From: Cytobacillus oceanisediminis
Lineage (GTDB): Bacteria > Bacillota > Bacilli > Bacillales > Cytobacillaceae
Assembly: GCF_004366035.1 (NCBI RefSeq)
Contig: NZ_SOEE01000004.1
Span: forward strand, 320,007-384,006
Direction of reading: 5' to 3'
Length of the DNA: 64,000 nt
Positions 1 through 64,000 of this stretch are shown here, piece after piece; the first letter of the stretch is position 1, and every line of letters starts with the position of its first letter. The position numbers were made by a program, and so were the translations under genes. Under the pieces are notes generated by a model. It had not been told where the DNA came from, did no database searches, and saw only the letters and a program-made list of their open reading frames with translations.

Positions 1-126
1 GAAGGTGTGTTAACCCAATTTGATGGGGAGACCGTTACGGTTGAAGTGACGATTAAAACAAGGAAGAAAAGGATCGAAATTCCTTATGAGAAGGTAGCGA
101 ATGCCCGTTTAGCCGTTGTTTTCTAA
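1..126 (+). CDS. rimP: RimP, ribosome maturation factor (3' end only)
   Basis: The window opens inside this gene; 41 codons and a TAA stop remain. The visible C-terminus ends in [15 protein letters not shown], which I recognise as the end of RimP (YlxS), a factor for 30S subunit maturation in the cytoplasm. It lies directly upstream of nusA, the standard order in Bacillus. Nothing can be said about its start or N-terminal domain. Confidence 0.85.
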
Positions 127-154
127 TGACTGCTGATTGCGGGCTTGCTTATTA

Positions 155-279
155 AGAAAAGCGGAAGCGCCTTGCCCACCCTCGACAAGCACAAGTCGGG
201 CCTACCGGAAAGGCGTCCTTTGCCTTTTGGGGGAGGACCGGGTTGTGGCCACTTAGGGGGTAGGCGCTGGAGCTAGACA
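155..279. repeat. Bacillaceae interspersed repeat (agcggaagcgcct ... aggcgctggagctagac type)
   Basis: This intergenic block between rimP and nusA has complementary ends: agcgcct at 166-172 and aggcgct at 262-268. The interior is GC-rich and contains smaller inverted segments. The two edges match a noncoding repeat that I recall from many Bacillaceae genomes. It is probably transcribed within the rimP-nusA message. Its function is unknown. Confidence 0.6.
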
Positions 280-383
280 GTTATTGACGTTTAAAAACCA
301 ATACTTACTTGTCTTATTAATATAAGCAATTGCTACTCAGAGTTGATCATTTTATAAGAGAATTAAAGGGGGATATAAATCTC

Positions 384-1541
384 ATGAGCAGTGAACTTTT
401 GGATGCTCTGACATTGCTTGAGAAAGAAAAAGGCATTTCTCGCGATGTGATTATCGAAGCAATTGAAGCTGCATTGGTGTCAGCCTACCGCAGAAACTTT
501 AACCAAGCACAGAATGTGCGCATTGATTTAAACCTAGGAAACGGAACGATGAGAGTCTTTGCACGCAAAGAGGTAGTGGATGAAGTATTTGATCCGCGTC
601 TTGAGATCTCAGTTGAAGATGCTCAAAAGATCAACCCGAACTACCAGGTGGAAGACGTCGTCGAAATGGAAGTAACTCCTAAGGACTTTGGGCGAATTGC
701 TGCCCAAACGGCCAAACAGGTTGTTACACAGCGTGTCCGTGAAGCGGAGAGAGGCATCATTTATTCTGAATTTATCGACCGTGAAGAAGATATCATGACG
801 GGAATTGTTCAGCGTACAGATCCTAAGTTCATCTATGTGAGCCTTGGAAAGATTGAAGCGATCCTTCCGGCGAACGAACAAATGCCAAATGAGCGTTATC
901 AGCCCCATGACCGCATTAAAGTCTTTATTACAAAAGTAGAAAAGACGACAAAAGGACCACAAATCTTTGTTAGCAGAACGCATCCTGGCCTGCTGAAAAG
1001 ATTATTTGAAATTGAAGTTCCAGAAATTTATGATGGAACTGTTGAAATCAAATCTGTTGCGCGTGAAGCAGGAGACCGTTCTAAGATCTCCGTACATTCA
1101 GACAATGAAGAAGTAGATCCGGTAGGTTCGTGTGTAGGCCCTAAGGGGACACGTGTACAGGCGGTAGTAAATGAGCTTAAGGGCGAAAAAATTGATATTG
1201 TAAAGTGGTCTTCAGATCCGGTAGTTTTCGTTGCCAATGCACTTAGTCCTTCAAAGGTGCTTGACGTAATTGTAAATGAAGATGACAAAGCAACAACAGT
1301 TGTAGTCCCGGATTATCAGCTATCGCTGGCAATCGGAAAGCGCGGTCAGAATGCAAGACTTGCAGCCAAGCTTACAGGCTGGAAAATTGACATCAAATCA
1401 GAAACAGATGCCCGTGAAGCCGGAATCTTTCCGCGGGATGAAACACTGCTGAACTTTGATAATGATGGTTATGAAAACGAAGACTACGAAAATGCGGCAG
1501 ACTTCGATCTTCAGGATGATCTTTTAGAGGGAAAAGAATAG
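384..1541 (+). CDS. nusA: Transcription termination/antitermination factor NusA
   Basis: A 385-residue protein of normal Bacillus NusA length, without the extra C-terminal repeats of enterobacterial NusA. The order is an N-terminal RNA polymerase-binding domain (MSSELLDALTLLEKEKGI...), an S1 domain around residues 130-200, and two KH domains (GPKGTR near 255; IGKRGQNARLA near 325). The tail is acidic. It binds the elongation complex and modulates pausing and intrinsic termination. I chose the ATG at 384 because AAAGGGGG lies about 11 bases upstream and the protein then starts as in homologues; a longer reading to 330 is possible but unlikely. It begins the nusA-rnpM-ylxQ-infB cluster. Confidence 0.96.
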   Translation: MSSELLDALTLLEKEKGISRDVIIEAIEAALVSAYRRNFNQAQNVRIDLNLGNGTMRVFARKEVVDEVFDPRLEISVEDAQKINPNYQVEDVVEMEVTPKDFGRIAAQTAKQVVTQRVREAERGIIYSEFIDREEDIMTGIVQRTDPKFIYVSLGKIEAILPANEQMPNERYQPHDRIKVFITKVEKTTKGPQIFVSRTHPGLLKRLFEIEVPEIYDGTVEIKSVAREAGDRSKISVHSDNEEVDPVGSCVGPKGTRVQAVVNELKGEKIDIVKWSSDPVVFVANALSPSKVLDVIVNEDDKATTVVVPDYQLSLAIGKRGQNARLAAKLTGWKIDIKSETDAREAGIFPRDETLLNFDNDGYENEDYENAADFDLQDDLLEGKE

Positions 1542-1558
1542 GGAAGAGGTGAATGATC

Positions 1559-1843
1559 GTGAACAATCGTAAAAAAGTTCCTTTGCGAAAATGTGTCGCT
1601 ACCGGTGAAATGAGGCCGAAAAAAGAACTCGTTCGCATCGTTCGCTCCAAAGAAGGGGAAGTATCTGTAGACCCGACCGGAAAAAAATCAGGGCGCGGGG
1701 CTTATCTTTCCAAAGAAAAGGAAGCAGTTTTATTAGCAAAGAAAAAGAATATCTTAGCCAATCATTTAGAAGTTTCCATAGGTGATGCTATCTATGAAGA
1801 ACTCTTGGAGTTAATAGAGAAGGAGAAACGGCAATCCAAATGA
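1559..1843 (+). CDS. rnpM: RnpM (YlxR), RNase P modulator
   Basis: A small basic protein of 94 residues with the family signature [11 protein letters not shown] near the N-terminus. The YlxR family (DUF448) binds RNA, and B. subtilis YlxR has been described as a modulator of RNase P. The SD AGAGGTG (1545-1551) is seven bases before a GTG at 1559 but only one base before the ATG at 1553, so I favour the GTG. The stop overlaps the ylxQ start (ATGA), which implies translational coupling. Confidence 0.9.
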
Positions 1844-2142
1844 ACTCAAATCAATGGATGTCATTGCTTGGCTTAGCCAATCGGGCACGGAAAATTACTT
1901 CGGGAGAAGAGCTTGCTGTTAAAGAGATCAGAAATGGCAAAGCAAAGCTTGTTTTGCTGTCTGCAGATGCATCCGCAAATACGGCAAAGAAAGTTACAGA
2001 TAAATGTAAATCATTCGGGGTTCCTTATAAGCTGATTCAAAACCGGGAAATGCTTGGTAAGGCTATAGGGAAAGAAGCCCGCGTTGTTGTGGCAGTGTTA
2101 GATGCCGGATTTGCAAAAAAGCTGTTAACGTTGCTCGATTAA
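1840..2142 (+). CDS. ylxQ: YlxQ, L7Ae-family kink-turn RNA-binding protein
   Basis: 100 residues of the L7Ae/L30e/Gadd45 fold, recognisable from the N-terminal [16 protein letters not shown] and the later [13 protein letters not shown]. Such proteins bind kink-turn RNA; the exact cellular target of YlxQ is not settled. It overlaps the end of rnpM by four bases and precedes infB by 19 bases, the invariant order of this cluster in Bacillus. Confidence 0.9.
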
Positions 2143-2161
2143 TACTAGCGGGGGTGAAAGT

Positions 2162-4405
2162 ATGAGTAAAATGCGTGTATATGAATATGCGAAAAAACAT
2201 AACATTTCAAGCAAGGATGTTATTACAAAATTAAAAGACATGAATATTGAGGTTTCCAATCATATGACTACAATTGAGCCGGCTGCAGTCCAGAAACTTG
2301 ACGGCATCTTTATCAAGAATGACAGCCAGTCTCAAAAACAGAGCAAACCTCAAAATCAGCAAAAACCGCAAGGAAATCAAAAACCAGCTTCAAATAATAG
2401 TGCTGCGAATTCAACAGCTGTTAAAGGCAAGCCCCAGAATAAATCAGGTGAAAGCAGAAACCAGGGGCAGGGCAGCCAATCCGGCAATAACCGGGGCAAT
2501 AACAACAATAACAACAATAGAAACAATAATAACAACAATAGAAACAATAACAACAACCGAAACAACAACCGAAACAACAATAAGAATAAAAACAACAAAG
2601 GCAAACAGCAGCAGCAGACTCATGTGGCCCCAGCTCCTAAAAAGGTGAAGGAGCTTCCTTCAAAAATAACTTTCAGCGAATCACTGACTGTAGCGGAACT
2701 GGCAAAGAAGCTGCACCGCGAACCTTCTGAAATCATTAAAAAGCTATTCATGCTGGGTGTTATGGCAACCATTAACCAGGAACTTGATAAAGATGCCATT
2801 GAGCTGATTGCAGGTGAATACGGTGTGGAAGTAGAAGAAGAGATACTGGTTGATACAACTGATCTTGAAGTATACTTCTCAGAAGATGAAAATGCCGAAC
2901 TAGTGGAACGTCCATCTGTTGTAACCATCATGGGACACGTTGACCATGGTAAAACAACATTGCTTGACTCCATCCGCAACACAAAAGTAACAGCAGGAGA
3001 AGCAGGCGGAATCACTCAGCATATCGGGGCATATCAAGTTGAAGAAAACGGTAAGAAGATTACTTTCCTGGATACTCCTGGACACGCTGCGTTCACGACT
3101 ATGCGTGCCCGCGGTGCGAAAATTACCGATATTACAATTCTCGTTGTTGCAGCAGATGACGGTGTAATGCCGCAAACGGTTGAAGCAATCAACCATGCAA
3201 AAGCAGCAGAAGTACCAATCATTGTGGCTGTTAACAAAATGGATAAGGAAGCAGCAAATCCTGACCGTGTTATGCAGGAATTGACTGAACATGGCCTAGT
3301 TCCAGAGGCATGGGGCGGAGACACAATCTTTGTTCCAATCTCAGCTATTAAAGGCGATGGAATTGATGAACTGCTTGAAATGATTCTTCTTGTAGGTGAA
3401 GTGGAAGAATACAAAGCAAATCCTGACCGCAATGCCGTTGGTACAGTTATCGAAGCACAGCTTGACAAAGGACGCGGTTCAGTTGCGACCCTTCTTGTGC
3501 AAAATGGTACATTGAAGGTAGGAGATCCAATCGTTGTCGGTAACTCATTTGGCCGTGTCCGTGCAATGGTTAATGATCTTGGCCGCCGGGTGAAAACTGC
3601 CGGACCTTCAACACCTGTTGAAATTACAGGTCTTAACGATGTACCTCAAGCTGGTGATCGCTTTGCTGTTCTTGATGATGAAAAGACAGCCCGCCAGATT
3701 GGTGAAGCTCGTGCCCAGCAGGCCTTGCAGGCTCAAAGAAACGAAAAAACACGCGTAAGTCTTGATAACTTGTTTGAACATATGAAACAAGGGGAAATGA
3801 AAGACTTAAACATCGTTGTAAAAGCGGATGTTCAAGGTTCAGCGGAAGCATTAACTGCTGCTCTTCATAAAATTGATGTAGAAGGTGTTAATGTTCGTAT
3901 CCTGCATACAGGTGTCGGTGCCATTAACGAGTCTGACATCACTTTAGCTGCGGCTTTCAATGCTATTGTGATCGGATTCAATGTTCGACCTGACAATAAT
4001 GCGAAACGGGCGGCAGATGCAGAAAATGTAGACATCCGCTTGCACCGCATTATCTACAAAGTAATCGAGGAAATTGAATTGGCCATGCAGGGTATGCTTG
4101 ATCCTGAGTTCGAAGAAAAAATCATCGGCCAGGCTGAAGTACGCCAGACATTTAAAGTTTCAAAAATCGGTACCATTGCCGGTTCGTATGTCACAGACGG
4201 AAAAATCACTCGTGACAGCGGTGTCCGCTTAATCCGCGATGGAGTTGTTATTTTTGAAGGGGAAGTTGATGCTCTCAAGCGATTCAAAGATGACGCTAAA
4301 GAAGTAGCCCAAGGCTATGAATGCGGTATTACCATCAAAAACTTCAATGACGTTAAAGAAGGCGACGTTATCGAAGCATATATTATGGAAGAAGTGGAAC
4401 GTTAA
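2162..4405 (+). CDS. infB: Translation initiation factor IF-2
   Basis: A 747-residue GTPase that places initiator tRNA on the 30S subunit. It has an N-terminal IF2_N segment ([18 protein letters not shown]), then a low-complexity linker around residues 55-155 that becomes almost pure Asn/Arg. A second IF2_N motif follows, then the G domain with GHVDHGKT (258-265), DTPGHAAF and NKMD, and finally domains II-IV. GGGGTG precedes the ATG. The Asn-rich linker is the only unusual part (see findings). The TAA shares its last A with the ylxP ATG. Confidence 0.97.
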
Positions 4406-4686
4406 TGATAATTGGGCTTGCAGCCTGTGAATGTATCATTTATGACACACATTCTTTGAAAGAAAAACGGGCTGTTTTGCAGCGGATTCTAACCCGGCTG
4501 AAGCAAAGATACAATGTATCTGTATCTGAGGTGGACTATCAGGACCTATGGCAACGGACAAAAATTGCCATTGTGGCCGTTTCGTCCACCCAGGTTTCAA
4601 CGGAACACGAGCTGCAAAATGCGCTGAAGATGATTGATTCGTTCCCGGAAATAGAACGGACAATTACAGATTTAGAGTGGCTTTAA
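4405..4686 (+). CDS. ylxP: YlxP, DUF503 protein
   Basis: 93 residues starting [22 protein letters not shown], typical of the small DUF503/YlxP family next to rbfA in Firmicutes. The ferredoxin-like fold and position suggest a role near ribosome assembly, but no biochemical function is established. The start overlaps the infB stop by one base (TAATG), so it is translated by coupling. Confidence 0.88.
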   Translation: MIIGLAACECIIYDTHSLKEKRAVLQRILTRLKQRYNVSVSEVDYQDLWQRTKIAIVAVSSTQVSTEHELQNALKMIDSFPEIERTITDLEWL

Positions 4687-4702
4687 GAAGAGGTGAAATA
4701 GA

Positions 4703-5083
4703 ATGAGCCTTAGAGCAAATCGAGTTGGAGAACAAATGAAAAAAGAACTGGGCGAAATCATCGGCAGGAAAATAAAGGACCCGCGGGTTGGATTTGTAAC
4801 AGTCACCGATGTTCAAGTTACTGGGGATCTCCAGCAGGCAACCGTATTTATCTCAGTTCTGGGTGATGAGGAACAGAGGGAAAATACTCTTCGCGGCCTG
4901 GCTAAAGCAAAAGGCTTTATCCGATCTGAAATTGGCCAGCGAATCCGTCTGAGAAAAACGCCGGAAATTCTTTTCGAATTTGATGAATCAATCGACTACG
5001 GTAACCGTATAGAATCATTGCTCCATCAAATTCAGGACGAAGGCCGTTCCAAAGATGAGGATCGCTCCAAAGAAGAAGAATAA
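4703..5083 (+). CDS. rbfA: Ribosome-binding factor A
   Basis: 126 residues with the KH-like RbfA fold ([17 protein letters not shown] at the N-terminus, [17 protein letters not shown] in the middle) and a charged Lys/Glu-rich tail. It binds the immature 30S subunit and assists 16S rRNA 5'-end processing. The SD AAGAGGTGA precedes the ATG. A strong terminator follows immediately, so this ends one transcription unit even though truB lies only 64 bases away. Confidence 0.94.
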
Positions 5084-5086
5084 TGG

Positions 5087-5118
5087 AATGGATAGACATT
5101 TTGTCTATCCATTTTTTT
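5087..5118 (+). terminator. Intrinsic terminator between rbfA and truB
   Basis: A 12-bp perfect stem (5087-5098 with 5102-5113), three-base loop and a run of T. It starts four bases after the rbfA stop. Confidence 0.85.
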
Positions 5119-5147
5119 CTAATCACAGAGACAAGGTGGTACATAAT

Positions 5148-6065
5148 ATGGAAGGAATTTTGCCGCTTTTTAAACCTAAAGGAATGACATCCCATGATTG
5201 TGTCTTTAAGCTGCGGAAGATTTTGCGGATGAAAAAAATCGGCCACACTGGCACACTCGATCCAGACGTAACTGGAGTACTCCCAATCTGCCTCGGGAGG
5301 GCAACAAAGGTGGCTGAATACATAACAGATGCAGGAAAGTCGTATGAGGGAGAAGTCACAATAGGCTATTCTACGACAACAGAAGATGCATCAGGAGAAG
5401 TCGTGGAAAGAAAAGATGTTACAGCACCTATTGCCAGAAATCAGATAATGGAAGTACTTCAAAGTCTGACCGGGGAAATTACTCAGACACCTCCCATGTT
5501 TTCAGCAGTAAAAGTGAATGGGAAACGCCTCTATGAATATGCAAGACAGGGAATAGAAGTGGAACGGCCGTCCAGAAAAGTTACTATTTATTCTATCGAA
5601 CTGCTCGATGACAGAAAAATGTTTGAGGGTGAGAATATTACCTTCCGTTTCCGTGTAGCCTGCAGCAAAGGAACATATATACGTACGCTCGCTGTCATGA
5701 TTGGAAGTGAACTGGGATACCCTGCCCATATGTCTGAGCTGGTTAGAATCCAGTCTGCCTCATTGACACTCGATGATTGCCTGACTTTTGAAGAAATAGA
5801 AGAAAGAGTGGAGAAGGGGACAATGGTCGAGGTTCTTCGTCCTATGGAAGCCGCGCTCTCTCATTTGCCGAAATTTCAAATAAGTGATAAAGTAGCAGAG
5901 AAAGTAAAAAATGGGGCTGTATTAACTATCCCTGATCATTTGCATAACACTGAAGGGCCCATTGCTGTGGAAACAGATGCAGGCCTCGTGCTGGCTATCT
6001 ATGAGCATCATCCACGCAAACCTGGCATGATGAAGCCAGTAAAGGTGTTAAGAAATGATCAATAA
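5148..6065 (+). CDS. truB: tRNA pseudouridine(55) synthase
   Basis: 305 residues. TruB converts U55 of the T-loop of tRNAs to pseudouridine. The catalytic Asp is D38 in GHTGTLDPDVTGVL, and the FKPKGMTSHD start is typical. A C-terminal PUA-like segment follows. The ATG at 5148 is preferred: it has ACAAGGTGG upstream and matches the family start, while the in-frame extension to 5055 runs back through the terminator and the end of rbfA. It is followed by ribF after 65 bases. Confidence 0.95.
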   Translation: MEGILPLFKPKGMTSHDCVFKLRKILRMKKIGHTGTLDPDVTGVLPICLGRATKVAEYITDAGKSYEGEVTIGYSTTTEDASGEVVERKDVTAPIARNQIMEVLQSLTGEITQTPPMFSAVKVNGKRLYEYARQGIEVERPSRKVTIYSIELLDDRKMFEGENITFRFRVACSKGTYIRTLAVMIGSELGYPAHMSELVRIQSASLTLDDCLTFEEIEERVEKGTMVEVLRPMEAALSHLPKFQISDKVAEKVKNGAVLTIPDHLHNTEGPIAVETDAGLVLAIYEHHPRKPGMMKPVKVLRNDQ

Positions 6066-6130
6066 GCACTCGTTAGAAAGCTGTGCATTTTTATAGGTCC
6101 AGGCTCTGTAGAAAAAGGTGAATCAATAAT

Positions 6131-7081
6131 ATGGAAGTTATTCATATAAATCATCCCCATCGAATGGATAGAACTGAATTTCCTGAAATGGCAATAGCAC
6201 TTGGATACTTTGATGGTGTTCATCTGGGTCACCAGAAAGTCATCCGTGAAGCAAAATCAATAGCTGAACATAAAGGCTTAAAAAGTGCCGTTATGACATT
6301 TGACCCGCATCCATCGGTTATTTTGGGGAAAAGCGTTCAGCATGTGGAGTATATTACGCCTCTTGAGGATAAAATTGCTATCATAGCTGATCTGGGCACA
6401 GATTATTTGTTTATCATCAATTTTACAAGAGAGTTTGCAAATCTTCTGCCGCAGGAGTTTGTTGATCAATACCTGATTGGTCTTAATGCAAAGCATGTTG
6501 TAGCAGGCTTTGATTATTCCTATGGGCGGATGGGGCGCGGTACAATGGAAACTCTATTGTTTCATTCAAGGGATCAATTTGATTATTCGGTCGTTGCAAA
6601 GCTTGCAAAAGATGACGAAAAAATCAGCTCTACGCTAATAAGGAAATACATCCGGGAAGGGAAAACAGCTGAGCTTCCCGACCTTTTAGGAAGATATTAT
6701 AAAACATCAGGAACCGTTATCCATGGCGATAAGAGAGGCCGTACAATCGGCTTTCCTACTGCGAACGTGGATGTTTCGGATGACTGCATCATTCCTCCGC
6801 CAGGTGTATATGCTGTGAGATTCTTAGTAGATGGCAACTGGTATGAAGGTGTATGCAATGTTGGCTACAAACCTACCTTCAATAAGGAAAAAGGGGACAG
6901 GCCATCGGTTGAAGTCCATATTTTTGATTTCTCTTCAGATATTTATGGCAGAAAAGTTACGGTTGAATGGCATAAACATCTTAGAAGCGAAAGGAAATTT
7001 GCTGGCGTTCAGGAATTAATCGCCCAAATTGCGAAGGATAAACAGCAGACTGAGCAATATTTTGAGAAAAACAGGGTTTAG
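6131..7081 (+). CDS. ribF: Bifunctional riboflavin kinase / FAD synthetase
   Basis: 316 residues. The N-terminal nucleotidyltransferase half has GYFDGVHLGHQKVI and makes FAD from FMN. The C-terminal half has the kinase signature GRTIGFPTANV and phosphorylates riboflavin. Together they make FMN and FAD in the cytoplasm. An AAAGGTGAA SD precedes the ATG. Gene order truB-ribF-rpsO is that of B. subtilis. Confidence 0.95.
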   Translation: MEVIHINHPHRMDRTEFPEMAIALGYFDGVHLGHQKVIREAKSIAEHKGLKSAVMTFDPHPSVILGKSVQHVEYITPLEDKIAIIADLGTDYLFIINFTREFANLLPQEFVDQYLIGLNAKHVVAGFDYSYGRMGRGTMETLLFHSRDQFDYSVVAKLAKDDEKISSTLIRKYIREGKTAELPDLLGRYYKTSGTVIHGDKRGRTIGFPTANVDVSDDCIIPPPGVYAVRFLVDGNWYEGVCNVGYKPTFNKEKGDRPSVEVHIFDFSSDIYGRKVTVEWHKHLRSERKFAGVQELIAQIAKDKQQTEQYFEKNRV

Positions 7082-7083
7082 CC

Positions 7084-7112
7084 TTGCTTTTTGTCATAAA
7101 AAGTTGTATTCT
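7084..7112 (+). promoter_or_regulatory. Sigma-A-type promoter of rpsO
   Basis: TTGCTT (7084-7089), a 17-base spacer and TATTCT (7107-7112). Transcription from here would give a leader of about 85 bases with inverted segments before rpsO. S15 represses its own message through such leaders in several bacteria, so this leader is a candidate; the structure was not computed. Confidence 0.5.
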
Positions 7113-7191
7113 AAGTAACGTACCAAATGAACCTTTGCTTGGCAAGTCGAGTCACCGACGCTTGCTCAGTAACAGGGGATTGAAAATTTAG

Positions 7192-7473
<282 letters not shown>

Positions 7474-7480
7474 TCAACAG

Positions 7481-7506
7481 AAGCGGGATTTTTTCCCGCT
7501 TTTTTA
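7481..7506 (+). terminator. rpsO terminator
   Basis: Stem AAGCGGGA/TCCCGCTT with a short T loop, followed by six T. Confidence 0.88.
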
Positions 7507-7565
7507 TTAGCTTTAAAAACTTGAATTTTGTTCCTAATCATGTACATACATAAGTTATTCTTATT

Positions 7566-7594
7566 TTAGCAAACGGGAAAATTGTGCATACTAT
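7566..7594 (+). promoter_or_regulatory. Possible pnp promoter and leader
   Basis: TTAGCA (7566-7571), 17 bases, TACTAT (7589-7594); four of six matches in each hexamer, so weak by eye. The roughly 190-base leader to pnp (7600-7790) contains several short inverted segments around 7655-7765, but nothing I can assign to a known element. Confidence 0.3.
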
Positions 7595-7790
7595 AAGATG
7601 CCTAATTTTATTATGATTAAAGAGCATTTCATGCTTTTATATAAAAATGAACTGCTGGCAAAGCAGAGCATATCAGTCTATGCTGCTGTCATGGCAGGAT
7701 TATCTGCAGATAATGCAGGATAAATTACAATTGAACGGACCAGGCAGAATAGACGCCTGTCCTTAAGTGAAAGCAGAGAGGGGTACAAAT

Positions 7791-9911
7791 ATGGGACAAG
7801 ATAAACATGTCTACAGCCTTGAGTGGGCTGGGCGCAAATTGACCGTTGAGATTGGCCAGCTTGCAAAACAGGCTAACGGTGCGGTTTTAGTGCGCTATGG
7901 CGATACTGTAGTATTAAGTACTGCTACAGCATCAAAAGAACCGAAAAATCTGGATTTCTTTCCACTGACAGTTAACTATGAAGAACGTTTATATGCTGTT
8001 GGTAAGATTCCGGGCGGGTTTATTAAGAGAGAGGGCCGTCCAAGTGAAAAAGCGATTTTGGCCAGCCGCTTGATTGACAGGCCAATCCGTCCATTATTCG
8101 CTGACGGTTTCAGAAATGATGTACAGGTTGTAAGCATGGTGATGAGTGTGGATCAAAACTGCTCATCAGAAATGGCTGCAATGTTTGGCTCATCATTAGC
8201 CCTTTCTGTGTCGGATATTCCATTCGGCGGACCGATTGCAGGGGTCAGCGTAGGGCGCATCGATGGAGAATTTATCATTAATCCATCTGTGGATCAGGCC
8301 GAGAAGAGCGATATCAGCCTGGTTGTAGCCGGAACAAAAGATGCGATTAACATGGTAGAAGCAGGTGCAGATGAAGTGCCTGAAGAAACAATGCTTGAGG
8401 CGATTATGTTTGGCCATGAGGAAATCAAACGCCTTATTGCTTTCCAGGAAGAAATTGCGTCTGAAATCGGCAAAGAGAAAATGGAAGTTGTTTTATACCA
8501 GGTTGATCAGGACCTTGAGGCTGAAGTTCGCGGCATTTGTGAGAATGATATGATTCAAGCTATCCAGGTGCAGGAGAAGCATGCCCGAGAAGCTGCCATT
8601 AAAGCAGTTAAACAAGAAATTACAGCTAAATATGAAGGTGAAGAAGCAGACGAAGACAAGCTGAAGCAAATCAGGCAGATTCTTGATAAAATTGTTAAAG
8701 CTGAAGTACGGCGTCTAATCACAGAAGATAAAGTTCGCCCGGATGGACGCGGATTGGATGTTATCCGCCCGCTATCATCAGAGGTAGGCCTTCTGCCGCG
8801 CACACATGGTTCCGGTTTATTTACACGCGGACAAACTCAGGCTCTGAGCATATGTACATTAGGAGCTCTTGGAGATGTACAGATTCTTGATGGACTGGGC
8901 ATTGAAGAAGAAAAGAGATTCATGCACCACTACAATTTCCCTAACTTCAGTGTAGGTGAAACTGGGCCAATCAGAGGGCCAGGTCGCCGCGAAATCGGAC
9001 ATGGTGCTCTTGGAGAACGCGCTCTGGAGCCGATCATTCCATCTGAAAAGGATTTCCCTTATACAATCCGTCTAGTATCTGAAGTATTGGAATCTAATGG
9101 TTCAACATCACAGGCAAGTATTTGTGCAAGTACATTGGCCATGATGGATGCCGGTGTGCCTATTAAAGCGCCAGTTGCCGGTATAGCAATGGGACTTATT
9201 AAATCAGGCGAACATTATTCAATCCTGACAGACATTCAGGGTATGGAAGACCACCTGGGTGACATGGACTTCAAAGTGGCGGGTACTTCTAAGGGTGTTA
9301 CTGCCCTGCAAATGGATATTAAAATTGAAGGCTTGTCTCGTGAGATTCTTGAGGAAGCTTTGCAGCAGGCGAAAAAAGGCCGCATGCAGATTCTTGATTC
9401 CATGCTGAGCACTATTGGGCAGCCAAGAAAAGAGCTGTCTGAATATGCTCCTAAGATTCTAATGATGTCAATTAACCCTGATAAAATCCGTGATGTTATT
9501 GGGCCAAGCGGAAAGCAGATCAATAAGATCATTGAAGAAACAGGCGTTAAGATAGATATCGAACAAGATGGAACAGTATTCATCTCATCTGTAAATGAAG
9601 AGATGAATCAAAAAGCGAAGAAGATTATTGAAGATATCGTACGTGAAGTGGAAGTTGGACAAATGTATCTTGGCAAGGTGAAACGAATTGAAAAATTCGG
9701 TGCATTTGTTGAAATCTTCTCCGGTAAAGATGGTTTGGTTCACATTTCTGAACTTGCTGAAGAGCGTGTAGGAAAAGTGGAAGATGTTGTATCCATCGGT
9801 GACGAACTTCTAGTAAAAGTTACTGAAATCGATAAGCAAGGCCGCGTAAACCTTTCACGCAAAGCCGTATTGCGTGAACAGCGTGAGCAAAAGGAAAAAG
9901 CACAGCAATAA
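7791..9911 (+). CDS. pnp: Polyribonucleotide nucleotidyltransferase (PNPase)
   Basis: 706 residues. It is a phosphate-dependent 3'-5' exoribonuclease and a component of the RNA decay machinery with RNase Y and RNase J. Two RNase PH domains (first about 10-230, second about 310-545) are followed by a KH domain ([16 protein letters not shown], near 565) and an S1 domain near 620-690. The ATG at 7791 fits AGAGAGGGG upstream and the usual start; an in-frame extension to 7767 is rejected. A terminator follows. Confidence 0.97.
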
Positions 9912-9962
9912 TACTAACCTCTAATTAGAAGAGAAGCATTTTGCTGGGCTGAATTTCCTAGA

Positions 9963-9986
9963 AGCCAGGGGAAACCCTGGCTTTTT
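9963..9986 (+). terminator. pnp terminator
   Basis: Stem AGCCAGGG/CCCTGGCT with a GAAA-like tetraloop and five T. Confidence 0.88.
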
Positions 9987-10091
9987 ACATATATGTATAT
10001 CCATGGGGGCATTTGCCCTATACCTTTGTAATATGCTTCCGTTCTACCTTGTCCCTTTGAATCATACTATGAATTGAAGGAGGCATGAAGA

Positions 10092-11108
10092 ATGAGAAAG
10101 TTTATCCATATCGCCATCATGTTTGTTATGGCACTTGCTTTTATCAATAATCCTTTTACTGATCAGTATGTATCTGGCCTCAAACAGGAGACGGGAGCCG
10201 TACCTGTTTCCAAGTCTAAGGATTTACTTTATGAAGAAATTACAGCAAAAAAAGATGAATACAGCATTCCTGCACAGGATGCAAAAATAGACCGTGTTTG
10301 GAAAGCTATTCCAGGGCTTAACGGAATTGAAGTAGATGTTGAGGCATCTTATAAAAAGATGAAATCAGAGAAGAAGTTCAATGAAGATAAGCTTGTATTT
10401 AAACAAATTGAACCGAAGGTGAAGTTAAAGGATCTCCCTCCGTCACCTGTATATAAAGGCCATCCCGAAAAACCGATGGTTAGTTTCATTATCAATGTGG
10501 CATGGGGAAATGAATATTTGTCCGGTATGCTTGCAACTTTAAAGGAACATAATGTTTCAGCAAGTTTTTTTCTTGAAGGAAGATGGGTAAAGAATAATCC
10601 GGAACTTGCCAGAATGATTATGGATGCAGGACATGAAGTGGGCAACCACTCTTACACTCATCCGGATATGAAAGTAATCTCTTCTGCTAAAACAAGGGAA
10701 GAAATCCAAAAGACAAATGATGTGATTGAAGCCACGATGGATGAAAAGCTGAGCAAGCCCATTACATGGTTTGCTCCACCAAGCGGCAGCTATAGAGATG
10801 AAACTGTGAAGATTGCTGCTGAGAAGGACCTAGGCACTGTTATGTGGACTGTTGATACAGTGGATTGGAAAAAGCCATCCCCGGATGTGCTGATAAATAG
10901 GGTGTTATCAAAGGTCCATAACGGAGCACTGATTCTGATGCATCCTACTGACTCCACCGAAAAATCACTCGATAGACTTATAACGGGGCTTAAACAAAAG
11001 AACCTTCAGATTGGAACAGTATCCGAATTGTTAAGTGAGAAGAGAATCCAGAATCGGGAAAATAATAATCAGGATTTTGGAAAAAATAACAATAATAATA
11101 TAAACTAA
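10092..11108 (+). CDS. ylxY: YlxY, NodB-type polysaccharide deacetylase homologue
   Basis: 338 residues with an N-terminal hydrophobic segment (about 4-20) that is either a signal peptide or an anchor. A NodB fold follows at about 125-320. The HSYTH metal-ligand motif is present, but the expected TFDDG motif reads as SFIINVAWGNEY, so the usual catalytic and metal Asp pair is missing. Either catalysis is altered or the protein is a non-enzymatic binder. The tail is Asn-rich. The gene lies between pnp and mlpA, as in B. subtilis. Confidence 0.85.
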   Translation: MRKFIHIAIMFVMALAFINNPFTDQYVSGLKQETGAVPVSKSKDLLYEEITAKKDEYSIPAQDAKIDRVWKAIPGLNGIEVDVEASYKKMKSEKKFNEDKLVFKQIEPKVKLKDLPPSPVYKGHPEKPMVSFIINVAWGNEYLSGMLATLKEHNVSASFFLEGRWVKNNPELARMIMDAGHEVGNHSYTHPDMKVISSAKTREEIQKTNDVIEATMDEKLSKPITWFAPPSGSYRDETVKIAAEKDLGTVMWTVDTVDWKKPSPDVLINRVLSKVHNGALILMHPTDSTEKSLDRLITGLKQKNLQIGTVSELLSEKRIQNRENNNQDFGKNNNNNIN

Positions 11109-11148
11109 TGGACGTATGTCTTTGGGTTTCAGAACAGGAGGAATTTAC

Positions 11149-12384
11149 TTGATCAAGAAATATACATGCCAAAACGGAGTAAGAGTCGTACTAGAAAACA
11201 TTCCAACCGTCCGTTCTGTTGCGATCGGAGTATGGATCGGAACAGGTTCACGAAACGAGATTCCCGAAAATAATGGAATCTCTCATTTCCTCGAGCACAT
11301 GTTTTTTAAGGGAACGAAAACAAGATCAGCCCGGGAAATTGCCGAGAGCTTTGATAGCATTGGCGGCCAGGTGAACGCATTCACCTCAAAAGAATATACA
11401 TGTTATTACGCAAAAGTACTCGATACCCATTCTAACTTTGCTCTTGAAGTGCTTTCTGATATGTTTTTTAACTCCACGTTTGTGGATGAGGAACTGAACA
11501 AAGAGAAGAATGTTGTTTACGAAGAAATCAAAATGTATGAAGACACGCCTGATGATATCGTACATGATCTTTTGAGTAAGGCAATCTATGAGAACCACTC
11601 TCTTGGCTATCCGATCCTTGGAACAGAGGGAACACTAGCCACGTTCAATGGTGAAACATTAAAGCAGTATATGCATGAAACCTACACACCTGAAAATGTT
11701 GTGATTTCCATTGCCGGAAATATCGATGAGTCTTTCATCAAAGAAGCAGAAAAATATTTTGGATCCTATGAAGGCGGAAAAAGAGAACGCTCAGAGCAGA
11801 AGCCTGAATTTCATTCAAACCATCTTGCCCGTAAAAAGGATACAGAGCAGGCACATCTTTGCTTGGGGTTCGAGGGGCTGCAGGTAGGGCATGAAGATAT
11901 GTACAATCTGATTGTTTTAAATAATATTTTGGGTGGAAGCATGAGCAGCCGCTTATTCCAGGATGTCAGGGAACAAAAAGGATTGGCATATTCTGTTTTC
12001 TCTTATCATTCTGCCTTCCAGGATAGCGGTATAGTGACGCTATATGGCGGAACAGGCGCTAAACAGCTGGACGTACTGTTTGATACCATTCAGGAAACCC
12101 TAGCCACTCTTAAAAAAGAAGGCATTACAGATAAAGAGCTGAATAACAGCAAAGAACAGCTAAAAGGAAGCTTGATGCTTAGCCTTGAAAGCACAAACAG
12201 CAGAATGAGCCGTAATGGCAAAAACGAACTGCTGCTGGGTCGCCATCGTTCTATGGATGAAATTGTAGAAGAAATCGATGCAGTTTCCATGCAAGGCGTG
12301 AACGACATGGCGAATGCCATTTTCACAGACAATTATTCTGTTGCTTTAATCAGCCCGGAGGGAGAACTTCCGAAAAACCTTTAA
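11149..12384 (+). CDS. mlpA: MlpA (YmxG), M16-family zinc peptidase
   Basis: 411 residues. The inverted zinc-binding motif HFLEH is at 46-50, with the distal Glu region YEEIKMYED, so this is an intact pitrilysin/MPP-like peptidase of the cytoplasm. B. subtilis MlpA is linked to control of protease gene expression. I chose the TTG at 11149: CAGGAGG lies nine bases upstream and the protein then starts IKKYTCQNGVR as in homologues. A longer reading to 11116 would include the SD. Confidence 0.93.
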   Translation: MIKKYTCQNGVRVVLENIPTVRSVAIGVWIGTGSRNEIPENNGISHFLEHMFFKGTKTRSAREIAESFDSIGGQVNAFTSKEYTCYYAKVLDTHSNFALEVLSDMFFNSTFVDEELNKEKNVVYEEIKMYEDTPDDIVHDLLSKAIYENHSLGYPILGTEGTLATFNGETLKQYMHETYTPENVVISIAGNIDESFIKEAEKYFGSYEGGKRERSEQKPEFHSNHLARKKDTEQAHLCLGFEGLQVGHEDMYNLIVLNNILGGSMSSRLFQDVREQKGLAYSVFSYHSAFQDSGIVTLYGGTGAKQLDVLFDTIQETLATLKKEGITDKELNNSKEQLKGSLMLSLESTNSRMSRNGKNELLLGRHRSMDEIVEEIDAVSMQGVNDMANAIFTDNYSVALISPEGELPKNL

Positions 12385-12430
12385 TAAGTTTGTTGTGTCC
12401 CGTTGCTAAACCGGAAATTAACATGAGAGA

Positions 12431-12462
12431 AACAGCCTGTATATTGCAGGCTGTTTTCTTTT
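12431..12462 (+). terminator. mlpA terminator
   Basis: Nine-bp stem AACAGCCTG/CAGGCTGTT followed by a T-rich stretch. Confidence 0.85.
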
Positions 12463-12531
12463 GTCCTGGACTTCTAAAACTTCTCCCAGAACGATAAAAA
12501 TATAGAGAAAGAGAAAAGAGGAGGGCAGAGG

Positions 12532-12786
12532 ATGAGATTAAGTGAGCTGAGCGGAAAGGAAATCGTAGATGTGAAGCGTGCGGAACGGCTGGGGGTGCTT
12601 GGGCAGACAGATCTTGAAATAAATGAAAAAAATGGACAGATCCAGGCATTGCTCATTCCGTCATTAAAGTGGTTCGGCTTCAAGCGCCAAGGAGACGAAA
12701 TTCGGGTTTCATGGCAGCATATAAGAAAGATAGGCAATGACATGATCATTATTGATATTCCGGAAAATGATGATCAGCAGGAATAA
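12532..12786 (+). CDS. ymxH: YmxH, PRC-barrel protein of the YlmC/YmxH family
   Basis: 84 residues starting MRLSELSGKEIVDVKRAERLG, the hallmark of the YlmC/YmxH group with a PRC-barrel fold. B. subtilis YlmC and YmxH are conserved in endospore formers; the molecular role is unknown. AGGAGGGCAGAGG precedes the ATG. It lies between mlpA and the dipicolinate synthase genes, as in other Bacillus. Confidence 0.88.
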   Translation: MRLSELSGKEIVDVKRAERLGVLGQTDLEINEKNGQIQALLIPSLKWFGFKRQGDEIRVSWQHIRKIGNDMIIIDIPENDDQQE

Positions 12787-12795
12787 TCTTGAATG

Positions 12796-12818
12796 AAGGG
12801 CCTCTTAGGTCCTTTTTG
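12796..12818 (+). terminator. ymxH terminator
   Basis: Stem AAGGGCCT/AGGTCCTT (one G-U) with a three-base loop, then five T. Confidence 0.75.
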
Positions 12819-13154
12819 TTTTATGAAAATCTCATCTCCTTAGTGTCTAAAAATTTCTTTCCGCGCTGACCCATTTTCTTTTAAGTGGAAAACTCACCTA
12901 TTGCCCCGTTCATACATAAGATGTTGAAGTAGTTCAATACAAGAATTCCATTATGGTTATTAGATGAAATTGCCGGCCAAAAAAACGCCACATTTCGTTT
13001 AAGATAAATCTGCTTGTGCAATTGCTGTCTCGTGCCGCAGCTGTTGTATAGTGGCGTTGCCGGTGCGAGGATATTTTTTACAGGAGTCATGCGGTCATTG
13101 GCTTCAAAAATAAATGCTTTCTTAAAAAGAAAGAAAAAAGAAGGTGAGTGTTGC
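12819..13154 (+). other. Upstream region of dpaA
   Basis: 336 bases without a gene. It holds an 8-bp inverted repeat AACGCCAC (12984-12991) / GTGGCGTT (13051-13058) enclosing about 60 bases. CATACATAA at 12911-12919 has AC 17 bases upstream and resembles a mother-cell sigma-K -10 (CATAnnnTA) with one mismatch. The B. subtilis spoVF operon is sigma-K dependent, so a promoter is expected, but the candidate lies 240 bases upstream and is weak. Confidence 0.3.
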
Positions 13155-14057
13155 ATGCTGACAGGAACCCAAATTGCAGTCATCGGCGGTGATGCAAGGC
13201 AGCTCGAAATCATCCGGAAACTGACTGAGCTTGATGCAAAGCTCTCATTAATCGGATTTGAGCAGCTGGATCATGCGTTCTCTGGTGCGGTAAAAGAAAA
13301 AATAGATGAAGTGGATTTTTCCCATATAGACGCGATTATCCTGCCTGTTCCCGGCACGGGCCTGGAGGGGCAGATTGAGACAATTTTCTCCAATGAAAAG
13401 GTAACTCTTGAAGAGGAAATTCTCTCGCAGACTCCAGCACACTGTACAGTTTATTCCGGCATAACCAACTCGTATTTAACAGGAGTTACTAAGTCGGCAG
13501 ACCGCCGTCTTGTTCAATTATTTGAACGGGATGATGTAGCCATTTATAATTCAATTCCAACAGTAGAAGGAACCATCATGATGGCGATCCAGCATACTGA
13601 TTTCACCATTCATGGATCTAATATAGCCGTAATCGGCCTTGGCAGAGTTGGAATGAGTGTGGCAAGAACCTTTCATGCACTGGGTGCAAATGTAAAAGTG
13701 GGCGCGAGAAAAAGTGAACACATAGCCCGGATAACGGAAATGGGTCTTACCCCATTCAACCTGAAAGAGATTGAGGATGCTGTAAAAGATGTTGATATAT
13801 GCATAAATACTGCTCCCCATTTAGTTGTAACAGCGTCCGTCATTTCGAAAATGCCTACACATACGCTTATCATTGACCTGGCTTCAAAGCCCGGCGGAAC
13901 CGATTTCCGCTATGCGGAAAAACGGGGAGTGAAAGCGCTGCTCGCACCAGGTCTGCCTGGAATCGTTGCTCCGAAAACAGCCGGGCAGATACTGGCGAAT
14001 GTTCTTTCTCAATTGATTATGGAAGATTTGCAAAAGAGAAAGGGGAATACAATATGA
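13155..14057 (+). CDS. dpaA: Dipicolinate synthase subunit A (SpoVFA)
   Basis: 300 residues. With DpaB it oxidises dihydrodipicolinate from the lysine pathway to dipicolinic acid in the mother cell. N-terminal DpaA domain (TGTQIAVIGGDARQLEIIR), conserved FERDDVAIYNSIPTVEGT, then a Rossmann domain with GLGRVG near 155-160. The ATG at 13155 follows AAGGTGAG and gives the B. subtilis-like start; upstream in-frame codons to 13014 are rejected. It overlaps dpaB by four bases. Confidence 0.96.
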   Translation: MLTGTQIAVIGGDARQLEIIRKLTELDAKLSLIGFEQLDHAFSGAVKEKIDEVDFSHIDAIILPVPGTGLEGQIETIFSNEKVTLEEEILSQTPAHCTVYSGITNSYLTGVTKSADRRLVQLFERDDVAIYNSIPTVEGTIMMAIQHTDFTIHGSNIAVIGLGRVGMSVARTFHALGANVKVGARKSEHIARITEMGLTPFNLKEIEDAVKDVDICINTAPHLVVTASVISKMPTHTLIIDLASKPGGTDFRYAEKRGVKALLAPGLPGIVAPKTAGQILANVLSQLIMEDLQKRKGNTI

Positions 14058-14653
14058 GTTTGAAAGGAAAAAGAATCGGCTTTGGTTTAACAGGATCACA
14101 TTGCACCTACGATGCAGTGTTTCCGGAAATTGAAAGGCTCGTTCTTGCAGGGGCTGAAGTGCTTCCGGTCGTAACCTTTACGGTAAAGAGCACTGAGACT
14201 AGATTCGGGAAAGGGGAAGACTGGGTTCAAAGAATTGAAGATCTGACTGGCAATAAAGTGATCGATTCAATTGTGAAAGCGGAACCGCTGGGACCTAAGA
14301 TACCTCTCGATTGTATGGTGATTGCCCCGTTAACTGGAAATACCATGAGCAAATTTGCCAATGCCATGACTGATTCGCCCGTCTTAATGGCAGCAAAGGC
14401 AACTTTAAGAAACGGCAAACCAGTTGTGCTCGGAATATCCACAAATGATGCATTGGGTTTAAATGGGATAAACTTAATGAGACTAATGGCTACGAAAAAT
14501 ATTTATTTTATTCCATATGGCCAGGATGATCCTGTGAAGAAGCCAAATTCAATGGTGGCAAGAATGACAGCATTATCTGACACAGTGATTCATGCCATGG
14601 AAGGCAAGCAGCTGCAGCCTGTTTTAGTGGAAAGATATAAAGACGAAAATTAA
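14054..14653 (+). CDS. dpaB: Dipicolinate synthase subunit B (SpoVFB)
   Basis: 199 residues of the flavoprotein (HFCD-like) fold: GFGLTGSHCTYDAVFPEI at the N-terminus and APLTGNTMSKFANAMTDSPV in the middle. It is the second subunit of dipicolinate synthase, needed for spore heat resistance. The start lies within the dpaA stop (ATGA), so expression is coupled. The asd-dapG-dapA genes downstream supply its substrate. No clear terminator follows, only a run of T (14657-14666). Confidence 0.95.
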   Translation: MSLKGKRIGFGLTGSHCTYDAVFPEIERLVLAGAEVLPVVTFTVKSTETRFGKGEDWVQRIEDLTGNKVIDSIVKAEPLGPKIPLDCMVIAPLTGNTMSKFANAMTDSPVLMAAKATLRNGKPVVLGISTNDALGLNGINLMRLMATKNIYFIPYGQDDPVKKPNSMVARMTALSDTVIHAMEGKQLQPVLVERYKDEN

Positions 14654-14801
14654 CCCCCTTTTTTTTCTAGCAAAAATTTTAGTCCTTTAGTGAACGAATA
14701 TGTTAGAATAAAGGTTATTAAGATAACCAACCTCCAAGCTATGTTTAAAATTATATTAACCTCTTGGAGTAATGATAATATGCTGATAATATAAATGGAA
14801 G

Positions 14802-14858
14802 CCTGCCATCTTCAAAATCAGGCAGGAAAACGGCTGCCAATTGAATTTGGCTGCCGTT
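14802..14858 (+). other. Two adjacent hairpins upstream of asd
   Basis: CCTGCC (14802-14807)/GGCAGG (14821-14826), then a ten-base stem with one T-T mismatch (14829-14838 with 14849-14858). They sit in the 290-base gap before asd. No T run follows directly, so they are not a clear terminator. They could be leader structure or transcript-end processing. Confidence 0.4.
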
Positions 14859-14943
14859 CTATTGAATTTTGGGCATATTGTTTTTTCACTAAAAAACTAA
14901 TTTTGCTAGAAAAATATAATGGTACTGGAAGGGGAAAAGAAAT

Positions 14944-15993
14944 TTGGAACAGAAAAAAGGATTTCATGTCGCGGTAGTTGGAGCAACTGGTGCAGTTGGC
15001 CAGCAAATAATTCAAACACTTGAAAATAGAGATTTTCCAATCTCTGAATTAACACTTTTATCATCAGCCCGTTCTGCAGGCTCGAAGGTAACGTTCAATG
15101 GCCAGGAGTATACGGTTCAGGAAGCAAATCCAGAGAGCTTTAAAGATGTGGATATTGCATTATTCAGTGCCGGCGGAAGCGTATCTCAGGAACTTGCTCC
15201 TCATGCGGTTGAACATGGTGCCATTGTGGTAGACAACACAAGTGCATTCCGTATGGATCCAAATGTGCCTCTTGTCGTACCTGAAGTCAATGAAGACGAC
15301 CTTCATTCACATAATGGCATTATCGCCAATCCAAACTGTTCTACGATTCAAATGGTTGTTGCACTAAAGCCGGTTAAAGAAAAATACGGTTTGAAAAAAG
15401 TGATTGTTTCTACTTACCAGGCTGTTTCAGGTTCAGGAGCAGCTGCAGTTCAAGAGCTGAATGAACAGACAAAAGCCATTATAAATAATGAAGAATATGA
15501 GCCTGCAATCCTTCCTGTTAAGAGCGATAAAAAACACTATCAGATTGCTTTCAATGCGATTCCGCAAATTGATAAGTTTCAGGATAATGGCTACACTTTT
15601 GAAGAAATGAAAATGATCAATGAGACAAAGAAAATCATGCACATGCCAGAGCTGCAAGTGGCTGCTACATGCGTGCGCCTCCCAGTGGCAACCGGGCACT
15701 CAGAGTCCCTTTATTTTGAAGTAGAAACAGACAGCGTTAATGCAAATGAAATAAAGAGCCTTCTTGAAAATGCACCAGGTGTTGTCCTGCAGGATGATCC
15801 GGATAATCAGATTTACCCAATGCCTGCTGATTGTGTCGGTAAAAATGATGTGTTTGTCGGCCGTATCCGCAAAGATTTGGATGAGGATAAGGGCTTCCAT
15901 ATGTGGGTGGTTTCTGATAATCTTCTTAAAGGGGCTGCATGGAATTCTGTGCAGATCGCAGAAAGCTTAATTAAACTAGGCATAGTGAAATAG
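14944..15993 (+). CDS. asd: Aspartate-semialdehyde dehydrogenase
   Basis: 349 residues. It reduces aspartyl phosphate to aspartate semialdehyde with NADPH, the second step towards lysine, diaminopimelate, threonine and methionine. GATGAVGQ is the cofactor loop, the catalytic Cys is C132 in NPNCSTIQMV and the acid-base His is near 252 in VATGHSES. The start is TTG at 14944, ten bases after GGAAGGGG. It is first of asd-dapG-dapA. Confidence 0.96.
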   Translation: MEQKKGFHVAVVGATGAVGQQIIQTLENRDFPISELTLLSSARSAGSKVTFNGQEYTVQEANPESFKDVDIALFSAGGSVSQELAPHAVEHGAIVVDNTSAFRMDPNVPLVVPEVNEDDLHSHNGIIANPNCSTIQMVVALKPVKEKYGLKKVIVSTYQAVSGSGAAAVQELNEQTKAIINNEEYEPAILPVKSDKKHYQIAFNAIPQIDKFQDNGYTFEEMKMINETKKIMHMPELQVAATCVRLPVATGHSESLYFEVETDSVNANEIKSLLENAPGVVLQDDPDNQIYPMPADCVGKNDVFVGRIRKDLDEDKGFHMWVVSDNLLKGAAWNSVQIAESLIKLGIVK

Positions 15994-16034
15994 TTAACGT
16001 ATTCTCTTCATGTTGAGAGGTTAGAGGTGTTTTA

Positions 16035-17279
16035 ATGAATATCATCGTTCAAAAATATGGAGGCACATCAGTTCGCGATGAAAATAGCCGCGAACATGCG
16101 CTTAAACACATAAAAAAAGCGCTGGCTGACGGATATAAGGTTGTTGTCGTTGTTTCAGCGATGGGCCGAAAAGGCGATCCTTATGCAACAGATACACTGC
16201 TTTCGCTTGTAGAAGGCAATAACAGCAAGATCAGCAAACGCGAAACGGATCTGCTTTTATCCTGCGGTGAAGTCATTTCAAGTGTCGTTTTTTCAAACAT
16301 GCTGAATGAACAGGGAATCACAGCAGCAGCTCTGACAGGAGCACAGGCAGGATTTAGAACAAATAATGATCATACAAATGCAAAAATTATCGATATGAAA
16401 TGCGACAGACTATTGAAAGAGCTTGAGAATCAAGATGTCATCGTCGTCGCAGGTTTTCAGGGTTCTTCTAAAACCGGTGATGTCACTACGATCGGAAGGG
16501 GCGGCAGTGATACCTCCGCAGCAGCTCTTGGCGCAGCACTAAATGCCGAGTGGATTGATATCTTTACTGATGTGGAAGGCATCATGACTGCTGATCCGCG
16601 CATAGCTGAAAATGCACGCCCATTATCAGTTGTCACTTATACGGAAGTCTGTAATATGGCGTATCAGGGTGCTAAGGTGATTCACCCTCGTGCTGTCGAA
16701 ATTGCCATGCAGGCTAAGATTCCGATCAGAATCCGTTCAACATACTCCGATAGTCTCGGAACACTTGTCACAACTTTGAATAAGAACAGACGCGGAACAG
16801 ATATTAAAGAGCGCTCGGTAACAGGAATAGCCCACGTATCCAATGTGACTCAAATAAAGGTTCTTGCGAAGAAAGATCAATATGATCTTCAGTCTGAGGT
16901 CTTTAAAGCGATGGCAAACCAGGGGATCAGCGTTGACTTTATCAATATATATCCAAATGGCGTCAACTACACGGTTACGGAAGAAATGACTGATAAAGCG
17001 ATTAGTATTCTAAAGGGCCTGGGTCACGATCCGCTGGTTGAAAGAGAGTGTGCAAAGGTTTCGGTTGTCGGTGCAGGAATGCAGGGTGTTCCTGGCGTGG
17101 CTTCACGAATCGTGACGGCATTGTCCGAGCAGGGAATTCGCATCTTGCAATCTGCAGACAGCCATACAACAATATGGGTTCTGGTGAAGCAGGCAGATTT
17201 GATAAAGTCTGTTAATGCATTGCACGATGCTTTTCGCCTGGAAGAAGATTTAGCGGAATATGAGAGAACAGACATTTAA
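16035..17279 (+). CDS. dapG: Aspartokinase I (diaminopimelate-sensitive type)
   Basis: 414 residues. The kinase domain starts with VQKYGGTSV; FTDVEGIMTADPR is conserved and two ACT regulatory domains occupy about 265-405. It phosphorylates aspartate, the first step of the pathway. Assignment to DapG rather than LysC or ThrD rests on its place between asd and dapA, as in B. subtilis, where DapG is feedback-controlled by diaminopimelate. GAGAGGTTAGAGGTG precedes the ATG. Confidence 0.93.
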   Translation: MNIIVQKYGGTSVRDENSREHALKHIKKALADGYKVVVVVSAMGRKGDPYATDTLLSLVEGNNSKISKRETDLLLSCGEVISSVVFSNMLNEQGITAAALTGAQAGFRTNNDHTNAKIIDMKCDRLLKELENQDVIVVAGFQGSSKTGDVTTIGRGGSDTSAAALGAALNAEWIDIFTDVEGIMTADPRIAENARPLSVVTYTEVCNMAYQGAKVIHPRAVEIAMQAKIPIRIRSTYSDSLGTLVTTLNKNRRGTDIKERSVTGIAHVSNVTQIKVLAKKDQYDLQSEVFKAMANQGISVDFINIYPNGVNYTVTEEMTDKAISILKGLGHDPLVERECAKVSVVGAGMQGVPGVASRIVTALSEQGIRILQSADSHTTIWVLVKQADLIKSVNALHDAFRLEEDLAEYERTDI

Positions 17280-17294
17280 TCTTAGAAAAATATC

Positions 17295-17389
17295 ATGTTT
17301 AAAAAGGGGAAGAAAACCCTTCAGCGGTTAACGACGGATTTGCATCCTATTCGGCAGATCCGCCCGTATCTTCCCGGTCTTTTAAACAT
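17295..17389 (+). promoter_or_regulatory. Structured RNA between dapG and dapA
   Basis: Nested complementary arms: 17295-17304 with 17380-17389 (10 bp), 17307-17313 with 17369-17375 (7 bp), and an inner hairpin 17335-17343 with 17354-17362 (one G-U). The outer stem ends five bases before the dapA SD. There is no T run, so it is more likely a processing site or translation control than a terminator. It does not match a riboswitch I know. Confidence 0.45.
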
Positions 17390-17406
17390 CTGCAAGGAGT
17401 GTAAAC

Positions 17407-18273
17407 ATGATTCTATTTGGCCGAGTATCAACAGCTATGGTAACGCCATTCGATCATAAGGGACATATTGATTTCCCTAAAACAACACAGCTTATCAATC
17501 ATCTTATTGAAAATGGTACAGATTCATTGGTTATTGCAGGGACTACCGGCGAGTCGCCAACATTGACAAAAGAGGAAAAGCTGGCATTATTTAAACACGC
17601 AGTGAAAGTGGCTGACAAACGTGTGCCTGTGATTGCCGGCACTGGAAGCAATAATACGTACGAATCAATTGAATTAACGAAAAAAGCAGAGCAAATTGGT
17701 GTAGATGCCATCATGATCGTTGCACCTTATTACAATAAGCCAAATCAGGAAGGGCTTTATCAGCATTTCAAGGCAATTGCAGAAAACACGAGCCTCCCAG
17801 TAATGGTTTATAATATTCCGGGACGCTCTTCAGTCAATATTCTCCCTGAAACAATCATCCGCCTTTCGGAAATTCCAAACATTGCGGCAGCTAAAGAAGC
17901 AAGCGGAGATCTGAATGCAATGGCAAAAATCATTGCCAATACGGATGATGACTTTATGCTTTATAGCGGTGATGACGGGCTTACTCTTCCATGCATGGCA
18001 ATTGGGGGAACTGGAATCGTGTCTGTTGCTTCCCATGTAATTGGCAATGAAATGCAGGAAATGATCACAGCTTACCTGAATGGTGAAAATGAAAAGGCTG
18101 CAAAAATCCATCAAAAAATTCTTCCGGTCATGGAAGGCCTTTTTGCTGCTCCGAGCCCAGTGCCTGTAAAAACTGCACTGCAGCTTAGAGGGCTTGATGT
18201 CGGATCCGTCCGTCTTCCTATGGTTCCGTTAACAGAACAGGAACGCAGCGCAGTTGCTGCCCTATTTAAATAA
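17407..18273 (+). CDS. dapA: 4-hydroxy-tetrahydrodipicolinate synthase
   Basis: 288 residues, TIM barrel. It condenses pyruvate with aspartate semialdehyde, the committed step to diaminopimelate and, in the mother cell, dipicolinate. The Schiff-base lysine is K163 (AAAKEASGDL), Y135 lies in MVYNIPGR and GTTGESPTL is the substrate loop. CAAGGAGTG precedes the ATG. It closes the asd-dapG-dapA unit and is followed by a terminator. Confidence 0.96.
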   Translation: MILFGRVSTAMVTPFDHKGHIDFPKTTQLINHLIENGTDSLVIAGTTGESPTLTKEEKLALFKHAVKVADKRVPVIAGTGSNNTYESIELTKKAEQIGVDAIMIVAPYYNKPNQEGLYQHFKAIAENTSLPVMVYNIPGRSSVNILPETIIRLSEIPNIAAAKEASGDLNAMAKIIANTDDDFMLYSGDDGLTLPCMAIGGTGIVSVASHVIGNEMQEMITAYLNGENEKAAKIHQKILPVMEGLFAAPSPVPVKTALQLRGLDVGSVRLPMVPLTEQERSAVAALFK

Positions 18274-18283
18274 TTCGAGCTTG

Positions 18284-18311
18284 CCAACCAGTGTTTTCTG
18301 GTTGGTTTTTA
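18284..18311 (+). terminator. dapA terminator
   Basis: Stem CCAACCAG/CTGGTTGG and five T. Confidence 0.87.
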
Positions 18312-18327
18312 TTTTTGTTAATTCATC

Positions 18328-18450
18328 ATGGAGCTTGCATGAAGCCCAAAATGAAAAGTCTTGAGTTTAAACGGTCACCATAGAGCTCGCATGGAGCCCA
18401 AAATCAAGAGCCTTGAGTGGAAATGGTCGGCATGGAGCTTCAAAGCAGCC
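18328..18450. repeat. Imperfect 52-bp tandem repeat
   Basis: Units start at 18328, 18380 and 18432 with an exact 52-base period. Each begins ATGGAGCTT-like, then GCATG-AGCCCAAAAT, then CTTGAGT, then a GGTC-like end; the third copy is partial and decays after about 20 bases. It lies in the 349-base gap between dapA and rnjB. No long reading frame runs through it. It may be a decayed noncoding repeat. Confidence 0.75.
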
Positions 18451-18543
18451 TAAACCAGGGCTATCTTCTTCAATGAAACTCTGTAAGCTTATGAGAAGCC
18501 AAAATATCTTGCCCGCCCCATTAAGCCCTATGTATAAATTTGG

Positions 18544-18573
18544 TTGTCATGGTTTTATGACTTCAAGTATAAT
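18544..18573 (+). promoter_or_regulatory. Sigma-A promoter of rnjB
   Basis: TTGTCA (18544-18549), 18 bases, perfect TATAAT (18568-18573), about 50 bases before the rnjB start. Confidence 0.6.
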
Positions 18574-18622
18574 ATGAATAACTGATCTTGATCGGCTGAA
18601 CATGCATGGGAGGATACGTAAA

Positions 18623-20290
18623 TTGAAAAAGAGACAGAATGAAAGCATCAAGCTAGCAGCACTCGGAGGAGTCGGAGAACTTGGGAAGAATATGTATTTG
18701 GCAGAAGTGGATGAGGACATATATGTACTCGATGCCGGATTAATGTTCCCTGAAAATGAAATGCTCGGAATTGACATCGTGATACCTGATATTACATATT
18801 TAGTTCAAAATAAGGAAAGAGTGAAAGGGATTTTTCTGACACATGGGCATGAGGATCACATTGGCGGTCTGTCTTATGTGCTGACAAAGGTCAATGTTCC
18901 AGTTTATGGAACAAAGCTGACTCTGGCGCTGGCCAAAGCCAAAATGAAGGAACAGGAATACAGAGGCAAAGCAAAGTTTATTGAAATTAATTCAGATGCC
19001 AAGGTTGAATTTGATTCGGCAGATGTTACTTTTTTCAGGACAGGCCATAGCATACCGGATAGTGTCGGTGTTGCTATCCATACTTCCGAAGGTGCGATTG
19101 TGTATACAGGAGATTTCAAATTCGATCAGGCAGCGACTGCCTTATACAAACCTGAAATCGGCAAAATGGCGCGCTTAGGGGAAGAGGGGGTTCTTTGCCT
19201 GCTTTCTGACAGTACAGAAGCAGAAAAGCCTGGATACACCAACTCAGAATCGAAAGTGGCCAGAGAGATGACAGCTGCATTCTATGCTGCTAAGGGGAGA
19301 GTCATAGCAGCTTCCTTTGCGTCTGACCTAATCCGTATACAGCATATTTTTGATGCGGCCATGGAAACGGGCAGGAAAGTGGCAGTGGTCGGGAAAAGTC
19401 TGCAAAAGGTCTTTGATATTGCCATGCAGCTTGGTTATTTGCAGGTAGGAGAAGATGTGATTATACCTGTCGCTGAAATCGGCAAATACAATGATGACCA
19501 AATCGTTGTTCTTACCACAGGTACTCAGGGGGAGCCGATTGAAGCGCTTCAAAAAATGGCGAAGCAGTCTCATAGACAGGTGAATATTAAGAAGGGTGAT
19601 ACCGTTTTACTGGCCGCCTCCCCATTAAGAGGAACAGAGGTATTAATTTTTAAAACAATTGATATGCTGTTTAGAGCGGGTGCTGAAGTCATCCCTGGGA
19701 AAGGAACTTTTAATACATCCAGCCATGGCAGCCAGGAAGAACTTAAATTTATGATTAATCTGATGAGCCCGAAATTCTTCATTCCGGTTCATGGGGAATA
19801 CCGTATGCTGAAAGCGCATGCTAAAATTGCCAGGGACTGCGGATTATCAAGCGGACAAATTTTCATCCCTGATAAAGGCGATGTAGCAGAAATTAAGGAT
19901 GGTGCAATCGTTCCCGGAGGAAAAATCCCTTCAGGAAATGTGCTGATTGATGGAATAGGTGTCGGCGACGTTGGAAATATCGTATTAAGGGACCGAAGAC
20001 TGCTTTCGCAGGATGGAATCTTATTAGTGGTTGTCACTCTTAATAAAAAGGAAAAGAAAATATCCGCTGGCCCTGAAATCATTACAAGAGGTTTTGTATA
20101 TGTCAGGGAATCAGAAAAGCTTCTTGAGGAAGCTGTAAAAATAGTCAGGGAAGCGGTAGAGCAAAACCTTGCCAGAGAAGCCTTTGACTGGTCCGGCATT
20201 AAGCAGGATATGCGTGACAGCCTGAATCAGTACCTGTATGAAAAAACAAAACGCAGACCAATGATCCTTCCTATTCTGATGGAGGGATAA
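18623..20290 (+). CDS. rnjB: Ribonuclease J2
   Basis: 555 residues, equal to B. subtilis RNase J2 as I recall it. It has a metallo-beta-lactamase/beta-CASP fold and a C-terminal domain, and acts with RNase J1 in RNA maturation and decay. The metal motif here is an intact THGHEDHIGG, whereas I recall HGHDENIGG in B. subtilis J2 (see findings). The start is TTG at 18623, after GGGAGGA; an upstream ATG at 18602 lies before this SD. Position between dapA and tepA supports the J2 name. Confidence 0.9.
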   Translation: MKKRQNESIKLAALGGVGELGKNMYLAEVDEDIYVLDAGLMFPENEMLGIDIVIPDITYLVQNKERVKGIFLTHGHEDHIGGLSYVLTKVNVPVYGTKLTLALAKAKMKEQEYRGKAKFIEINSDAKVEFDSADVTFFRTGHSIPDSVGVAIHTSEGAIVYTGDFKFDQAATALYKPEIGKMARLGEEGVLCLLSDSTEAEKPGYTNSESKVAREMTAAFYAAKGRVIAASFASDLIRIQHIFDAAMETGRKVAVVGKSLQKVFDIAMQLGYLQVGEDVIIPVAEIGKYNDDQIVVLTTGTQGEPIEALQKMAKQSHRQVNIKKGDTVLLAASPLRGTEVLIFKTIDMLFRAGAEVIPGKGTFNTSSHGSQEELKFMINLMSPKFFIPVHGEYRMLKAHAKIARDCGLSSGQIFIPDKGDVAEIKDGAIVPGGKIPSGNVLIDGIGVGDVGNIVLRDRRLLSQDGILLVVVTLNKKEKKISAGPEIITRGFVYVRESEKLLEEAVKIVREAVEQNLAREAFDWSGIKQDMRDSLNQYLYEKTKRRPMILPILMEG

Positions 20291-20297
20291 CAAATAA

Positions 20298-20334
20298 AAC
20301 ACAGCCCGGCATTTAATGCCTGGCTGTGTTTTTT
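20298..20334 (+). terminator. rnjB terminator
   Basis: Long stem AAACACAGCC..GGCAT / ATGCC..GGCTGTGTTT with one internal mismatch, ending in six T. Confidence 0.87.
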
Positions 20335-20417
20335 GCCTTCTCTCTTCAGCAATAATGCGCATGAAATAGAATCCCGCGTTCATACTAACAATATATTGCT
20401 TGAAGGGAGAAATAAGG

Positions 20418-21170
20418 ATGGAAAATGATATGAAAAATAACCGCAATGAGGGCGGGGAAGGCCAGGAACAGCCGAAAGAGGATAAACCATCTGCCCTTAT
20501 GGAGAAGATTCAGCAGCTTGGACAGACGAATGTGCCGCAGCTGTCTCAGGATTCAAAAATTCATTGCCTGACCATTGTTGGGCAAGTAGAAGGACATCTT
20601 CAGCTTCCGCCACAAAATAAAACAACAAAATATGAACACTTAATTCCTCAAATTGTAGCGATTGAGCAAAACCCAAAAATAGAAGGTCTTTTGGTTATTT
20701 TGAATACAGTAGGCGGTGATGTGGAGGCTGGACTGGCAATATCAGAAATGCTGGCATCTTTATCAAAGCCGACCGTCTCCATTGTCCTTGGAGGAGGCCA
20801 TTCCATTGGTGTGCCTATCGCTGTGTCATCCGATTATTCATTTATTGCAGAGACTGCTACGATGACAATCCACCCTATCAGACTGACTGGCCTGGTAATC
20901 GGTGTGCCGCAAACATTTGAGTATATGGATAAAATGCAGGATCGGGTTATTAATTTTGTAACAAAGCATTCAAATATTTCCGAACAGAAATTTAAAGATC
21001 TGATGTTTGATAAAGGCAACCTAACCAGGGATATTGGAACAAACGTGGTTGGCAGGGATGCTGTTGAATATGGCCTGATTGATGAAGTAGGAGGGGTAGG
21101 GCCTGCGCTGGCAAAGCTGAATGAACTGATTGGTATGAATAAACCTAAAGAAGAAGTGATTGTTCAATGA
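20418..21170 (+). CDS. tepA: TepA, ClpP-like serine protease family
   Basis: 250 residues. It has a charged Gln/Lys/Glu-rich N-terminus (1-50), then a ClpP/crotonase fold with [11 protein letters not shown] around the expected nucleophile Ser and the conserved [11 protein letters not shown]. subtilis TepA was described as translocation-enhancing and later as a spore small acid-soluble protein protease in germination. The ATG at 20418 follows AAGGGAG; the TTG at 20400 is too early. It overlaps ylzJ by four bases. Confidence 0.9.
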
Positions 21171-21388
21171 TCCTTTATACAATGATGCCTCAAGAGCTTA
21201 TTTACCAAAATGAGCAGGATGATTTTGGCAAACAGAAAATTGTGTCTCATGAAGGAATCCCCCTCTTAGTCGAAATGAGTGCAGGACAGGAATGCCGAAT
21301 CTTAAGAATCATGAGCAGCGACCCCATCCATTATATGGATGAAAGATATACTCCCGGGTCTATGATCACTTTGACGCAGTTAAGCTGA
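21167..21388 (+). CDS. ylzJ: YlzJ-like protein
   Basis: 73 residues, [15 protein letters not shown] at the start and YTPGS near the end, matching the YlzJ family found between tepA and spoIIIE in Bacillus. Its function is unknown. It starts within the tepA stop (ATGA), so the two are co-translated and possibly work together. Confidence 0.85.
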
Positions 21389-21448
21389 GAAATACATTCA
21401 AAAAACAACTTAAATAAGAATCGATATGATATAATAAAATTAACTTTA

Positions 21449-21480
21449 GAAGCAGCCAAAAAATGGCTGCTTCTTCTTTC
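21449..21480 (+). terminator. ylzJ terminator
   Basis: Perfect 10-bp stem GAAGCAGCCA/TGGCTGCTTC with a T/C-rich tail, between ylzJ and spoIIIE. Confidence 0.7.
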
Positions 21481-21552
21481 ATAGCAGACATGGTGTATTA
21501 CATAATGGATTTTTGATGATGCTGTTAATAAGAATAATGATAAGGTGATAAA

Positions 21553-23886
21553 ATGGCCAAAAGAAAGAAAAGAAAATCTAAAAAGAACGAAACACTGAAA
21601 CGGACAATGAAATTTGAACTTATTGCACTGATTATACTGGCACTTGCTGTAATATCAATTGCTAAGCTAGGAGCGGTCGGCAAAGCAACAGTGCTTTTTT
21701 TCCGTTTCTTTATGGGCGAATGGTACATGCTCAGCCTGATAGGATTAGTCATATTTTCAGGTTACCTGATGTGGAAGAGATCTCTTCCCTATCTATTCCA
21801 CACTAAATTAATAGGTATTTATCTCATTATCAGCTCCCTGCTGCTGTTAAGCCATGTCACATTATTTCAGCTTCTCTCAAATGGTGGGAAGTTTGATGAT
21901 CCAAGTGTGATAGCCAATACGTGGGAACTATTCCGGATGGAAGTCCGGGGAGAAACAAGCACAACCGATTTAGGCGGAGGAATGCTAGGGGCTATTTTTT
22001 TCGCACTGTTTTATTATCTTTTTGATGAAGCTGGTTCAAAGATTGTGGCCTTTTTATTAATTATTATCGGTTTCGTTCTCATTACAGGAAAAACGTTTGG
22101 AGGTGCAGCCGGAAAAATGATGGCCGCACTGCTGAATTTCTGTAAAAAACAATGGGTTGCTTTTATAGATGATATGAAAGAATGGAAACAAAAAAGCAGA
22201 GAAAGACGTGAAGAAAGGCAGTCAAGAAGAGAAGAAGAACAGCAGGCTATTCAGCACGAAGAAGAACCTGAGACTGTTATTACCATCAATAATACTGCTG
22301 AACCGGTATCTGAACCGTCACCAGAACCGATTATTTCAAGCTTTGCCGAAAGAGCTTATCAGGAAGATCCTCAGGAAGCGGCTTCTAATCAGGAAGCAGC
22401 TGAGAGTGAACCGGAGGATGAGAATGCACCGCCAATTACGTTTACTGAAGTGGAAAACAAAGACTATGAGCTGCCGCCAATCAGACTATTGAAATTGCCA
22501 AGGCAAACGGATCAAAGCGGTGAGTATGAGCTTATCCATGCGAATGCTGCTAAGCTCGAAAGAACATTTCAGAGCTTTGGGGTTAAAGCGAGAGTGACAC
22601 AGGTTCATTTAGGACCCGCTGTTACAAAATATGAGGTGCATCCCGATGTTGGGGTGAAGGTAAGCAAAATCGTTAGTCTGAATGATGATTTGGCATTGGC
22701 ACTGGCAGCCAAGGATATCAGGATAGAAGCACCAATTCCAGGTAAATCCGCCATTGGCATAGAAGTTCCGAACTCTGAAGTGGCCATGGTTTCTCTTAGG
22801 GAAGTTATTGAATCCAAGCAAAATGACAAACCGGACTCGAAGCTTCTAATCGGGCTTGGCCGTGATATTACTGGAGAGGCTGTCCTGGCAGAACTCAATA
22901 AAATGCCCCATCTTCTTGTTGCCGGTGCAACAGGGAGCGGAAAGAGTGTGTGTATCAACGGAATCATTACCAGCATTTTGATGAGGGCAAAGCCGCATGA
23001 AGTAAAATTAATGATGATCGACCCTAAAATGGTGGAATTGAATGTATATAACGGGGTGCCGCATTTGCTGGCGCCGGTTGTGACAAATCCGAAGAAAGCT
23101 GCTCAGGCGCTGCAAAAAGTCGTCAGTGAGATGGAAAGGCGCTATGAGCTTTTCTCCCATACTGGAACAAGAAATATCGAAGGCTACAATGAGTATGTAA
23201 AAAGGCATAATGCCGAAGAGGAAGCACAGCAGCCCCTTCTTCCGTACATTGTGGTCATAGTGGACGAGCTTGCAGATTTAATGATGGTAGCGTCCTCAGA
23301 TGTCGAAGATGCCATCACGCGCCTTGCTCAAATGGCAAGGGCAGCAGGCATCCATTTAATTATCGCAACGCAGCGTCCGTCAGTTGACGTTATCACAGGT
23401 GTAATCAAAGCAAATATACCATCAAGGATTGCATTTGCGGTTTCATCCATGACGGATTCCAGAACCATTTTGGATATGGGCGGTGCGGAAAAACTTCTGG
23501 GAAGAGGAGATATGCTTTTCCTGCCTGTAGGTGCTTCCAAGCCAGTCCGTGTACAGGGTGCCTTCCTTTCTGATGAAGAAGTAGAAGAGATAGTGGATTT
23601 TGTCATCGGTCAGCAGAAGGCACAATATCAGGAAGAAATGATTCCGGAGGATATTCCTGAAGCAGCAGGAGAAGTGGATGATGATCTTTATGAAGAAGCT
23701 GTTGAATTGATTCTGGAAATGCAGACTGCTTCTGTTTCCATGCTTCAAAGGAGATTCAGGATCGGCTATACCAGGGCTGCAAGGCTGATTGATGAAATGG
23801 AAGCAAGGGGCATTGTCGGTCCATATGAAGGCAGCAAGCCAAGAGCTGTGCTGCAGGGCAAGCCTTCGGAAGAAGCCAGCTCCTAA
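21553..23886 (+). CDS. spoIIIE: DNA translocase SpoIIIE
   Basis: 777 residues of the FtsK/SpoIIIE family. Basic N-terminus, four membrane segments within about 20-180, and a charged linker (about 215-305) rich in Glu/Pro. The motor follows: Walker A GATGSGKS at 458-465 and Walker [14 protein letters not shown] near 570. A winged-helix gamma domain ([19 protein letters not shown]) ends the protein. It pumps the forespore chromosome through the sporulation septum. Place before ymfC and high similarity to B. subtilis SpoIIIE separate it from SftA. Confidence 0.96.
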
Positions 23887-23904
23887 ATTTTATAAGAATG
23901 ACAC

Positions 23905-23944
23905 ATTAAAAAATGGCCAGTCTTCGGACGGCCATTTTTTAATG
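23905..23944. terminator. Bidirectional-type terminator after spoIIIE
   Basis: Near-perfect palindrome ATTAAAAAATGGCC ... GGCCATTTTTTAAT with GTCTTCGGAC at its centre, giving a T run on either strand. Confidence 0.85.
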
Positions 23945-24189
23945 TATTTGAAAGATATATGCCAAAAAAATGCCGGCAATAAAAAAAGGTATGGGAATAT
24001 GCCATACTACTAAAAACGCTTACATAAAATGAAGAGGTATGGTACTTTCAACTCATCGCAAAATAGGATTTTTTGTCAGGTGCATTTTCAGCCGAAATCT
24101 CTAATGTAATCGTTTTCAAAGTAGTATTATACCAGAAAAAAGAAATTGGTACAGAAGGATTCACAAACATTTTGTTCTTTTCACCTTTT

Positions 24190-24284
24190 TTCGACAAATT
24201 AATAAATTTCTATTTCTTTATTGGGTAAAAAGTGTTATAGTATTTTCGATTAGTAGGAATGATTGAACATCAGAGGTCTGATGT
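24190..24284 (+). promoter_or_regulatory. ymfC control region: extended -10, palindromic operator, 0A-like box
   Basis: TGTTATAGT (24233-24241) is an extended -10. About 25 bases downstream lies a perfect 18-bp palindrome ACATCAGA-GG-TCTGATGT (24267-24284), well placed for a repressor such as the GntR protein encoded next. TTCGACAAA at 24190-24198 equals the reverse complement of a Spo0A box, but one such 9-mer could occur by chance. The rest of the 427-base gap after spoIIIE shows nothing. Confidence 0.5.
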
Positions 24285-24313
24285 CTTGAGAACTGAAGTT
24301 GGAGGAACCCTGC

Positions 24314-25039
24314 ATGTCTATTAAGTCAGATAACCGGCATTTATATTTGCAAGTCATCGATCGATTAAAACAAGACATTGAAGATGGAGTTTATAAAGAA
24401 AAAGAAAAACTTCCGTCTGAATTTGATCTTGCCAAACAGCTTGGTGTTAGCAGAGCTACACTGAGGGAGGCATTGCGCATTCTTGAAGAAGAAAACGTAA
24501 TTATCCGCCGTCATGGTGTAGGCACCTTTGTCAATGCAAAGCCGCTTTTCACATCAGGCATCGAACAGCTTAATAGTGTCACAAATATGATTTTGCAGGC
24601 AGGGATGAAGCCGGGAACCGTTTTCTTAAGTTCTGTAACTATGGGACCGACTGAAGATGATATCCGCAGATTCTCATGTTCGTTAGACCAGGAGATTGCC
24701 GTGATTGAGCGGGTGAGAACTGCAAATGGTGAACCGGTCGTGTATTGTGTGGATAAAGTTCCTGAGAATATTCTACCGGATACATTTTCCCACGAACAAG
24801 AGTCGATCCTCAACATGCTTGAAGAAGAGGCAAACCGGAAAATCACCTATGCTGTTGCCCAAATCGAGCCTATTGGCTATCACGAGAAAATTTCACCTAT
24901 TCTGGAATGTGACCCGGAAACTGCATTGCTGGTATTGAAGCAGATGCATTTCGATGAAGCGGATACACCGATTCTCTATTCGGTCAATTATTTCAGAGCT
25001 GATAAGTTCAGTTTCCATGTCCTCAGAAAGAGAATCTAG
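24314..25039 (+). CDS. ymfC: YmfC, GntR-family (HutC type) transcription regulator
   Basis: 241 residues. Winged-helix DNA-binding domain at 8-75 ([44 protein letters not shown]), then a UTRA ligand-binding domain to the end. The ligand is unknown. It lies upstream of the nucleoside transporter genes, so it may regulate them. A palindrome in its own leader suggests autoregulation. GGAGGAA is eight bases before the ATG at 24314; the start at 24299 lies within that SD. Confidence 0.9.
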
Positions 25040-25112
25040 CTTTTGGGGGATATACGAAAACACAATCATTCATTCCGCTAATGCAAAAACAATTTCTTAG
25101 GGGGTACCAACC

Positions 25113-26219
25113 TTGAAAAAGCGTAAATTCGGATTGGCGCTATCTTTAGTTCTTGCTGCTGGAACGATTCTGGGTGCTTGCGGCAAAAGTGAAGAAAAAG
25201 GCGGAGAAACAGCTGGCGGAGACGAAAAAGAAAAAGCATTCTCTGTAGCGATGGTAACAGATGTCGGTGGTGTAGATGATAAATCATTTAACCAATCTGC
25301 CTGGGAAGGTTTACAGGCATTTGGTGAAGAAAATGGACTTGAAAAAGGAAAAGGCGGATTTGACTATCTTCAGTCACAATCAGATGCTGACTATTCTACA
25401 AACCTTAATACATTAGCTCGTCAAGATTTTGATCTTGTTTTCGGTATCGGATTCCTAATGGAAGGTGCAATCAATGAGATTGCTCAGCAGCAAAAGGATG
25501 CTCATTTCGGAATCGTTGACGCGGTTGTTGATCAGCCAAACGTAGCAAGCATCATGTTCAAAGAGCAGGAAGCTGCATTCCTTGCAGGTGTTGCTGCAGC
25601 GAAAGCAACTAAAGAAAACAAAATTGGTTTCATCGGCGGAATGGAGATTCCGGTTATTGAGCGTTTCGAGTCTGGATTCCTTGCTGGTGTTCAAGCGGTA
25701 AACCCTGATATTAAAGTAGAAGTTCAATATGCTGGAGCATTTGATAAAGCTGAATTAGGTCAGACAATTGCTTCTAAAATGTACTCTTCTGGAGTCGACG
25801 TAATCTTCCACGCTGCTGGCGGAACAGGTAACGGTCTTTTCAAGGAAGCTCGTGACCTTAAAAAGAAAGACCCGGAAAGAGAACTTTGGGCAATTGGTGT
25901 TGACTCAGACCAGACAGCTGAAGGTGTAGTTGAAATCGATGGCAAAGAGCACAATGTAATCCTTACATCTGCACTTAAGCGTGTAGACAATGCTGTTAAG
26001 GACCTTTCTACAAAGGCAAAAGACGGCAGCTTCCCTGGCGGAGAAACGACTACTTACGGATTGGCTGAAGACGGTGTAGGCCTTGCTCCTATCAATCCGG
26101 AAGTATCTGCTAAAGCAGAAATCGAAGGTGCAGTTAAAGAATGGCAGGAAAAGATCAAGAATGGTGACGTGACTGTTCCATCTACAAAAGATGAACTGGC
26201 TTCTTTCTCAGCTGAATAA
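25113..26219 (+). CDS. nupN: BMP-family nucleoside-binding lipoprotein of an ABC importer
   Basis: 368 residues. Signal peptide with lipobox LGAC (Cys near 23), then a Gly/Glu/Lys-rich linker and a BMP/PnrA domain ([20 protein letters not shown]). This family binds nucleosides outside the membrane. The three genes that follow encode the ATPase and two permeases. The start is TTG at 25113 after AGGGGG. The codon usage looks highly expressed. A terminator after it probably lowers expression of the downstream genes. Confidence 0.9.
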
Positions 26220-26228
26220 TTAACTTAC

Positions 26229-26270
26229 AAGGAATAAGCAGGTTGCACTGCGGCCTCTTATTCCTTTTTT
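26229..26270 (+). terminator. Terminator after the binding-protein gene
   Basis: Stem AAGGAATAAG/CTTATTCCTT with a large loop, then six T. It probably sets a high ratio of binding protein to transporter by partial readthrough. Confidence 0.75.
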
Positions 26271-26456
26271 AAAATTAAAAGTTTAATTGAAGGACAGAAA
26301 GAATTCTGTATTTCACTTAGATTTTTAATGCAATAATTAAATTTTTCTATTCATTAAGATGAGCTTGGCAATTTGGCCAGGTTTTTCTAAGAATTGCCAA
26401 GGTCTGACCTCTTACTACTGATTTTTTCCTTATATTTTGAGCAAGGAGTGAAACAA

Positions 26457-27992
26457 ATGGATTATGTTATTGAAATGCTCAACATCCGCAAGGAGTTTCC
26501 TGGAATCGTAGCAAATGATAATATCACGCTTCAGCTGAAACCAGGTGAAATTCATGCGCTGCTTGGCGAAAACGGTGCGGGCAAATCAACATTAATGAAC
26601 GTCCTTTTTGGCTTATATCAGCCTGAAAAGGGTGATATAAAAGTTAAAGGAAAACCGGTGCGCATCACCGATCCAAATATAGCAAATGACTTGGGCATCG
26701 GGATGGTTCACCAGCACTTCATGCTAGTAGACCGTTTCACCGTCACTGAAAATATTATTCTAGGAAAAGAAACGACTAAAGGCGGAAAAATAGATATTAA
26801 AAAGGCTGAGAAGGAAGTCAGAGAAATTTCCGAGCGATATGGACTTGCTGTAGACCCTCAGGCGAAAATTTCAGATATTTCTGTAGGAATGCAGCAGAGG
26901 GTAGAGATTTTAAAGACCCTGTATCGGGGAGCAGAAATCCTTATTTTTGATGAGCCTACAGCAGTTCTTACTCCACAGGAAATTAAAGAGCTCATTCAGA
27001 TTATGAAAACCTTAATTCAGGAAGGCAAATCTATTATTTTAATCACCCACAAGCTGAAGGAAATAATGGAAGTTTGTGATCGAGTAACGGTAATACGCAA
27101 AGGGGTCGGAATCGGTACGGTTAATGTCAGCGAGACGAATCCTAATGAACTTGCCAGTTTAATGGTGGGAAGGGAAGTTACTTTTAAAACGGATAAAACA
27201 GAATCGAAGCCGCAGGAACAAGTGCTTGAAATTCAGGATCTAAATGTAAAAGATTCCCGGGGGCTTGGTGTGGTTAATAACCTTAACCTTAATGTACGGG
27301 CCGGAGAAATTCTCGGTATTGCCGGTGTAGACGGAAATGGACAGTCTGAGTTAATAGAAGCTATCACAGGTTTGAGGAAGTCTGAAAGCGGTTCAATTAA
27401 ATTGAATGGCAAAGAAATTATTAATATGCCACCGCGAAAAGTAACGGAGAAGGGCGTTGGGCATATCCCTCAGGACCGTCATAAGCATGGACTTGTACTC
27501 GATTTTCCGATTGGAGAGAATATGGTTCTGCAAACCTATTACAAAGCTCCATTCTCTAAAAAAGGTGTTCTGAACTTTAAAGAAATCTACAGCAAAGCAA
27601 CAAAGCTGATTAAAGAATTCGACGTTAGAACCCCAAGTGAATATACACTTGCAAGGGCACTTTCTGGAGGTAACCAGCAGAAAGCCATTATCGGACGTGA
27701 AATTGACCGAAATCCAGATCTCCTGATCGCTGCTCAGCCGACACGCGGATTGGATGTTGGAGCGATTGAATACATTCACAAGCGTCTGATTGAACAGCGT
27801 GACCAGGGGAAAGCTGTGCTGCTTATTTCATTCGAATTGGATGAAATCATGAATGTCAGCGACCGTATTGCTGTTATTTATGAAGGTGAAATTGTAGCAG
27901 TAGTTGACCCGAAACAAACAACTGAACAAGAATTAGGTTTATTGATGGCCGGTTCTAAACGGAAGGAAGCGGGTGGCGAAAACCATGTCTAA
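26457..27992 (+). CDS. nupO: ABC nucleoside importer, ATPase with two nucleotide-binding domains
   Basis: 511 residues made of two ABC domains: the first with Walker A GENGAGKST (near 37) and signature SVGMQQR, the second starting about 260 with a changed P-loop (GVDGNGQSE) and signature LSGGNQQK. This asymmetry is normal for the sugar/nucleoside class. It energises import of nucleosides bound by the preceding lipoprotein. GCAAGGAGTG precedes the ATG at 26457; upstream in-frame codons to 26394 lack an SD. Confidence 0.92.
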   Translation: MDYVIEMLNIRKEFPGIVANDNITLQLKPGEIHALLGENGAGKSTLMNVLFGLYQPEKGDIKVKGKPVRITDPNIANDLGIGMVHQHFMLVDRFTVTENIILGKETTKGGKIDIKKAEKEVREISERYGLAVDPQAKISDISVGMQQRVEILKTLYRGAEILIFDEPTAVLTPQEIKELIQIMKTLIQEGKSIILITHKLKEIMEVCDRVTVIRKGVGIGTVNVSETNPNELASLMVGREVTFKTDKTESKPQEQVLEIQDLNVKDSRGLGVVNNLNLNVRAGEILGIAGVDGNGQSELIEAITGLRKSESGSIKLNGKEIINMPPRKVTEKGVGHIPQDRHKHGLVLDFPIGENMVLQTYYKAPFSKKGVLNFKEIYSKATKLIKEFDVRTPSEYTLARALSGGNQQKAIIGREIDRNPDLLIAAQPTRGLDVGAIEYIHKRLIEQRDQGKAVLLISFELDEIMNVSDRIAVIYEGEIVAVVDPKQTTEQELGLLMAGSKRKEAGGENHV

Positions 27993-29031
27993 TCGCATGA
28001 AGAATATTGTCGTGCCTCTAGTTGCCGTTCTGCTTGGCGTATTAGTAGGTACAATCATAATGATAGCAACAGGGTATAATGCCGGATCTGCATTTATTGC
28101 CCTCTGGAACGGTGCTTTTGGAGAAATCTACTACACTGGTGAAGTTGTCAGGCAGGTCACTCCTTATATTCTTGCAGGTTTGGCAGTTGCATTTGCTTTC
28201 CGTACAGGCTTATTTAACATCGGTGTTGAAGGACAGCTGATCGTCGGATGGCTTGCTGCTGTTTGGGTAGGGGTTGCATTTGAACTTCCAAAGTTCATCC
28301 ATCTGCCGCTGGCTGTTCTTGCAGCTGCAGCAGCGGGTGCACTATGGGCATTTATTCCAGGATTGCTGAAAGCCAAGTTTAAAGTCCATGAAGTAATTGT
28401 CACGATCATGATGAACTATGTGGCATTGCATGTAACGAACTATATAATCCGTACTGTCCTTTCAGAAAAAAGTGACCGTACTGAGATGATTGCAGACTCT
28501 GCATCACTGCGTTCCCCATTTCTTGAGGGATTAACTGACTATTCTCGTCTGCACTGGGGAATTTTAATTGCTTTAGCTTGTGTATTTTTAATGTGGTTTC
28601 TATTAGAAAAAACATCAAAGGGATACGAATTGCGCTCCGTAGGCTTTAACCAGCATGCATCTGAATATGCAGGCATGAGCGTCAGCAGAAACATTATTCT
28701 TTCAATGGTGATCTCAGGAGCATTTGCTGGTCTTGCGGGTGCGATGGAAGCTTTGGGTACATTCGGATACGCAGCCATCAAGGGCGGTTTTACCGGAGTA
28801 GGGTTTGATGGTATCGCAGTTGCACTTCTAGGCGGTAACGGTCCAATCGGGATTATCTTTGCAGCATTGCTATTCGGAAGCTTGAAGGTCGGCGCCTTAA
28901 ATATGCCGCTTGAAGCTGGAGTTCCAAATGAACTGGTGGATATTATCATTGCTCTTATTGTGTTCTTTGTTGCAGCAAGCTATATGATTCGCATCTTTAT
29001 TGACCGTATCAGCAAAAAGGGGGTGAAGTAA
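27985..29031 (+). CDS. nupP: ABC nucleoside importer permease 1
   Basis: 348 residues, about eight to ten hydrophobic segments, BPD_transp_2 family (GLFNIGVEGQLIVG; HEVIVTIMMNYVA). It forms the membrane channel with NupQ. It overlaps the end of nupO. The ATG at 27985 is used because GGGTGG is eight bases upstream; a GTG at 27973 is a rival start. Confidence 0.9.
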   Translation: MSNRMKNIVVPLVAVLLGVLVGTIIMIATGYNAGSAFIALWNGAFGEIYYTGEVVRQVTPYILAGLAVAFAFRTGLFNIGVEGQLIVGWLAAVWVGVAFELPKFIHLPLAVLAAAAAGALWAFIPGLLKAKFKVHEVIVTIMMNYVALHVTNYIIRTVLSEKSDRTEMIADSASLRSPFLEGLTDYSRLHWGILIALACVFLMWFLLEKTSKGYELRSVGFNQHASEYAGMSVSRNIILSMVISGAFAGLAGAMEALGTFGYAAIKGGFTGVGFDGIAVALLGGNGPIGIIFAALLFGSLKVGALNMPLEAGVPNELVDIIIALIVFFVAASYMIRIFIDRISKKGVK

Positions 29032-29991
29032 GTGGGCTTAATGGAGATCCTATTAATTATTATTCCATCAACTTTGCTTTGGGCAGCCCCGCTTATTTTC
29101 ACTGGATTGGGCGGAAACTTTTCAGAAAGCTCCGGTGTTGTAAATATTGGTTTAGAAGGCTTGATGGTAATTGGAGCATTCACTGCCATTGTCTTTAACC
29201 TTACTTTCGTAGACGTATTTGGCAGCATGACGCCATGGGTAGCATTACTGGCAGCTATGGTTGTAGGAGCACTTTTATCCATCCTGCATGCTGTTGCTTC
29301 TATTACGTTTAGAGCAGACCAGGTAGTCTCAGGCGTCGCCATTAATCTTCTGGCAATTGGAGCTGCACTGTTCCTGGTTAAATTCATTTATGGAAAGGGC
29401 CAGACCGATATTATTCAAAAAGGGTTCAGCAAGGTGGATATACCATTTTTGAGCGATATACCTGTATTAGGAAAACTGTTTTTCTCAAACACATACTATA
29501 CTTCATTTGTAGCGATTGCCGTTGCATTTCTTGCCTGGTTTGTGATGTTTAAAACTCCATTCGGGCTAAGGCTGAGGGCGGTTGGTGAACACCCAATGGC
29601 TGCAGATACAATGGGTATTAATGTTACCCGAATGAGATACATTGGGGTATTAATCTCCGGTGCCCTGGCAGGAATTGGCGGCGGTGTGTATGCACAATCT
29701 ATTTCTTCAGATTTCGGCCATGCAACGATCAGCGGCCAGGGCTTTATGGCATTAGCAGCATTGATCTTTGGTAAATGGCATCCGCTTGGTGTTATGGGGG
29801 CGGCTTTATTCTTTGGATTTGCGCAAAGCTTGAGTATCATCGGCTCGAGCCTTCCATTCCTTGAGAATATTCCAAATGTATATCTTCTCATTGCACCATA
29901 TGTTTTAACGATTCTGGCATTGACTGGTTTCATTGGACGCGCCGATGCTCCAAAAGCATCTGGTACTCCATATGTAAAAGGAAAGCGCTAA
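29032..29991 (+). CDS. nupQ: ABC nucleoside importer permease 2
   Basis: 319 residues, hydrophobic throughout, second BPD_transp_2 permease (VVNIGLEGLMVIGAF; FRADQVVSGVAINLLA). The GTG at 29032 directly follows the nupP stop and has GGGGGTG seven bases upstream; an in-frame ATG at 29041 is a rival. It completes a nucleoside uptake system and is followed by a strong terminator. Confidence 0.9.
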   Translation: MGLMEILLIIIPSTLLWAAPLIFTGLGGNFSESSGVVNIGLEGLMVIGAFTAIVFNLTFVDVFGSMTPWVALLAAMVVGALLSILHAVASITFRADQVVSGVAINLLAIGAALFLVKFIYGKGQTDIIQKGFSKVDIPFLSDIPVLGKLFFSNTYYTSFVAIAVAFLAWFVMFKTPFGLRLRAVGEHPMAADTMGINVTRMRYIGVLISGALAGIGGGVYAQSISSDFGHATISGQGFMALAALIFGKWHPLGVMGAALFFGFAQSLSIIGSSLPFLENIPNVYLLIAPYVLTILALTGFIGRADAPKASGTPYVKGKR

Positions 29992-29996
29992 TCAGC

Positions 29997-30030
29997 AAAG
30001 CCCCATTTCATATAGAAATGGGGCTTTTTA
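29997..30030 (+). terminator. Terminator of the nucleoside transporter operon
   Basis: Perfect 13-bp stem AAAGCCCCATTTC/GAAATGGGGCTTT and five T. Confidence 0.9.
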
Positions 30031-30091
30031 TAGTTTTCAGCGCAAATCTTATCCTATTTAAGTTTGTTAATTAGAAAAAGAGCTTAGATCT

Positions 30092-30734
30092 TTGATTTTG
30101 CGTTTTTCCTTGTATCTGGATGATTATGAAACAGAAAAGATTTTTTTCTGTTTAAACTGGATTTTACTGGAATCGGCAGCTTTATTGTTTTATTTGCCAT
30201 CATTTTCCGACAATAGTGAATCCTTTCCGATTCTATTTTCATTCGGGGATCTATATATGACAGCCGCACCAATTGCCCTTCATAAGATGAATAGCAGCCC
30301 CAAAGGTTTTTCGATAATTACAAATGCAGGAATCGATTTTGATTACATTGCTTTTTTTTGCTCATCATTTCATCCGGCGGTATATTTAGCCCTTTGATGC
30401 CGATTGGCGATTAATGATGAATATGGACATTCGGCAGGAGACGAGTTATTAAAAGAGCTAGGAGAAATTTTCAGTGAAGCGGTTAATATCTTCGGCGGTC
30501 AAGCATTCTGCTATGGAGGGGAAGAATTCGCCTTCTTGATGCTGGAATCGGAAGAAACGAGCCGGAGGCCTTCTTTCAGACCATTTTGTAAAGCTTAATG
30601 AAAATAAGCTTACATCTGAAAGTCTCCCCATCAGCATGAGTTTTGGCGTATTGCTGGCGACCTGCAAGGTGAATAAGAGTCTTGAAATTGCTGATCAGTA
30701 TCTGTTTCAGGCGAAGAATACCGGAAAAAAGTAA
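30092..30734 (+). pseudogene. Broken GGDEF (diguanylate cyclase) gene
   Basis: Pieces of a GGDEF domain lie in different frames. The first frame reaches VYLAL and stops at TGA (30395-30397). The same frame then resumes as AINDEYGHSAGDELL ... CYGGEEFAFLML (30404-30598), the nucleotide and active-site region. Another frame carries EAFFQTI, and a third (to TAA at 30732) carries ISMSFGVLL ... ADQYLFQAKNTGKK, the usual C-terminus. At least two frameshifts, an in-frame stop and a small deletion are therefore present. The part before 30350 is less certain. An intact copy would have made cyclic di-GMP. Not conserved at this locus in B. subtilis. Confidence 0.8.
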
Positions 30735-30790
30735 ATGCGGAATAGTGATGAAAAATCATGATGCTAAACTTAAGTCAGTTTCTGTTAGCT

Positions 30791-30814
30791 AACCCCTAAA
30801 AGGGGTTTTTGTTT
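30791..30814 (+). terminator. Terminator after the GGDEF remnant
   Basis: Seven-bp stem AACCCCT/AGGGGTT followed by T-rich sequence. Confidence 0.7.
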
Positions 30815-31003
30815 TGTTCAATAACCTTCCAAGACAGCCAATAACTTGAATTAAAGAAATAGGGCAAGGTATAGTAAGAATATGATTTAATACAAAGGAT
30901 ATTATAGAAGATAGCAGCAAAGTGTTTACATATAGGTGATATTCCCTATTCTTAATACTGACCGTACTTTGGACTCATCAATCTACCGACAGGAGGAAAA
31001 GAA

Positions 31004-32284
31004 ATGGCTGTAATCTCTGAATCCGTAAAAGCCATGAATGGCTATAAGCTTCACGTAGTTAAAACAGAGAAATATAAAACCAATACACTGGTCTGGAAAA
31101 TGAAAGCCCCGCTTGAAAAGGATACTGTCACATTAAGATCTTTATTGCCGCATGTCCTGCAAAGCAGCAGTTCATCATACCCTGCAACGGGAAAGCTGCG
31201 CTCTTATCTTGATGAATTATATGGTGCAACTCTTTTTGTGGATTTGGCGAAAAAGGGAGAGTATCATGTCATTACCATTTCTGTTGAAATTGCGAATGAG
31301 AAATTTCTTTCAGACCCAACTCCTCTTTTGAAAAAGGCGTTCCAATTTTTATCGGAGATCCTGACTAAGCCAAATGTGCAAGGCGGAGCTTTTGACCAGG
31401 ATACGGTTGAAAAAGAAAAAAGGACGCTGAAACAGCGGATTCAATCCGTTTATGATGATAAAATGCGCTATTCCAACTTTCGGCTGGTACAGGAAATGTG
31501 CAAGGATGAGCCTTATGCGCTCCATGTGCATGGCGAGAAAGAAGATGTGGATAAAATTACGGCTGAAAGCCTTTATGAATATTATCAGCAGGCAATGGCG
31601 CAGGATGAGCTTGAATTATATGTAATAGGTGATGTGGATGAAGCAGATGCCGAATCCTATGCAGGGGAGCTTTTATCTTTAGAGGAAAGAAAACCGCAGA
31701 CAGCGCCAGCATCTGCAGGAAGAACCGGGGAATCTGTTAACGAAGTCAAAGAAGAACAGGATGTAAAGCAGGGGAAACTAAATATCGGCTACCGGACAAA
31801 TGTCGTTTACGGAGATCCTGATTATTATGCACTTCAGGTATTCAATGGGATTTTTGGAGGCTTTTCACACTCAAAATTGTTCTTGAATGTCCGCGAAAAA
31901 GCCAGTCTTGCATACTATGTAGCCAGCCGCCTTGAAAGCCATAAAGGCTTAATGATGGTTATGTCGGGGATCGATAATAGTAATTATGACCAGGCAGTGA
32001 ATATTATTAAAGAACAGCTGGAAGCCATGAAAAACGGGGACTTTACGGAACAGGAAATGGAGCAGACCAAAGCAGTCATAAAAAATCAGCTTCTGGAGAC
32101 TGTTGATACAGCCCGCGGGATCGTCGAGGTCCTTTACCATAATGTTGTGTCAGGCAAAGAAATTACGCTTCAAACCTGGATGGATGAAATGGATAAGGTA
32201 ACTAAAGAGGAGATTGCCGAAACAGCTAAGAAGGTCAGTCTGGATACAGTGTATTTCCTGACAGGAAAGGAGGCGGGCAAGTAA
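31004..32284 (+). CDS. ymfF: YmfF, M16-like protein for EF-P modification (inactive partner)
   Basis: 426 residues of the pitrilysin fold, lacking the HxxEH zinc motif: the equivalent place reads LLPHVLQSSSSSYP. It is probably the non-catalytic partner of YmfH next door. In B. subtilis this pair and YmfI are linked to 5-aminopentanol modification of elongation factor P. AGGAGG precedes the ATG. The stop overlaps the ymfH start by one base. Confidence 0.9.
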   Translation: MAVISESVKAMNGYKLHVVKTEKYKTNTLVWKMKAPLEKDTVTLRSLLPHVLQSSSSSYPATGKLRSYLDELYGATLFVDLAKKGEYHVITISVEIANEKFLSDPTPLLKKAFQFLSEILTKPNVQGGAFDQDTVEKEKRTLKQRIQSVYDDKMRYSNFRLVQEMCKDEPYALHVHGEKEDVDKITAESLYEYYQQAMAQDELELYVIGDVDEADAESYAGELLSLEERKPQTAPASAGRTGESVNEVKEEQDVKQGKLNIGYRTNVVYGDPDYYALQVFNGIFGGFSHSKLFLNVREKASLAYYVASRLESHKGLMMVMSGIDNSNYDQAVNIIKEQLEAMKNGDFTEQEMEQTKAVIKNQLLETVDTARGIVEVLYHNVVSGKEITLQTWMDEMDKVTKEEIAETAKKVSLDTVYFLTGKEAGK

Positions 32285-33573
32285 TGGAAAAAATCACTTT
32301 TGACCAGCTTCAGGAAGAGCTGTATTATGAAAACCTTGAAAATGGGCTGGATGTATATATTTTGCCGAAAAAGGGATTTAACAAGACCTATGCCACGTTT
32401 ACAACGAAATATGGTTCGATTGACAATCATTTCCTGCCCCCCGGGAAAGATGAATTTGTAAATGTTCCTGATGGGATTGCCCATTTTTTGGAGCACAAGC
32501 TTTTTGAAAAAGAAGACGGCGATGTATTCCAGCAATTCAGCAAGCAGGGAGCATCAGCTAATGCATTTACTTCTTTTACCAGGACGGCTTATTTATTCTC
32601 CAGCACGTCGAATGTAGAGTTGAACCTTGAGACACTGATTGATTTTGTGCAGGACCCTTATTTTACAGAAAAGACTGTTGAAAAAGAGAAAGGCATCATC
32701 GGCCAGGAAATCACCATGTATGATGATAATCCTGACTGGCGATTATATTTTGGCCTGATCGAAAATATGTATAAAAACCATCCGGTTAAAATCGATATCG
32801 CGGGTACGATTGAGTCTATTTCCCATATTACGAAAGATATGCTGTATGAATGCTATGAAACCTTCTACCACCCAAGCAACATGCTGCTATTCATCGTTGG
32901 ACCCGTAGATCCGGATCAGATTATGTCTCAGGTTCGAACTAATCAAAGCAAGAAGGATTATAAAGAGATTCCGGAAATTAAACGCCAATTCGAAGAAGAG
33001 CCTGCTGAAGCGGCCGAAAAGAAAAAGGTTCTTGAGATGAATGTTCAGACCTCAAAGTGCCTTGTTGGAATAAAGAGCAGAAATGCAAATCAGTCCGGTA
33101 AAGAAATGCTCAAAAATGAACTGAGTCTGAATGTGCTGCTTGATATCTTATTCGGTAAAAGCTCTGAGCACTACAGCTCATTGTATAATGAAGGGTTGAT
33201 TGATGACACATTCTCCTTTGATTATACTCAGGAACAGGGCTTTGGATTTGCCATGGTAGGCGGGGACACAAATGATCCTGACCGTTTGGCTGATACATTG
33301 CAAAAGATGCTGCTTGATGCAAGGGAAAAGGGAGCTATTTCACAGGAAACACTTGATCGGACAAAAAAGAAGAAAATAGGTGCATTCCTGCGTGCTGTCA
33401 ATTCACCTGAATATATAGCCAATCAATTTACCCGGTATGCTTTTAATGAGATGGATTTGTTTGATGTCGTGCCGACGCTTGAAAGCATCACACTTGAGGA
33501 TGTAGAAAATGCGGCTGGTCATTTGATTAGCGAAGAACGATTTACGGTTTGTCAGGTTGTGCCTAAGAAATAA
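32284..33573 (+). CDS. ymfH: YmfH, M16-family zinc peptidase for EF-P modification
   Basis: 429 residues with an intact zinc motif HFLEH at 67-71 and EKGIIGQEITMYDDNP for the distal Glu. It is the catalytic member of the YmfF/YmfH pair. The start codon shares the final A of the ymfF stop (TAATG) and AAGGAGG lies just upstream. A terminator separates it from ymfI, which acts in the same pathway. Confidence 0.92.
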   Translation: MEKITFDQLQEELYYENLENGLDVYILPKKGFNKTYATFTTKYGSIDNHFLPPGKDEFVNVPDGIAHFLEHKLFEKEDGDVFQQFSKQGASANAFTSFTRTAYLFSSTSNVELNLETLIDFVQDPYFTEKTVEKEKGIIGQEITMYDDNPDWRLYFGLIENMYKNHPVKIDIAGTIESISHITKDMLYECYETFYHPSNMLLFIVGPVDPDQIMSQVRTNQSKKDYKEIPEIKRQFEEEPAEAAEKKKVLEMNVQTSKCLVGIKSRNANQSGKEMLKNELSLNVLLDILFGKSSEHYSSLYNEGLIDDTFSFDYTQEQGFGFAMVGGDTNDPDRLADTLQKMLLDAREKGAISQETLDRTKKKKIGAFLRAVNSPEYIANQFTRYAFNEMDLFDVVPTLESITLEDVENAAGHLISEERFTVCQVVPKK

Positions 33574-33584
33574 AAAGCTGTTTC

Positions 33585-33617
33585 AGCAGAGCGCCATAAA
33601 AGGCGCTTTGCTTTTTT
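33585..33617 (+). terminator. Terminator between ymfH and ymfI
   Basis: Eleven-bp stem AGCAGAGCGCC/GGCGCTTTGCT (one G-U) followed by T. Readthrough is likely because ymfI starts 15 bases later. Confidence 0.75.
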
Positions 33618-33631
33618 CGGGAGTGTATAAA

Positions 33632-34354
33632 ATGAGGAAATTCGCGTTAATAACTGGAGCGAGCGGAGGAATCGGCCAGGAAATCAGCATCAAACTGGCA
33701 GAGGAAGGCTATTCACTTTATTTGCATTACAATCAAAATAAGCAGAGTATAAACAGTCTGCTGGAACGCCTGCAGGCTTTTGATGGAGAATATATTCCCA
33801 TCCAGGCAGACCTGTCTGTACAAGGCGGCTATAAAAAAATTTTACCAAATATTTTTTCGCTTGATGCCATTATCCATAATAGCGGGTCAGCACAATACGG
33901 ACTTCTTACGGAATTGCCGGAAACGGAAACTGAGGCGCTGATGACCCTTCAGGTTACTTCACCGCTTCTGCTAACCAAAGAGCTTCTGCCAAAACTTATT
34001 TCAAAGGGCGGCGGGAATGTTGTAGTTATTTCCTCTATATGGGGCCAGACAGGTGCGGCTTGTGAAGTTGCATACTCTGCAGCGAAGGGTGCCCAAATTG
34101 CTTTTGCAAAAGCTTTAAGCAAGGAAGTTGCCCTGAGCGGGGTGAGGGTTAATGCGGTTGCCCCAGGTGCCGTCGAGACGTCTATGCTGAATGATTTTAC
34201 TGAAGAGGAGCTGGATGCCGTAAAAAGCGATATTCCAATGGGCAGGCTTGCCTTGCCTGCTGACATTGCCAACTCCGTTTCCTTCCTTCTTTCAGAAAGG
34301 GCATCCTATATTACCGGACAGGTCTTGGCTGTAAATGGCGGCTGGTATACGTAA
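33632..34354 (+). CDS. ymfI: YmfI, SDR-family reductase of the EF-P modification
   Basis: 240 residues. Rossmann motif TGASGGIG near 7-14, the expected NSG, the catalytic Ser in VVISSIWG and the YSAAK Tyr/Lys. In B. subtilis YmfI reduces 5-aminopentanone to 5-aminopentanol on EF-P. The ATG at 33632 follows GGGAGTG; the in-frame extension to 33557 runs through the terminator and is rejected. Confidence 0.92.
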   Translation: MRKFALITGASGGIGQEISIKLAEEGYSLYLHYNQNKQSINSLLERLQAFDGEYIPIQADLSVQGGYKKILPNIFSLDAIIHNSGSAQYGLLTELPETETEALMTLQVTSPLLLTKELLPKLISKGGGNVVVISSIWGQTGAACEVAYSAAKGAQIAFAKALSKEVALSGVRVNAVAPGAVETSMLNDFTEEELDAVKSDIPMGRLALPADIANSVSFLLSERASYITGQVLAVNGGWYT

Positions 34355-34471
34355 CTGCCTATCGTTCAAAGAAGTTTTCATATTTTTTGGTCCATGTGTA
34401 TTAGTGCATGCATATTTTATTCAGCCCCTAAGCACAATATAATTGTACAACATTTAAAGGAGGCAATAATT

Positions 34472-34729
34472 ATGTCTGTACTAGATAACTGGCAGCAGTG
34501 GAAAGACTTCCTTGGAGATCGTCTTCATCAGGGACAGAACCAGGGGATGAATAAGGATACTGTAAATGACCTTGCTTACCAAATCGGCGATTATTTAGCC
34601 AAGCAAGTGGAGCCGAAGAATGACCAGGAAAAAATCCTGGCTGATCTTTGGTCTGTAGCAAGCCCGGATGAGCAGCATGCCATTGCAAATATGATGGTAA
34701 AGCTTGTTCAAAACGACGGCTCTCAATAA
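34472..34729 (+). CDS. ymfJ: YmfJ, DUF3243 protein
   Basis: 85 residues, starting MSVLDNWQQWKDFLGDRLHQ, the DUF3243 family and of the same length as B. subtilis YmfJ as I recall it. Soluble, helical, function unknown. AAAGGAGGC is a strong SD before the ATG at 34472; the upstream in-frame start at 34394 has none. Confidence 0.87.
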   Translation: MSVLDNWQQWKDFLGDRLHQGQNQGMNKDTVNDLAYQIGDYLAKQVEPKNDQEKILADLWSVASPDEQHAIANMMVKLVQNDGSQ

Positions 34730-34747
34730 GAATTTAATGTAAATCAG

Positions 34748-34782
34748 CGAAAAGAGAGGAGATCCTCTCTTTTCGTTTTCCC
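34748..34782 (+). terminator. ymfJ terminator
   Basis: Perfect 13-bp stem CGAAAAGAGAGGA/TCCTCTCTTTTCG with a two-base gap, then TTTTC. Confidence 0.82.
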
Positions 34783-34962
34783 CAAAAAGAATTTCCTCCC
34801 CAGCCAGACGGGTTTTTCCTTTCATATTGGTAAAAAATCATATATTATAGAATCTAGATGAAAATTCAGGGTAAGTTTAATAAAAATTTACATTAATAAA
34901 AGATATACATATACATATAAAATGCGCAAAGAGCCGCGCATCATGCAGGAGGAGGTTTTCCG

Positions 34963-35754
34963 GTGGAGAAAACAGAATGGTATTTGGAATATGAAATCCA
35001 AAAGAATCGTCCCGGTTTGCTTGGTGACATTTCTTCCCTGCTGGGGATGCTTTCCATAAATATCGTTACCATCAATGGTGTGGATGAAGGCCGAAGGGGC
35101 TTGCTGATTCTGGCTAAAGACCACGAACAGATTGAACGCTTAAAATCGATTTTAAATACAATGGATACGATTAAAGTGATTAAGCTCCGGGAGCCTAAAC
35201 TTAGAGACCGTCTTGCCGTGCGCCATGGAAGATACATTCAAAGGGATGCCGACGACAAGAAAACGTTCAGGTTCGTCAGGGACGAGCTTGGGTTATTAGT
35301 CGACTTCATGGCGGAATTATTTAAACAGGAAGGGCACAAGCTAATAGGGATCAGGGGAATGCCAAGGGTTGGAAAAACTGAATCCATTGTGGCCTCAAGT
35401 GTTTGTGCCAACAAGCGCTGGCTATTTGTTTCATCCACTCTGCTGAAGCAGACGATACGCAACCAGCTGATCGAGGATGAATATAATGAAAACAATTTGT
35501 TCATAATAGACGGAATTGTCTCAACCAGACGTGCAAATGAACGCCACTGGCAGCTTGTGCGGGAAATTATGCGTCTTCCTGCAGTAAAGGTAGTAGAGCA
35601 TCCGGATATTTTTGTGCAAAACACTGAATACTCCCTTAATGATTTCGATTATATTATTGAGCTTCGACACGACCCTGAAGAAGAGATTACTTATGATGTA
35701 GTAGAGAAAAACAGTATGTTCTCTGAATCTGATTTTGGAGGCTTTGATTTTTAG
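34963..35754 (+). CDS. ymfK: YmfK, DUF3388 protein with ACT-like N-terminus
   Basis: 263 residues. The first 75 look like an ACT domain (LEYEIQKNRPGLLGDISSLLGML). The rest is the DUF3388 region, with a short GMPRVGKTES resembling a P-loop near 137 and a D/E-rich C-terminus. The start is GTG at 34963 behind AGGAGGAGG. Function unknown; the position between ymfJ and rodZ is conserved. Confidence 0.87.
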   Translation: MEKTEWYLEYEIQKNRPGLLGDISSLLGMLSINIVTINGVDEGRRGLLILAKDHEQIERLKSILNTMDTIKVIKLREPKLRDRLAVRHGRYIQRDADDKKTFRFVRDELGLLVDFMAELFKQEGHKLIGIRGMPRVGKTESIVASSVCANKRWLFVSSTLLKQTIRNQLIEDEYNENNLFIIDGIVSTRRANERHWQLVREIMRLPAVKVVEHPDIFVQNTEYSLNDFDYIIELRHDPEEEITYDVVEKNSMFSESDFGGFDF

Positions 35755-35775
35755 TAAGTTGGAAGGTGTTGTAAA

Positions 35776-36696
35776 TTGACAGAACTAGGCAATCGTTTAA
35801 AAGAAGCGCGGCTGGCTAAAGATATGAGCCTTGACGATCTGCAAAAGGTCACAAAAATACAAAAGCGCTATTTGATGGGAATTGAAGAGGGCGATTATAG
35901 CATGATGCCCGGAAAGTTTTATGTCAGGGCATTTATAAAGCAATACGCTGAAGCGGTTGGAATTGAGCCGGAAGAAATTTTCGAGCAGTATAAAAATGAC
36001 ATTCCGGCACAGGTGAATGATGATATTCCGGAAAAGCTATCCCGTGTTCAATCCAGAAAAGATCTTTCTGGCAGGACTTCAAAGGTATTCGATATTCTTC
36101 CAAAGGTACTCATTGGTGTCTTTATAATTGGTCTCATCGCTGTCCTTTATAATTTCCTTGGGACCAAAGATCAGGCGGATAATGAAGAGAAGCCATCAGA
36201 TCGGACAGATGGGCAGACGGTCATAGAAGAGTCTGAAAACCTTTCAGATAGTAAAAAAGATGAAAATGATAAAGATGAATCAGCAGGAGACAAAGAAGAA
36301 TCTGCTGACAAAGACTCTGCTGAGGAAACTGCCGAGGATCAAGAAGCCGAGAAAGCACCAAAGCAGGAGGTTGCTGTAGTGCAATCCAGCGGAAATGGAA
36401 CGGTTTATGAATTGAAAAATGCGGACAAGTTTGAACTGGAGGTTGTGTCTACAGGAGAAACTTGGGTGAATATCAAAAACGGCAAAGGGAATTCCTTATA
36501 CCAGGGGATGCTGACAGCAGATGGCACAAAAAGCCATAAGGAAGATTTTTCAAAGGAATCGGAAGCTTCCATTGTAGTCGGTAATTCGACTCAAACTGAA
36601 ATCTATGTAAACGGCGAGAAAATTGAGTATAAGGTGCCGCCTTCACAATCCGTCAAGCAGGATATAACCATTAAGTACGCGCCGAAGACCGAATAG
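35776..36696 (+). CDS. rodZ: RodZ-type cell-shape protein (YmfM)
   Basis: 306 residues. N-terminal helix-turn-helix (LGNRLKEARLAKDMSLDDLQKVT) at 3-70, one membrane segment near 110-130 (VLIGVFIIGLIAVLYNFLG), an acidic Glu/Asp/Ser linker at 135-195 and a C-terminal DUF4115 beta domain. The RodZ type anchors MreB filaments to the membrane. TTG start at 35776 after GGAAGGTG. The stop lies inside its terminator stem. Confidence 0.92.
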   Translation: MTELGNRLKEARLAKDMSLDDLQKVTKIQKRYLMGIEEGDYSMMPGKFYVRAFIKQYAEAVGIEPEEIFEQYKNDIPAQVNDDIPEKLSRVQSRKDLSGRTSKVFDILPKVLIGVFIIGLIAVLYNFLGTKDQADNEEKPSDRTDGQTVIEESENLSDSKKDENDKDESAGDKEESADKDSAEETAEDQEAEKAPKQEVAVVQSSGNGTVYELKNADKFELEVVSTGETWVNIKNGKGNSLYQGMLTADGTKSHKEDFSKESEASIVVGNSTQTEIYVNGEKIEYKVPPSQSVKQDITIKYAPKTE

Positions 36697-36727
36697 TCAT
36701 CTTCTTTAGATGACTATTTTCGCTTTT
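36692..36727 (+). terminator. rodZ terminator
   Basis: Stem AATAGTCATCT/AGATGACTATT then T-rich; the rodZ stop codon lies in the left arm. Confidence 0.75.
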
Positions 36728-36816
36728 TATGTAAAAATTATCATTAATAGGTTTGCAGCGAATGTCTGAGACCTTTTAATGAAAGAAGCTTCATTTACTA
36801 TACTTGGAGGTAAAAC

Positions 36817-37395
36817 ATGAATCTGCCAAATAAAATTACAGTGTCACGTATATTGCTGATACCCGTATTTCTGCTCGTAATGCTTGTTCCTTTTTCGTGG
36901 GGAAATGTAGAATTCCTTGGAGCGGATATGCCGGTAACCCATCTGATTGGAGCTCTTATCTTTATCATTGCTTCAGTTACCGATTGGGTCGATGGCTACT
37001 TTGCCCGCAAATACAATCTGGTTACAAATCTGGGTAAGTTTCTTGATCCGCTCGCAGACAAGCTCCTCGTCTCTGCAGCATTGATTGTCCTGGTTGATCT
37101 TGAGCTGGCTCCATCCTGGATTGTGATTATTATCATCAGCCGTGAATTTGCCGTAACAGGTTTAAGGCTCGTTCTGGCGGGGGAAGGAGAAGTAGTCGCA
37201 GCGAATCAGCTGGGCAAAATCAAAACTTGGGCTCAAATTGTGGCCATTTCTGCACTGCTTTTACATAATGTTATTTTTGAAATGGTTTCAATTCCGTTTG
37301 ATCTGATTGCCCTATGGGTTGCGATGTTCTTTACCATCTGGTCCGGCTGGGACTATTTTGCCAAAAACAAGCAGGCCTTCATTAACTCAAAGTAA
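36817..37395 (+). CDS. pgsA: Phosphatidylglycerophosphate synthase
   Basis: 192 residues, integral membrane CDP-alcohol phosphotransferase. The motif DGYFARKYNLVTNLGKFLDPLAD contains the conserved Asp residues. It joins CDP-diacylglycerol and glycerol-3-phosphate, the first step to phosphatidylglycerol. CTTGGAGG precedes the ATG. Gene order rodZ-pgsA-cinA-recA is conserved in Bacillus. Confidence 0.96.
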   Translation: MNLPNKITVSRILLIPVFLLVMLVPFSWGNVEFLGADMPVTHLIGALIFIIASVTDWVDGYFARKYNLVTNLGKFLDPLADKLLVSAALIVLVDLELAPSWIVIIIISREFAVTGLRLVLAGEGEVVAANQLGKIKTWAQIVAISALLLHNVIFEMVSIPFDLIALWVAMFFTIWSGWDYFAKNKQAFINSK

Positions 37396-37422
37396 TTTTT
37401 TTAGCCAGAAAGGGGCGTTTGA

Positions 37423-38673
37423 ATGAATGCAGAAATTATAGCTGTCGGGTCTGAGCTTTTACTTGGACAAATCGTTAATACAAATGCCCGCTTTCTTTCC
37501 CGGCAGCTTGCTGAACTGGGCATTAATGTTTTTTACCATACAGTGGTTGGTGATAACCCTGAACGCCTGAAGTCTGTGATCAAAATTGCGGAAGATCGAT
37601 CAGATCTGATCGTTTTCACTGGCGGGCTGGGACCGACGAAGGATGATTTGACAAAAGAAACGATTGCCCGCCATCTTGGCAAAGAGCTTGTCATGGATGA
37701 ACAGGCGCTTGAATCCATAGAGCTGTATTTTAAACGGACCGACAGAGAGATGACTGAAAATAATAAAAAACAGGCTCTTGTACTTGAGGATGCACAAGTG
37801 CTACCTAACGAGCATGGGATGGCTCCTGGAATGATTTCCGATAATGGCGGGCATGTTTTTATGCTCCTTCCGGGACCTCCAAATGAAATGGAGCCTATGT
37901 TCCTGAAACATGCTTTTCCGGCCCTGCAATCCAAGCTGGGCACAGAAGATGTGATTGTTTCCAGGGTATTGCACTTTTTCGGGATTGGAGAAGCCATGCT
38001 TGAAACTGAGATTGTAGATATTATCGATGCGCAGAGCAATCCAACGATTGCCCCGCTCGCCTCTGATGGAGAAGTCACGTTAAGGCTTACGGCAAAGCAT
38101 AGCCAGCCTAACACGGCAATGATGCTAATGGATGAAACTGAAGCCAAGATCCTCAGCCGTGTCGGCGAATTCTTCTATGGCTACGATGACACTTCCTTGA
38201 TGTATGAGCTTACCAAGCTGATCAAGGAAAACAATATGACTATTTCCGCTGCTGAGAGTCTAACAGGCGGCATGTTTCAGCAGGAGTTTACATCTATTCC
38301 GGGAGCAGGCGGCCTTCTAAAAGGCGGAGTGGTTTGTTATACAAACGAAGTTAAGGCTGAAGTTTTAAAAGTCCGCAAAGAAACGATTGATAACGACGGG
38401 GTCGTCAGTGCTCAGTGTGCAGCAGAGCTTGCTGAGAATGTTGCCAGTCTGACTAACTCAGATATCGGGATCAGCTTCACAGGTGTTGCAGGTCCCGACG
38501 AACTGGAAGGAAACCCTGTGGGAACCGTATATATAGGCATCTGGATAAAAGGGAACCCTGTCCAGACTGAAAAGCTGAACCTTGGGGGAACCAGGGCAGC
38601 AAACCGGGTCCGTACGGTAAAATACGGCTGTCATTTTCTTATAAAAGCATTAAAAGAAAGTCAGAGCGCCTGA
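37423..38673 (+). CDS. cinA: CinA, competence/damage-inducible protein
   Basis: 416 residues. The N-terminal molybdopterin-binding-like domain ([28 protein letters not shown]) is followed by a C-terminal CinA amidase-type domain ([16 protein letters not shown]). Family members act on pyridine nucleotides (NMN deamidase, ADP-ribose pyrophosphatase); in several species cinA is co-transcribed with recA. Here a terminator and an SOS promoter separate the two. Confidence 0.94.
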
Positions 38674-38692
38674 AAAGCGTTCTGATTTTTTA
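38661..38692 (+). terminator. cinA terminator
   Basis: Stem TCAGAGCGC/GCGTTCTGA (one G-U) and a T run; the left arm overlaps the cinA stop. Confidence 0.75.
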
Positions 38693-38816
38693 TTAGCCAG
38701 AAAAATAGACAGAATTCTTATCAAAATGCCATTTCTTCTATTGATTCACACGTGAAAATTACATTTTCCCCAGCATGAATTGATATTTTTGGGCAAAATG
38801 TCCCGGTGAAAAAAAT

Positions 38817-38830
38817 CGAATGGATGTTCG
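38817..38830 (+). promoter_or_regulatory. LexA (SOS) box of recA
   Basis: CGAATGGATGTTCG matches the Bacillus SOS box CGAACRNRYGTTCG at 13 of 14 positions. It ends ten bases before the -35 of the recA promoter. Confidence 0.88.
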
Positions 38831-38839
38831 ACTTTTTGC

Positions 38840-38868
38840 TCGACAAATGCATTGAAAAGGTTTATAGT
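38840..38868 (+). promoter_or_regulatory. recA promoter
   Basis: TCGACA (38840-38845), exactly 17 bases, TATAGT (38863-38868); the transcript would start near 38875, 70 bases before recA. Confidence 0.8.
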
Positions 38869-38944
38869 AGAGTTAGGTTTTGAGATGAGACAAAACGAAT
38901 CTAATCAAAAGATAGATTCGTCTATATAAAAGGAGGAACTATTA

Positions 38945-39985
38945 GTGAGTGATCGTCAAGCAGCTCTTGAAATGGCGTTAAAACAAATAGAAAAGCAATT
39001 TGGTAAAGGTTCTATCATGAAGCTTGGTGAACAGACTGACCGCAAAATTTCCACTGCACCAAGCGGATCCCTTGCCCTTGATGCAGCTCTTGGGGTAGGG
39101 GGCTATCCAAGAGGACGTATTATTGAAATTTATGGACCTGAGAGCTCAGGTAAAACAACTGTAGCCCTGCATGCAATTGCAGAGGTTCAGGCAAGCGGAG
39201 GACAAGCTGCTTTTATCGATGCTGAACATGCTCTAGACCCAGTTTATGCACAAAAGCTTGGTGTAAATATTGACGAGCTTCTACTTTCCCAGCCGGATAC
39301 AGGAGAGCAGGCACTTGAAATTGCAGAAGCACTTGTTCGAAGCGGCGCTGTTGATATTTTAGTAATTGACTCTGTTGCAGCCCTTGTGCCAAAGGCTGAA
39401 ATTGAAGGGGAAATGGGTGATTCCCATGTTGGTTTGCAGGCCCGCCTCATGTCTCAGGCACTTCGTAAACTATCAGGTGCAATCAATAAATCAAAAACCA
39501 TTGCGATTTTCATTAACCAGATCCGTGAGAAAGTCGGAGTTATGTTCGGAAACCCTGAAACTACTCCTGGCGGACGTGCATTGAAATTCTACTCTTCTGT
39601 CCGTCTTGAAGTGCGCCGTGCAGAAACCCTTAAGCAAGGCAATGAAATGGTTGGTAATAAGACAAAGATCAAAGTTGTCAAAAACAAAGTCGCTCCTCCA
39701 TTCAGAGTGGCGGAAGTAGATATCATGTACGGTGAAGGAATCTCTAAGGAAGGCGAAATCATCGATCTTGGCTCTGAGCTGGATATTGTCCAAAAGAGCG
39801 GTTCATGGTACTCATACAACGAAGAGCGCCTTGGCCAAGGCCGTGAAAACGCCAAAGTATTCCTAAAAGAAAACCCTGAAATCCGCCTCACTATCCAAAA
39901 ACAAATCCGTGAACATTATGGACTTGATGAAGATAAAGTAATCAGCGGAGACGAAGAGCAGGAAGAATTCGAGCTGATCGATTAA
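38945..39985 (+). CDS. recA: RecA recombinase
   Basis: 346 residues. Walker A GPESSGKT starts at G64; the conserved [20 protein letters not shown] and the DNA-binding loop region [20 protein letters not shown] are intact. It drives homologous recombination and induces LexA self-cleavage. GTG start at 38945, after AGGAGGAAC. The LexA box and promoter upstream show SOS control. The acidic tail ([11 protein letters not shown]) is normal. Confidence 0.98.
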
Positions 39986-39993
39986 TACAAAGG

Positions 39994-40025
39994 AAAAGCA
40001 AAGCCCGGGCGGCTTTGCTTTTCTT
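39994..40025 (+). terminator. recA terminator
   Basis: Perfect 12-bp stem AAAAGCAAAGCC/GGCTTTGCTTTT, loop CGGGC, T-rich tail. Confidence 0.88.
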
Positions 40026-40217
40026 ATAGGTATGGAGTGAATAGCGCAGATTTATTCTGTTCTTTCCCCTGCAAGAATTTTATTTATTAGGCTGCGAAAT
40101 AATAAATTGCTTTTTTAGCACAACGGGAAGAAGGAGTGAAATCCAATTAGCAAAAACAGTGTTTTTTATAGAAAATTTAATTAAGGACTGTAATATTGCT
40201 AAATTTTTATATGGTAC

Positions 40218-40283
40218 GTGTTGAGCGACGAGGAGGCTCGCGGCAGCCCTCGGAAAGCGAGTGCCTTCATCGTAAATCAACAC
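40218..40283. repeat. Partial copy of a Bacillaceae interspersed repeat
   Basis: The segment holds CGAGGAGGCTCGCGG and CGGAAAGCGAGTGCC followed by AAATCAAC, which matches the right half of a common Bacillaceae intergenic repeat. It is bounded by GTGTTGA (40218-40224) and TCAACAC (40277-40283), an inverted 7-bp pair. A related but different partial copy lies at 54256-54365. Confidence 0.6.
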
Positions 40284-40400
40284 CCCTTTTCGGCAGGCTG
40301 CATTAAAGTTAGTATTTTCTAGGCATTTAATGTGTCTAATCAAAAATAATTAAGAGTTCAAACCAATCGAAATATTAAGAAAAGCCCACAGGACAAACCC

Positions 40401-40429
40401 TTGACAATAAAATTCCACAGCTTTACAAT
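40401..40429 (+). promoter_or_regulatory. Strong sigma-A promoter in the recA-rny gap
   Basis: Perfect TTGACA (40401-40406), 17 bases, TACAAT (40424-40429). This gives rny a leader of about 235 bases. The remainder of the 646-base gap after the recA terminator (40026-40671) holds the partial repeat described separately and no convincing gene. Confidence 0.75.
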
Positions 40430-40671
40430 TAAAAATGTATATTTTACATTTTATATGTAAAGAAATTCTTACTGAGTTAGACTTTGTCTGGCTCCAGGCT
40501 CCATTGGCTATTCATACGTTAATATTATGCCAGCCCTCAATGGATGCCCAGTGCTTTTTTAAGATTGAAACGTTTAAAAGCCTTAGTGCTGTATGTTGAA
40601 TTGGACAATGTACATGCCGACACTTTAAAAAACGTAACACAAACAAGTTCATAGCAAGAGGAGGTGAAATG

Positions 40672-42234
40672 ATGGATCTAGTAACAGCAATCATCTCCAT
40701 TTTGCTTGGCCTAATCGTCGGTGCTATTGTTGGCTATTTTGTTCGCAAATCTATTGCTGAAGCAAAAATTGCAGGAGCTAAAAATGCTGCTGAGCAGATT
40801 TTTGAAGACGCAAAGCGAGAAGCTGAGGCTACGAAGAAAGAAGCCCTGCTTGAAGCGAAAGATGAAATTCACAAGCTTCGCACAGATGCGGAAAGTGAAA
40901 TTCGTGATCGAAGAAATGAACTGCAAAAACAAGAAAATCGCTTAATGCAAAAAGAAGAGAACCTTGATCGCAAAGATGAAACGTTAGATAAACGTGAAGC
41001 GCTTTTAGAAAAGAGGGACGATTCTCTTAGCAAAAGACAACAGCATATTGAAGAGATGGAAAGCAAAGTGGACGAGATGATTAAAGAGCAGCAAGCTGAG
41101 CTGGAACGCATCTCAGGCTTGACTCGTGAAGAGGCAAAGTCCATCATTTTAGAGCGCACGGAGCAGGAAGTGGCTCACGATGTCGCTATTATGGTAAAAG
41201 AGAGCGAGACTAGAGCGAAAGAGGACGCAGATAAAAAAGCGAAGGAAATCTTGTCACTGGCTATCCAAAGATGTGCAGCTGATCATGTAGCTGAAACTAC
41301 AGTATCAGTTGTCAACCTGCCAAATGATGAGATGAAAGGGCGCATTATTGGCCGTGAAGGCCGTAATATCCGTACTCTTGAAACTCTGACTGGAATTGAT
41401 CTTATTATCGATGATACGCCGGAAGCGGTTATTTTATCCGGTTTTGATCCGATTCGCCGTGAGACAGCACGCTTAGCTTTAGACAAACTGGTTCAGGACG
41501 GACGCATCCATCCAGCTCGGATTGAGGAAATGGTTGATAAGGCCCGCCGTGAAGTGGATGAACACATCCGCGAAATTGGTGAACAAACCACTTTCGAGGT
41601 TGGTGTTCACGGTCTGCATCCAGATTTAATCAAAATTCTTGGCCGTTTAAAATTCCGTACAAGCTACGGTCAGAATGTGTTAAAGCATTCAATGGAAGTG
41701 GCTCAGCTTTCAGGTTTATTGGCGGCGGAATTAGGACAGGACGAAACATTGGCACGCCGTGCTGGATTGCTTCATGATATTGGAAAAGCAATCGACCATG
41801 AGGTGGAAGGAAGCCATGTTGAAATCGGTGTGGAACTTGCCACTAAGTATAAGGAGCATCCTGTTGTCATCAACAGTATCGCTTCCCACCATGGTGACAC
41901 AGAGCCTACATCGATCATTGCCGTGCTTGTCGCTGCAGCTGATGCTTTATCAGCAGCAAGACCTGGAGCAAGAAGAGAGACTCTTGAGAATTATATTCGA
42001 CGTCTGGAGAAGCTTGAAGAGATTTCAGAATCCTATGATGGCGTTGAAAAATCATTTGCCATTCAGGCAGGACGCGAAATTCGCATTATGGTTAAGCCTG
42101 AACAAATTGATGACCTTGAAGCTCATCGTTTGGCAAGGGATATCCGTAAGAAGATTGAAGAGGAACTTGATTATCCAGGCCACATCAAGGTCACGGTTAT
42201 CCGTGAAACGAGGGCCGTTGAATATGCAAAATAA
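40672..42234 (+). CDS. rny: Ribonuclease Y
   Basis: 520 residues. One N-terminal membrane helix (about 4-24), a long charged coiled coil (30-200), a KH domain ([15 protein letters not shown] from 223) and an HD domain with HD at 368-369 ([12 protein letters not shown]). It is the main membrane-bound endonuclease that starts mRNA decay. Two ATG codons are adjacent; the second (40672) is seven bases after GGAGG and gives the B. subtilis length. Confidence 0.97.
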
Positions 42235-42260
42235 AGCGATGCACATGCATCGCTTTTTTC
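42233..42260 (+). terminator. rny terminator
   Basis: Ten-bp stem AAAGCGATGC/GCATCGCTTT with loop ACAT and T run, overlapping the rny stop. Confidence 0.87.
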
Positions 42261-42362
42261 TTTTTCGGGGTGTGCTTTATTTTGATGCAGGAAACTATGT
42301 TAAACTAATAATAAAGACTGGAAAAGCATACATATATCTTTAAAAACAGAAAGGGATATGAC

Positions 42363-43160
42363 ATGAATATATTGTTTGTCGGAGATGTAGTGGGATCCCA
42401 GGGGCGGGATATGATCACTGAATATGTACCGAAGCTAAAAGAAAAATACCGCCCGCATATCACGATTATCAATGGGGAAAATGCAGCGGGAGGAAAGGGA
42501 ATTACGGAAAAGATATACCGGGGATTCCTGGAGGCCGGTGCTCAGGCGGTAACTCTCGGAAATCATACGTGGGATAACCGGGAGATTTTTGAATTCATTG
42601 ACCGCGCTAAATATATGGTTCGTCCGGCCAATTTTCCATCAAATAATCCTGGCAAAGGCATGGTGTTTTTAAAATTCAATACAGAGGAAGTAGCGGTTAT
42701 CAGCCTTCAGGGCAGGACTTTTATGAATACAAGTGATTGTCCTTTCCAAAAGGCGGATGAACTGATAAAGGAAGCCCGTGAAAGGACTCCATTCATTTTT
42801 GTTGATTTTCATGCGGAAGCAACAAGTGAAAAACAGGCAATGGGCTGGTATTTGGATGGAAAAGTATCAGCAGTCGTGGGTACGCATACGCATGTGCAGA
42901 CAGCCGATAACCGTATTTTGCCTGGAGGTACTGCTTTTATGTCTGATGTGGGAATGACAGGCCCTTATGACGGAATCCTTGGTGTTGAAAAAGAAGCTGT
43001 GATCAAAAGGTTTTTGACTGGGCTGCCGGTTCGATTTGAGGTTCCGAAAGAAGGCAGGACTCAATTAAGTGCAGCGTTCATTGAGCTAAGTCCAAAAACG
43101 GGGCTGGCAAAAAAAATTGACCGGATCTTGATTAACGATGACCACCCTTTTTATACGTAA
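42363..43160 (+). CDS. ymdB: YmdB, metallophosphodiesterase
   Basis: 265 residues. Metal-binding motifs in order: FVGDVVGSQGRD, NGENAAGG, LGNHTWDN and VGTHTHVQTAD. B. subtilis YmdB is a 2',3'-cyclic-nucleotide phosphodiesterase needed for biofilm and nanotube formation. AAAGGGATATGAC precedes the ATG. rny-ymdB-spoVS order is conserved in endospore formers. Confidence 0.94.
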   Translation: MNILFVGDVVGSQGRDMITEYVPKLKEKYRPHITIINGENAAGGKGITEKIYRGFLEAGAQAVTLGNHTWDNREIFEFIDRAKYMVRPANFPSNNPGKGMVFLKFNTEEVAVISLQGRTFMNTSDCPFQKADELIKEARERTPFIFVDFHAEATSEKQAMGWYLDGKVSAVVGTHTHVQTADNRILPGGTAFMSDVGMTGPYDGILGVEKEAVIKRFLTGLPVRFEVPKEGRTQLSAAFIELSPKTGLAKKIDRILINDDHPFYT

Positions 43161-43168
43161 ACAAATAA

Positions 43169-43209
43169 AAAACTGCATTCGGATGACCGAATGCAGTTTT
43201 AGTTTTTTT
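43169..43209 (+). terminator. ymdB terminator
   Basis: Stem AAAACTGCATTCGG/CCGAATGCAGTTTT with loop ATGA, followed by T-rich sequence. Confidence 0.88.
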
Positions 43210-43439
43210 CAGAAAAATCAGCTTGAAACCCTGCTTTTTTTGTCCAAGCCGGAATATGTGAATTCCAAGCTGAATATAGTAGCAATGGAATGATATATAG
43301 ACCTGGTGCTAAATTCCATCAAAGCAGTATGACGTGAACGGAAAGTAATTGCCTCTCTGAAGGCATTCGGCCTTTGCAGAAGGGGAATCAGCGCTTTGAG
43401 TAATGCATACAGGAGGGGTAAAACGAGGAGGAGCTAGGA

Positions 43440-43700
43440 ATGGAAATATTAAAAGTTTCAGCAAAATCTAATCCTAATTCTGTAGCTGGTGCGCTTGCCG
43501 GAGTTCTTCGCGAAAGAGGAAATGCGGAAATCCAGGCAATTGGTGCGGGTGCATTGAACCAGGCTGTTAAGGCAGTAGCGATCGCAAGAGGATTCGTAGC
43601 GCCTAGCGGAGTGGATTTAATTTGTATCCCTGCATTCACGGATATTCTGATTGACGGCGAAGAGCGGACTGCCATTAAGCTGATTGTGGAGCCGCGTTAG
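43440..43700 (+). CDS. spoVS: Stage V sporulation protein S
   Basis: 86 residues, the conserved SpoVS/Alba-like family (EILKVSAKSNPNSVAGALAGVLRE). It is required for septum-to-coat progression in sporulation; its molecular role is unclear. GGAGGAGC precedes the ATG. A sigma-H promoter is expected from B. subtilis, but I could not point to a convincing one in the 230 bases upstream. Confidence 0.97.
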   Translation: MEILKVSAKSNPNSVAGALAGVLRERGNAEIQAIGAGALNQAVKAVAIARGFVAPSGVDLICIPAFTDILIDGEERTAIKLIVEPR

Positions 43701-43778
43701 CCAAAAGCTTCAGAACGGGAAATCATCCATTGTCATATGCATAAGTCAGCAAAATATAAATTCGTTAAGAAATATTAA

Positions 43779-43816
43779 AACCTGTTTGCATCATAGGCAA
43801 ACAGGTTCTTTTTTTA
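43779..43816 (+). terminator. spoVS terminator
   Basis: Eleven-bp stem AACCTGTTTGC/GCAAACAGGTT and seven T. Confidence 0.9.
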
Positions 43817-43854
43817 ATAAGATGTAGCTATACAGAAAAAGGGAGGAAGACAGT

Positions 43855-44778
43855 GTGAAAATATTTGATGCGCATTGTGATGTCCTATATAAAATATTTA
43901 TGGACAGAAAGGTTGACTTTAAAAACTCAGGCAGTCTTCAGGTAAATCTGGAAGGTCTGCAGGCTTCCCGTTTCAAAGTTCAGTGCTTTGCCATATATGT
44001 TCCTGAATCTGTACATCCGGAAATGAAGTTCAACGCAGCCCTCTATATGGCCGATCTGTTTTACGACAAAGTGCTTAAGCCCAGCCCGCAATTAAAGCTC
44101 ATTAGAAGCAGCCGGGACATCGACCTGCTGCAGGATGATGAAATAGGGGCAGTGCTGACATTGGAAGGATGTGATGCAGTTGGCTGCGATCTGCTTAAAT
44201 TGAAGACGCTTCTCAGGCTGGGGGTGTCTTCAGTAGGACTGACCTGGAATTATGCAAATTGTGCTGCTGATGGAGTGCTTGAAGAAAGGGGGGCAGGGCT
44301 TTCTTCGTTTGGCAAACAAGTAGTTTATGAATTAAATGCCAGCAAAGCATGGTGCGATGTATCCCATCTATCTGAACGCGGGTTCTGGGATGTGATGGAA
44401 TGGGCAGACTATCCTTTTGCTTCTCACTCGAACTGCTATTCGCTGTGCCCGAATCCCCGTAATTTATCAAACGAACAGATTGAAGCCCTGATTGACCGGG
44501 ACAGTGTGATGGGCATTACATTTGTGACGGAGTTTTTATCTGGAAAACAATCAGCCACAATTACTGATATCCTAAGACATCTTGAACATGTTTGTTCACT
44601 AGGAGGAGAAAATCATGTAGGCTTTGGTTCGGATTTTGACGGCACAGATGGAAGAGTTACAGGTTTGGAGGATGCAAGAAAATACGATAGCCTGATAAAT
44701 GAACTAACAAAATATTATTCTGATATACAAGCTGAAAATTTTCTATTTCGGAATTTTTATAGCAGATTTCCAAGGTGA
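43855..44778 (+). CDS. Membrane dipeptidase (M19 family)
   Basis: 307 residues of the renal-dipeptidase family: FDAHCDVLYK (HxD metal ligands), LEGCDAVG, the central His in CDVSHLSERG and in FASHSNC, and GFGSDFDG. Two zinc ions are expected. It probably hydrolyses dipeptides, including L-D types from cell-wall turnover. It is soluble here despite the family name. Start is GTG at 43855 behind GGGAGGAAG. Neighbours give no further clue. Confidence 0.88.
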   Translation: MKIFDAHCDVLYKIFMDRKVDFKNSGSLQVNLEGLQASRFKVQCFAIYVPESVHPEMKFNAALYMADLFYDKVLKPSPQLKLIRSSRDIDLLQDDEIGAVLTLEGCDAVGCDLLKLKTLLRLGVSSVGLTWNYANCAADGVLEERGAGLSSFGKQVVYELNASKAWCDVSHLSERGFWDVMEWADYPFASHSNCYSLCPNPRNLSNEQIEALIDRDSVMGITFVTEFLSGKQSATITDILRHLEHVCSLGGENHVGFGSDFDGTDGRVTGLEDARKYDSLINELTKYYSDIQAENFLFRNFYSRFPR

Positions 44779-44935
44779 AAATGGTGAAAAAACTGTATAT
44801 CAAGGGATATGAGAGACCTATTAATTCCAAAATAAAATGATCTTTTTAGTATTTTTCAAAAAATAAAAAAATATTCATCTTTTAGCCAATAAATATTCAG
44901 AAAGGGTTGCTTTTTTAGACGCATAGGTCTAGAAT

Positions 44936-44949
44936 TGAAAGCGTTTAGT
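44936..44949 (+). promoter_or_regulatory. cre-like (CcpA) site upstream of korA
   Basis: TGAAAGCGTTTAGT fits the cre consensus TGWNANCGNTNWCA except for its last two bases. It lies 129 bases before korA. Carbon catabolite control of a 2-oxoacid oxidoreductase would make sense, but this is inferred from sequence only. Confidence 0.35.
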
Positions 44950-45077
44950 ACCCATCCATCTTCCCAAAATATAGCCTTAAAGGCATGTTGAATGACCGGA
45001 TTACTGGACAAGTACTACACTTATATTAAATAAACGTTTTTACATAATTTCTTAACGTATCTAAAGGGGTGTAAGAC

Positions 45078-46814
45078 ATGATCAATCAACTTTCATGGAA
45101 AGTTGGAGGACAGCAAGGGGAAGGTATTGAAAGTACCGGGGAGATTTTCTCCATTGCGCTAAATCGTTTAGGCTACTACCTGTACGGTTACCGCCACTTT
45201 TCATCACGTATTAAGGGCGGGCACACGAATAACAAGATTCGCGTCAGCACGTCACAAATTCGTTCTATTTCGGACGATTTAGATATTCTGGTAGCTTTTG
45301 ACCAGGAAACAATCGATTTAAACTACAAAGAACTTCACGATAAAGGGATCATGATTGCAGATGCAAAGTTTGATCCTAAACAGCCAGAAGATACGAATGC
45401 AGCTTTGTATGCAGTCCCTTTTACAGAGATTGCTACAGAGCTTGGAACATCCCTGATGAAAAACATGGTTGCTGTTGGAGCGACATGTGCAGTTCTAAAT
45501 TTAGATATTAAAGTATTTGAAGAAGTAGTTCAAGAGATTTTTGGGCGAAAAGGGCAGCAGGTTGTCGATAAGAACATGGAAGCCATTCAGGCTGGCTTTG
45601 ATTTCATGAAAGAAAAGCTTAGTGATGACGTGGAATTAATGGAGCTTGAAAAGGCTGACGGACTGAAGCGTTTATTCATGATCGGAAACGATGCAATCGC
45701 TCTTGGTGCACTTGCAGGCGGATGCCGCTTCATGGCTGCTTATCCAATCACACCTGCATCCGAAATCATGGAATATCTGATTAAAAAGCTTCCGGCGCTT
45801 GGCGGATCTGTCATCCAGACAGAAGATGAAATTGCCGCAGTTACTATGGCAATAGGTGCGAACTACGCAGGTGTCCGCTCACTTACAGCATCTGCTGGCC
45901 CTGGGCTTTCCCTTAAAATGGAGGCGATCGGCCTTTCAGGAATTACTGAAACACCGCTGGTTATCGTTGATACACAGCGTGGCGGCCCTTCTACAGGACT
46001 TCCGACAAAGCAGGAGCAATCAGACTTAATGGCAATGATTTACGGAACTCATGGCGAAATTCCAAAAATCGTGCTTGCTCCAAGTACGGTACAGGAAGCA
46101 TTCTATGATACGGCTGAAGCTTTCAACCTTGCGGAAGAATATCAGTGCCCGGTTATTGTTCTCTCAGACCTGCAGCTTTCTCTTGGAAAGCAGACAGTGG
46201 AGCCGCTTGATTTCAGCAAAGTTGAAATCCGCCGAGGAAAGCTTGTTACAGAAGAACTTCCTGAAATTGAAAACAAAGGCTACTTCAAACGCTTTGAAGT
46301 TACAGAAGATGGAGTTTCACCTCGTGTGATCCCTGGTATGAAGAACGGAATTCACCATGTGACCGGTGTGGAACATGATGAAACTGGAAAACCTTCAGAA
46401 TCAGCTGCAAACCGGAATGCTCAAATGGATAAGCGTTTCCGCAAGATTGAAAATATTAAATTCAATACACCTGTTCACAAGCATGCTCCTCATGAAGAAG
46501 CAGACTTGCTGATTGTCGGCTTCAACTCAACACGCGGTGCAATTGAGGAAGCAATGAGCAGGCTTGAACAGGACGGTATTAAAGTAAATCATGCACAAGT
46601 TCGCCTGATTCATCCTTTCCCAACTGATGATTTATTGCCGCTTGTGAAGTCAGCTAAGAAAATTGCTGTAGTAGAAAACAACGCTACAGGACAATTAGCG
46701 AACATCATGAAGATGAACGTCGGACATGCTGAGAAAGTACATAAGCTATTAAAGTACGACGGAAATCCATTCTTGCCGCATGAAATTCACACAAAATGCA
46801 AGGAGTTGTTCTAA
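45078..46814 (+). CDS. korA: 2-oxoacid:ferredoxin oxidoreductase, alpha (gamma-alpha fusion) subunit
   Basis: 578 residues. The N-terminal gamma-type domain (KVGGQQGEGIESTGEIFS, to about 190) is fused to an alpha domain (AAYPITPASEIMEYL near 225) with a C-terminal transketolase-like segment. With KorB it oxidatively decarboxylates a 2-oxoacid, most likely 2-oxoglutarate, and reduces ferredoxin. AAGGGGTGTAAG precedes the ATG. The korB start directly follows the stop. Substrate choice between pyruvate and 2-oxoglutarate cannot be proved from sequence. Confidence 0.92.
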   Translation: MINQLSWKVGGQQGEGIESTGEIFSIALNRLGYYLYGYRHFSSRIKGGHTNNKIRVSTSQIRSISDDLDILVAFDQETIDLNYKELHDKGIMIADAKFDPKQPEDTNAALYAVPFTEIATELGTSLMKNMVAVGATCAVLNLDIKVFEEVVQEIFGRKGQQVVDKNMEAIQAGFDFMKEKLSDDVELMELEKADGLKRLFMIGNDAIALGALAGGCRFMAAYPITPASEIMEYLIKKLPALGGSVIQTEDEIAAVTMAIGANYAGVRSLTASAGPGLSLKMEAIGLSGITETPLVIVDTQRGGPSTGLPTKQEQSDLMAMIYGTHGEIPKIVLAPSTVQEAFYDTAEAFNLAEEYQCPVIVLSDLQLSLGKQTVEPLDFSKVEIRRGKLVTEELPEIENKGYFKRFEVTEDGVSPRVIPGMKNGIHHVTGVEHDETGKPSESAANRNAQMDKRFRKIENIKFNTPVHKHAPHEEADLLIVGFNSTRGAIEEAMSRLEQDGIKVNHAQVRLIHPFPTDDLLPLVKSAKKIAVVENNATGQLANIMKMNVGHAEKVHKLLKYDGNPFLPHEIHTKCKELF

Positions 46815-47681
46815 ATGGCCACATTTAAAGATTTTCGCAATAATGTAAAACCAAACTGGTGCCCAGGCTGTGGAGACTTCTCCGTGCAGGCTGCGATTCA
46901 GCGTGCGGCAGCAAATGTTGGTTTAGAGCCTGAGAACTTAGCTGTAGTATCAGGCATCGGATGCTCCGGACGTATTTCCGGCTACATCAATTCATACGGT
47001 TTCCACGGCATTCATGGGCGTTCACTGCCAATCGCCCAGGGTGTGAAAATGGCTAACCGGGATTTAACAGTTATCGCATCCGGCGGTGACGGAGATGGAT
47101 TCGCGATCGGTATGGGCCATACGATCCATGCGATCCGCCGTAATGTGAACATCACTTATATCGTAATGGATAACCAAATCTATGGTTTAACAAAAGGACA
47201 GACTTCACCGCGTTCTGCGGCTGGCTTCAAAACCAAGTCTACTCCACAAGGTTCTATTGAGCAGGCGATTTCTCCAATGGAAATGGCATTAACTGCCGGT
47301 GCGACTTTCGTGGCACAAAGCTTCTCAACTGACCTTAAAGATCTGACTGCGTTAATCGAAGCAGGCATTAAGCATGATGGCTTCTCTTTAATTAACGTGT
47401 TCAGCCCATGTGTTACATATAATAAAGTAAACACATATGACTGGTTTAAAGAAAACCTGACAAAGCTTAGCGATGTGGAAGGCTATGACAATTCAAGCCG
47501 TGAAATGGCCATGCAGACTCTTATGAAGCACAGTGGCCTAGTAACTGGCTTAATCTATCAGGACACAGAGCGCAAGTCATATCAGGAATTGCTTTCAGGT
47601 TACTCTGAATCACCTTTATCACAAGCGGATCTTGAACTAGATCAAGCTCACTTTGATAAACTTGCAGCTGAATTTATGTAA
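46815..47681 (+). CDS. korB: 2-oxoacid:ferredoxin oxidoreductase, beta (TPP-binding) subunit
   Basis: 288 residues. CPGCGDF contains the cysteines of the iron-sulfur site, GIGCSGRISGY is also conserved, and GDGDGFAIGMGHTIHAIRRN is the thiamine diphosphate motif. It is the catalytic partner of KorA, encoded without a gap. korAB next to miaB is common in Bacillaceae. Oxygen sensitivity of the cluster fits the FNR-type box downstream only by analogy. Confidence 0.93.
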   Translation: MATFKDFRNNVKPNWCPGCGDFSVQAAIQRAAANVGLEPENLAVVSGIGCSGRISGYINSYGFHGIHGRSLPIAQGVKMANRDLTVIASGGDGDGFAIGMGHTIHAIRRNVNITYIVMDNQIYGLTKGQTSPRSAAGFKTKSTPQGSIEQAISPMEMALTAGATFVAQSFSTDLKDLTALIEAGIKHDGFSLINVFSPCVTYNKVNTYDWFKENLTKLSDVEGYDNSSREMAMQTLMKHSGLVTGLIYQDTERKSYQELLSGYSESPLSQADLELDQAHFDKLAAEFM

Positions 47682-47685
47682 TAGA

Positions 47686-47717
47686 AAGAAGCCCGGGGCT
47701 CCCGGGCTTCTTTTTTT
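47686..47717 (+). terminator. korAB terminator
   Basis: Twelve-bp stem AAGAAGCCCGGG/CCCGGGCTTCTT with loop GCT, then T. Confidence 0.9.
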
Positions 47718-47893
47718 GACGGAGATATGGCTATTGTGAATTTGGCAAATAAAACGTTAAAACTGGGGAAATGAAAGCAGAATTTGAGTAAACATATCAG
47801 GAAAATAAGGAAAGTTTAGAAGAATCCGGGGAAACAATTTGCATAATGGAGAAAGCATTCACCAAAGGCGAAGCTTAAGGAGATTGTATATAA

Positions 47894-47936
47894 TGTGACA
47901 CTTATCACACAAAAAATATTAAATTTAGTCTAGTAT
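47894..47936 (+). promoter_or_regulatory. FNR-type box with matching -10 element
   Basis: TGTGA-CACTTA-TCACA (47894-47909) is a perfect FNR/CRP-type palindrome. A -10-like TAGTAT lies at 47931-47936. A transcript starting at 47943 would place the box centre at -41.5, the class II activating position. The message would run into miaB-ricA. It is the main content of the 464-base gap after korB, with a second promoter at 48019. Confidence 0.55.
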
Positions 47937-48018
47937 TAGTGATTGTGCAGGATTAAAACTATACCAGAACGTACATACAAGTAATAGCTGCTGATAAGAG
48001 GCTGAGTGCTGTTTTCTA

Positions 48019-48047
48019 TTGTTTTAACTATAAGAAAGCCTTATACT
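48019..48047 (+). promoter_or_regulatory. Sigma-A-type promoter of miaB-ricA
   Basis: TTGTTT (48019-48024), 17 bases, TATACT (48042-48047), about 98 bases before miaB. Confidence 0.55.
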
Positions 48048-48145
48048 ATAATAATGTGCACATATATAAAATGCACACACATAATAGCTGAAAATTGAGT
48101 TTAAATGATAGATGCTGCTCAGGAGGAAGAGAAAGGGGATACATG

Positions 48146-49693
48146 ATGAACGAAAAACAGCGTTTAGAAAGCCAGCAAGTGCAAACAGCTAATCCTTCGG
48201 ACAAAAAATCCGTAAAGGATTACAGCAAATACTTTGAAACTGTTTATACTGCACCTTCCTTAAAGGAAGCGAAAAAACGCGGTAAAGAAGAAGTGAAATA
48301 TCATAAAGACTTTAACATTCCAGAAGAATTTCATGGAATGGGAAATGGCCGCAAATTCTATATCCGCACTTACGGCTGCCAGATGAATGAGCATGATACC
48401 GAAGTTATGGCTGGTATTTTCCTTGGTCTTGGCTATGAGCATACAGAATCAGTGGAAGATGCAAATGTCATTTTGCTTAATACATGTGCCATCCGTGAAA
48501 ATGCCGAGAATAAAGTATTTGGAGAACTTGGCCATCTTAAACATTTAAAAAAGGAAAATCCGGATCTTCTAATTGGAGTCTGCGGATGTATGTCACAGGA
48601 AGAATCTGTTGTTAACAAGATTCTTAAAACATATAACCAGGTAGATATGATATTTGGAACACACAACATTCACCGTCTTCCTAACATTCTTCAAGAAGCA
48701 TATATGTCGAAGGAAATGGTTATCGAAGTATGGTCTAAAGAAGGTGATGTTATTGAAAACCTTCCAAAAGTGCGCCGCGGCAATATTAAAGCATGGGTTA
48801 ACATTATGTATGGCTGTGATAAGTTCTGCACCTACTGCATCGTACCTTATACACGAGGAAAAGAGCGGAGCAGACGTCCTGAGGATATCATTCAGGAAGT
48901 TCGCCAGTTAGCGGCTCAGGGCTACCAGGAAATTACCCTGCTTGGGCAAAACGTAAACGCGTATGGAAAAGATTTTGAGGATATGAAATACGGTCTTGGC
49001 GATTTAATGGATGAAATGCGCAAAATCGACATTCCGCGAGTACGCTTTACAACAAGCCATCCGCGCGACTTTGATGATCATCTGATTGAAGTGCTGGCCA
49101 AAGGCGGCAATCTGGTAGAGCATATTCACCTGCCAGTTCAATCGGGGTCAACAGATGTGCTGAAGATTATGGCCCGTAAATATACAAGGGAACAATACTT
49201 GGAATTGGTCCGTAAGATTAAAGCGGCTATTCCAGAGGCTACCTTCACAACTGATATCATCGTCGGCTATCCTAATGAGACAGAAGAGCAATTCGAAGAA
49301 ACAATATCCCTGTATCGGGAAGTAGGCTTTGAAGCTGCTTATACATTCATTTACTCACCTCGTGAAGGCACACCAGCGGCCAAAATGGTGGATAATGTGC
49401 CAATGGAAGTGAAGAAAGAACGTCTTCAGCGGCTGAATGCAATTGTTAATGAATTATCGGCAGAAGCAATGAAAAAATATAAAGGCCAGACTGTCGAAGT
49501 ACTTGTGGAAGGGGAAAGCAAGAATAATCCTGAAATTCTTGCAGGTTACACAAGAAAGAACAAGCTGGTAAACTTTAAGGGACCGAAAACAGCGATCGGC
49601 AAAATTGTGAGTGTAAAAGTAACGGATGCGAAGACATGGTCCCTAAACGGAGAAATGGTAGAAGAACTAGACGCGGTTGAGGTGAAGCAGTAA
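48146..49693 (+). CDS. miaB: tRNA-2-methylthio-N6-dimethylallyladenosine synthase
   Basis: 515 residues. The N-terminal MTTase domain has [13 protein letters not shown], the radical-SAM core has [17 protein letters not shown] with the CxxxCxxC cluster, and a TRAM domain lies at about 440-505. It methylthiolates A37 of tRNAs reading UNN codons and needs two [4Fe-4S] clusters. Two ATG codons are adjacent; I use 48146, seven bases after AAGGGG. The stop overlaps the ricA start (TAATG). Confidence 0.95.
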
Positions 49694-50118
49694 TGGCTAA
49701 ATACACAAAAGATCAGATTGTAGAACGTGCAAAGGAATTGGCACGAATGATTGCAGAGACAGAAGAAGTGGATTTCTTCAAGCGTGCTGAAGCACAGATT
49801 AATGAAAATGAAAAGGTTAGTGCTACCATTACAACAATCAAAGGCTTGCAAAAGCAGGCTGTCAATCTTCAGCACTATGGTAAAGCAGAAGCATTAAAGA
49901 AAACAGAAGAAAAAATTGCTCAATTGGAACAGCAGCTGGATGAAATCCCTGTTGTCCAGGAATTCAAGCAATCCCAGGTGGATGTTAATGAATTACTGCA
50001 GATTGTGGCTAATACGATCTCCAACACTGTAACAGACGAAGTCATTACTTCTACAGGCGGAAATCTCCTGAGCGGTGAAACAGGATCAAAAATCAGCAAC
50101 AGCAGCTGTACACATTAA
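49693..50118 (+). CDS. ricA: RicA (YmcA), Y-complex subunit
   Basis: 141 residues, helical ComK/YmcA-YlbF family (VDFFKRAEAQINENEKV; LKKTEEKIAQLEQQLDEIP). With RicF (YlbF) and RicT (YaaT) it forms the FeS-containing complex that affects RNase Y-dependent mRNA processing, competence, biofilm and sporulation. The C-terminal Cys-Thr-His fits the family. Co-translated with miaB (one-base overlap). Confidence 0.94.
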   Translation: MAKYTKDQIVERAKELARMIAETEEVDFFKRAEAQINENEKVSATITTIKGLQKQAVNLQHYGKAEALKKTEEKIAQLEQQLDEIPVVQEFKQSQVDVNELLQIVANTISNTVTDEVITSTGGNLLSGETGSKISNSSCTH

Positions 50119-50131
50119 TAAACAGAGAGCC

Positions 50132-50166
50132 AAACACCCTGCACCAATTGGTGCAGGGTGTTTTTA
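50132..50166. terminator. Terminator between convergent ricA and the - strand cluster
   Basis: Perfect 14-bp stem AAACACCCTGCACC/GGTGCAGGGTGTTT, loop AATT and T run; near symmetric, so it may serve both directions. Confidence 0.88.
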
Positions 50167-50218
50167 CGTTCTATATTAAGGGAGGAATTGGTTTTGGCCA
50201 TGGGTTGTGGGGGGCCTT

Positions 50219-50569
50219 TTATTGGTTTCGTAATAGTTCTACTGCCTTTAAAAATTCTTTTCTGTACTCCTGCTGTTCGATGAGCGCTGCATTTAACGTT
50301 GACAGCAGGGATTGATTCAGCATTTTTGTCCCTGCATCATCAGATTTTTTGTCCAAAAAGTTGAGGAGAAAAGTATATACAAGAAGCAATGTCGAGTAAT
50401 TATCCACATATGTGAGATTGATTGCCCGTCCGCCCTTACCGCCGGCAGCATGGTTATTGATCGACGGTATTCCGGCATCTGCTGCCATATCAATAAACTC
50501 CTTTGGAATACCCAGCTGCTTGAGGACTTCAGGATCCAGATCCAGCTTTTGCATATTTTGACTTAGCAT
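50219..50569 (-). CDS. Uncharacterised protein, third gene of a - strand cluster next to cotE
   Basis: 116 residues, no family recognised. N-terminal MLSQNMQKLDLDPEVLKQLG, then a Gly-rich turn (NNHAAGGKGGRAIN, about 39-52) followed by two or more predicted helices with aliphatic faces (YSTLLLVYTFLLNFLDKK), ending in a charged helix. No signal peptide. A strong GGGAGGGAG is placed correctly for the ATG at 50569; the longer in-frame start at 50611 has none. The same orientation and 65-base gap suggest co-transcription with the two genes upstream. Confidence 0.75.
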   Translation of the reverse strand: MLSQNMQKLDLDPEVLKQLGIPKEFIDMAADAGIPSINNHAAGGKGGRAINLTYVDNYSTLLLVYTFLLNFLDKKSDDAGTKMLNQSLLSTLNAALIEQQEYRKEFLKAVELLRNQ

Positions 50570-50634
50570 GGTACTCCCTCCCTTCTTTTTGGACATTTTT
50601 AGACTCTGCATAGAAAGAATTGCTTTATCTTTAA

Positions 50635-50931
50635 TTACGCTTTGTTGCTTTGCTGCTGAGTTGTAGTGTTCACAGAAATGGCTGTGGAGTCTCCTCCATT
50701 TGCAATATTGTATTGAGCTGAAAGAATTGGAATGTTGATCAGTGCAGCATTAACAGCAAATCCTCCACCAGAAATCGGCAATTGGCCGTTTAGGTTTGTT
50801 TGAGGAAGGTTTGCTTGTGCAGCGAAAGTAAAAGCTTCCGCTTCATTGCCGCTGTCTGCTCCATTTACTGCTCCGCCGCTCGGCAATACGCCATTGTCTT
50901 TTTCGTAATCATCATAGCATCTTGATAGCAT
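50635..50931 (-). CDS. Uncharacterised Asn/Ala/Gly-rich protein, middle gene of the cluster
   Basis: 98 residues, no family recognised. Acidic N-terminus with one Cys (SRCYDDYEKDNG), then a region rich in Asn, Ala, Gly, Thr and Gln without Trp and almost no Lys or Arg; the last third reads like alternating beta strands (NAALINIPILSAQYNIANGG). No signal peptide or membrane helix. A perfect GGAGGTG lies seven bases before the start, and a six-bp hairpin CTTCAA/TTGAAG overlaps its upstream edge. The composition is like structural or coat proteins; inference only. Confidence 0.72.
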   Translation of the reverse strand: MLSRCYDDYEKDNGVLPSGGAVNGADSGNEAEAFTFAAQANLPQTNLNGQLPISGGGFAVNAALINIPILSAQYNIANGGDSTAISVNTTTQQQSNKA

Positions 50932-50975
50932 ATTTTTTCACCTCCTTCAATTGATTGAAGTGGCTGTTTTCTAGA

Positions 50976-51350
50976 TTATGAGTCTTTCTTCATCTTGTCT
51001 GAAAGATCCAGATCCAGAAGTTTCTTACCGTTTACAGATAGTTTCACCTGTTTATAATCCTCGGATGTTTCCACAACAGGCAGCAGATTTTTTAATGCAG
51101 GAATCATATTCCCGATCCCGGAGGAATTTTTTGTGAAGAGCCCTTCTAAGTTTTTCAACGGCTTAAGAGATTCCATAAGATTTCCTTTTAACTCTTCAGA
51201 CTGAATTTTTTCTAATCCTTTTGTATAGTATCCGCCCAACGTTTCAGTAAACTTGGCCACCATTTCTTCTGCATATTGTTTTGCTTCTTCCCCTGTCAGC
51301 TCTTTGCCATTGATTGAAACTTTATAGTTGGAGTTCTCCTTGTCTGCCAT
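50976..51350 (-). CDS. Uncharacterised lysine-rich protein, first gene of the cluster
   Basis: 124 residues, no family recognised. It has beta-like ends: YKVSINGKELTGEEAKQYA at the N-terminus and KQVKLSVNGKKLLDLDLSDK at the C-terminus share the pattern V-S-x-N-G-K-x-L, so the protein may be an internal duplicate flanking a helical middle. No signal peptide. GGAGGTGAACAGGA is a strong SD. The divergent cotE promoter region lies upstream, with a possible TATAAT on this strand near 51382-51387. Confidence 0.75.
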   Translation of the reverse strand: MADKENSNYKVSINGKELTGEEAKQYAEEMVAKFTETLGGYYTKGLEKIQSEELKGNLMESLKPLKNLEGLFTKNSSGIGNMIPALKNLLPVVETSEDYKQVKLSVNGKKLLDLDLSDKMKKDS

Positions 51351-51535
51351 TCCTGTTCACCTCCTTATCGATAGTTTATTATATTGATCCTAGAGCCAAG
51401 CTGTCTCCGCAAATGCAGTAGGACAAACGTGCATTTTTCAATTACATACCTATTAGTGAGTTTTAAGTCCTTACCATAGGCAGTCATTTTCCTCATTTAT
51501 ATAGAGAATTCTCCTGCCTGATTTGTTCTGACCGG

Positions 51536-51563
51536 AACATTCGCCCGCTTCCGGCATACTATA
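51536..51563 (+). promoter_or_regulatory. Sigma-K (or sigma-E) type promoter of cotE
   Basis: AACA (51536-51539), 15 bases and CATACTATA (51555-51563) match the sigma-K pattern mACm / CATAnnnTA completely. The overlapping GAACATT ... CATACTAT is also tolerable for sigma-E. B. subtilis cotE uses sigma-E and sigma-K promoters. This is the main signal in the 316-base divergent gap; the rest holds the - strand promoter candidate. Confidence 0.6.
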
Positions 51564-51666
51564 AATCATGCCAATACTTTTGCCTAACATTCATAAAAAT
51601 TATCGCACACTAGTCTAATATCCCGCATAGGATGAATTGAAAATGAATGAGGAGGGTTCGCTCGCA

Positions 51667-52212
51667 ATGGGAGATTACAGAGAGATTATAACGAAAGCGG
51701 TCGTTGCGAAAGGACGTAAATTCACACAGTCCAATCATACGATCTGCCCGTCACACCATCCGTCAAGCATACTTGGCTGCTGGATCATAAACCATACGTA
51801 CGAGGCGAAAAAAGCTGGAAGAACAGTGGAAATCTGCGGCCATTATGACATTAACGTTTGGTACTCTTTCAACAATAATACAAAAACCGAAGTTGTTACC
51901 GAACGGGTTGAGTATAAAGATGTCATTAAATTAAAGTACCGTGATCCGGACTGTTTGGATGATCATGATGTCATCGCCCGTGTTCTGCAGCAGCCAAGCT
52001 GCTGTGAAGCAGTCATTTCTCCAAATGGCAACAAAATCATCGTCACTGTGGAAAGAGAGTTCATGGTCGAGGTAATCGGCGAAACAAAGGTTTGTGTAGC
52101 TGTTCACCCAGACAAGTGCGAGTGCGATGATGACGCTTGGGGACTTGATGTGGAAGATGAAGAATTCGAGGATTTAAATCCGGATTTCTTGGTGGGAACT
52201 GAAGAAGAGTAA
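51667..52212 (+). CDS. cotE: CotE, outer spore coat morphogenetic protein
   Basis: 181 residues, same length as B. subtilis CotE. It has the family N-terminus [19 protein letters not shown], the central [19 protein letters not shown] and an acidic tail ([18 protein letters not shown]). In the mother cell it directs assembly of the outer coat. The tail has CEC not seen in the B. subtilis protein that I recall. GAGGAGGG precedes the ATG at 51667; the in-frame extension to 51637 is not needed. Confidence 0.95.
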
Positions 52213-52216
52213 TGAC

Positions 52217-52252
52217 AAACTAGGAGGTTTTGCTTCCTAGTTTTTCTTTTTA
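52217..52252 (+). terminator. cotE terminator
   Basis: Stem AAACTAGGA/TCCTAGTTT followed by T-rich sequence. Confidence 0.82.
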
Positions 52253-52375
52253 TATTTTAATAATGTCAGCTAAATTCAAGCGAATTAACGACAGCACCTT
52301 CCGCCTTTAGTCTGAATGCATCTGAAGAGTCTTACCTTAGAATGGAGGTATAGGATGTAAGGGGGAGAGGCGAGG

Positions 52376-53425
52376 ATGAAAATATTTCAATTGAATTTGA
52401 AGTGCCATGATTTAGACAGGATGAAAGAATTTTATACAATTGTGCTGGAGATGGAGCTGCTGACGGAGACTCAGAGTTATTTTACGATTATGGCCGGCTC
52501 AACAAAGATTCTTTTTGAGAAAGATGCAGCAATCCCCTTTTATCATGTATGTTTCAGGACCAATGCTGAATACTTTGAACATATGTATCAGAAATTAGGT
52601 GCTGAAAGTGTGCTGCTGCCAAATGAGAGCGGCGAGTACAGTATGTATTGGAAAGGAAAGCAGGCATATTTTATCGATCCGGACGGAAATATTATAGAGA
52701 TGCTGGAGCGGCCTTTGAATGGTGGAAAAAAGGAGGGTCTCCGCTGGCATGATGTCGGGGAAGTTGGCTTGCCAGTCAATGATGTAGCTGCAATGGAGCG
52801 GGAATTAGATCAGTATCTGCACAGTGAACAGATGGATTCCAGCGAGACGTTTGCTTTTTACGGAGACAGGAAAGGGGTTTTTGTGCTTGTGAAGGAAGGG
52901 AGGAACTGGTATCCAACAGAAAAGGCTGCCGTTATTTCCCCAATTAAGATATTTGCTTCGGGACCAGGGGATGCCATGTTTCAGCATCAGGAATATCCTT
53001 ATGAAGTGATTGTGAGGAAGGAATGGGAAGGGACCATCCCGGCTGTGCAATTTCGCATTGCACGTCCGACAAACCAGCTTGATAAACTCATTTCCTTTTA
53101 TGAAAAAGGACTGGGTCTGAAGAGAGTCGGCGAGTTTTGGAATCATGAAGGCTATGATGGTATTATGATTGGTCTGCCTGATAGCCAATACCATCTTGAA
53201 TTTACTCAATCTAAGGAAAAAATGGAGCTTCCGCTGCCGACAAAGGAGCATCTATTAGTCTTTTATGTGGGAGACCGCCTGGAGCGGGATACCATTGCCG
53301 AAAGGCTTGCTTCTTTTGGTTATTTGGAAACAGAACCGGAAAATCCATATTGGGGCAGAGGCGGAGTGACAATTGAAGATCCCGACGGATGGCCGATTGT
53401 ATTAATGAATACGCCAGGAATATAA
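52376..53425 (+). CDS. Multi-module VOC (glyoxalase-fold) protein with a YycE-like C-terminal domain
   Basis: 349 residues. Residues 1-112 form one VOC domain (FQLNLKCHDLDRMKEFYTIVLEMELL ... IDPDGNIIEM is its span). Residues about 125-200 look like a further half module (VGLPVNDVAAMERELDQYL). Residues 220-349 match the YycE type (RIARPTNQLDKLISFYEKGLGL; IEDPDGWPIVLMNTPG). Such folds act as metal-dependent lyases, dioxygenases or antibiotic-binding proteins; the substrate is unknown. The SD is AGAGGCGAGG. Its neighbours offer no pathway. Confidence 0.8.
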   Translation: MKIFQLNLKCHDLDRMKEFYTIVLEMELLTETQSYFTIMAGSTKILFEKDAAIPFYHVCFRTNAEYFEHMYQKLGAESVLLPNESGEYSMYWKGKQAYFIDPDGNIIEMLERPLNGGKKEGLRWHDVGEVGLPVNDVAAMERELDQYLHSEQMDSSETFAFYGDRKGVFVLVKEGRNWYPTEKAAVISPIKIFASGPGDAMFQHQEYPYEVIVRKEWEGTIPAVQFRIARPTNQLDKLISFYEKGLGLKRVGEFWNHEGYDGIMIGLPDSQYHLEFTQSKEKMELPLPTKEHLLVFYVGDRLERDTIAERLASFGYLETEPENPYWGRGGVTIEDPDGWPIVLMNTPGI

Positions 53426-53542
53426 AGCTTCCGGTATGCCTGGAGCTTTTCCAGTGTTAATTTTCAAATGAATAAGCCGTCGTTTTCCTAAATATGTTAA
53501 AATAGCAAAGTAGTAAAATGAATGCAGAAAGGTTGAGGGTTT

Positions 53543-54160
53543 ATGTTTAAAAAGGTTGCCTCTGATGTGCTGGGATTAAGCGATGTGGGAAGCGTCATCC
53601 AGCCGGCAGACTATGACAAAGTTGATGCTGACGATTATGTCCTGCACGAAGATAACGAGAAAATTTACTTCCTGATCAAGTCCAAATCGGATGAATACTG
53701 CTTTACGAATAAGGCACTTATTCATCTGGATGGTACTAGTGCTGTCAGCAAAAAACGAACTCTAAAGCGCTACAGCTACCGCGAATACAGTATTTCAAAT
53801 GTGATGCTGGAAACAGCTGGTACAGTCGATTTGGATGTGGAAATCAAATTCGTGATCGGTTCTCAGGCATTTTCTATTGACGTACATAAAAAGCATATCG
53901 AAGAATTGAAAGATTTATATAAAGCTCTGATCCGCATTTCCGAAATCTGCCGCGAAAATGAAGTGTCCATGGAGTATGCTGAAAAAAGCCTGAATTTGGC
54001 ATCAAGCACTCTTGGACGTTCAGTGTCCAGTCAGGACGCCAATGTGGTGGACAATTTCCGTGTACTAAATGAAACAGCCTTCAACTGGCTTATGAACAGC
54101 CGCAAGAAATATAATGTGAAAGACTTCGGATATGTGTTCGAAAAATACATCAATAACTAA
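53543..54160 (+). CDS. YvbH-like bacterial PH-domain protein
   Basis: 205 residues. The N-terminal bacterial PH-like domain (DADDYVLHEDNEKIYFLIKSK; LIHLDGTSAVSKKRTLKRY) is followed by a helical extension ending FGYVFEKYINN, as I remember for B. subtilis YvbH. Soluble, without signal peptide. Its function is unknown; bacterial PH domains often bind protein partners. AGAAAGGTTGAGG precedes the ATG. In B. subtilis yvbH lies elsewhere, so this is a local gene-order difference. Confidence 0.8.
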   Translation: MFKKVASDVLGLSDVGSVIQPADYDKVDADDYVLHEDNEKIYFLIKSKSDEYCFTNKALIHLDGTSAVSKKRTLKRYSYREYSISNVMLETAGTVDLDVEIKFVIGSQAFSIDVHKKHIEELKDLYKALIRISEICRENEVSMEYAEKSLNLASSTLGRSVSSQDANVVDNFRVLNETAFNWLMNSRKKYNVKDFGYVFEKYINN

Positions 54161-54166
54161 AATCCT

Positions 54167-54198
54167 GGCAGCTCTCCATTGGGGGCTGCTGTTTTATT
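54167..54198 (+). terminator. Weak terminator after the YvbH-like gene
   Basis: CAGCTC/GGGCTG-type stem with G-U pairs, then TTTTATTT. Confidence 0.5.
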
Positions 54199-54255
54199 TG
54201 AGGCCAGCTGTTTTGCTGCTCACTAAAAACGCAAATATAGTTTAACCAATGCGAT

Positions 54256-54365
54256 GATTGAAGCGGAGGATATTTGACTCCAGCGGGAGGAGAGGAAAGT
54301 GAGATACCCCTGCAGGCTCTCATTCCTCAACGCGGAAAGCAAGTGTCCCGTGCTGAAATCAATGG
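54256..54365. repeat. Bacillaceae interspersed repeat (degenerate copy)
   Basis: In order: GATTGAAGCGGAGG, GACTCCAGCGGGAG, GTGAGATACCCCTGCAGG, CGCGGAAAGCAAGTGTCC and GAAATCAATGG. This order is the signature of a widespread Bacillaceae intergenic repeat, here with the usual central GAGGAGGCTC block lost or altered. It fills most of the 362-base gap before mutS. Confidence 0.65.
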
Positions 54366-54439
54366 CTCAATATATAAGCCTATCAATATAAGAGAAATGT
54401 CAAGGCAAATATTGCACCTCTGAGTCAGCCGATAATCTA

Positions 54440-54480
54440 TGATATAATGAAAAAGACGTTTTTAGAGGAAATCTCTAAAA
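54440..54480 (+). promoter_or_regulatory. mutS promoter (extended -10) with downstream palindrome
   Basis: TGATATAAT (54440-54448) is a perfect extended -10. A 21-base palindrome TTTTAGAG-GAAAT-CTCTAAAA (54460-54480) begins near the expected transcript start. It could be an operator or a 5' hairpin; there is no T run. Confidence 0.55.
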
Positions 54481-54522
54481 CAGGATTTTAAAATAATAGA
54501 TTATGGATCGTTGGAGGAAGTT

Positions 54523-57123
54523 ATGGCAGCAGCATACACGCCTATGATACAGCAATATTTAAGGGTAAAGGCAGAATATCAGGATGCCTTTTTATTTTTT
54601 CGCCTTGGCGACTTTTACGAAATGTTTTTCGAGGATGCACTTAAAGCGTCACAGGAGCTTGAAATCACATTAACCAGCCGCGAGGGAGGCACGGAAGAAC
54701 GGATTCCCATGTGCGGGGTGCCGTATCATTCAGCACCGGTTTATATTGAACAATTGATTGAAAAAGGATACAAAGTCGCGATCTGCGAGCAAACAGAAGA
54801 TCCGAAACAGGCAAAAGGAGTTGTGAAGCGGGAAGTCGTACAGCTTATCACACCTGGAACAATGATGGAAGGCAAAGGCCTTCAGGAAAAAGAAAACAAC
54901 TATATTGCATCAATTTCGGTCTTTGAGGATGAAACTTTTGGATTTGCCACCAATGATTTATCAACAGGTGAGACAAAGGTAACGATGTTAAGCAGCGGGT
55001 TTGATGAGGTTTTGAACGAGCTGTCCATGTCAGGAGCAAAGGAAGTAGTCATTTCTTCAGACTTTGATGGAGAGTGGCAGAGGAGAATGAAAGAACGCTC
55101 CGTCATGGCGATTTCATTCGAGGATGATTGCGGAGTCCGGGACACTTTCGAGGAACTTCTGGATGATTTAAATCAGGACAAGCTTAGGGAAACTTCTTCC
55201 AGACTGATTAATTACTTGTACCGTACGCAGAAGAGGAGCCTGGATCACCTTCAAAAAGTGGCTACTTATCAGATCAATCAATACATGAAAATCGATTTTT
55301 TTTCAAAAAAGAATCTTGAGCTGACAGAAACCATCCGCAGCAAAGGCAAGAAGGGCTCACTGTTATGGCTCCTGGATGAAACGAAGACTGCAATGGGGGG
55401 CAGGCTTTTAAAGCAATGGATCGACAGGCCGCTCATTGATGAACAGGAAATCAAACGCCGCCATTCGCTGGTTGAAACGCTTATTCACTCTTTCTTTGAA
55501 CGGGAAGAAATCCGGGAAAAACTGAAGGAAGTCTATGACCTGGAACGCCTTGCAGGAAGAGTGGCATTTGGAAATGTAAATGCCCGCGACCTTGTGCAGC
55601 TTAAGAAATCTCTTCAGCAGATACCTGTTTTAAAAGAAATGGTCTCAAATCTGCCCAATGAGGAAGCAGTGAGGCTTGCTGAGCGCCTGGATGCATGTGA
55701 AGAAGTCACGGATACTTTGGAAAGCGCGATAATGGAAAATCCGCCGCTGTCTTTGAAGGATGGAAACATCATTCAGGACGGCTATCATGAAGAGCTGGAT
55801 AAGTACCGTGATGCAAGCCGCAACGGGAAAACCTGGATTGCCCAGCTTGAGAAGCAGGAACGTGAAAAAACAGGCATTAAATCATTAAAAATCGGTTTTA
55901 ACCGTGTGTTTGGCTATTATATTGAAGTTACTCGCGCTAACCTGCATCTTCTGAAAGAAGGGCAATATGAGCGCAAACAGACCCTGACCAATGCTGAACG
56001 ATTTATTACGCCTGAATTAAAGGAAAAAGAATCACTCATACTGGAAGCACAGGAAAAGTGTGTGGAGCTCGAGTATGAATTATTTACGAATGTCCGCGAA
56101 CATGTAAAAGAATTTATTCCGAGATTGCAAAAACTGGCGAAAACGGTAAGTGAGCTGGATGTACTTCAGTGCTTCTCCGCTGTCAGCGAGCAAAGACATT
56201 ATACAAAGCCAAATTTTTCAAATGATAGACGGGTTTATATCAAAGACGGCCGCCATCCTGTCGTTGAAAAAGTCCTGAACGCACAGGAATATGTGCCGAA
56301 TGACTGTTATATGGATGCGGACCGGGAAATGCTGCTGATTACAGGGCCGAATATGTCCGGTAAAAGTACGTATATGCGGCAAATCGCCCTGACCGCGATT
56401 TTAGCGCAAATCGGCTGCTATGTGCCTGCTTCTGAAGCCGTGCTGCCAATTTTCGACCAGGTATTTACGAGAATCGGAGCCGCCGATGACCTTATTTCCG
56501 GCCAGAGTACGTTCATGGTCGAGATGCTTGAAGCGAGAAATGCGATTGTGAATGCCACTCAAAACAGTTTGATACTGTTCGATGAAATCGGGCGCGGAAC
56601 ATCCACCTATGATGGGATGGCATTGGCGCAGGCAATCATTGAATATATTCACAACCGGATTGGTGCGAAGACTTTATTTTCCACGCATTATCATGAACTG
56701 ACGGTGCTTGAAGAAGAACTGCAGAAGGTGAAAAACATCCATGTCAGCGCAGTCGAGCAAAATGGACGGGTTGTGTTCCTTCATAAAATTAAGGAAGGAG
56801 CGGCAGATAAGAGTTACGGAATCCATGTTGCCCAGCTTGCAGAGCTCCCGAATGAACTGATTGTAAGGGCAAATGAAATTTTAACAGGGCTGGAATCGAA
56901 CGATCCCGGTCCTGTAAAAAAAGAGATTCCTGCAGCAGAAAAAATGGCAGATCCTGCTGCCCAATTATCTTTCTTTGAGGAGCCTGAAGATGTAAAGAAA
57001 CCTTCAATAAGCTCTAAGGAAAAAAAGGCTATTGATAAAGTCAAAGCGCTCGATATCCTTGATATGACACCAATGCAGGCGTTAAATACATTATATGAAC
57101 TGCACAGGAAATTGAAGAATTAA
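54523..57123 (+). CDS. mutS: DNA mismatch repair protein MutS
   Basis: 866 residues. The N-terminal mismatch-binding domain has the Phe-x-Glu motif ([15 protein letters not shown] near 25-40). Connector and lever/clamp regions follow, then the ATPase with Walker [10 protein letters not shown] at 608-616 and [15 protein letters not shown]. It detects mismatches after replication and recruits MutL. TTGGAGGAAG precedes the ATG at 54523; an upstream in-frame ATG at 54511 lies within the SD. mutL follows after 18 bases. Confidence 0.97.
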
Positions 57124-57141
57124 AAAACAGGGGGTGACGAG

Positions 57142-59055
57142 ATGGGGAAAATCATTCAGCTGGAGGATGCGCTTTCTAATAAAATTGCTGCCGGCGAGGT
57201 GGTGGAGAGGCCAGCATCGGTGGTAAAAGAATTGATGGAGAACTCGATCGATGCCGGAAGTACGATTATTGAAATCGAAACGGAAGAAGCCGGCCTGGCC
57301 AAAATCCGCATTATCGATAATGGCGATGGCATTGAAGAAGATGATGTCCTGAATGCCTTTCATCGCCATGCCACCAGTAAAATTAAAGACGAAAATGACC
57401 TTTTCCGCATCCGCACGCTCGGATTCCGAGGAGAGGCATTGCCAAGTATTGCGTCAGTTTCGAGAATTGAAATGAAAACCTCAACCGGGGATGCCGGCAC
57501 ACGTGTTGTCATCGAAGGCGGAAAAGTCGAAGTGATGGAAAAGGCACCCGGCAGAAAAGGGACTGACCTTACCGTGACGGATTTATTTTTCAACACGCCG
57601 GCAAGGCTTAAATATATGAAGACGATTCACACAGAGCTTGGCAATATTACAGATGTGGTTAACAGGCTTGCGCTCGCCCATCCGGAGGTCGCCATCCGCC
57701 TGATCCATAATGAGCGAAAGCTCCTGCAGACGAACGGAAATGGGGATGTCCGGCAGGTGCTTGCAGCTATTTATGGGATCAATATTGTGAAAAAGATGGT
57801 TCGGATTGAAGCAAGCTCACTTGATTTTAAAATCAGCGGCTATGCGGCACTGCCGGAGATTACAAGGGCATCAAGAAACTACATTTCTACCATGATCAAC
57901 GGCCGCTTTATCAAGAATTACTCATTGGCCAAAGCCATTCAGGAGGGGTATCATACTTTGCTGCCAATCGGCCGCTACCCGATTGTGCTCCTGAACATTG
58001 AAATGGATCCGCTCCTTGTCGATGTGAACGTCCATCCATCGAAAATGGAGGTGCGCTTAAGCAAGGAACATGAATTGAATGAGCTTGTATCAGGTGCTTT
58101 GAAGGCAGCATTTAAAAAAGAGGAACTGATCCCTTCCGGATTTACACAGCCGAAGACCATAAAGCCTAAGTCAGAACAGACGGCTCTTGATCTGGATCAT
58201 TTGCCTGAGCATCGGGAGCATGTGCCTTCTTATGTGCGTGAAACGAGGGAGGAAGCTATCCGGCAGTACCCGAATGGGGCAGTTCTGCAAAGCCCTCCAG
58301 TTCAACCGGCAGCAGCAGAATCTCCTGACTTGCAGGATGCTCCTTTCATGGAATTAAGCCCTTCAGCTGAAGAATTGCCTGAAGCGGATCAGCACATATT
58401 CCAGCCCGAAGAGCCGAGAGCTGCAGGATTGAAACAGTTTTTTGCAGAGACCGCCACAGTGGAGGAGCCATCCCGGGTGCCGCCGCTCTATCCAATTGGG
58501 CAAATGCATGGGACATATATTTTTGCCCAAAATGACCGGGGCCTTTATATAATTGATCAGCACGCCGCCCAGGAGCGGATTAAGTACGAGTATTTCAGGG
58601 AGAAAGTCGGCCAGGTTGAAAGTGAATTGCAGGAAATGCTTATACCGCTGACATTTGAATACTCAACGGATGATTATATTAAAATTGATGAATACAAAGG
58701 CGAGCTTGAGAAAGTGGGGGTATTCCTTGAGCAGTTCGGACATAACAGCTTTATTGTCCGTTCCCATCCGCAATGGCTGCCTAAAGGCGAGGAACAGGAA
58801 ATCATCGAGGATATGATTGAACAGCTTTTAGCCATGAAGAGAGTTGATATTAAAAAGCTGCGTGAGGAAGCTGCCATTATGATGAGCTGTAAAGCTTCCA
58901 TTAAAGCGAACCACCACCTCCGCAATGATGAAATCCAGGCGCTGCTTGATGAATTGCGGAGGTCTTCCGATCCGTTCACATGCCCGCATGGACGGCCGAT
59001 CATCATTCATTACTCCACTTATGAAATGGAAAAGATGTTCAAACGAGTGATGTAG
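57142..59055 (+). CDS. mutL: DNA mismatch repair protein MutL (endonuclease type)
   Basis: 637 residues. N-terminal GHKL ATPase: [44 protein letters not shown] variable linker (about 340-440) follows, then a C-terminal dimer and endonuclease domain with [12 protein letters not shown] near 472-483 and CPHGRP from 614, the metal-binding site of nicking MutL proteins found in bacteria without MutH. GGGGGTGAC precedes the ATG. Confidence 0.97.
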
Positions 59056-59065
59056 AGAGGTTTGC

Positions 59066-59096
59066 GGCAAGGGGAAATTCTCCTTGCCCACTTTTT
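59066..59096 (+). terminator. mutSL terminator and two TTGCCCA direct repeats
   Basis: Stem GGCAAGG/CCTTGCC with an AT-rich loop, then TTTTT. TTGCCCA occurs at 59084-59090 and again at 59095-59101, exactly 11 bases apart, right at the end of the integrase gene. That spacing suits arm-type integrase binding sites. Confidence 0.65.
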
Positions 59097-59102
59097 GCCC
59101 AT

Positions 59103-60215
59103 TTAACTTAAATATGACTCTAGTTTTAGTAAATTTACAGTTTCATATTTTTTTGTAATATGAACATAGACATCGGCTGTCATATTGATAGTTGAGTGCC
59201 CCAATCGTTCACTAGCAAACTTTAGATCTGCACCACTTTCCAGCAACATAATTGCGTGAGTGTGACGCAATCCATGCGGGGAAATGTGGGGGAGGTTTGT
59301 ATTAGCTTTTTTTAAAATAGAATCAATCGTCTTGTTGACTCCGTATTCTCCAATTTCTTTTCCGTTTGGGCACCTTACTAAGAACTCTGATTTATGGTAA
59401 TCGGCACCATGTTTCATTTTATTTTTCTTTTGCCATAACTGATACTGCTTTAAATCAGCAATTAAAGTATTATCGATCCCAATTGTGCGGTTACTTGATT
59501 TGGTTTTTGGTTTTTTCACACCATTATCACTTCTCGTTTTTGTGATGGAAATGGTTTTATTTTCAAAATTAATATCTTCCCATTTTAAGGCTAACATTTC
59601 ACCTTTTCTCATTCCTGTTCGGAGCAAAATGGATGCGATAATATAATGATGATATGGAGATTTTTTAGCTGCATCCATGAAGATTTCTACTTCATCTCTT
59701 GATAAATAATTAATTTTTTCTTCTTCGTCAACTTTTATAGATATCCCTTGATACTTATTATGTGTAACCATTTCTAGTTCAACAGCTTTATTGATTGCAG
59801 TACAAAAAATAGAATGAATCGTCTGAATGGTTTTTTTAGCGTATCCTTTTTCAACTAACGTATTAATAAATTTTTGATATTCTATCCGTGTTAACTGATT
59901 CATCTTATAATTTCCGAGGCTTGGGATAATATGATTATTGATATACCAAAATCTATTAAATAATGTTCTTTCTGCGCATTGGGCTCCATAAATTTCTAAC
60001 CATTCGGTAAGCCAATCCTTTAGTATAGTTTCGCTATTTGCAATAACAGAATGTTGCCGGAGATAAAACTTTTTCTCCACTTCGGCTGCTTCAATCTGTG
60101 CCTCTTTTTTAGTTCTAAATCCACTTTTACTTTTTTCTTTTGGTTTTCCAGTAGCAGGGTCTATATATTTAATTCTGTATTGCCATGAATTACCCCTTTT
60201 TCTGAAACTAGCCAT
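59103..60215 (-). CDS. Phage-type tyrosine recombinase (integrase)
   Basis: 370 residues. The N-terminal AP2-like arm-binding domain (FRKRGNSWQYRIKYI), core-binding SAM-like domain (about 75-155) and catalytic domain from 175 are all present. Active-site residues are seen: Arg in LLRTGMRKGEM, HxxR in HGLRHTHAI, His in LGHSTINMT and the Tyr in ADVYVHIT. The gene therefore looks intact. Start is ATG at 60215 behind AAAGGGAG. An SOS-type box is 19 bases upstream. No excisionase, replication or structural phage gene is nearby, so it is a lone integrase or an element remnant. Confidence 0.93.
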   Translation of the reverse strand: MASFRKRGNSWQYRIKYIDPATGKPKEKSKSGFRTKKEAQIEAAEVEKKFYLRQHSVIANSETILKDWLTEWLEIYGAQCAERTLFNRFWYINNHIIPSLGNYKMNQLTRIEYQKFINTLVEKGYAKKTIQTIHSIFCTAINKAVELEMVTHNKYQGISIKVDEEEKINYLSRDEVEIFMDAAKKSPYHHYIIASILLRTGMRKGEMLALKWEDINFENKTISITKTRSDNGVKKPKTKSSNRTIGIDNTLIADLKQYQLWQKKNKMKHGADYHKSEFLVRCPNGKEIGEYGVNKTIDSILKKANTNLPHISPHGLRHTHAIMLLESGADLKFASERLGHSTINMTADVYVHITKKYETVNLLKLESYLS

Positions 60216-60233
60216 GAATGCCACTCCCTTTTA

Positions 60234-60247
60234 AGAATATATGTTCT
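60234..60247 (-). promoter_or_regulatory. LexA-type box upstream of the integrase
   Basis: On the - strand AGAACATATATTCT matches 11 of 14 positions of the SOS consensus, and its core GAACATATATTC is identical to the box at 60561-60574. Confidence 0.55.
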
Positions 60248-60259
60248 GTTTTTGTTGAA

Positions 60260-60280
60260 AAGAAAAGCCCAAAAGGGCTA
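60260..60280 (-). terminator. Terminator of the 83-residue orphan gene
   Basis: On the - strand: AGCCC, TTTT loop, GGGCT, then TTTCTTTT. The gene's TAG lies in the left arm. Confidence 0.75.
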
Positions 60281-60529
60281 AACCTTCACTACCGGCCTAA
60301 TCTGCTTCACGCCTTCAGTAATATCATTCTCCTCGTTCCAGGTAACCATCTCAATAATCATATCCCTGCAGCCTGATTCACGCCATTGTTGCTGGATCCA
60401 TTGGTAGGCTACAACTGCAACCGCGAAGTTTGGATCATCCTTAAAATCTCGGTCTCGAACGAAAAACTCTCCGCGGCTTGAACCTCTAATGCCTTCAATA
60501 TTGAGCATTGTTTCAATTACTATTCTCAT
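60278..60529 (-). CDS. Small orphan protein with its own SOS box
   Basis: 83 residues, no family recognised. Start MRIVIETMLNIEGIRGSSRG, then an aromatic and acidic middle with several Trp (YQWIQQQWRES; MVTWNEENDI) and a basic end. It is cytoplasmic, with no signal peptide. ATG at 60529 after AAGGAAGTGA. Its promoter carries a 13-of-14 LexA box and its stop is within a terminator, so it is a single-gene SOS unit. It could be a phage-derived regulator or a DNA-damage protein; this is not resolved. Confidence 0.75.
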   Translation of the reverse strand: MRIVIETMLNIEGIRGSSRGEFFVRDRDFKDDPNFAVAVVAYQWIQQQWRESGCRDMIIEMVTWNEENDITEGVKQIRPVVKV

Positions 60530-60560
60530 TTTTTCACTTCCTTTTTGCATTAATTATACA

Positions 60561-60574
60561 CGAATATATGTTCG
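60561..60574 (-). promoter_or_regulatory. LexA (SOS) box of the 83-residue gene
   Basis: CGAACATATATTCG on the - strand matches CGAACRNRYGTTCG at 13 of 14 positions. A perfect TATAAT for the - strand lies just downstream (60552-60557), so LexA would sit between -35 and -10. Confidence 0.82.
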
Positions 60575-60684
60575 GTTATGATGCCATGCAGAGCGGGTTT
60601 GTTATATAAGATAAATGATGATTCTTTTGGAAAAAAAGAAAAAAACACTACTCTCTGCAGAATAGTGCATAAACACCAATGGCT

Positions 60685-61134
60685 TTACGAATTTCCACTC
60701 AAACTATTTATAATTGTATTGGAAAAGATTTCACTTGTATAAATGACTTCATCAGCACCTGCTCTTTTGGCATTCTCTATGCTTGAATCAGAGAGTATCT
60801 CAATAATAGTAAACACAGAAGGATTCAGGGACTTAATTGCTAACAATGAAATAACTGATTTAGAATCAGAGACTGTTTCAGAGGAGTGCCTATCAGCTGT
60901 GATGAAAGTTATATTTGTATCCTTTATTCCAGCTCTCTTCAATGTTTCATCAAACATAGGATTTCCATATATATATTCAACTGACTCAGATGAATATGGG
61001 AGTTCCCTCACTGAGCAATCAATAATATTTATTTTTACATTTGAAATGGCTGTTATGATTTCTATTAACTTCATTGCTCTCTCGTTCCAGCCAATAATGA
61101 GAATGTTGGTATTATCAAGTTTTTTAACAGTCAT
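60685..61134 (-). CDS. Stand-alone RCK/TrkA-N domain protein
   Basis: 149 residues made almost wholly of an RCK N-terminal fold: ILIIGWNERAMKLIEII, IDCSVRELP, GNPMFDETLKRAGI and ITADRHS. It recalls the cytosolic part of YugO-type potassium channels. No membrane segment or C-terminal RCK lobe is encoded in the adjacent DNA, so it is either a free regulatory subunit or what is left of a channel gene. It is divergent from the riboswitch-controlled Ktr operon. ATG at 61134 follows AGGTG; an in-frame GTG at 61146 is a rival. Confidence 0.75.
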   Translation of the reverse strand: MTVKKLDNTNILIIGWNERAMKLIEIITAISNVKINIIDCSVRELPYSSESVEYIYGNPMFDETLKRAGIKDTNITFITADRHSSETVSDSKSVISLLAIKSLNPSVFTIIEILSDSSIENAKRAGADEVIYTSEIFSNTIINSLSGNS

Positions 61135-61222
61135 TAGTTCACACACCTAATTTTAATATTATTTTAATCATAGACGCTTATCAGAATTCTTAAACAACTT
61201 TATTAAGATTAGACAAATAGTA

Positions 61223-61251
61223 TTGACAATAGAATATGATAGGAGTAATTT
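61223..61251 (+). promoter_or_regulatory. Promoter of the Ktr operon leader
   Basis: Perfect TTGACA (61223-61228), 17 bases, TAATTT (61246-61251; weak -10). An alternative is TAGACA (61211-61216) with TATGAT at 61236-61241. Confidence 0.5.
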
Positions 61252-61284
61252 ATATTTATTATTTTTAATACAAAGACCTTTTTG

Positions 61285-61427
61285 CTGAATCTTTTGAGCG
61301 GGGGAACCATTTCTGATAAACGATGTTTATCTTGGGGTGAATCTTAGCATATTAAGCTAAGAAGGGATACTCTCAATCCCTAATCCGACAGCTAACTCCG
61401 TAAGCGCTAATCGAGAGAAGGGTTAAT
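61285..61427 (+). ncRNA. Cyclic di-AMP riboswitch (ydaO-yuaA type)
   Basis: The leader has the conserved ydaO blocks in order: GCGGGGGAACCA (61308 on), GGGGTGAATCTTAG, the AGGGATACTCTCAATCCC region, and AATCCGACAGCTAACTCCGTAAGCG (61382-61406) followed by a closing GAGAG segment. This class binds cyclic di-AMP and turns off potassium uptake genes. The terminator that follows and the Ktr genes behind it fit an OFF switch. Confidence 0.9.
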
Positions 61428-61436
61428 GATGTCATT

Positions 61437-61466
61437 GACCATTCTTTTATTAAGAGTGGTCTTTTT
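61437..61466 (+). terminator. Riboswitch-controlled terminator
   Basis: Ten-bp stem GACCATTCTT/AAGAGTGGTC (one G-U), loop TTATT and five T, 34 bases before the KtrC-like gene. It should form when c-di-AMP is bound. Confidence 0.85.
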
Positions 61467-61499
61467 GTGTCCATTTTTGGAAAAGGAAGGATATGTCTT

Positions 61500-62156
61500 A
61501 TGAATAAGCAGTATGCTGTTTTTGGTTTAGGACGTTTTGGTGGAAGCTTGGTAAAAGAGTTTCATGAATTAGGTGCAGAGGTTTTGGCAATCGACATTGA
61601 CCAGGAGAAGGTGAATAAATTTGCTCATTTTGTTACCTATGCTGTACAAATTAATGCATTTGACGAAGAAGCACTAAAACAAGTAGGGATAAGAAATATT
61701 GACCATGCCTTTATTTCCTTCGGTGAAAATATAGAGTCGAGTATTCTAACATCCTTGGTGTTAAAAGAAATGGGAATACCCGTAGTTTGGGCAAAAGCAC
61801 ATAATGATTATCACGCTAGAGTTCTTGAAAAAGTGGGTGTTGATCGAGTAATTCATCCTGAAAGAGATATGGCAAAGCGGATAGCAAATCATATCGTTTC
61901 TGATAAAATGATTGATTATATTGAGCTATCAGAAGATTATAGTATGGTTGAAATCGTTGCATCAAGTAAAGTACATAATAAATCTTTAATAGAACTTGAT
62001 ATTAGAGCAAAATACGGATGCAACATTGTAGGAATTCAAAAAGGGAAAGATATTATTGTGTCACCATCAGCAGAAGAAGTTATCCAAAAGGGCGATATAC
62101 TAATTGTTATGGGGCATAACTCTGATATTAACCGATTTGAGAAAGAAGGAGTATAG
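61500..62156 (+). CDS. ktrC: Ktr potassium uptake regulatory subunit (KtrA/KtrC family)
   Basis: 218 residues. N-terminal Rossmann/RCK_N domain with GLGRFGGSL (nucleotide binding) and the acidic end of strand two (AIDID); C-terminal RCK_C lobe from about 135 (DIRAKYGCNIVGI). The octamer ring gates KtrB in response to ATP/ADP, and RCK_C lobes bind cyclic di-AMP. HPERDMAKRIA and SMVEIVASS resemble B. subtilis KtrC more than KtrA as I recall them. ATG at 61500 behind AAGGAAGG. The pore gene follows after one base. Confidence 0.92.
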   Translation: MNKQYAVFGLGRFGGSLVKEFHELGAEVLAIDIDQEKVNKFAHFVTYAVQINAFDEEALKQVGIRNIDHAFISFGENIESSILTSLVLKEMGIPVVWAKAHNDYHARVLEKVGVDRVIHPERDMAKRIANHIVSDKMIDYIELSEDYSMVEIVASSKVHNKSLIELDIRAKYGCNIVGIQKGKDIIVSPSAEEVIQKGDILIVMGHNSDINRFEKEGV

Positions 62157-62157
62157 T

Positions 62158-63480
62158 GTGAAGCGCGGAATTATTAATCTCAACCCATCCCAGTTGCTTA
62201 TCTTGGTATTTGCCGTATTTATCTCTTTAGGTACCATCTTGCTTAAATTGCCCTTTGCGACGACAGAGTCCATTAGATGGATTGATGCCTTATTCACTGC
62301 TACTTCAGCCATGACGGTCACTGGACTCGTTGTAGTAGATACCGGAACAGCCTACACCTTATTTGGTGAAATTGTCATTGCTTCGTTAATCCAGGTGGGT
62401 GGTTTAGGAATCATGTCATTTGCCGTTCTCATTTATATGATGCTTGGCAAAAAAATTGGCATCAAAGAACGATTGGTTGTGCAGCAGGCATTGAATCAAA
62501 CATCCCTGGGAGGAGTTATCCAATTAGTTAAAAACTTATTTATCTTTTCGATAATAATTGAATTCATCGCAATGGCATTTTTGTCAGTGAGATGGGTGCC
62601 TGAGTTAGGATGGGGAAAAGGATTATATAATAGTTTTTTTCATGCTATTTCAGCATTTAATAATGCCGGATTTGCTTTATGGCCAGACAGCCTAATGGGA
62701 TATGTCGGAGATCCTGTTGTAAATATTGTGATTACTTTCTTATTTATAATCGGTGGTATTGGTTTTACAGTATTATCTGATTTATGGTATAAGAAGGAAT
62801 TCAAAAAAATGAGTCTTCATTCAAAAATGATGGTTGTGGGTACATTTGTAATCAATATTGTTGCAATGTTAATTATATTTGTGTTGGAATATAGCAACCC
62901 TAATACTCTTGGTGGCTTAAATTCCATAGGTGAAAAACTTTGGGCTTCTTATTTTCAGGCAGTTACACCTAGAACTGCAGGTTTTAATACATTAGATATT
63001 GCAGGCCTAGAAGAATCAACAATATTTTTGTTTCTTCTATTAATGTTTATAGGAGCCGGGAGTGCATCTACAGGTGGAGGAATTAAACTAACAACCTTCT
63101 TAGTCATTTTATTCTCGGTTATCACTTTTTTAAAAGGGAAAGAAAACATAGTATTAGGAAGAAGGTCAATTAGTCTTACAGTTGTTTTACGTTCTTTAGC
63201 CATCTCAACCATCGCATTATTTTTTATTTGTTTTGCAATTTTTATTCTAAATATTACAGAGGATGCACCATTTCTCATGGTTGTCTTTGAAGTAATTTCA
63301 GCATTTGGAACAGTTGGATTATCAATGGGACTAACAGGCTCACTAACCTTTATCGGGAAATTTGTTATCATTTTTATAATGTTCGTAGGGAAATTAGGTC
63401 CTCTTACATTGGCATTCTCACTTGCAAATCCTGAAAAAGCAAAAGTTAAGTATCCTAATGAAGAGATCCTTACAGGATAA
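62158..63480 (+). CDS. ktrB: Ktr potassium uptake pore subunit
   Basis: 440 residues, hydrophobic, four membrane-pore-membrane repeats of the TrkH/KtrB type. The filter loops are seen as TVTGLVVVDT, FNNAGFALWP, PRTAGFNTLD and FGTVGLSMG, each with the conserved Gly; the gate loop IGAGSASTGGGIKLTT is intact. It carries K+ (with Na+) across the membrane. GTG at 62158 lies one base after the regulator's TAG, with GAAGGAG upstream. Sequence is closer to KtrB than KtrD as I recall them. Confidence 0.93.
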   Translation: MKRGIINLNPSQLLILVFAVFISLGTILLKLPFATTESIRWIDALFTATSAMTVTGLVVVDTGTAYTLFGEIVIASLIQVGGLGIMSFAVLIYMMLGKKIGIKERLVVQQALNQTSLGGVIQLVKNLFIFSIIIEFIAMAFLSVRWVPELGWGKGLYNSFFHAISAFNNAGFALWPDSLMGYVGDPVVNIVITFLFIIGGIGFTVLSDLWYKKEFKKMSLHSKMMVVGTFVINIVAMLIIFVLEYSNPNTLGGLNSIGEKLWASYFQAVTPRTAGFNTLDIAGLEESTIFLFLLLMFIGAGSASTGGGIKLTTFLVILFSVITFLKGKENIVLGRRSISLTVVLRSLAISTIALFFICFAIFILNITEDAPFLMVVFEVISAFGTVGLSMGLTGSLTFIGKFVIIFIMFVGKLGPLTLAFSLANPEKAKVKYPNEEILTG

Positions 63481-63507
63481 AGTTTATACTTTTAAATAAA
63501 TGGGTGG

Positions 63508-63552
63508 ATTTTGCCCCGTTAGGTTAATCTTATTGACCTAACGGGGCAAAAT
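63508..63552. terminator. Large inverted repeat after ktrB
   Basis: Arms 63508-63525 and 63535-63552 (TTTTGCCCCGTTAGGT / ACCTAACGGGGCAAAA) pair over at least 16 bp. T residues lie inside the stem rather than after it, so a terminator is likely but not typical. Confidence 0.6.
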
Positions 63553-63710
63553 TTCTGTTATAAGTTTGTGAATTAATGATTTAAACAATCAGGTGATAAA
63601 TCCAAGATTAGCTGCTGATAAGGCAGCCTCTTTCTTCTTCGACAAACGGGGCAGGTTTGTTGAACAAGGAATGATATACTTTTGTTAAAAAGTAATTAGA
63701 GGTGGAAAAA

Positions 63711-64000
63711 ATGGAGCCATTTTGGGAAAGGGCTTATTTGGATGATGAAGTTGAGACATTCGGAAAGCCAAGCGAAGAAGTAATAAATGTAAGCAAACAT
63801 TTACATAGAAATTCAAAAATACTTGACCTGGGTTGTGGGGATGGAAGGCATGCAATCTATTTGGCAAGAATGGGACACATAGTGGATGCAATAGATATAT
63901 CAAAAGCAGGGATAGCCAAAGTTAACCGTATTAAAGAAAAACTCAATTTAACGAATTTAAGAGGATTTGTAAGAGATGCAACAAACTACTCGAGTTTAAC
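63711..64000 (+). CDS. SAM-dependent methyltransferase (5' part only)
   Basis: The first 96 codons are present; the gene runs off the window. Motif I is intact as ILDLGCGDGRHAIYLA near residue 38, and VDAIDIS follows as motif II, so this is a class I methyltransferase, similar to small TehB/UbiE-like enzymes. The N-terminus MEPFWERAYLDDE is typical of that type. Substrate unknown. AGAGGTGG precedes the ATG at 63711. A TTCGACAAA (Spo0A-box-like) lies 65 bases upstream. Confidence 0.82.
   Translation, partial: MEPFWERAYLDDEVETFGKPSEEVINVSKHLHRNSKILDLGCGDGRHAIYLARMGHIVDAIDISKAGIAKVNRIKEKLNLTNLRGFVRDATNYSSL

Follow-up and report, generated by a model that had tools for sequence, protein, structure and literature searches.

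The integrase gene that follows mutL in this genome belongs to a prophage-derived island, integrated in the 3' end of mutL and measuring 6,667 bp from repeat to repeat. We think it probable that the island derives from a mutL-site prophage whose two ends now enclose a Ktr cassette for potassium uptake together with an orphan gene, and that its integrase, which the SOS response is predicted to switch on and which is hence likely to excise it, still confers mobility. The most interesting part of the locus is the orphan itself, which represents an unnamed, SOS-linked family that is independent of the integrase. The window, i.e., the whole stretch of 64,000 nucleotides that was analysed (G000:C4:320007-384006), comes from a genome of 5.84 Mb. 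Positions are those of the window, continued along the contig beyond its end where needed.

An island of prophage origin at the mutL 3' end

The island is bounded by two exact direct repeats of 22 bp, ATTACTCCACTTATGAAATGGA, at 59009-59030 (the left attachment repeat, or attL core) and 65676-65697, the latter lying beyond the window at G000:C4:385682-385703. The part of the island within the window spans 59031-64000 and continues to about 65697. One relative, G047, carries the empty site: a single stretch of 48 bp (L095 648-695) matches both 59009-59056 and 65676-65723. Paired flanking repeats, with the site unoccupied in relatives, are the pattern expected of a phage-type integrase. Searching 36 genomes provided 30 mutL loci of the genus, and in most of them the match to the window ends at the mutL stop codon. 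A native MreB-like gene, named by eye, lies within 1.5 kb of mutL in 21 of the 30 loci and is absent there in 9, the window's included (for one of the 9, the sequence extends just 911 bases downstream). In G045, a different insertion of ~9.8 kb (L096 625-10466) is found between mutL and the MreB-like gene, behind a native mutL tail.

The final 47 bases of mutL (57142-59055, plus strand) are a copy of the 3' end of the gene. The left mutL-tail copy is similar to the integrase-side ends of the elements in G048 and Bacillus sp. J33; for the right copy, the similarity is to the native end of mutL in G047. Judged from these resemblances, the present mutL tail came with the element, which displaced the native tail. 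The stop codon of the displaced tail, TAG, now reads TAT, a loss that fits a long residence of the island. The mutL gene has kept its full frame and its stop, followed by a terminator-like stem supplied by the element (59066-59088, plus strand, from a terminator scan), and the native next gene is convergent. A first-pass annotation had described a recombination module directly after the mismatch repair genes. The position is right, and it has a simpler cause: the integrase stands there because the element attaches in the 3' end of mutL.

Phage ends are kept on both sides. The left one (59103-60282, 1.18 kb) shows 98% DNA identity to one edge of provirus L140 (34 kb), including the terminator, the predicted box and the integrase. 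On the right, 65026-65795 shows 89% identity to G048; about 100 bases of this match are chromosome, and about 670 bp of phage end are kept. The integrase (59103-60215, minus strand, 370 aa) had been read as an intact-looking tyrosine recombinase, and our searches agree. Its frame is open, its arm-binding, SAM-like and catalytic domains match Pfam and PHROGs above cut-off, and it is 96-99% identical to phage copies. Tyrosine integrases share the catalytic motifs R, HxxR, H and Y, all of which were found. In provirus L140, a gene with the N-terminal domain of a type I restriction R subunit (8663-9886) adjoins the integrase.

Relatives of this integrase occupy the same site in other Bacillaceae. 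G048 carries there a ~38-kb prophage encoding terminase, portal, head, tape-measure/tail, endolysin/lysis, RecT-like and RecE-like proteins, with a gene for an ImmA-like protease before the integrase; the latter is 96% identical to ours over 309 residues, after which the frame changes. Using tblastn, we found integrases of at least 62% identity placed tail-to-tail with mutL in G048, in Bacillus sp. J33 (G050), in one viral contig, and in four further genera represented by five named species: Peribacillus asahii, Metabacillus fastidiosus, Bacillus zhangzhouensis, B. xiamenensis and Heyndrickxia ginsengihumi, the matches in the last two being partial. A remnant of 46% identity remains at the mutL tail of G058. 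The available stretches of a second M. fastidiosus piece (L111) and of L140, L142 and L146 do not include mutL. Strain J33 has additional integrase pieces on other contigs, and several of our loci are the same J33 contigs (L109/L098, L110/L099, L107/L100 and L108/L101/L143).

Two observations bear on the mobility of this clade. A second integrase copy, 86% identical and accompanied by phage remains, lies beside a conjugation-type gene on another contig of the same genome (G000:C11, about 56440-73145; L020, L229). An HD-domain gene is fused to its left arm; the right arm lies ~16.7 kb further on, and behind it comes a frame that by eye reads like the remainder of that gene. This copy was apparently inserted in the HD-domain gene, an ectopic, secondary target site. 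In J33, contig C59 (G050:C59, L099 985-1060) joins the integrase-side end to the far end over the core, an attP-like joint that could represent an excised circle or a tandem copy. Together, the joint and the ectopic copy indicate that this integrase clade moves.

The module had been described as having no visible cargo, which does not hold. Between the phage ends we found the orphan; a gene for a 153-aa TrkA-N domain protein (60685-61146, minus strand, domain match), divergent from ktrA; a c-di-AMP riboswitch (RF00379; 61273-61422, plus strand; 88.6 bits, cut-off 38); genes for a KtrA-type protein with TrkA-N and TrkA-C domain matches (61500-62156, plus strand) and for a TrkH/KtrB-type potassium transporter identified by a domain match (62158-63480, plus strand); and a fragment of a TehB-like methyltransferase (63696-64000, plus strand, 101 aa) extending beyond the window end. 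The stretch from 63.5 to 65.7 kb holds fragments only. Searches of open reading frames and domains between the repeats revealed no structural, packaging or lysis genes of a complete prophage, and the island has no visible excisionase gene. Other contigs of G043, G044, G050 and G059 carry related cassettes, whole or in large part, with 78-79% DNA identity and away from mutL, and hence the Ktr cassette looks like a host cassette. On one of these contigs (G043:C39; L225 3338-6431), a relative of the orphan adjoins the Ktr cassette in the opposite orientation, away from mutL. The orphan and the cassette may travel jointly.

LexA-like boxes at the integrase and the orphan

Each of the two genes is preceded by a LexA-like box on the minus strand. 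That of the integrase, AGAACATATATTCT (60234-60247), lies at -32 to -19 relative to the ATG (60215), scores 11/14 and has the same position in provirus L140. The orphan (60278-60529, minus strand, 83 aa) has a consensus match, CGAACATATATTCG (60561-60574), at -45 to -32 relative to its ATG (60529). This box had been reported to overlap a TATAAT; it lies just upstream of that hexamer (60553-60558, minus strand), a possible -10 element read from the sequence, at which a promoter scan detected no full sigma-70 promoter. Nor does the orphan have a terminator of its own, as first proposed: the terminator-like stem at 60266-60279 (minus strand), which overlaps the orphan stop codon, belongs to the phage integrase module.

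The boxes share a 12-mer, as the first-pass annotation had noticed. This sequence, GAACATATATTC, occurs three times in the genome, two of them at this locus, and its reversed control once. The third exact copy, GAATATATGTTC, is found at G000:C8:134312-134323 (L018, L025). Another LexA-like match in the window, CGAATGGATGTTCG (38817-38830), scores 13/14. The promoter of the genome's own lexA contains CGAACATACATTCT, whose core differs from the shared one by a single base, and the yokF box, as given in a table of SPbeta SOS boxes, likewise has the form GAAC....ATTC (PMC8270828). Consensus scans of the window revealed no enrichment over shuffled sequence, and in the genome CGAACN4GTTCG was found at 1 place vs 5 for its reversed control and GAACN4GTTC at 53 vs 90. 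Since the scans yield no excess, the case for the boxes rests on their position, their conservation and the box of lexA itself.

Conservation is marked for the integrase. By our rule, 11 of 12 close integrases, the window's included, have a LexA-like box within 600 bp upstream, or 10 of 12 after discounting J33_C168, whose unconvincing box lies inside an ImmA-like gene; J33_C138 has none. These copies are related, so that the counts are not independent. Resampled sequence produced a mean of 0.66 boxes in 12 and a maximum of 2 (100 first-order runs). No boxes were found in the first 600 bases of the 12 integrase genes, nor within 600 bp upstream of 12 distant integrases (at most 50% identity), two of which (L144, L145) also show boxes when the reach is extended to 1,200 bp. 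The box precedes immA-int in G048 and in the C11 copy, and stands directly before int in L140 and in the window. Its recurrence in close relatives with both gene arrangements suggests that LexA control of the integrase is likely to be old in this clade.

The orphan family gives a similar picture. Its relatives were listed at 76 places, 66 of which were examined as 67 stretches (G150:C30 appears twice, as L048 and L211); the other 10 are short or broken pieces. A script set the start codons, and several copies are near-identical. A box of at least 12/14 occurs within 150 bp upstream in 35 of the 67 stretches, corresponding to 34 of the 66 places, vs none of 66 downstream and a mean of 0.7 (maximum 3) in 40 first-order resampling runs. 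At 13/14, there are 20 boxes upstream, none downstream and none in resampled sequence. Among the four orphan copies of this genome, those of the window and of contig C7 have a box, and those of C20 and C1 have none. We rejected the reading of the boxes as chance matches. At the level of sequence, both genes have the promoter-region box, conserved in relatives, that is expected of members of the LexA regulon.

Proposed excision of the island, rival explanations and known systems

Sequence comparison establishes the repeats, the empty and occupied sites, the phage ends, the cargo and the conservation of the boxes, and upon these we propose the following mechanism. LexA would directly repress the integrase, the predicted sites at integrase and orphan both being occupied. 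DNA damage would then likely remove LexA and derepress both genes, and the integrase may recombine the two repeats and release the island as a circle. Since a mutL tail is part of the element, mutL would be complete before and after excision. With no excisionase visible, excision may be rare or require the help of a related prophage.

The main rival is that the island is a dead prophage scar, immobile, with integrase and box as leftovers and with the Ktr cassette as the one target of selection, if there is any. The island has lost most phage genes and shows no excisionase, the displaced mutL tail has decayed, the stretch 63.5-65.7 kb consists of fragments, and the integrases at the mutL site of G048 and J33 are broken. 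Yet the window integrase has remained open, with its catalytic motifs and its near-identity to phage copies, and its box and both repeats are retained. A scar is a serious alternative that we nevertheless regard as rather unlikely. Much less credible is the proposal, raised in the first-pass annotation, that integrase and orphan form one damage-triggered unit, with the orphan as a directionality factor or regulator. The genes are adjacent and their boxes have an identical 12-bp core, and the boxes themselves proved to be conserved in relatives of each gene. The pair, however, is not conserved: the orphan is present in 1 of 20 integrase-bearing stretches (several of which are pieces of one element), namely the window's own, and different genes precede this integrase module in the prophages of L140 and G048. 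Conversely, orphan relatives elsewhere have their own boxes and no close integrase beside them. Apart from the window's own, close relatives of the integrase in the orphan loci that we searched come down to a fragment of 26 residues, found ~16 kb away on contig C20; two further integrases there are distant (31-33% identity). We would therefore give this proposal very little weight. The orphan would rather be a separate damage-induced gene caught between phage ends.

The last rival, and the least probable of all, is a mutator switch, in which mismatch repair is disabled by integration and restored when damage triggers excision. It is suggested by the SpyCI islands of Streptococcus, described as small, phage-like elements in mutL whose excision is promoted by damage (PMC3430984, PMC4129442), in the case of SpyCIM1 by mitomycin C (PMC3430984). 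The target gene is the same, but according to these reports SpyCI elements insert at the 5' end of mutL, which they silence (PMC3430984, PMC4129442), whereas the present island lies at the 3' end and mutL retains a full frame and a stop, with a terminator supplied by the element; its native neighbour, MreB-like as judged by eye, is convergent. The 5' switch of the SpyCI type is not found here.

We return to the reading of the island as a derivative of a mutL-site prophage that can probably still be excised. Its nearest known counterparts are the mutL-tail phages of Bacillaceae (the G048 prophage and L140), to which it is linked by an integrase of 96-99% identity and by shared repeats or a shared integrase module that includes the terminator and the LexA-like box. 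Unlike them, it has lost nearly all phage genes and carries the Ktr cassette and the orphan. It would represent a stripped prophage derivative turned carrier of host potassium-uptake genes. As in integrons, whose integrase gene has been described as lying itself under a LexA box (PMC3108266), the integrase gene has its own box, here a predicted one; unlike in integrons, the integrase is of phage type, with one attachment site and no cassette array. A phage gene under predicted control of the host LexA also recalls GIL01 of Bacillus thuringiensis, in which a promoter, the lysogenic P1, is ruled by host LexA; that case concerns P1, and the paper does not use the word integrase (PMC4551915). The clade appears to provide a Gram-positive case in which a phage integrase gene itself, and not just a repressor, is SOS-responsive, in several genera and with one protein-gene target, mutL. 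A literature search, judged mostly by titles and abstract openings, found no published description of the mutL-tail phage clade or of the orphan family.

The orphan family and its SSB-like tip

The closest named relatives of the orphan are proteins of Cytobacillus firmus and C. oceanisediminis. Relatives were found in 46 of 193 genomes of the family that were searched. Sequence search yielded 54 proteins and profile search 260, of which 120 were listed; some are from Neobacillus and Bacillus methanolicus. In line with its description as an orphan of 83 residues, neither it nor the members scanned have a convincing match in Pfam, PHROGs or NCBIfam. The family resides in chromosomes and plasmids, with eight plasmid records; in L022 and L037, the orphan follows a gene that looks replication-like by eye and for which Pfam gives an HTH match only. 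The orphan has no match among phage records. A relative is present in three viral contigs, and the exact joint of orphan and terminator was not found in viral contigs.

The AlphaFold2 model of the C7 copy (mean pLDDT 81.8, pTM 0.68) has a strand-strand-helix-strand body and a tail of very low confidence. A Foldseek search of the model against the PDB and viral models provided nothing at E<=0.001, and the best sequence match in the PDB (E of 0.23) is unconvincing. Among 121 relatives, 81 end in PF, 57 of them exactly in DDLPF, and 27 end in W; IFW or DFW replaces LPF in many of those outside Cytobacillus. By the rule used (an acidic C terminus followed by hydrophobic-P-F), 77 of the 121 have an SSB-like end. 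The genome's own SsbA ends in DISDDDLPF and its second SSB in KEELPF. A third SSB, on the contig of the second phage copy (L215; G000:C11:99011-99307), ends in DEEWPF. By this rule, most of the family ends as does SsbA, and in the C7-copy model the tip sits in the disordered tail. The orphan differs from an SSB in that no SSB (OB-fold) domain matches it, in the 27 relatives that end in W and in the lack of the tip in the window copy.

The C terminus of SSB is described as the site at which SSB partners bind (PMC5872125), and on this analogy we infer that the orphan family may use its tip to reach SSB-binding repair proteins. A family that has no name in three libraries, is often preceded by an SOS box and mostly carries the SSB peptide that recruits repair enzymes could be a lead to a further layer of damage control. 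A broader reading, which we put forward tentatively and hold to be possible but not probable, is that the orphan founds a Bacillaceae-wide, mobile, LexA-controlled family of SSB-tip decoys: small folded proteins, released upon damage, that would redirect RecO, RecQ, PriA, RecJ and the like and tune repair, replication restart or the SOS signal. The same reading includes a prophage clade that would use host LexA directly as its integrase switch at the mutL tail, one member of which would have been stripped into a potassium-uptake carrier.

The window copy differs from most of its family in this respect. It ends in RPVVKV, without the tip. Its frame enters the phage terminator common to L140, and the tip was therefore lost at that joint. 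This copy is probably impaired through the loss of its tip.
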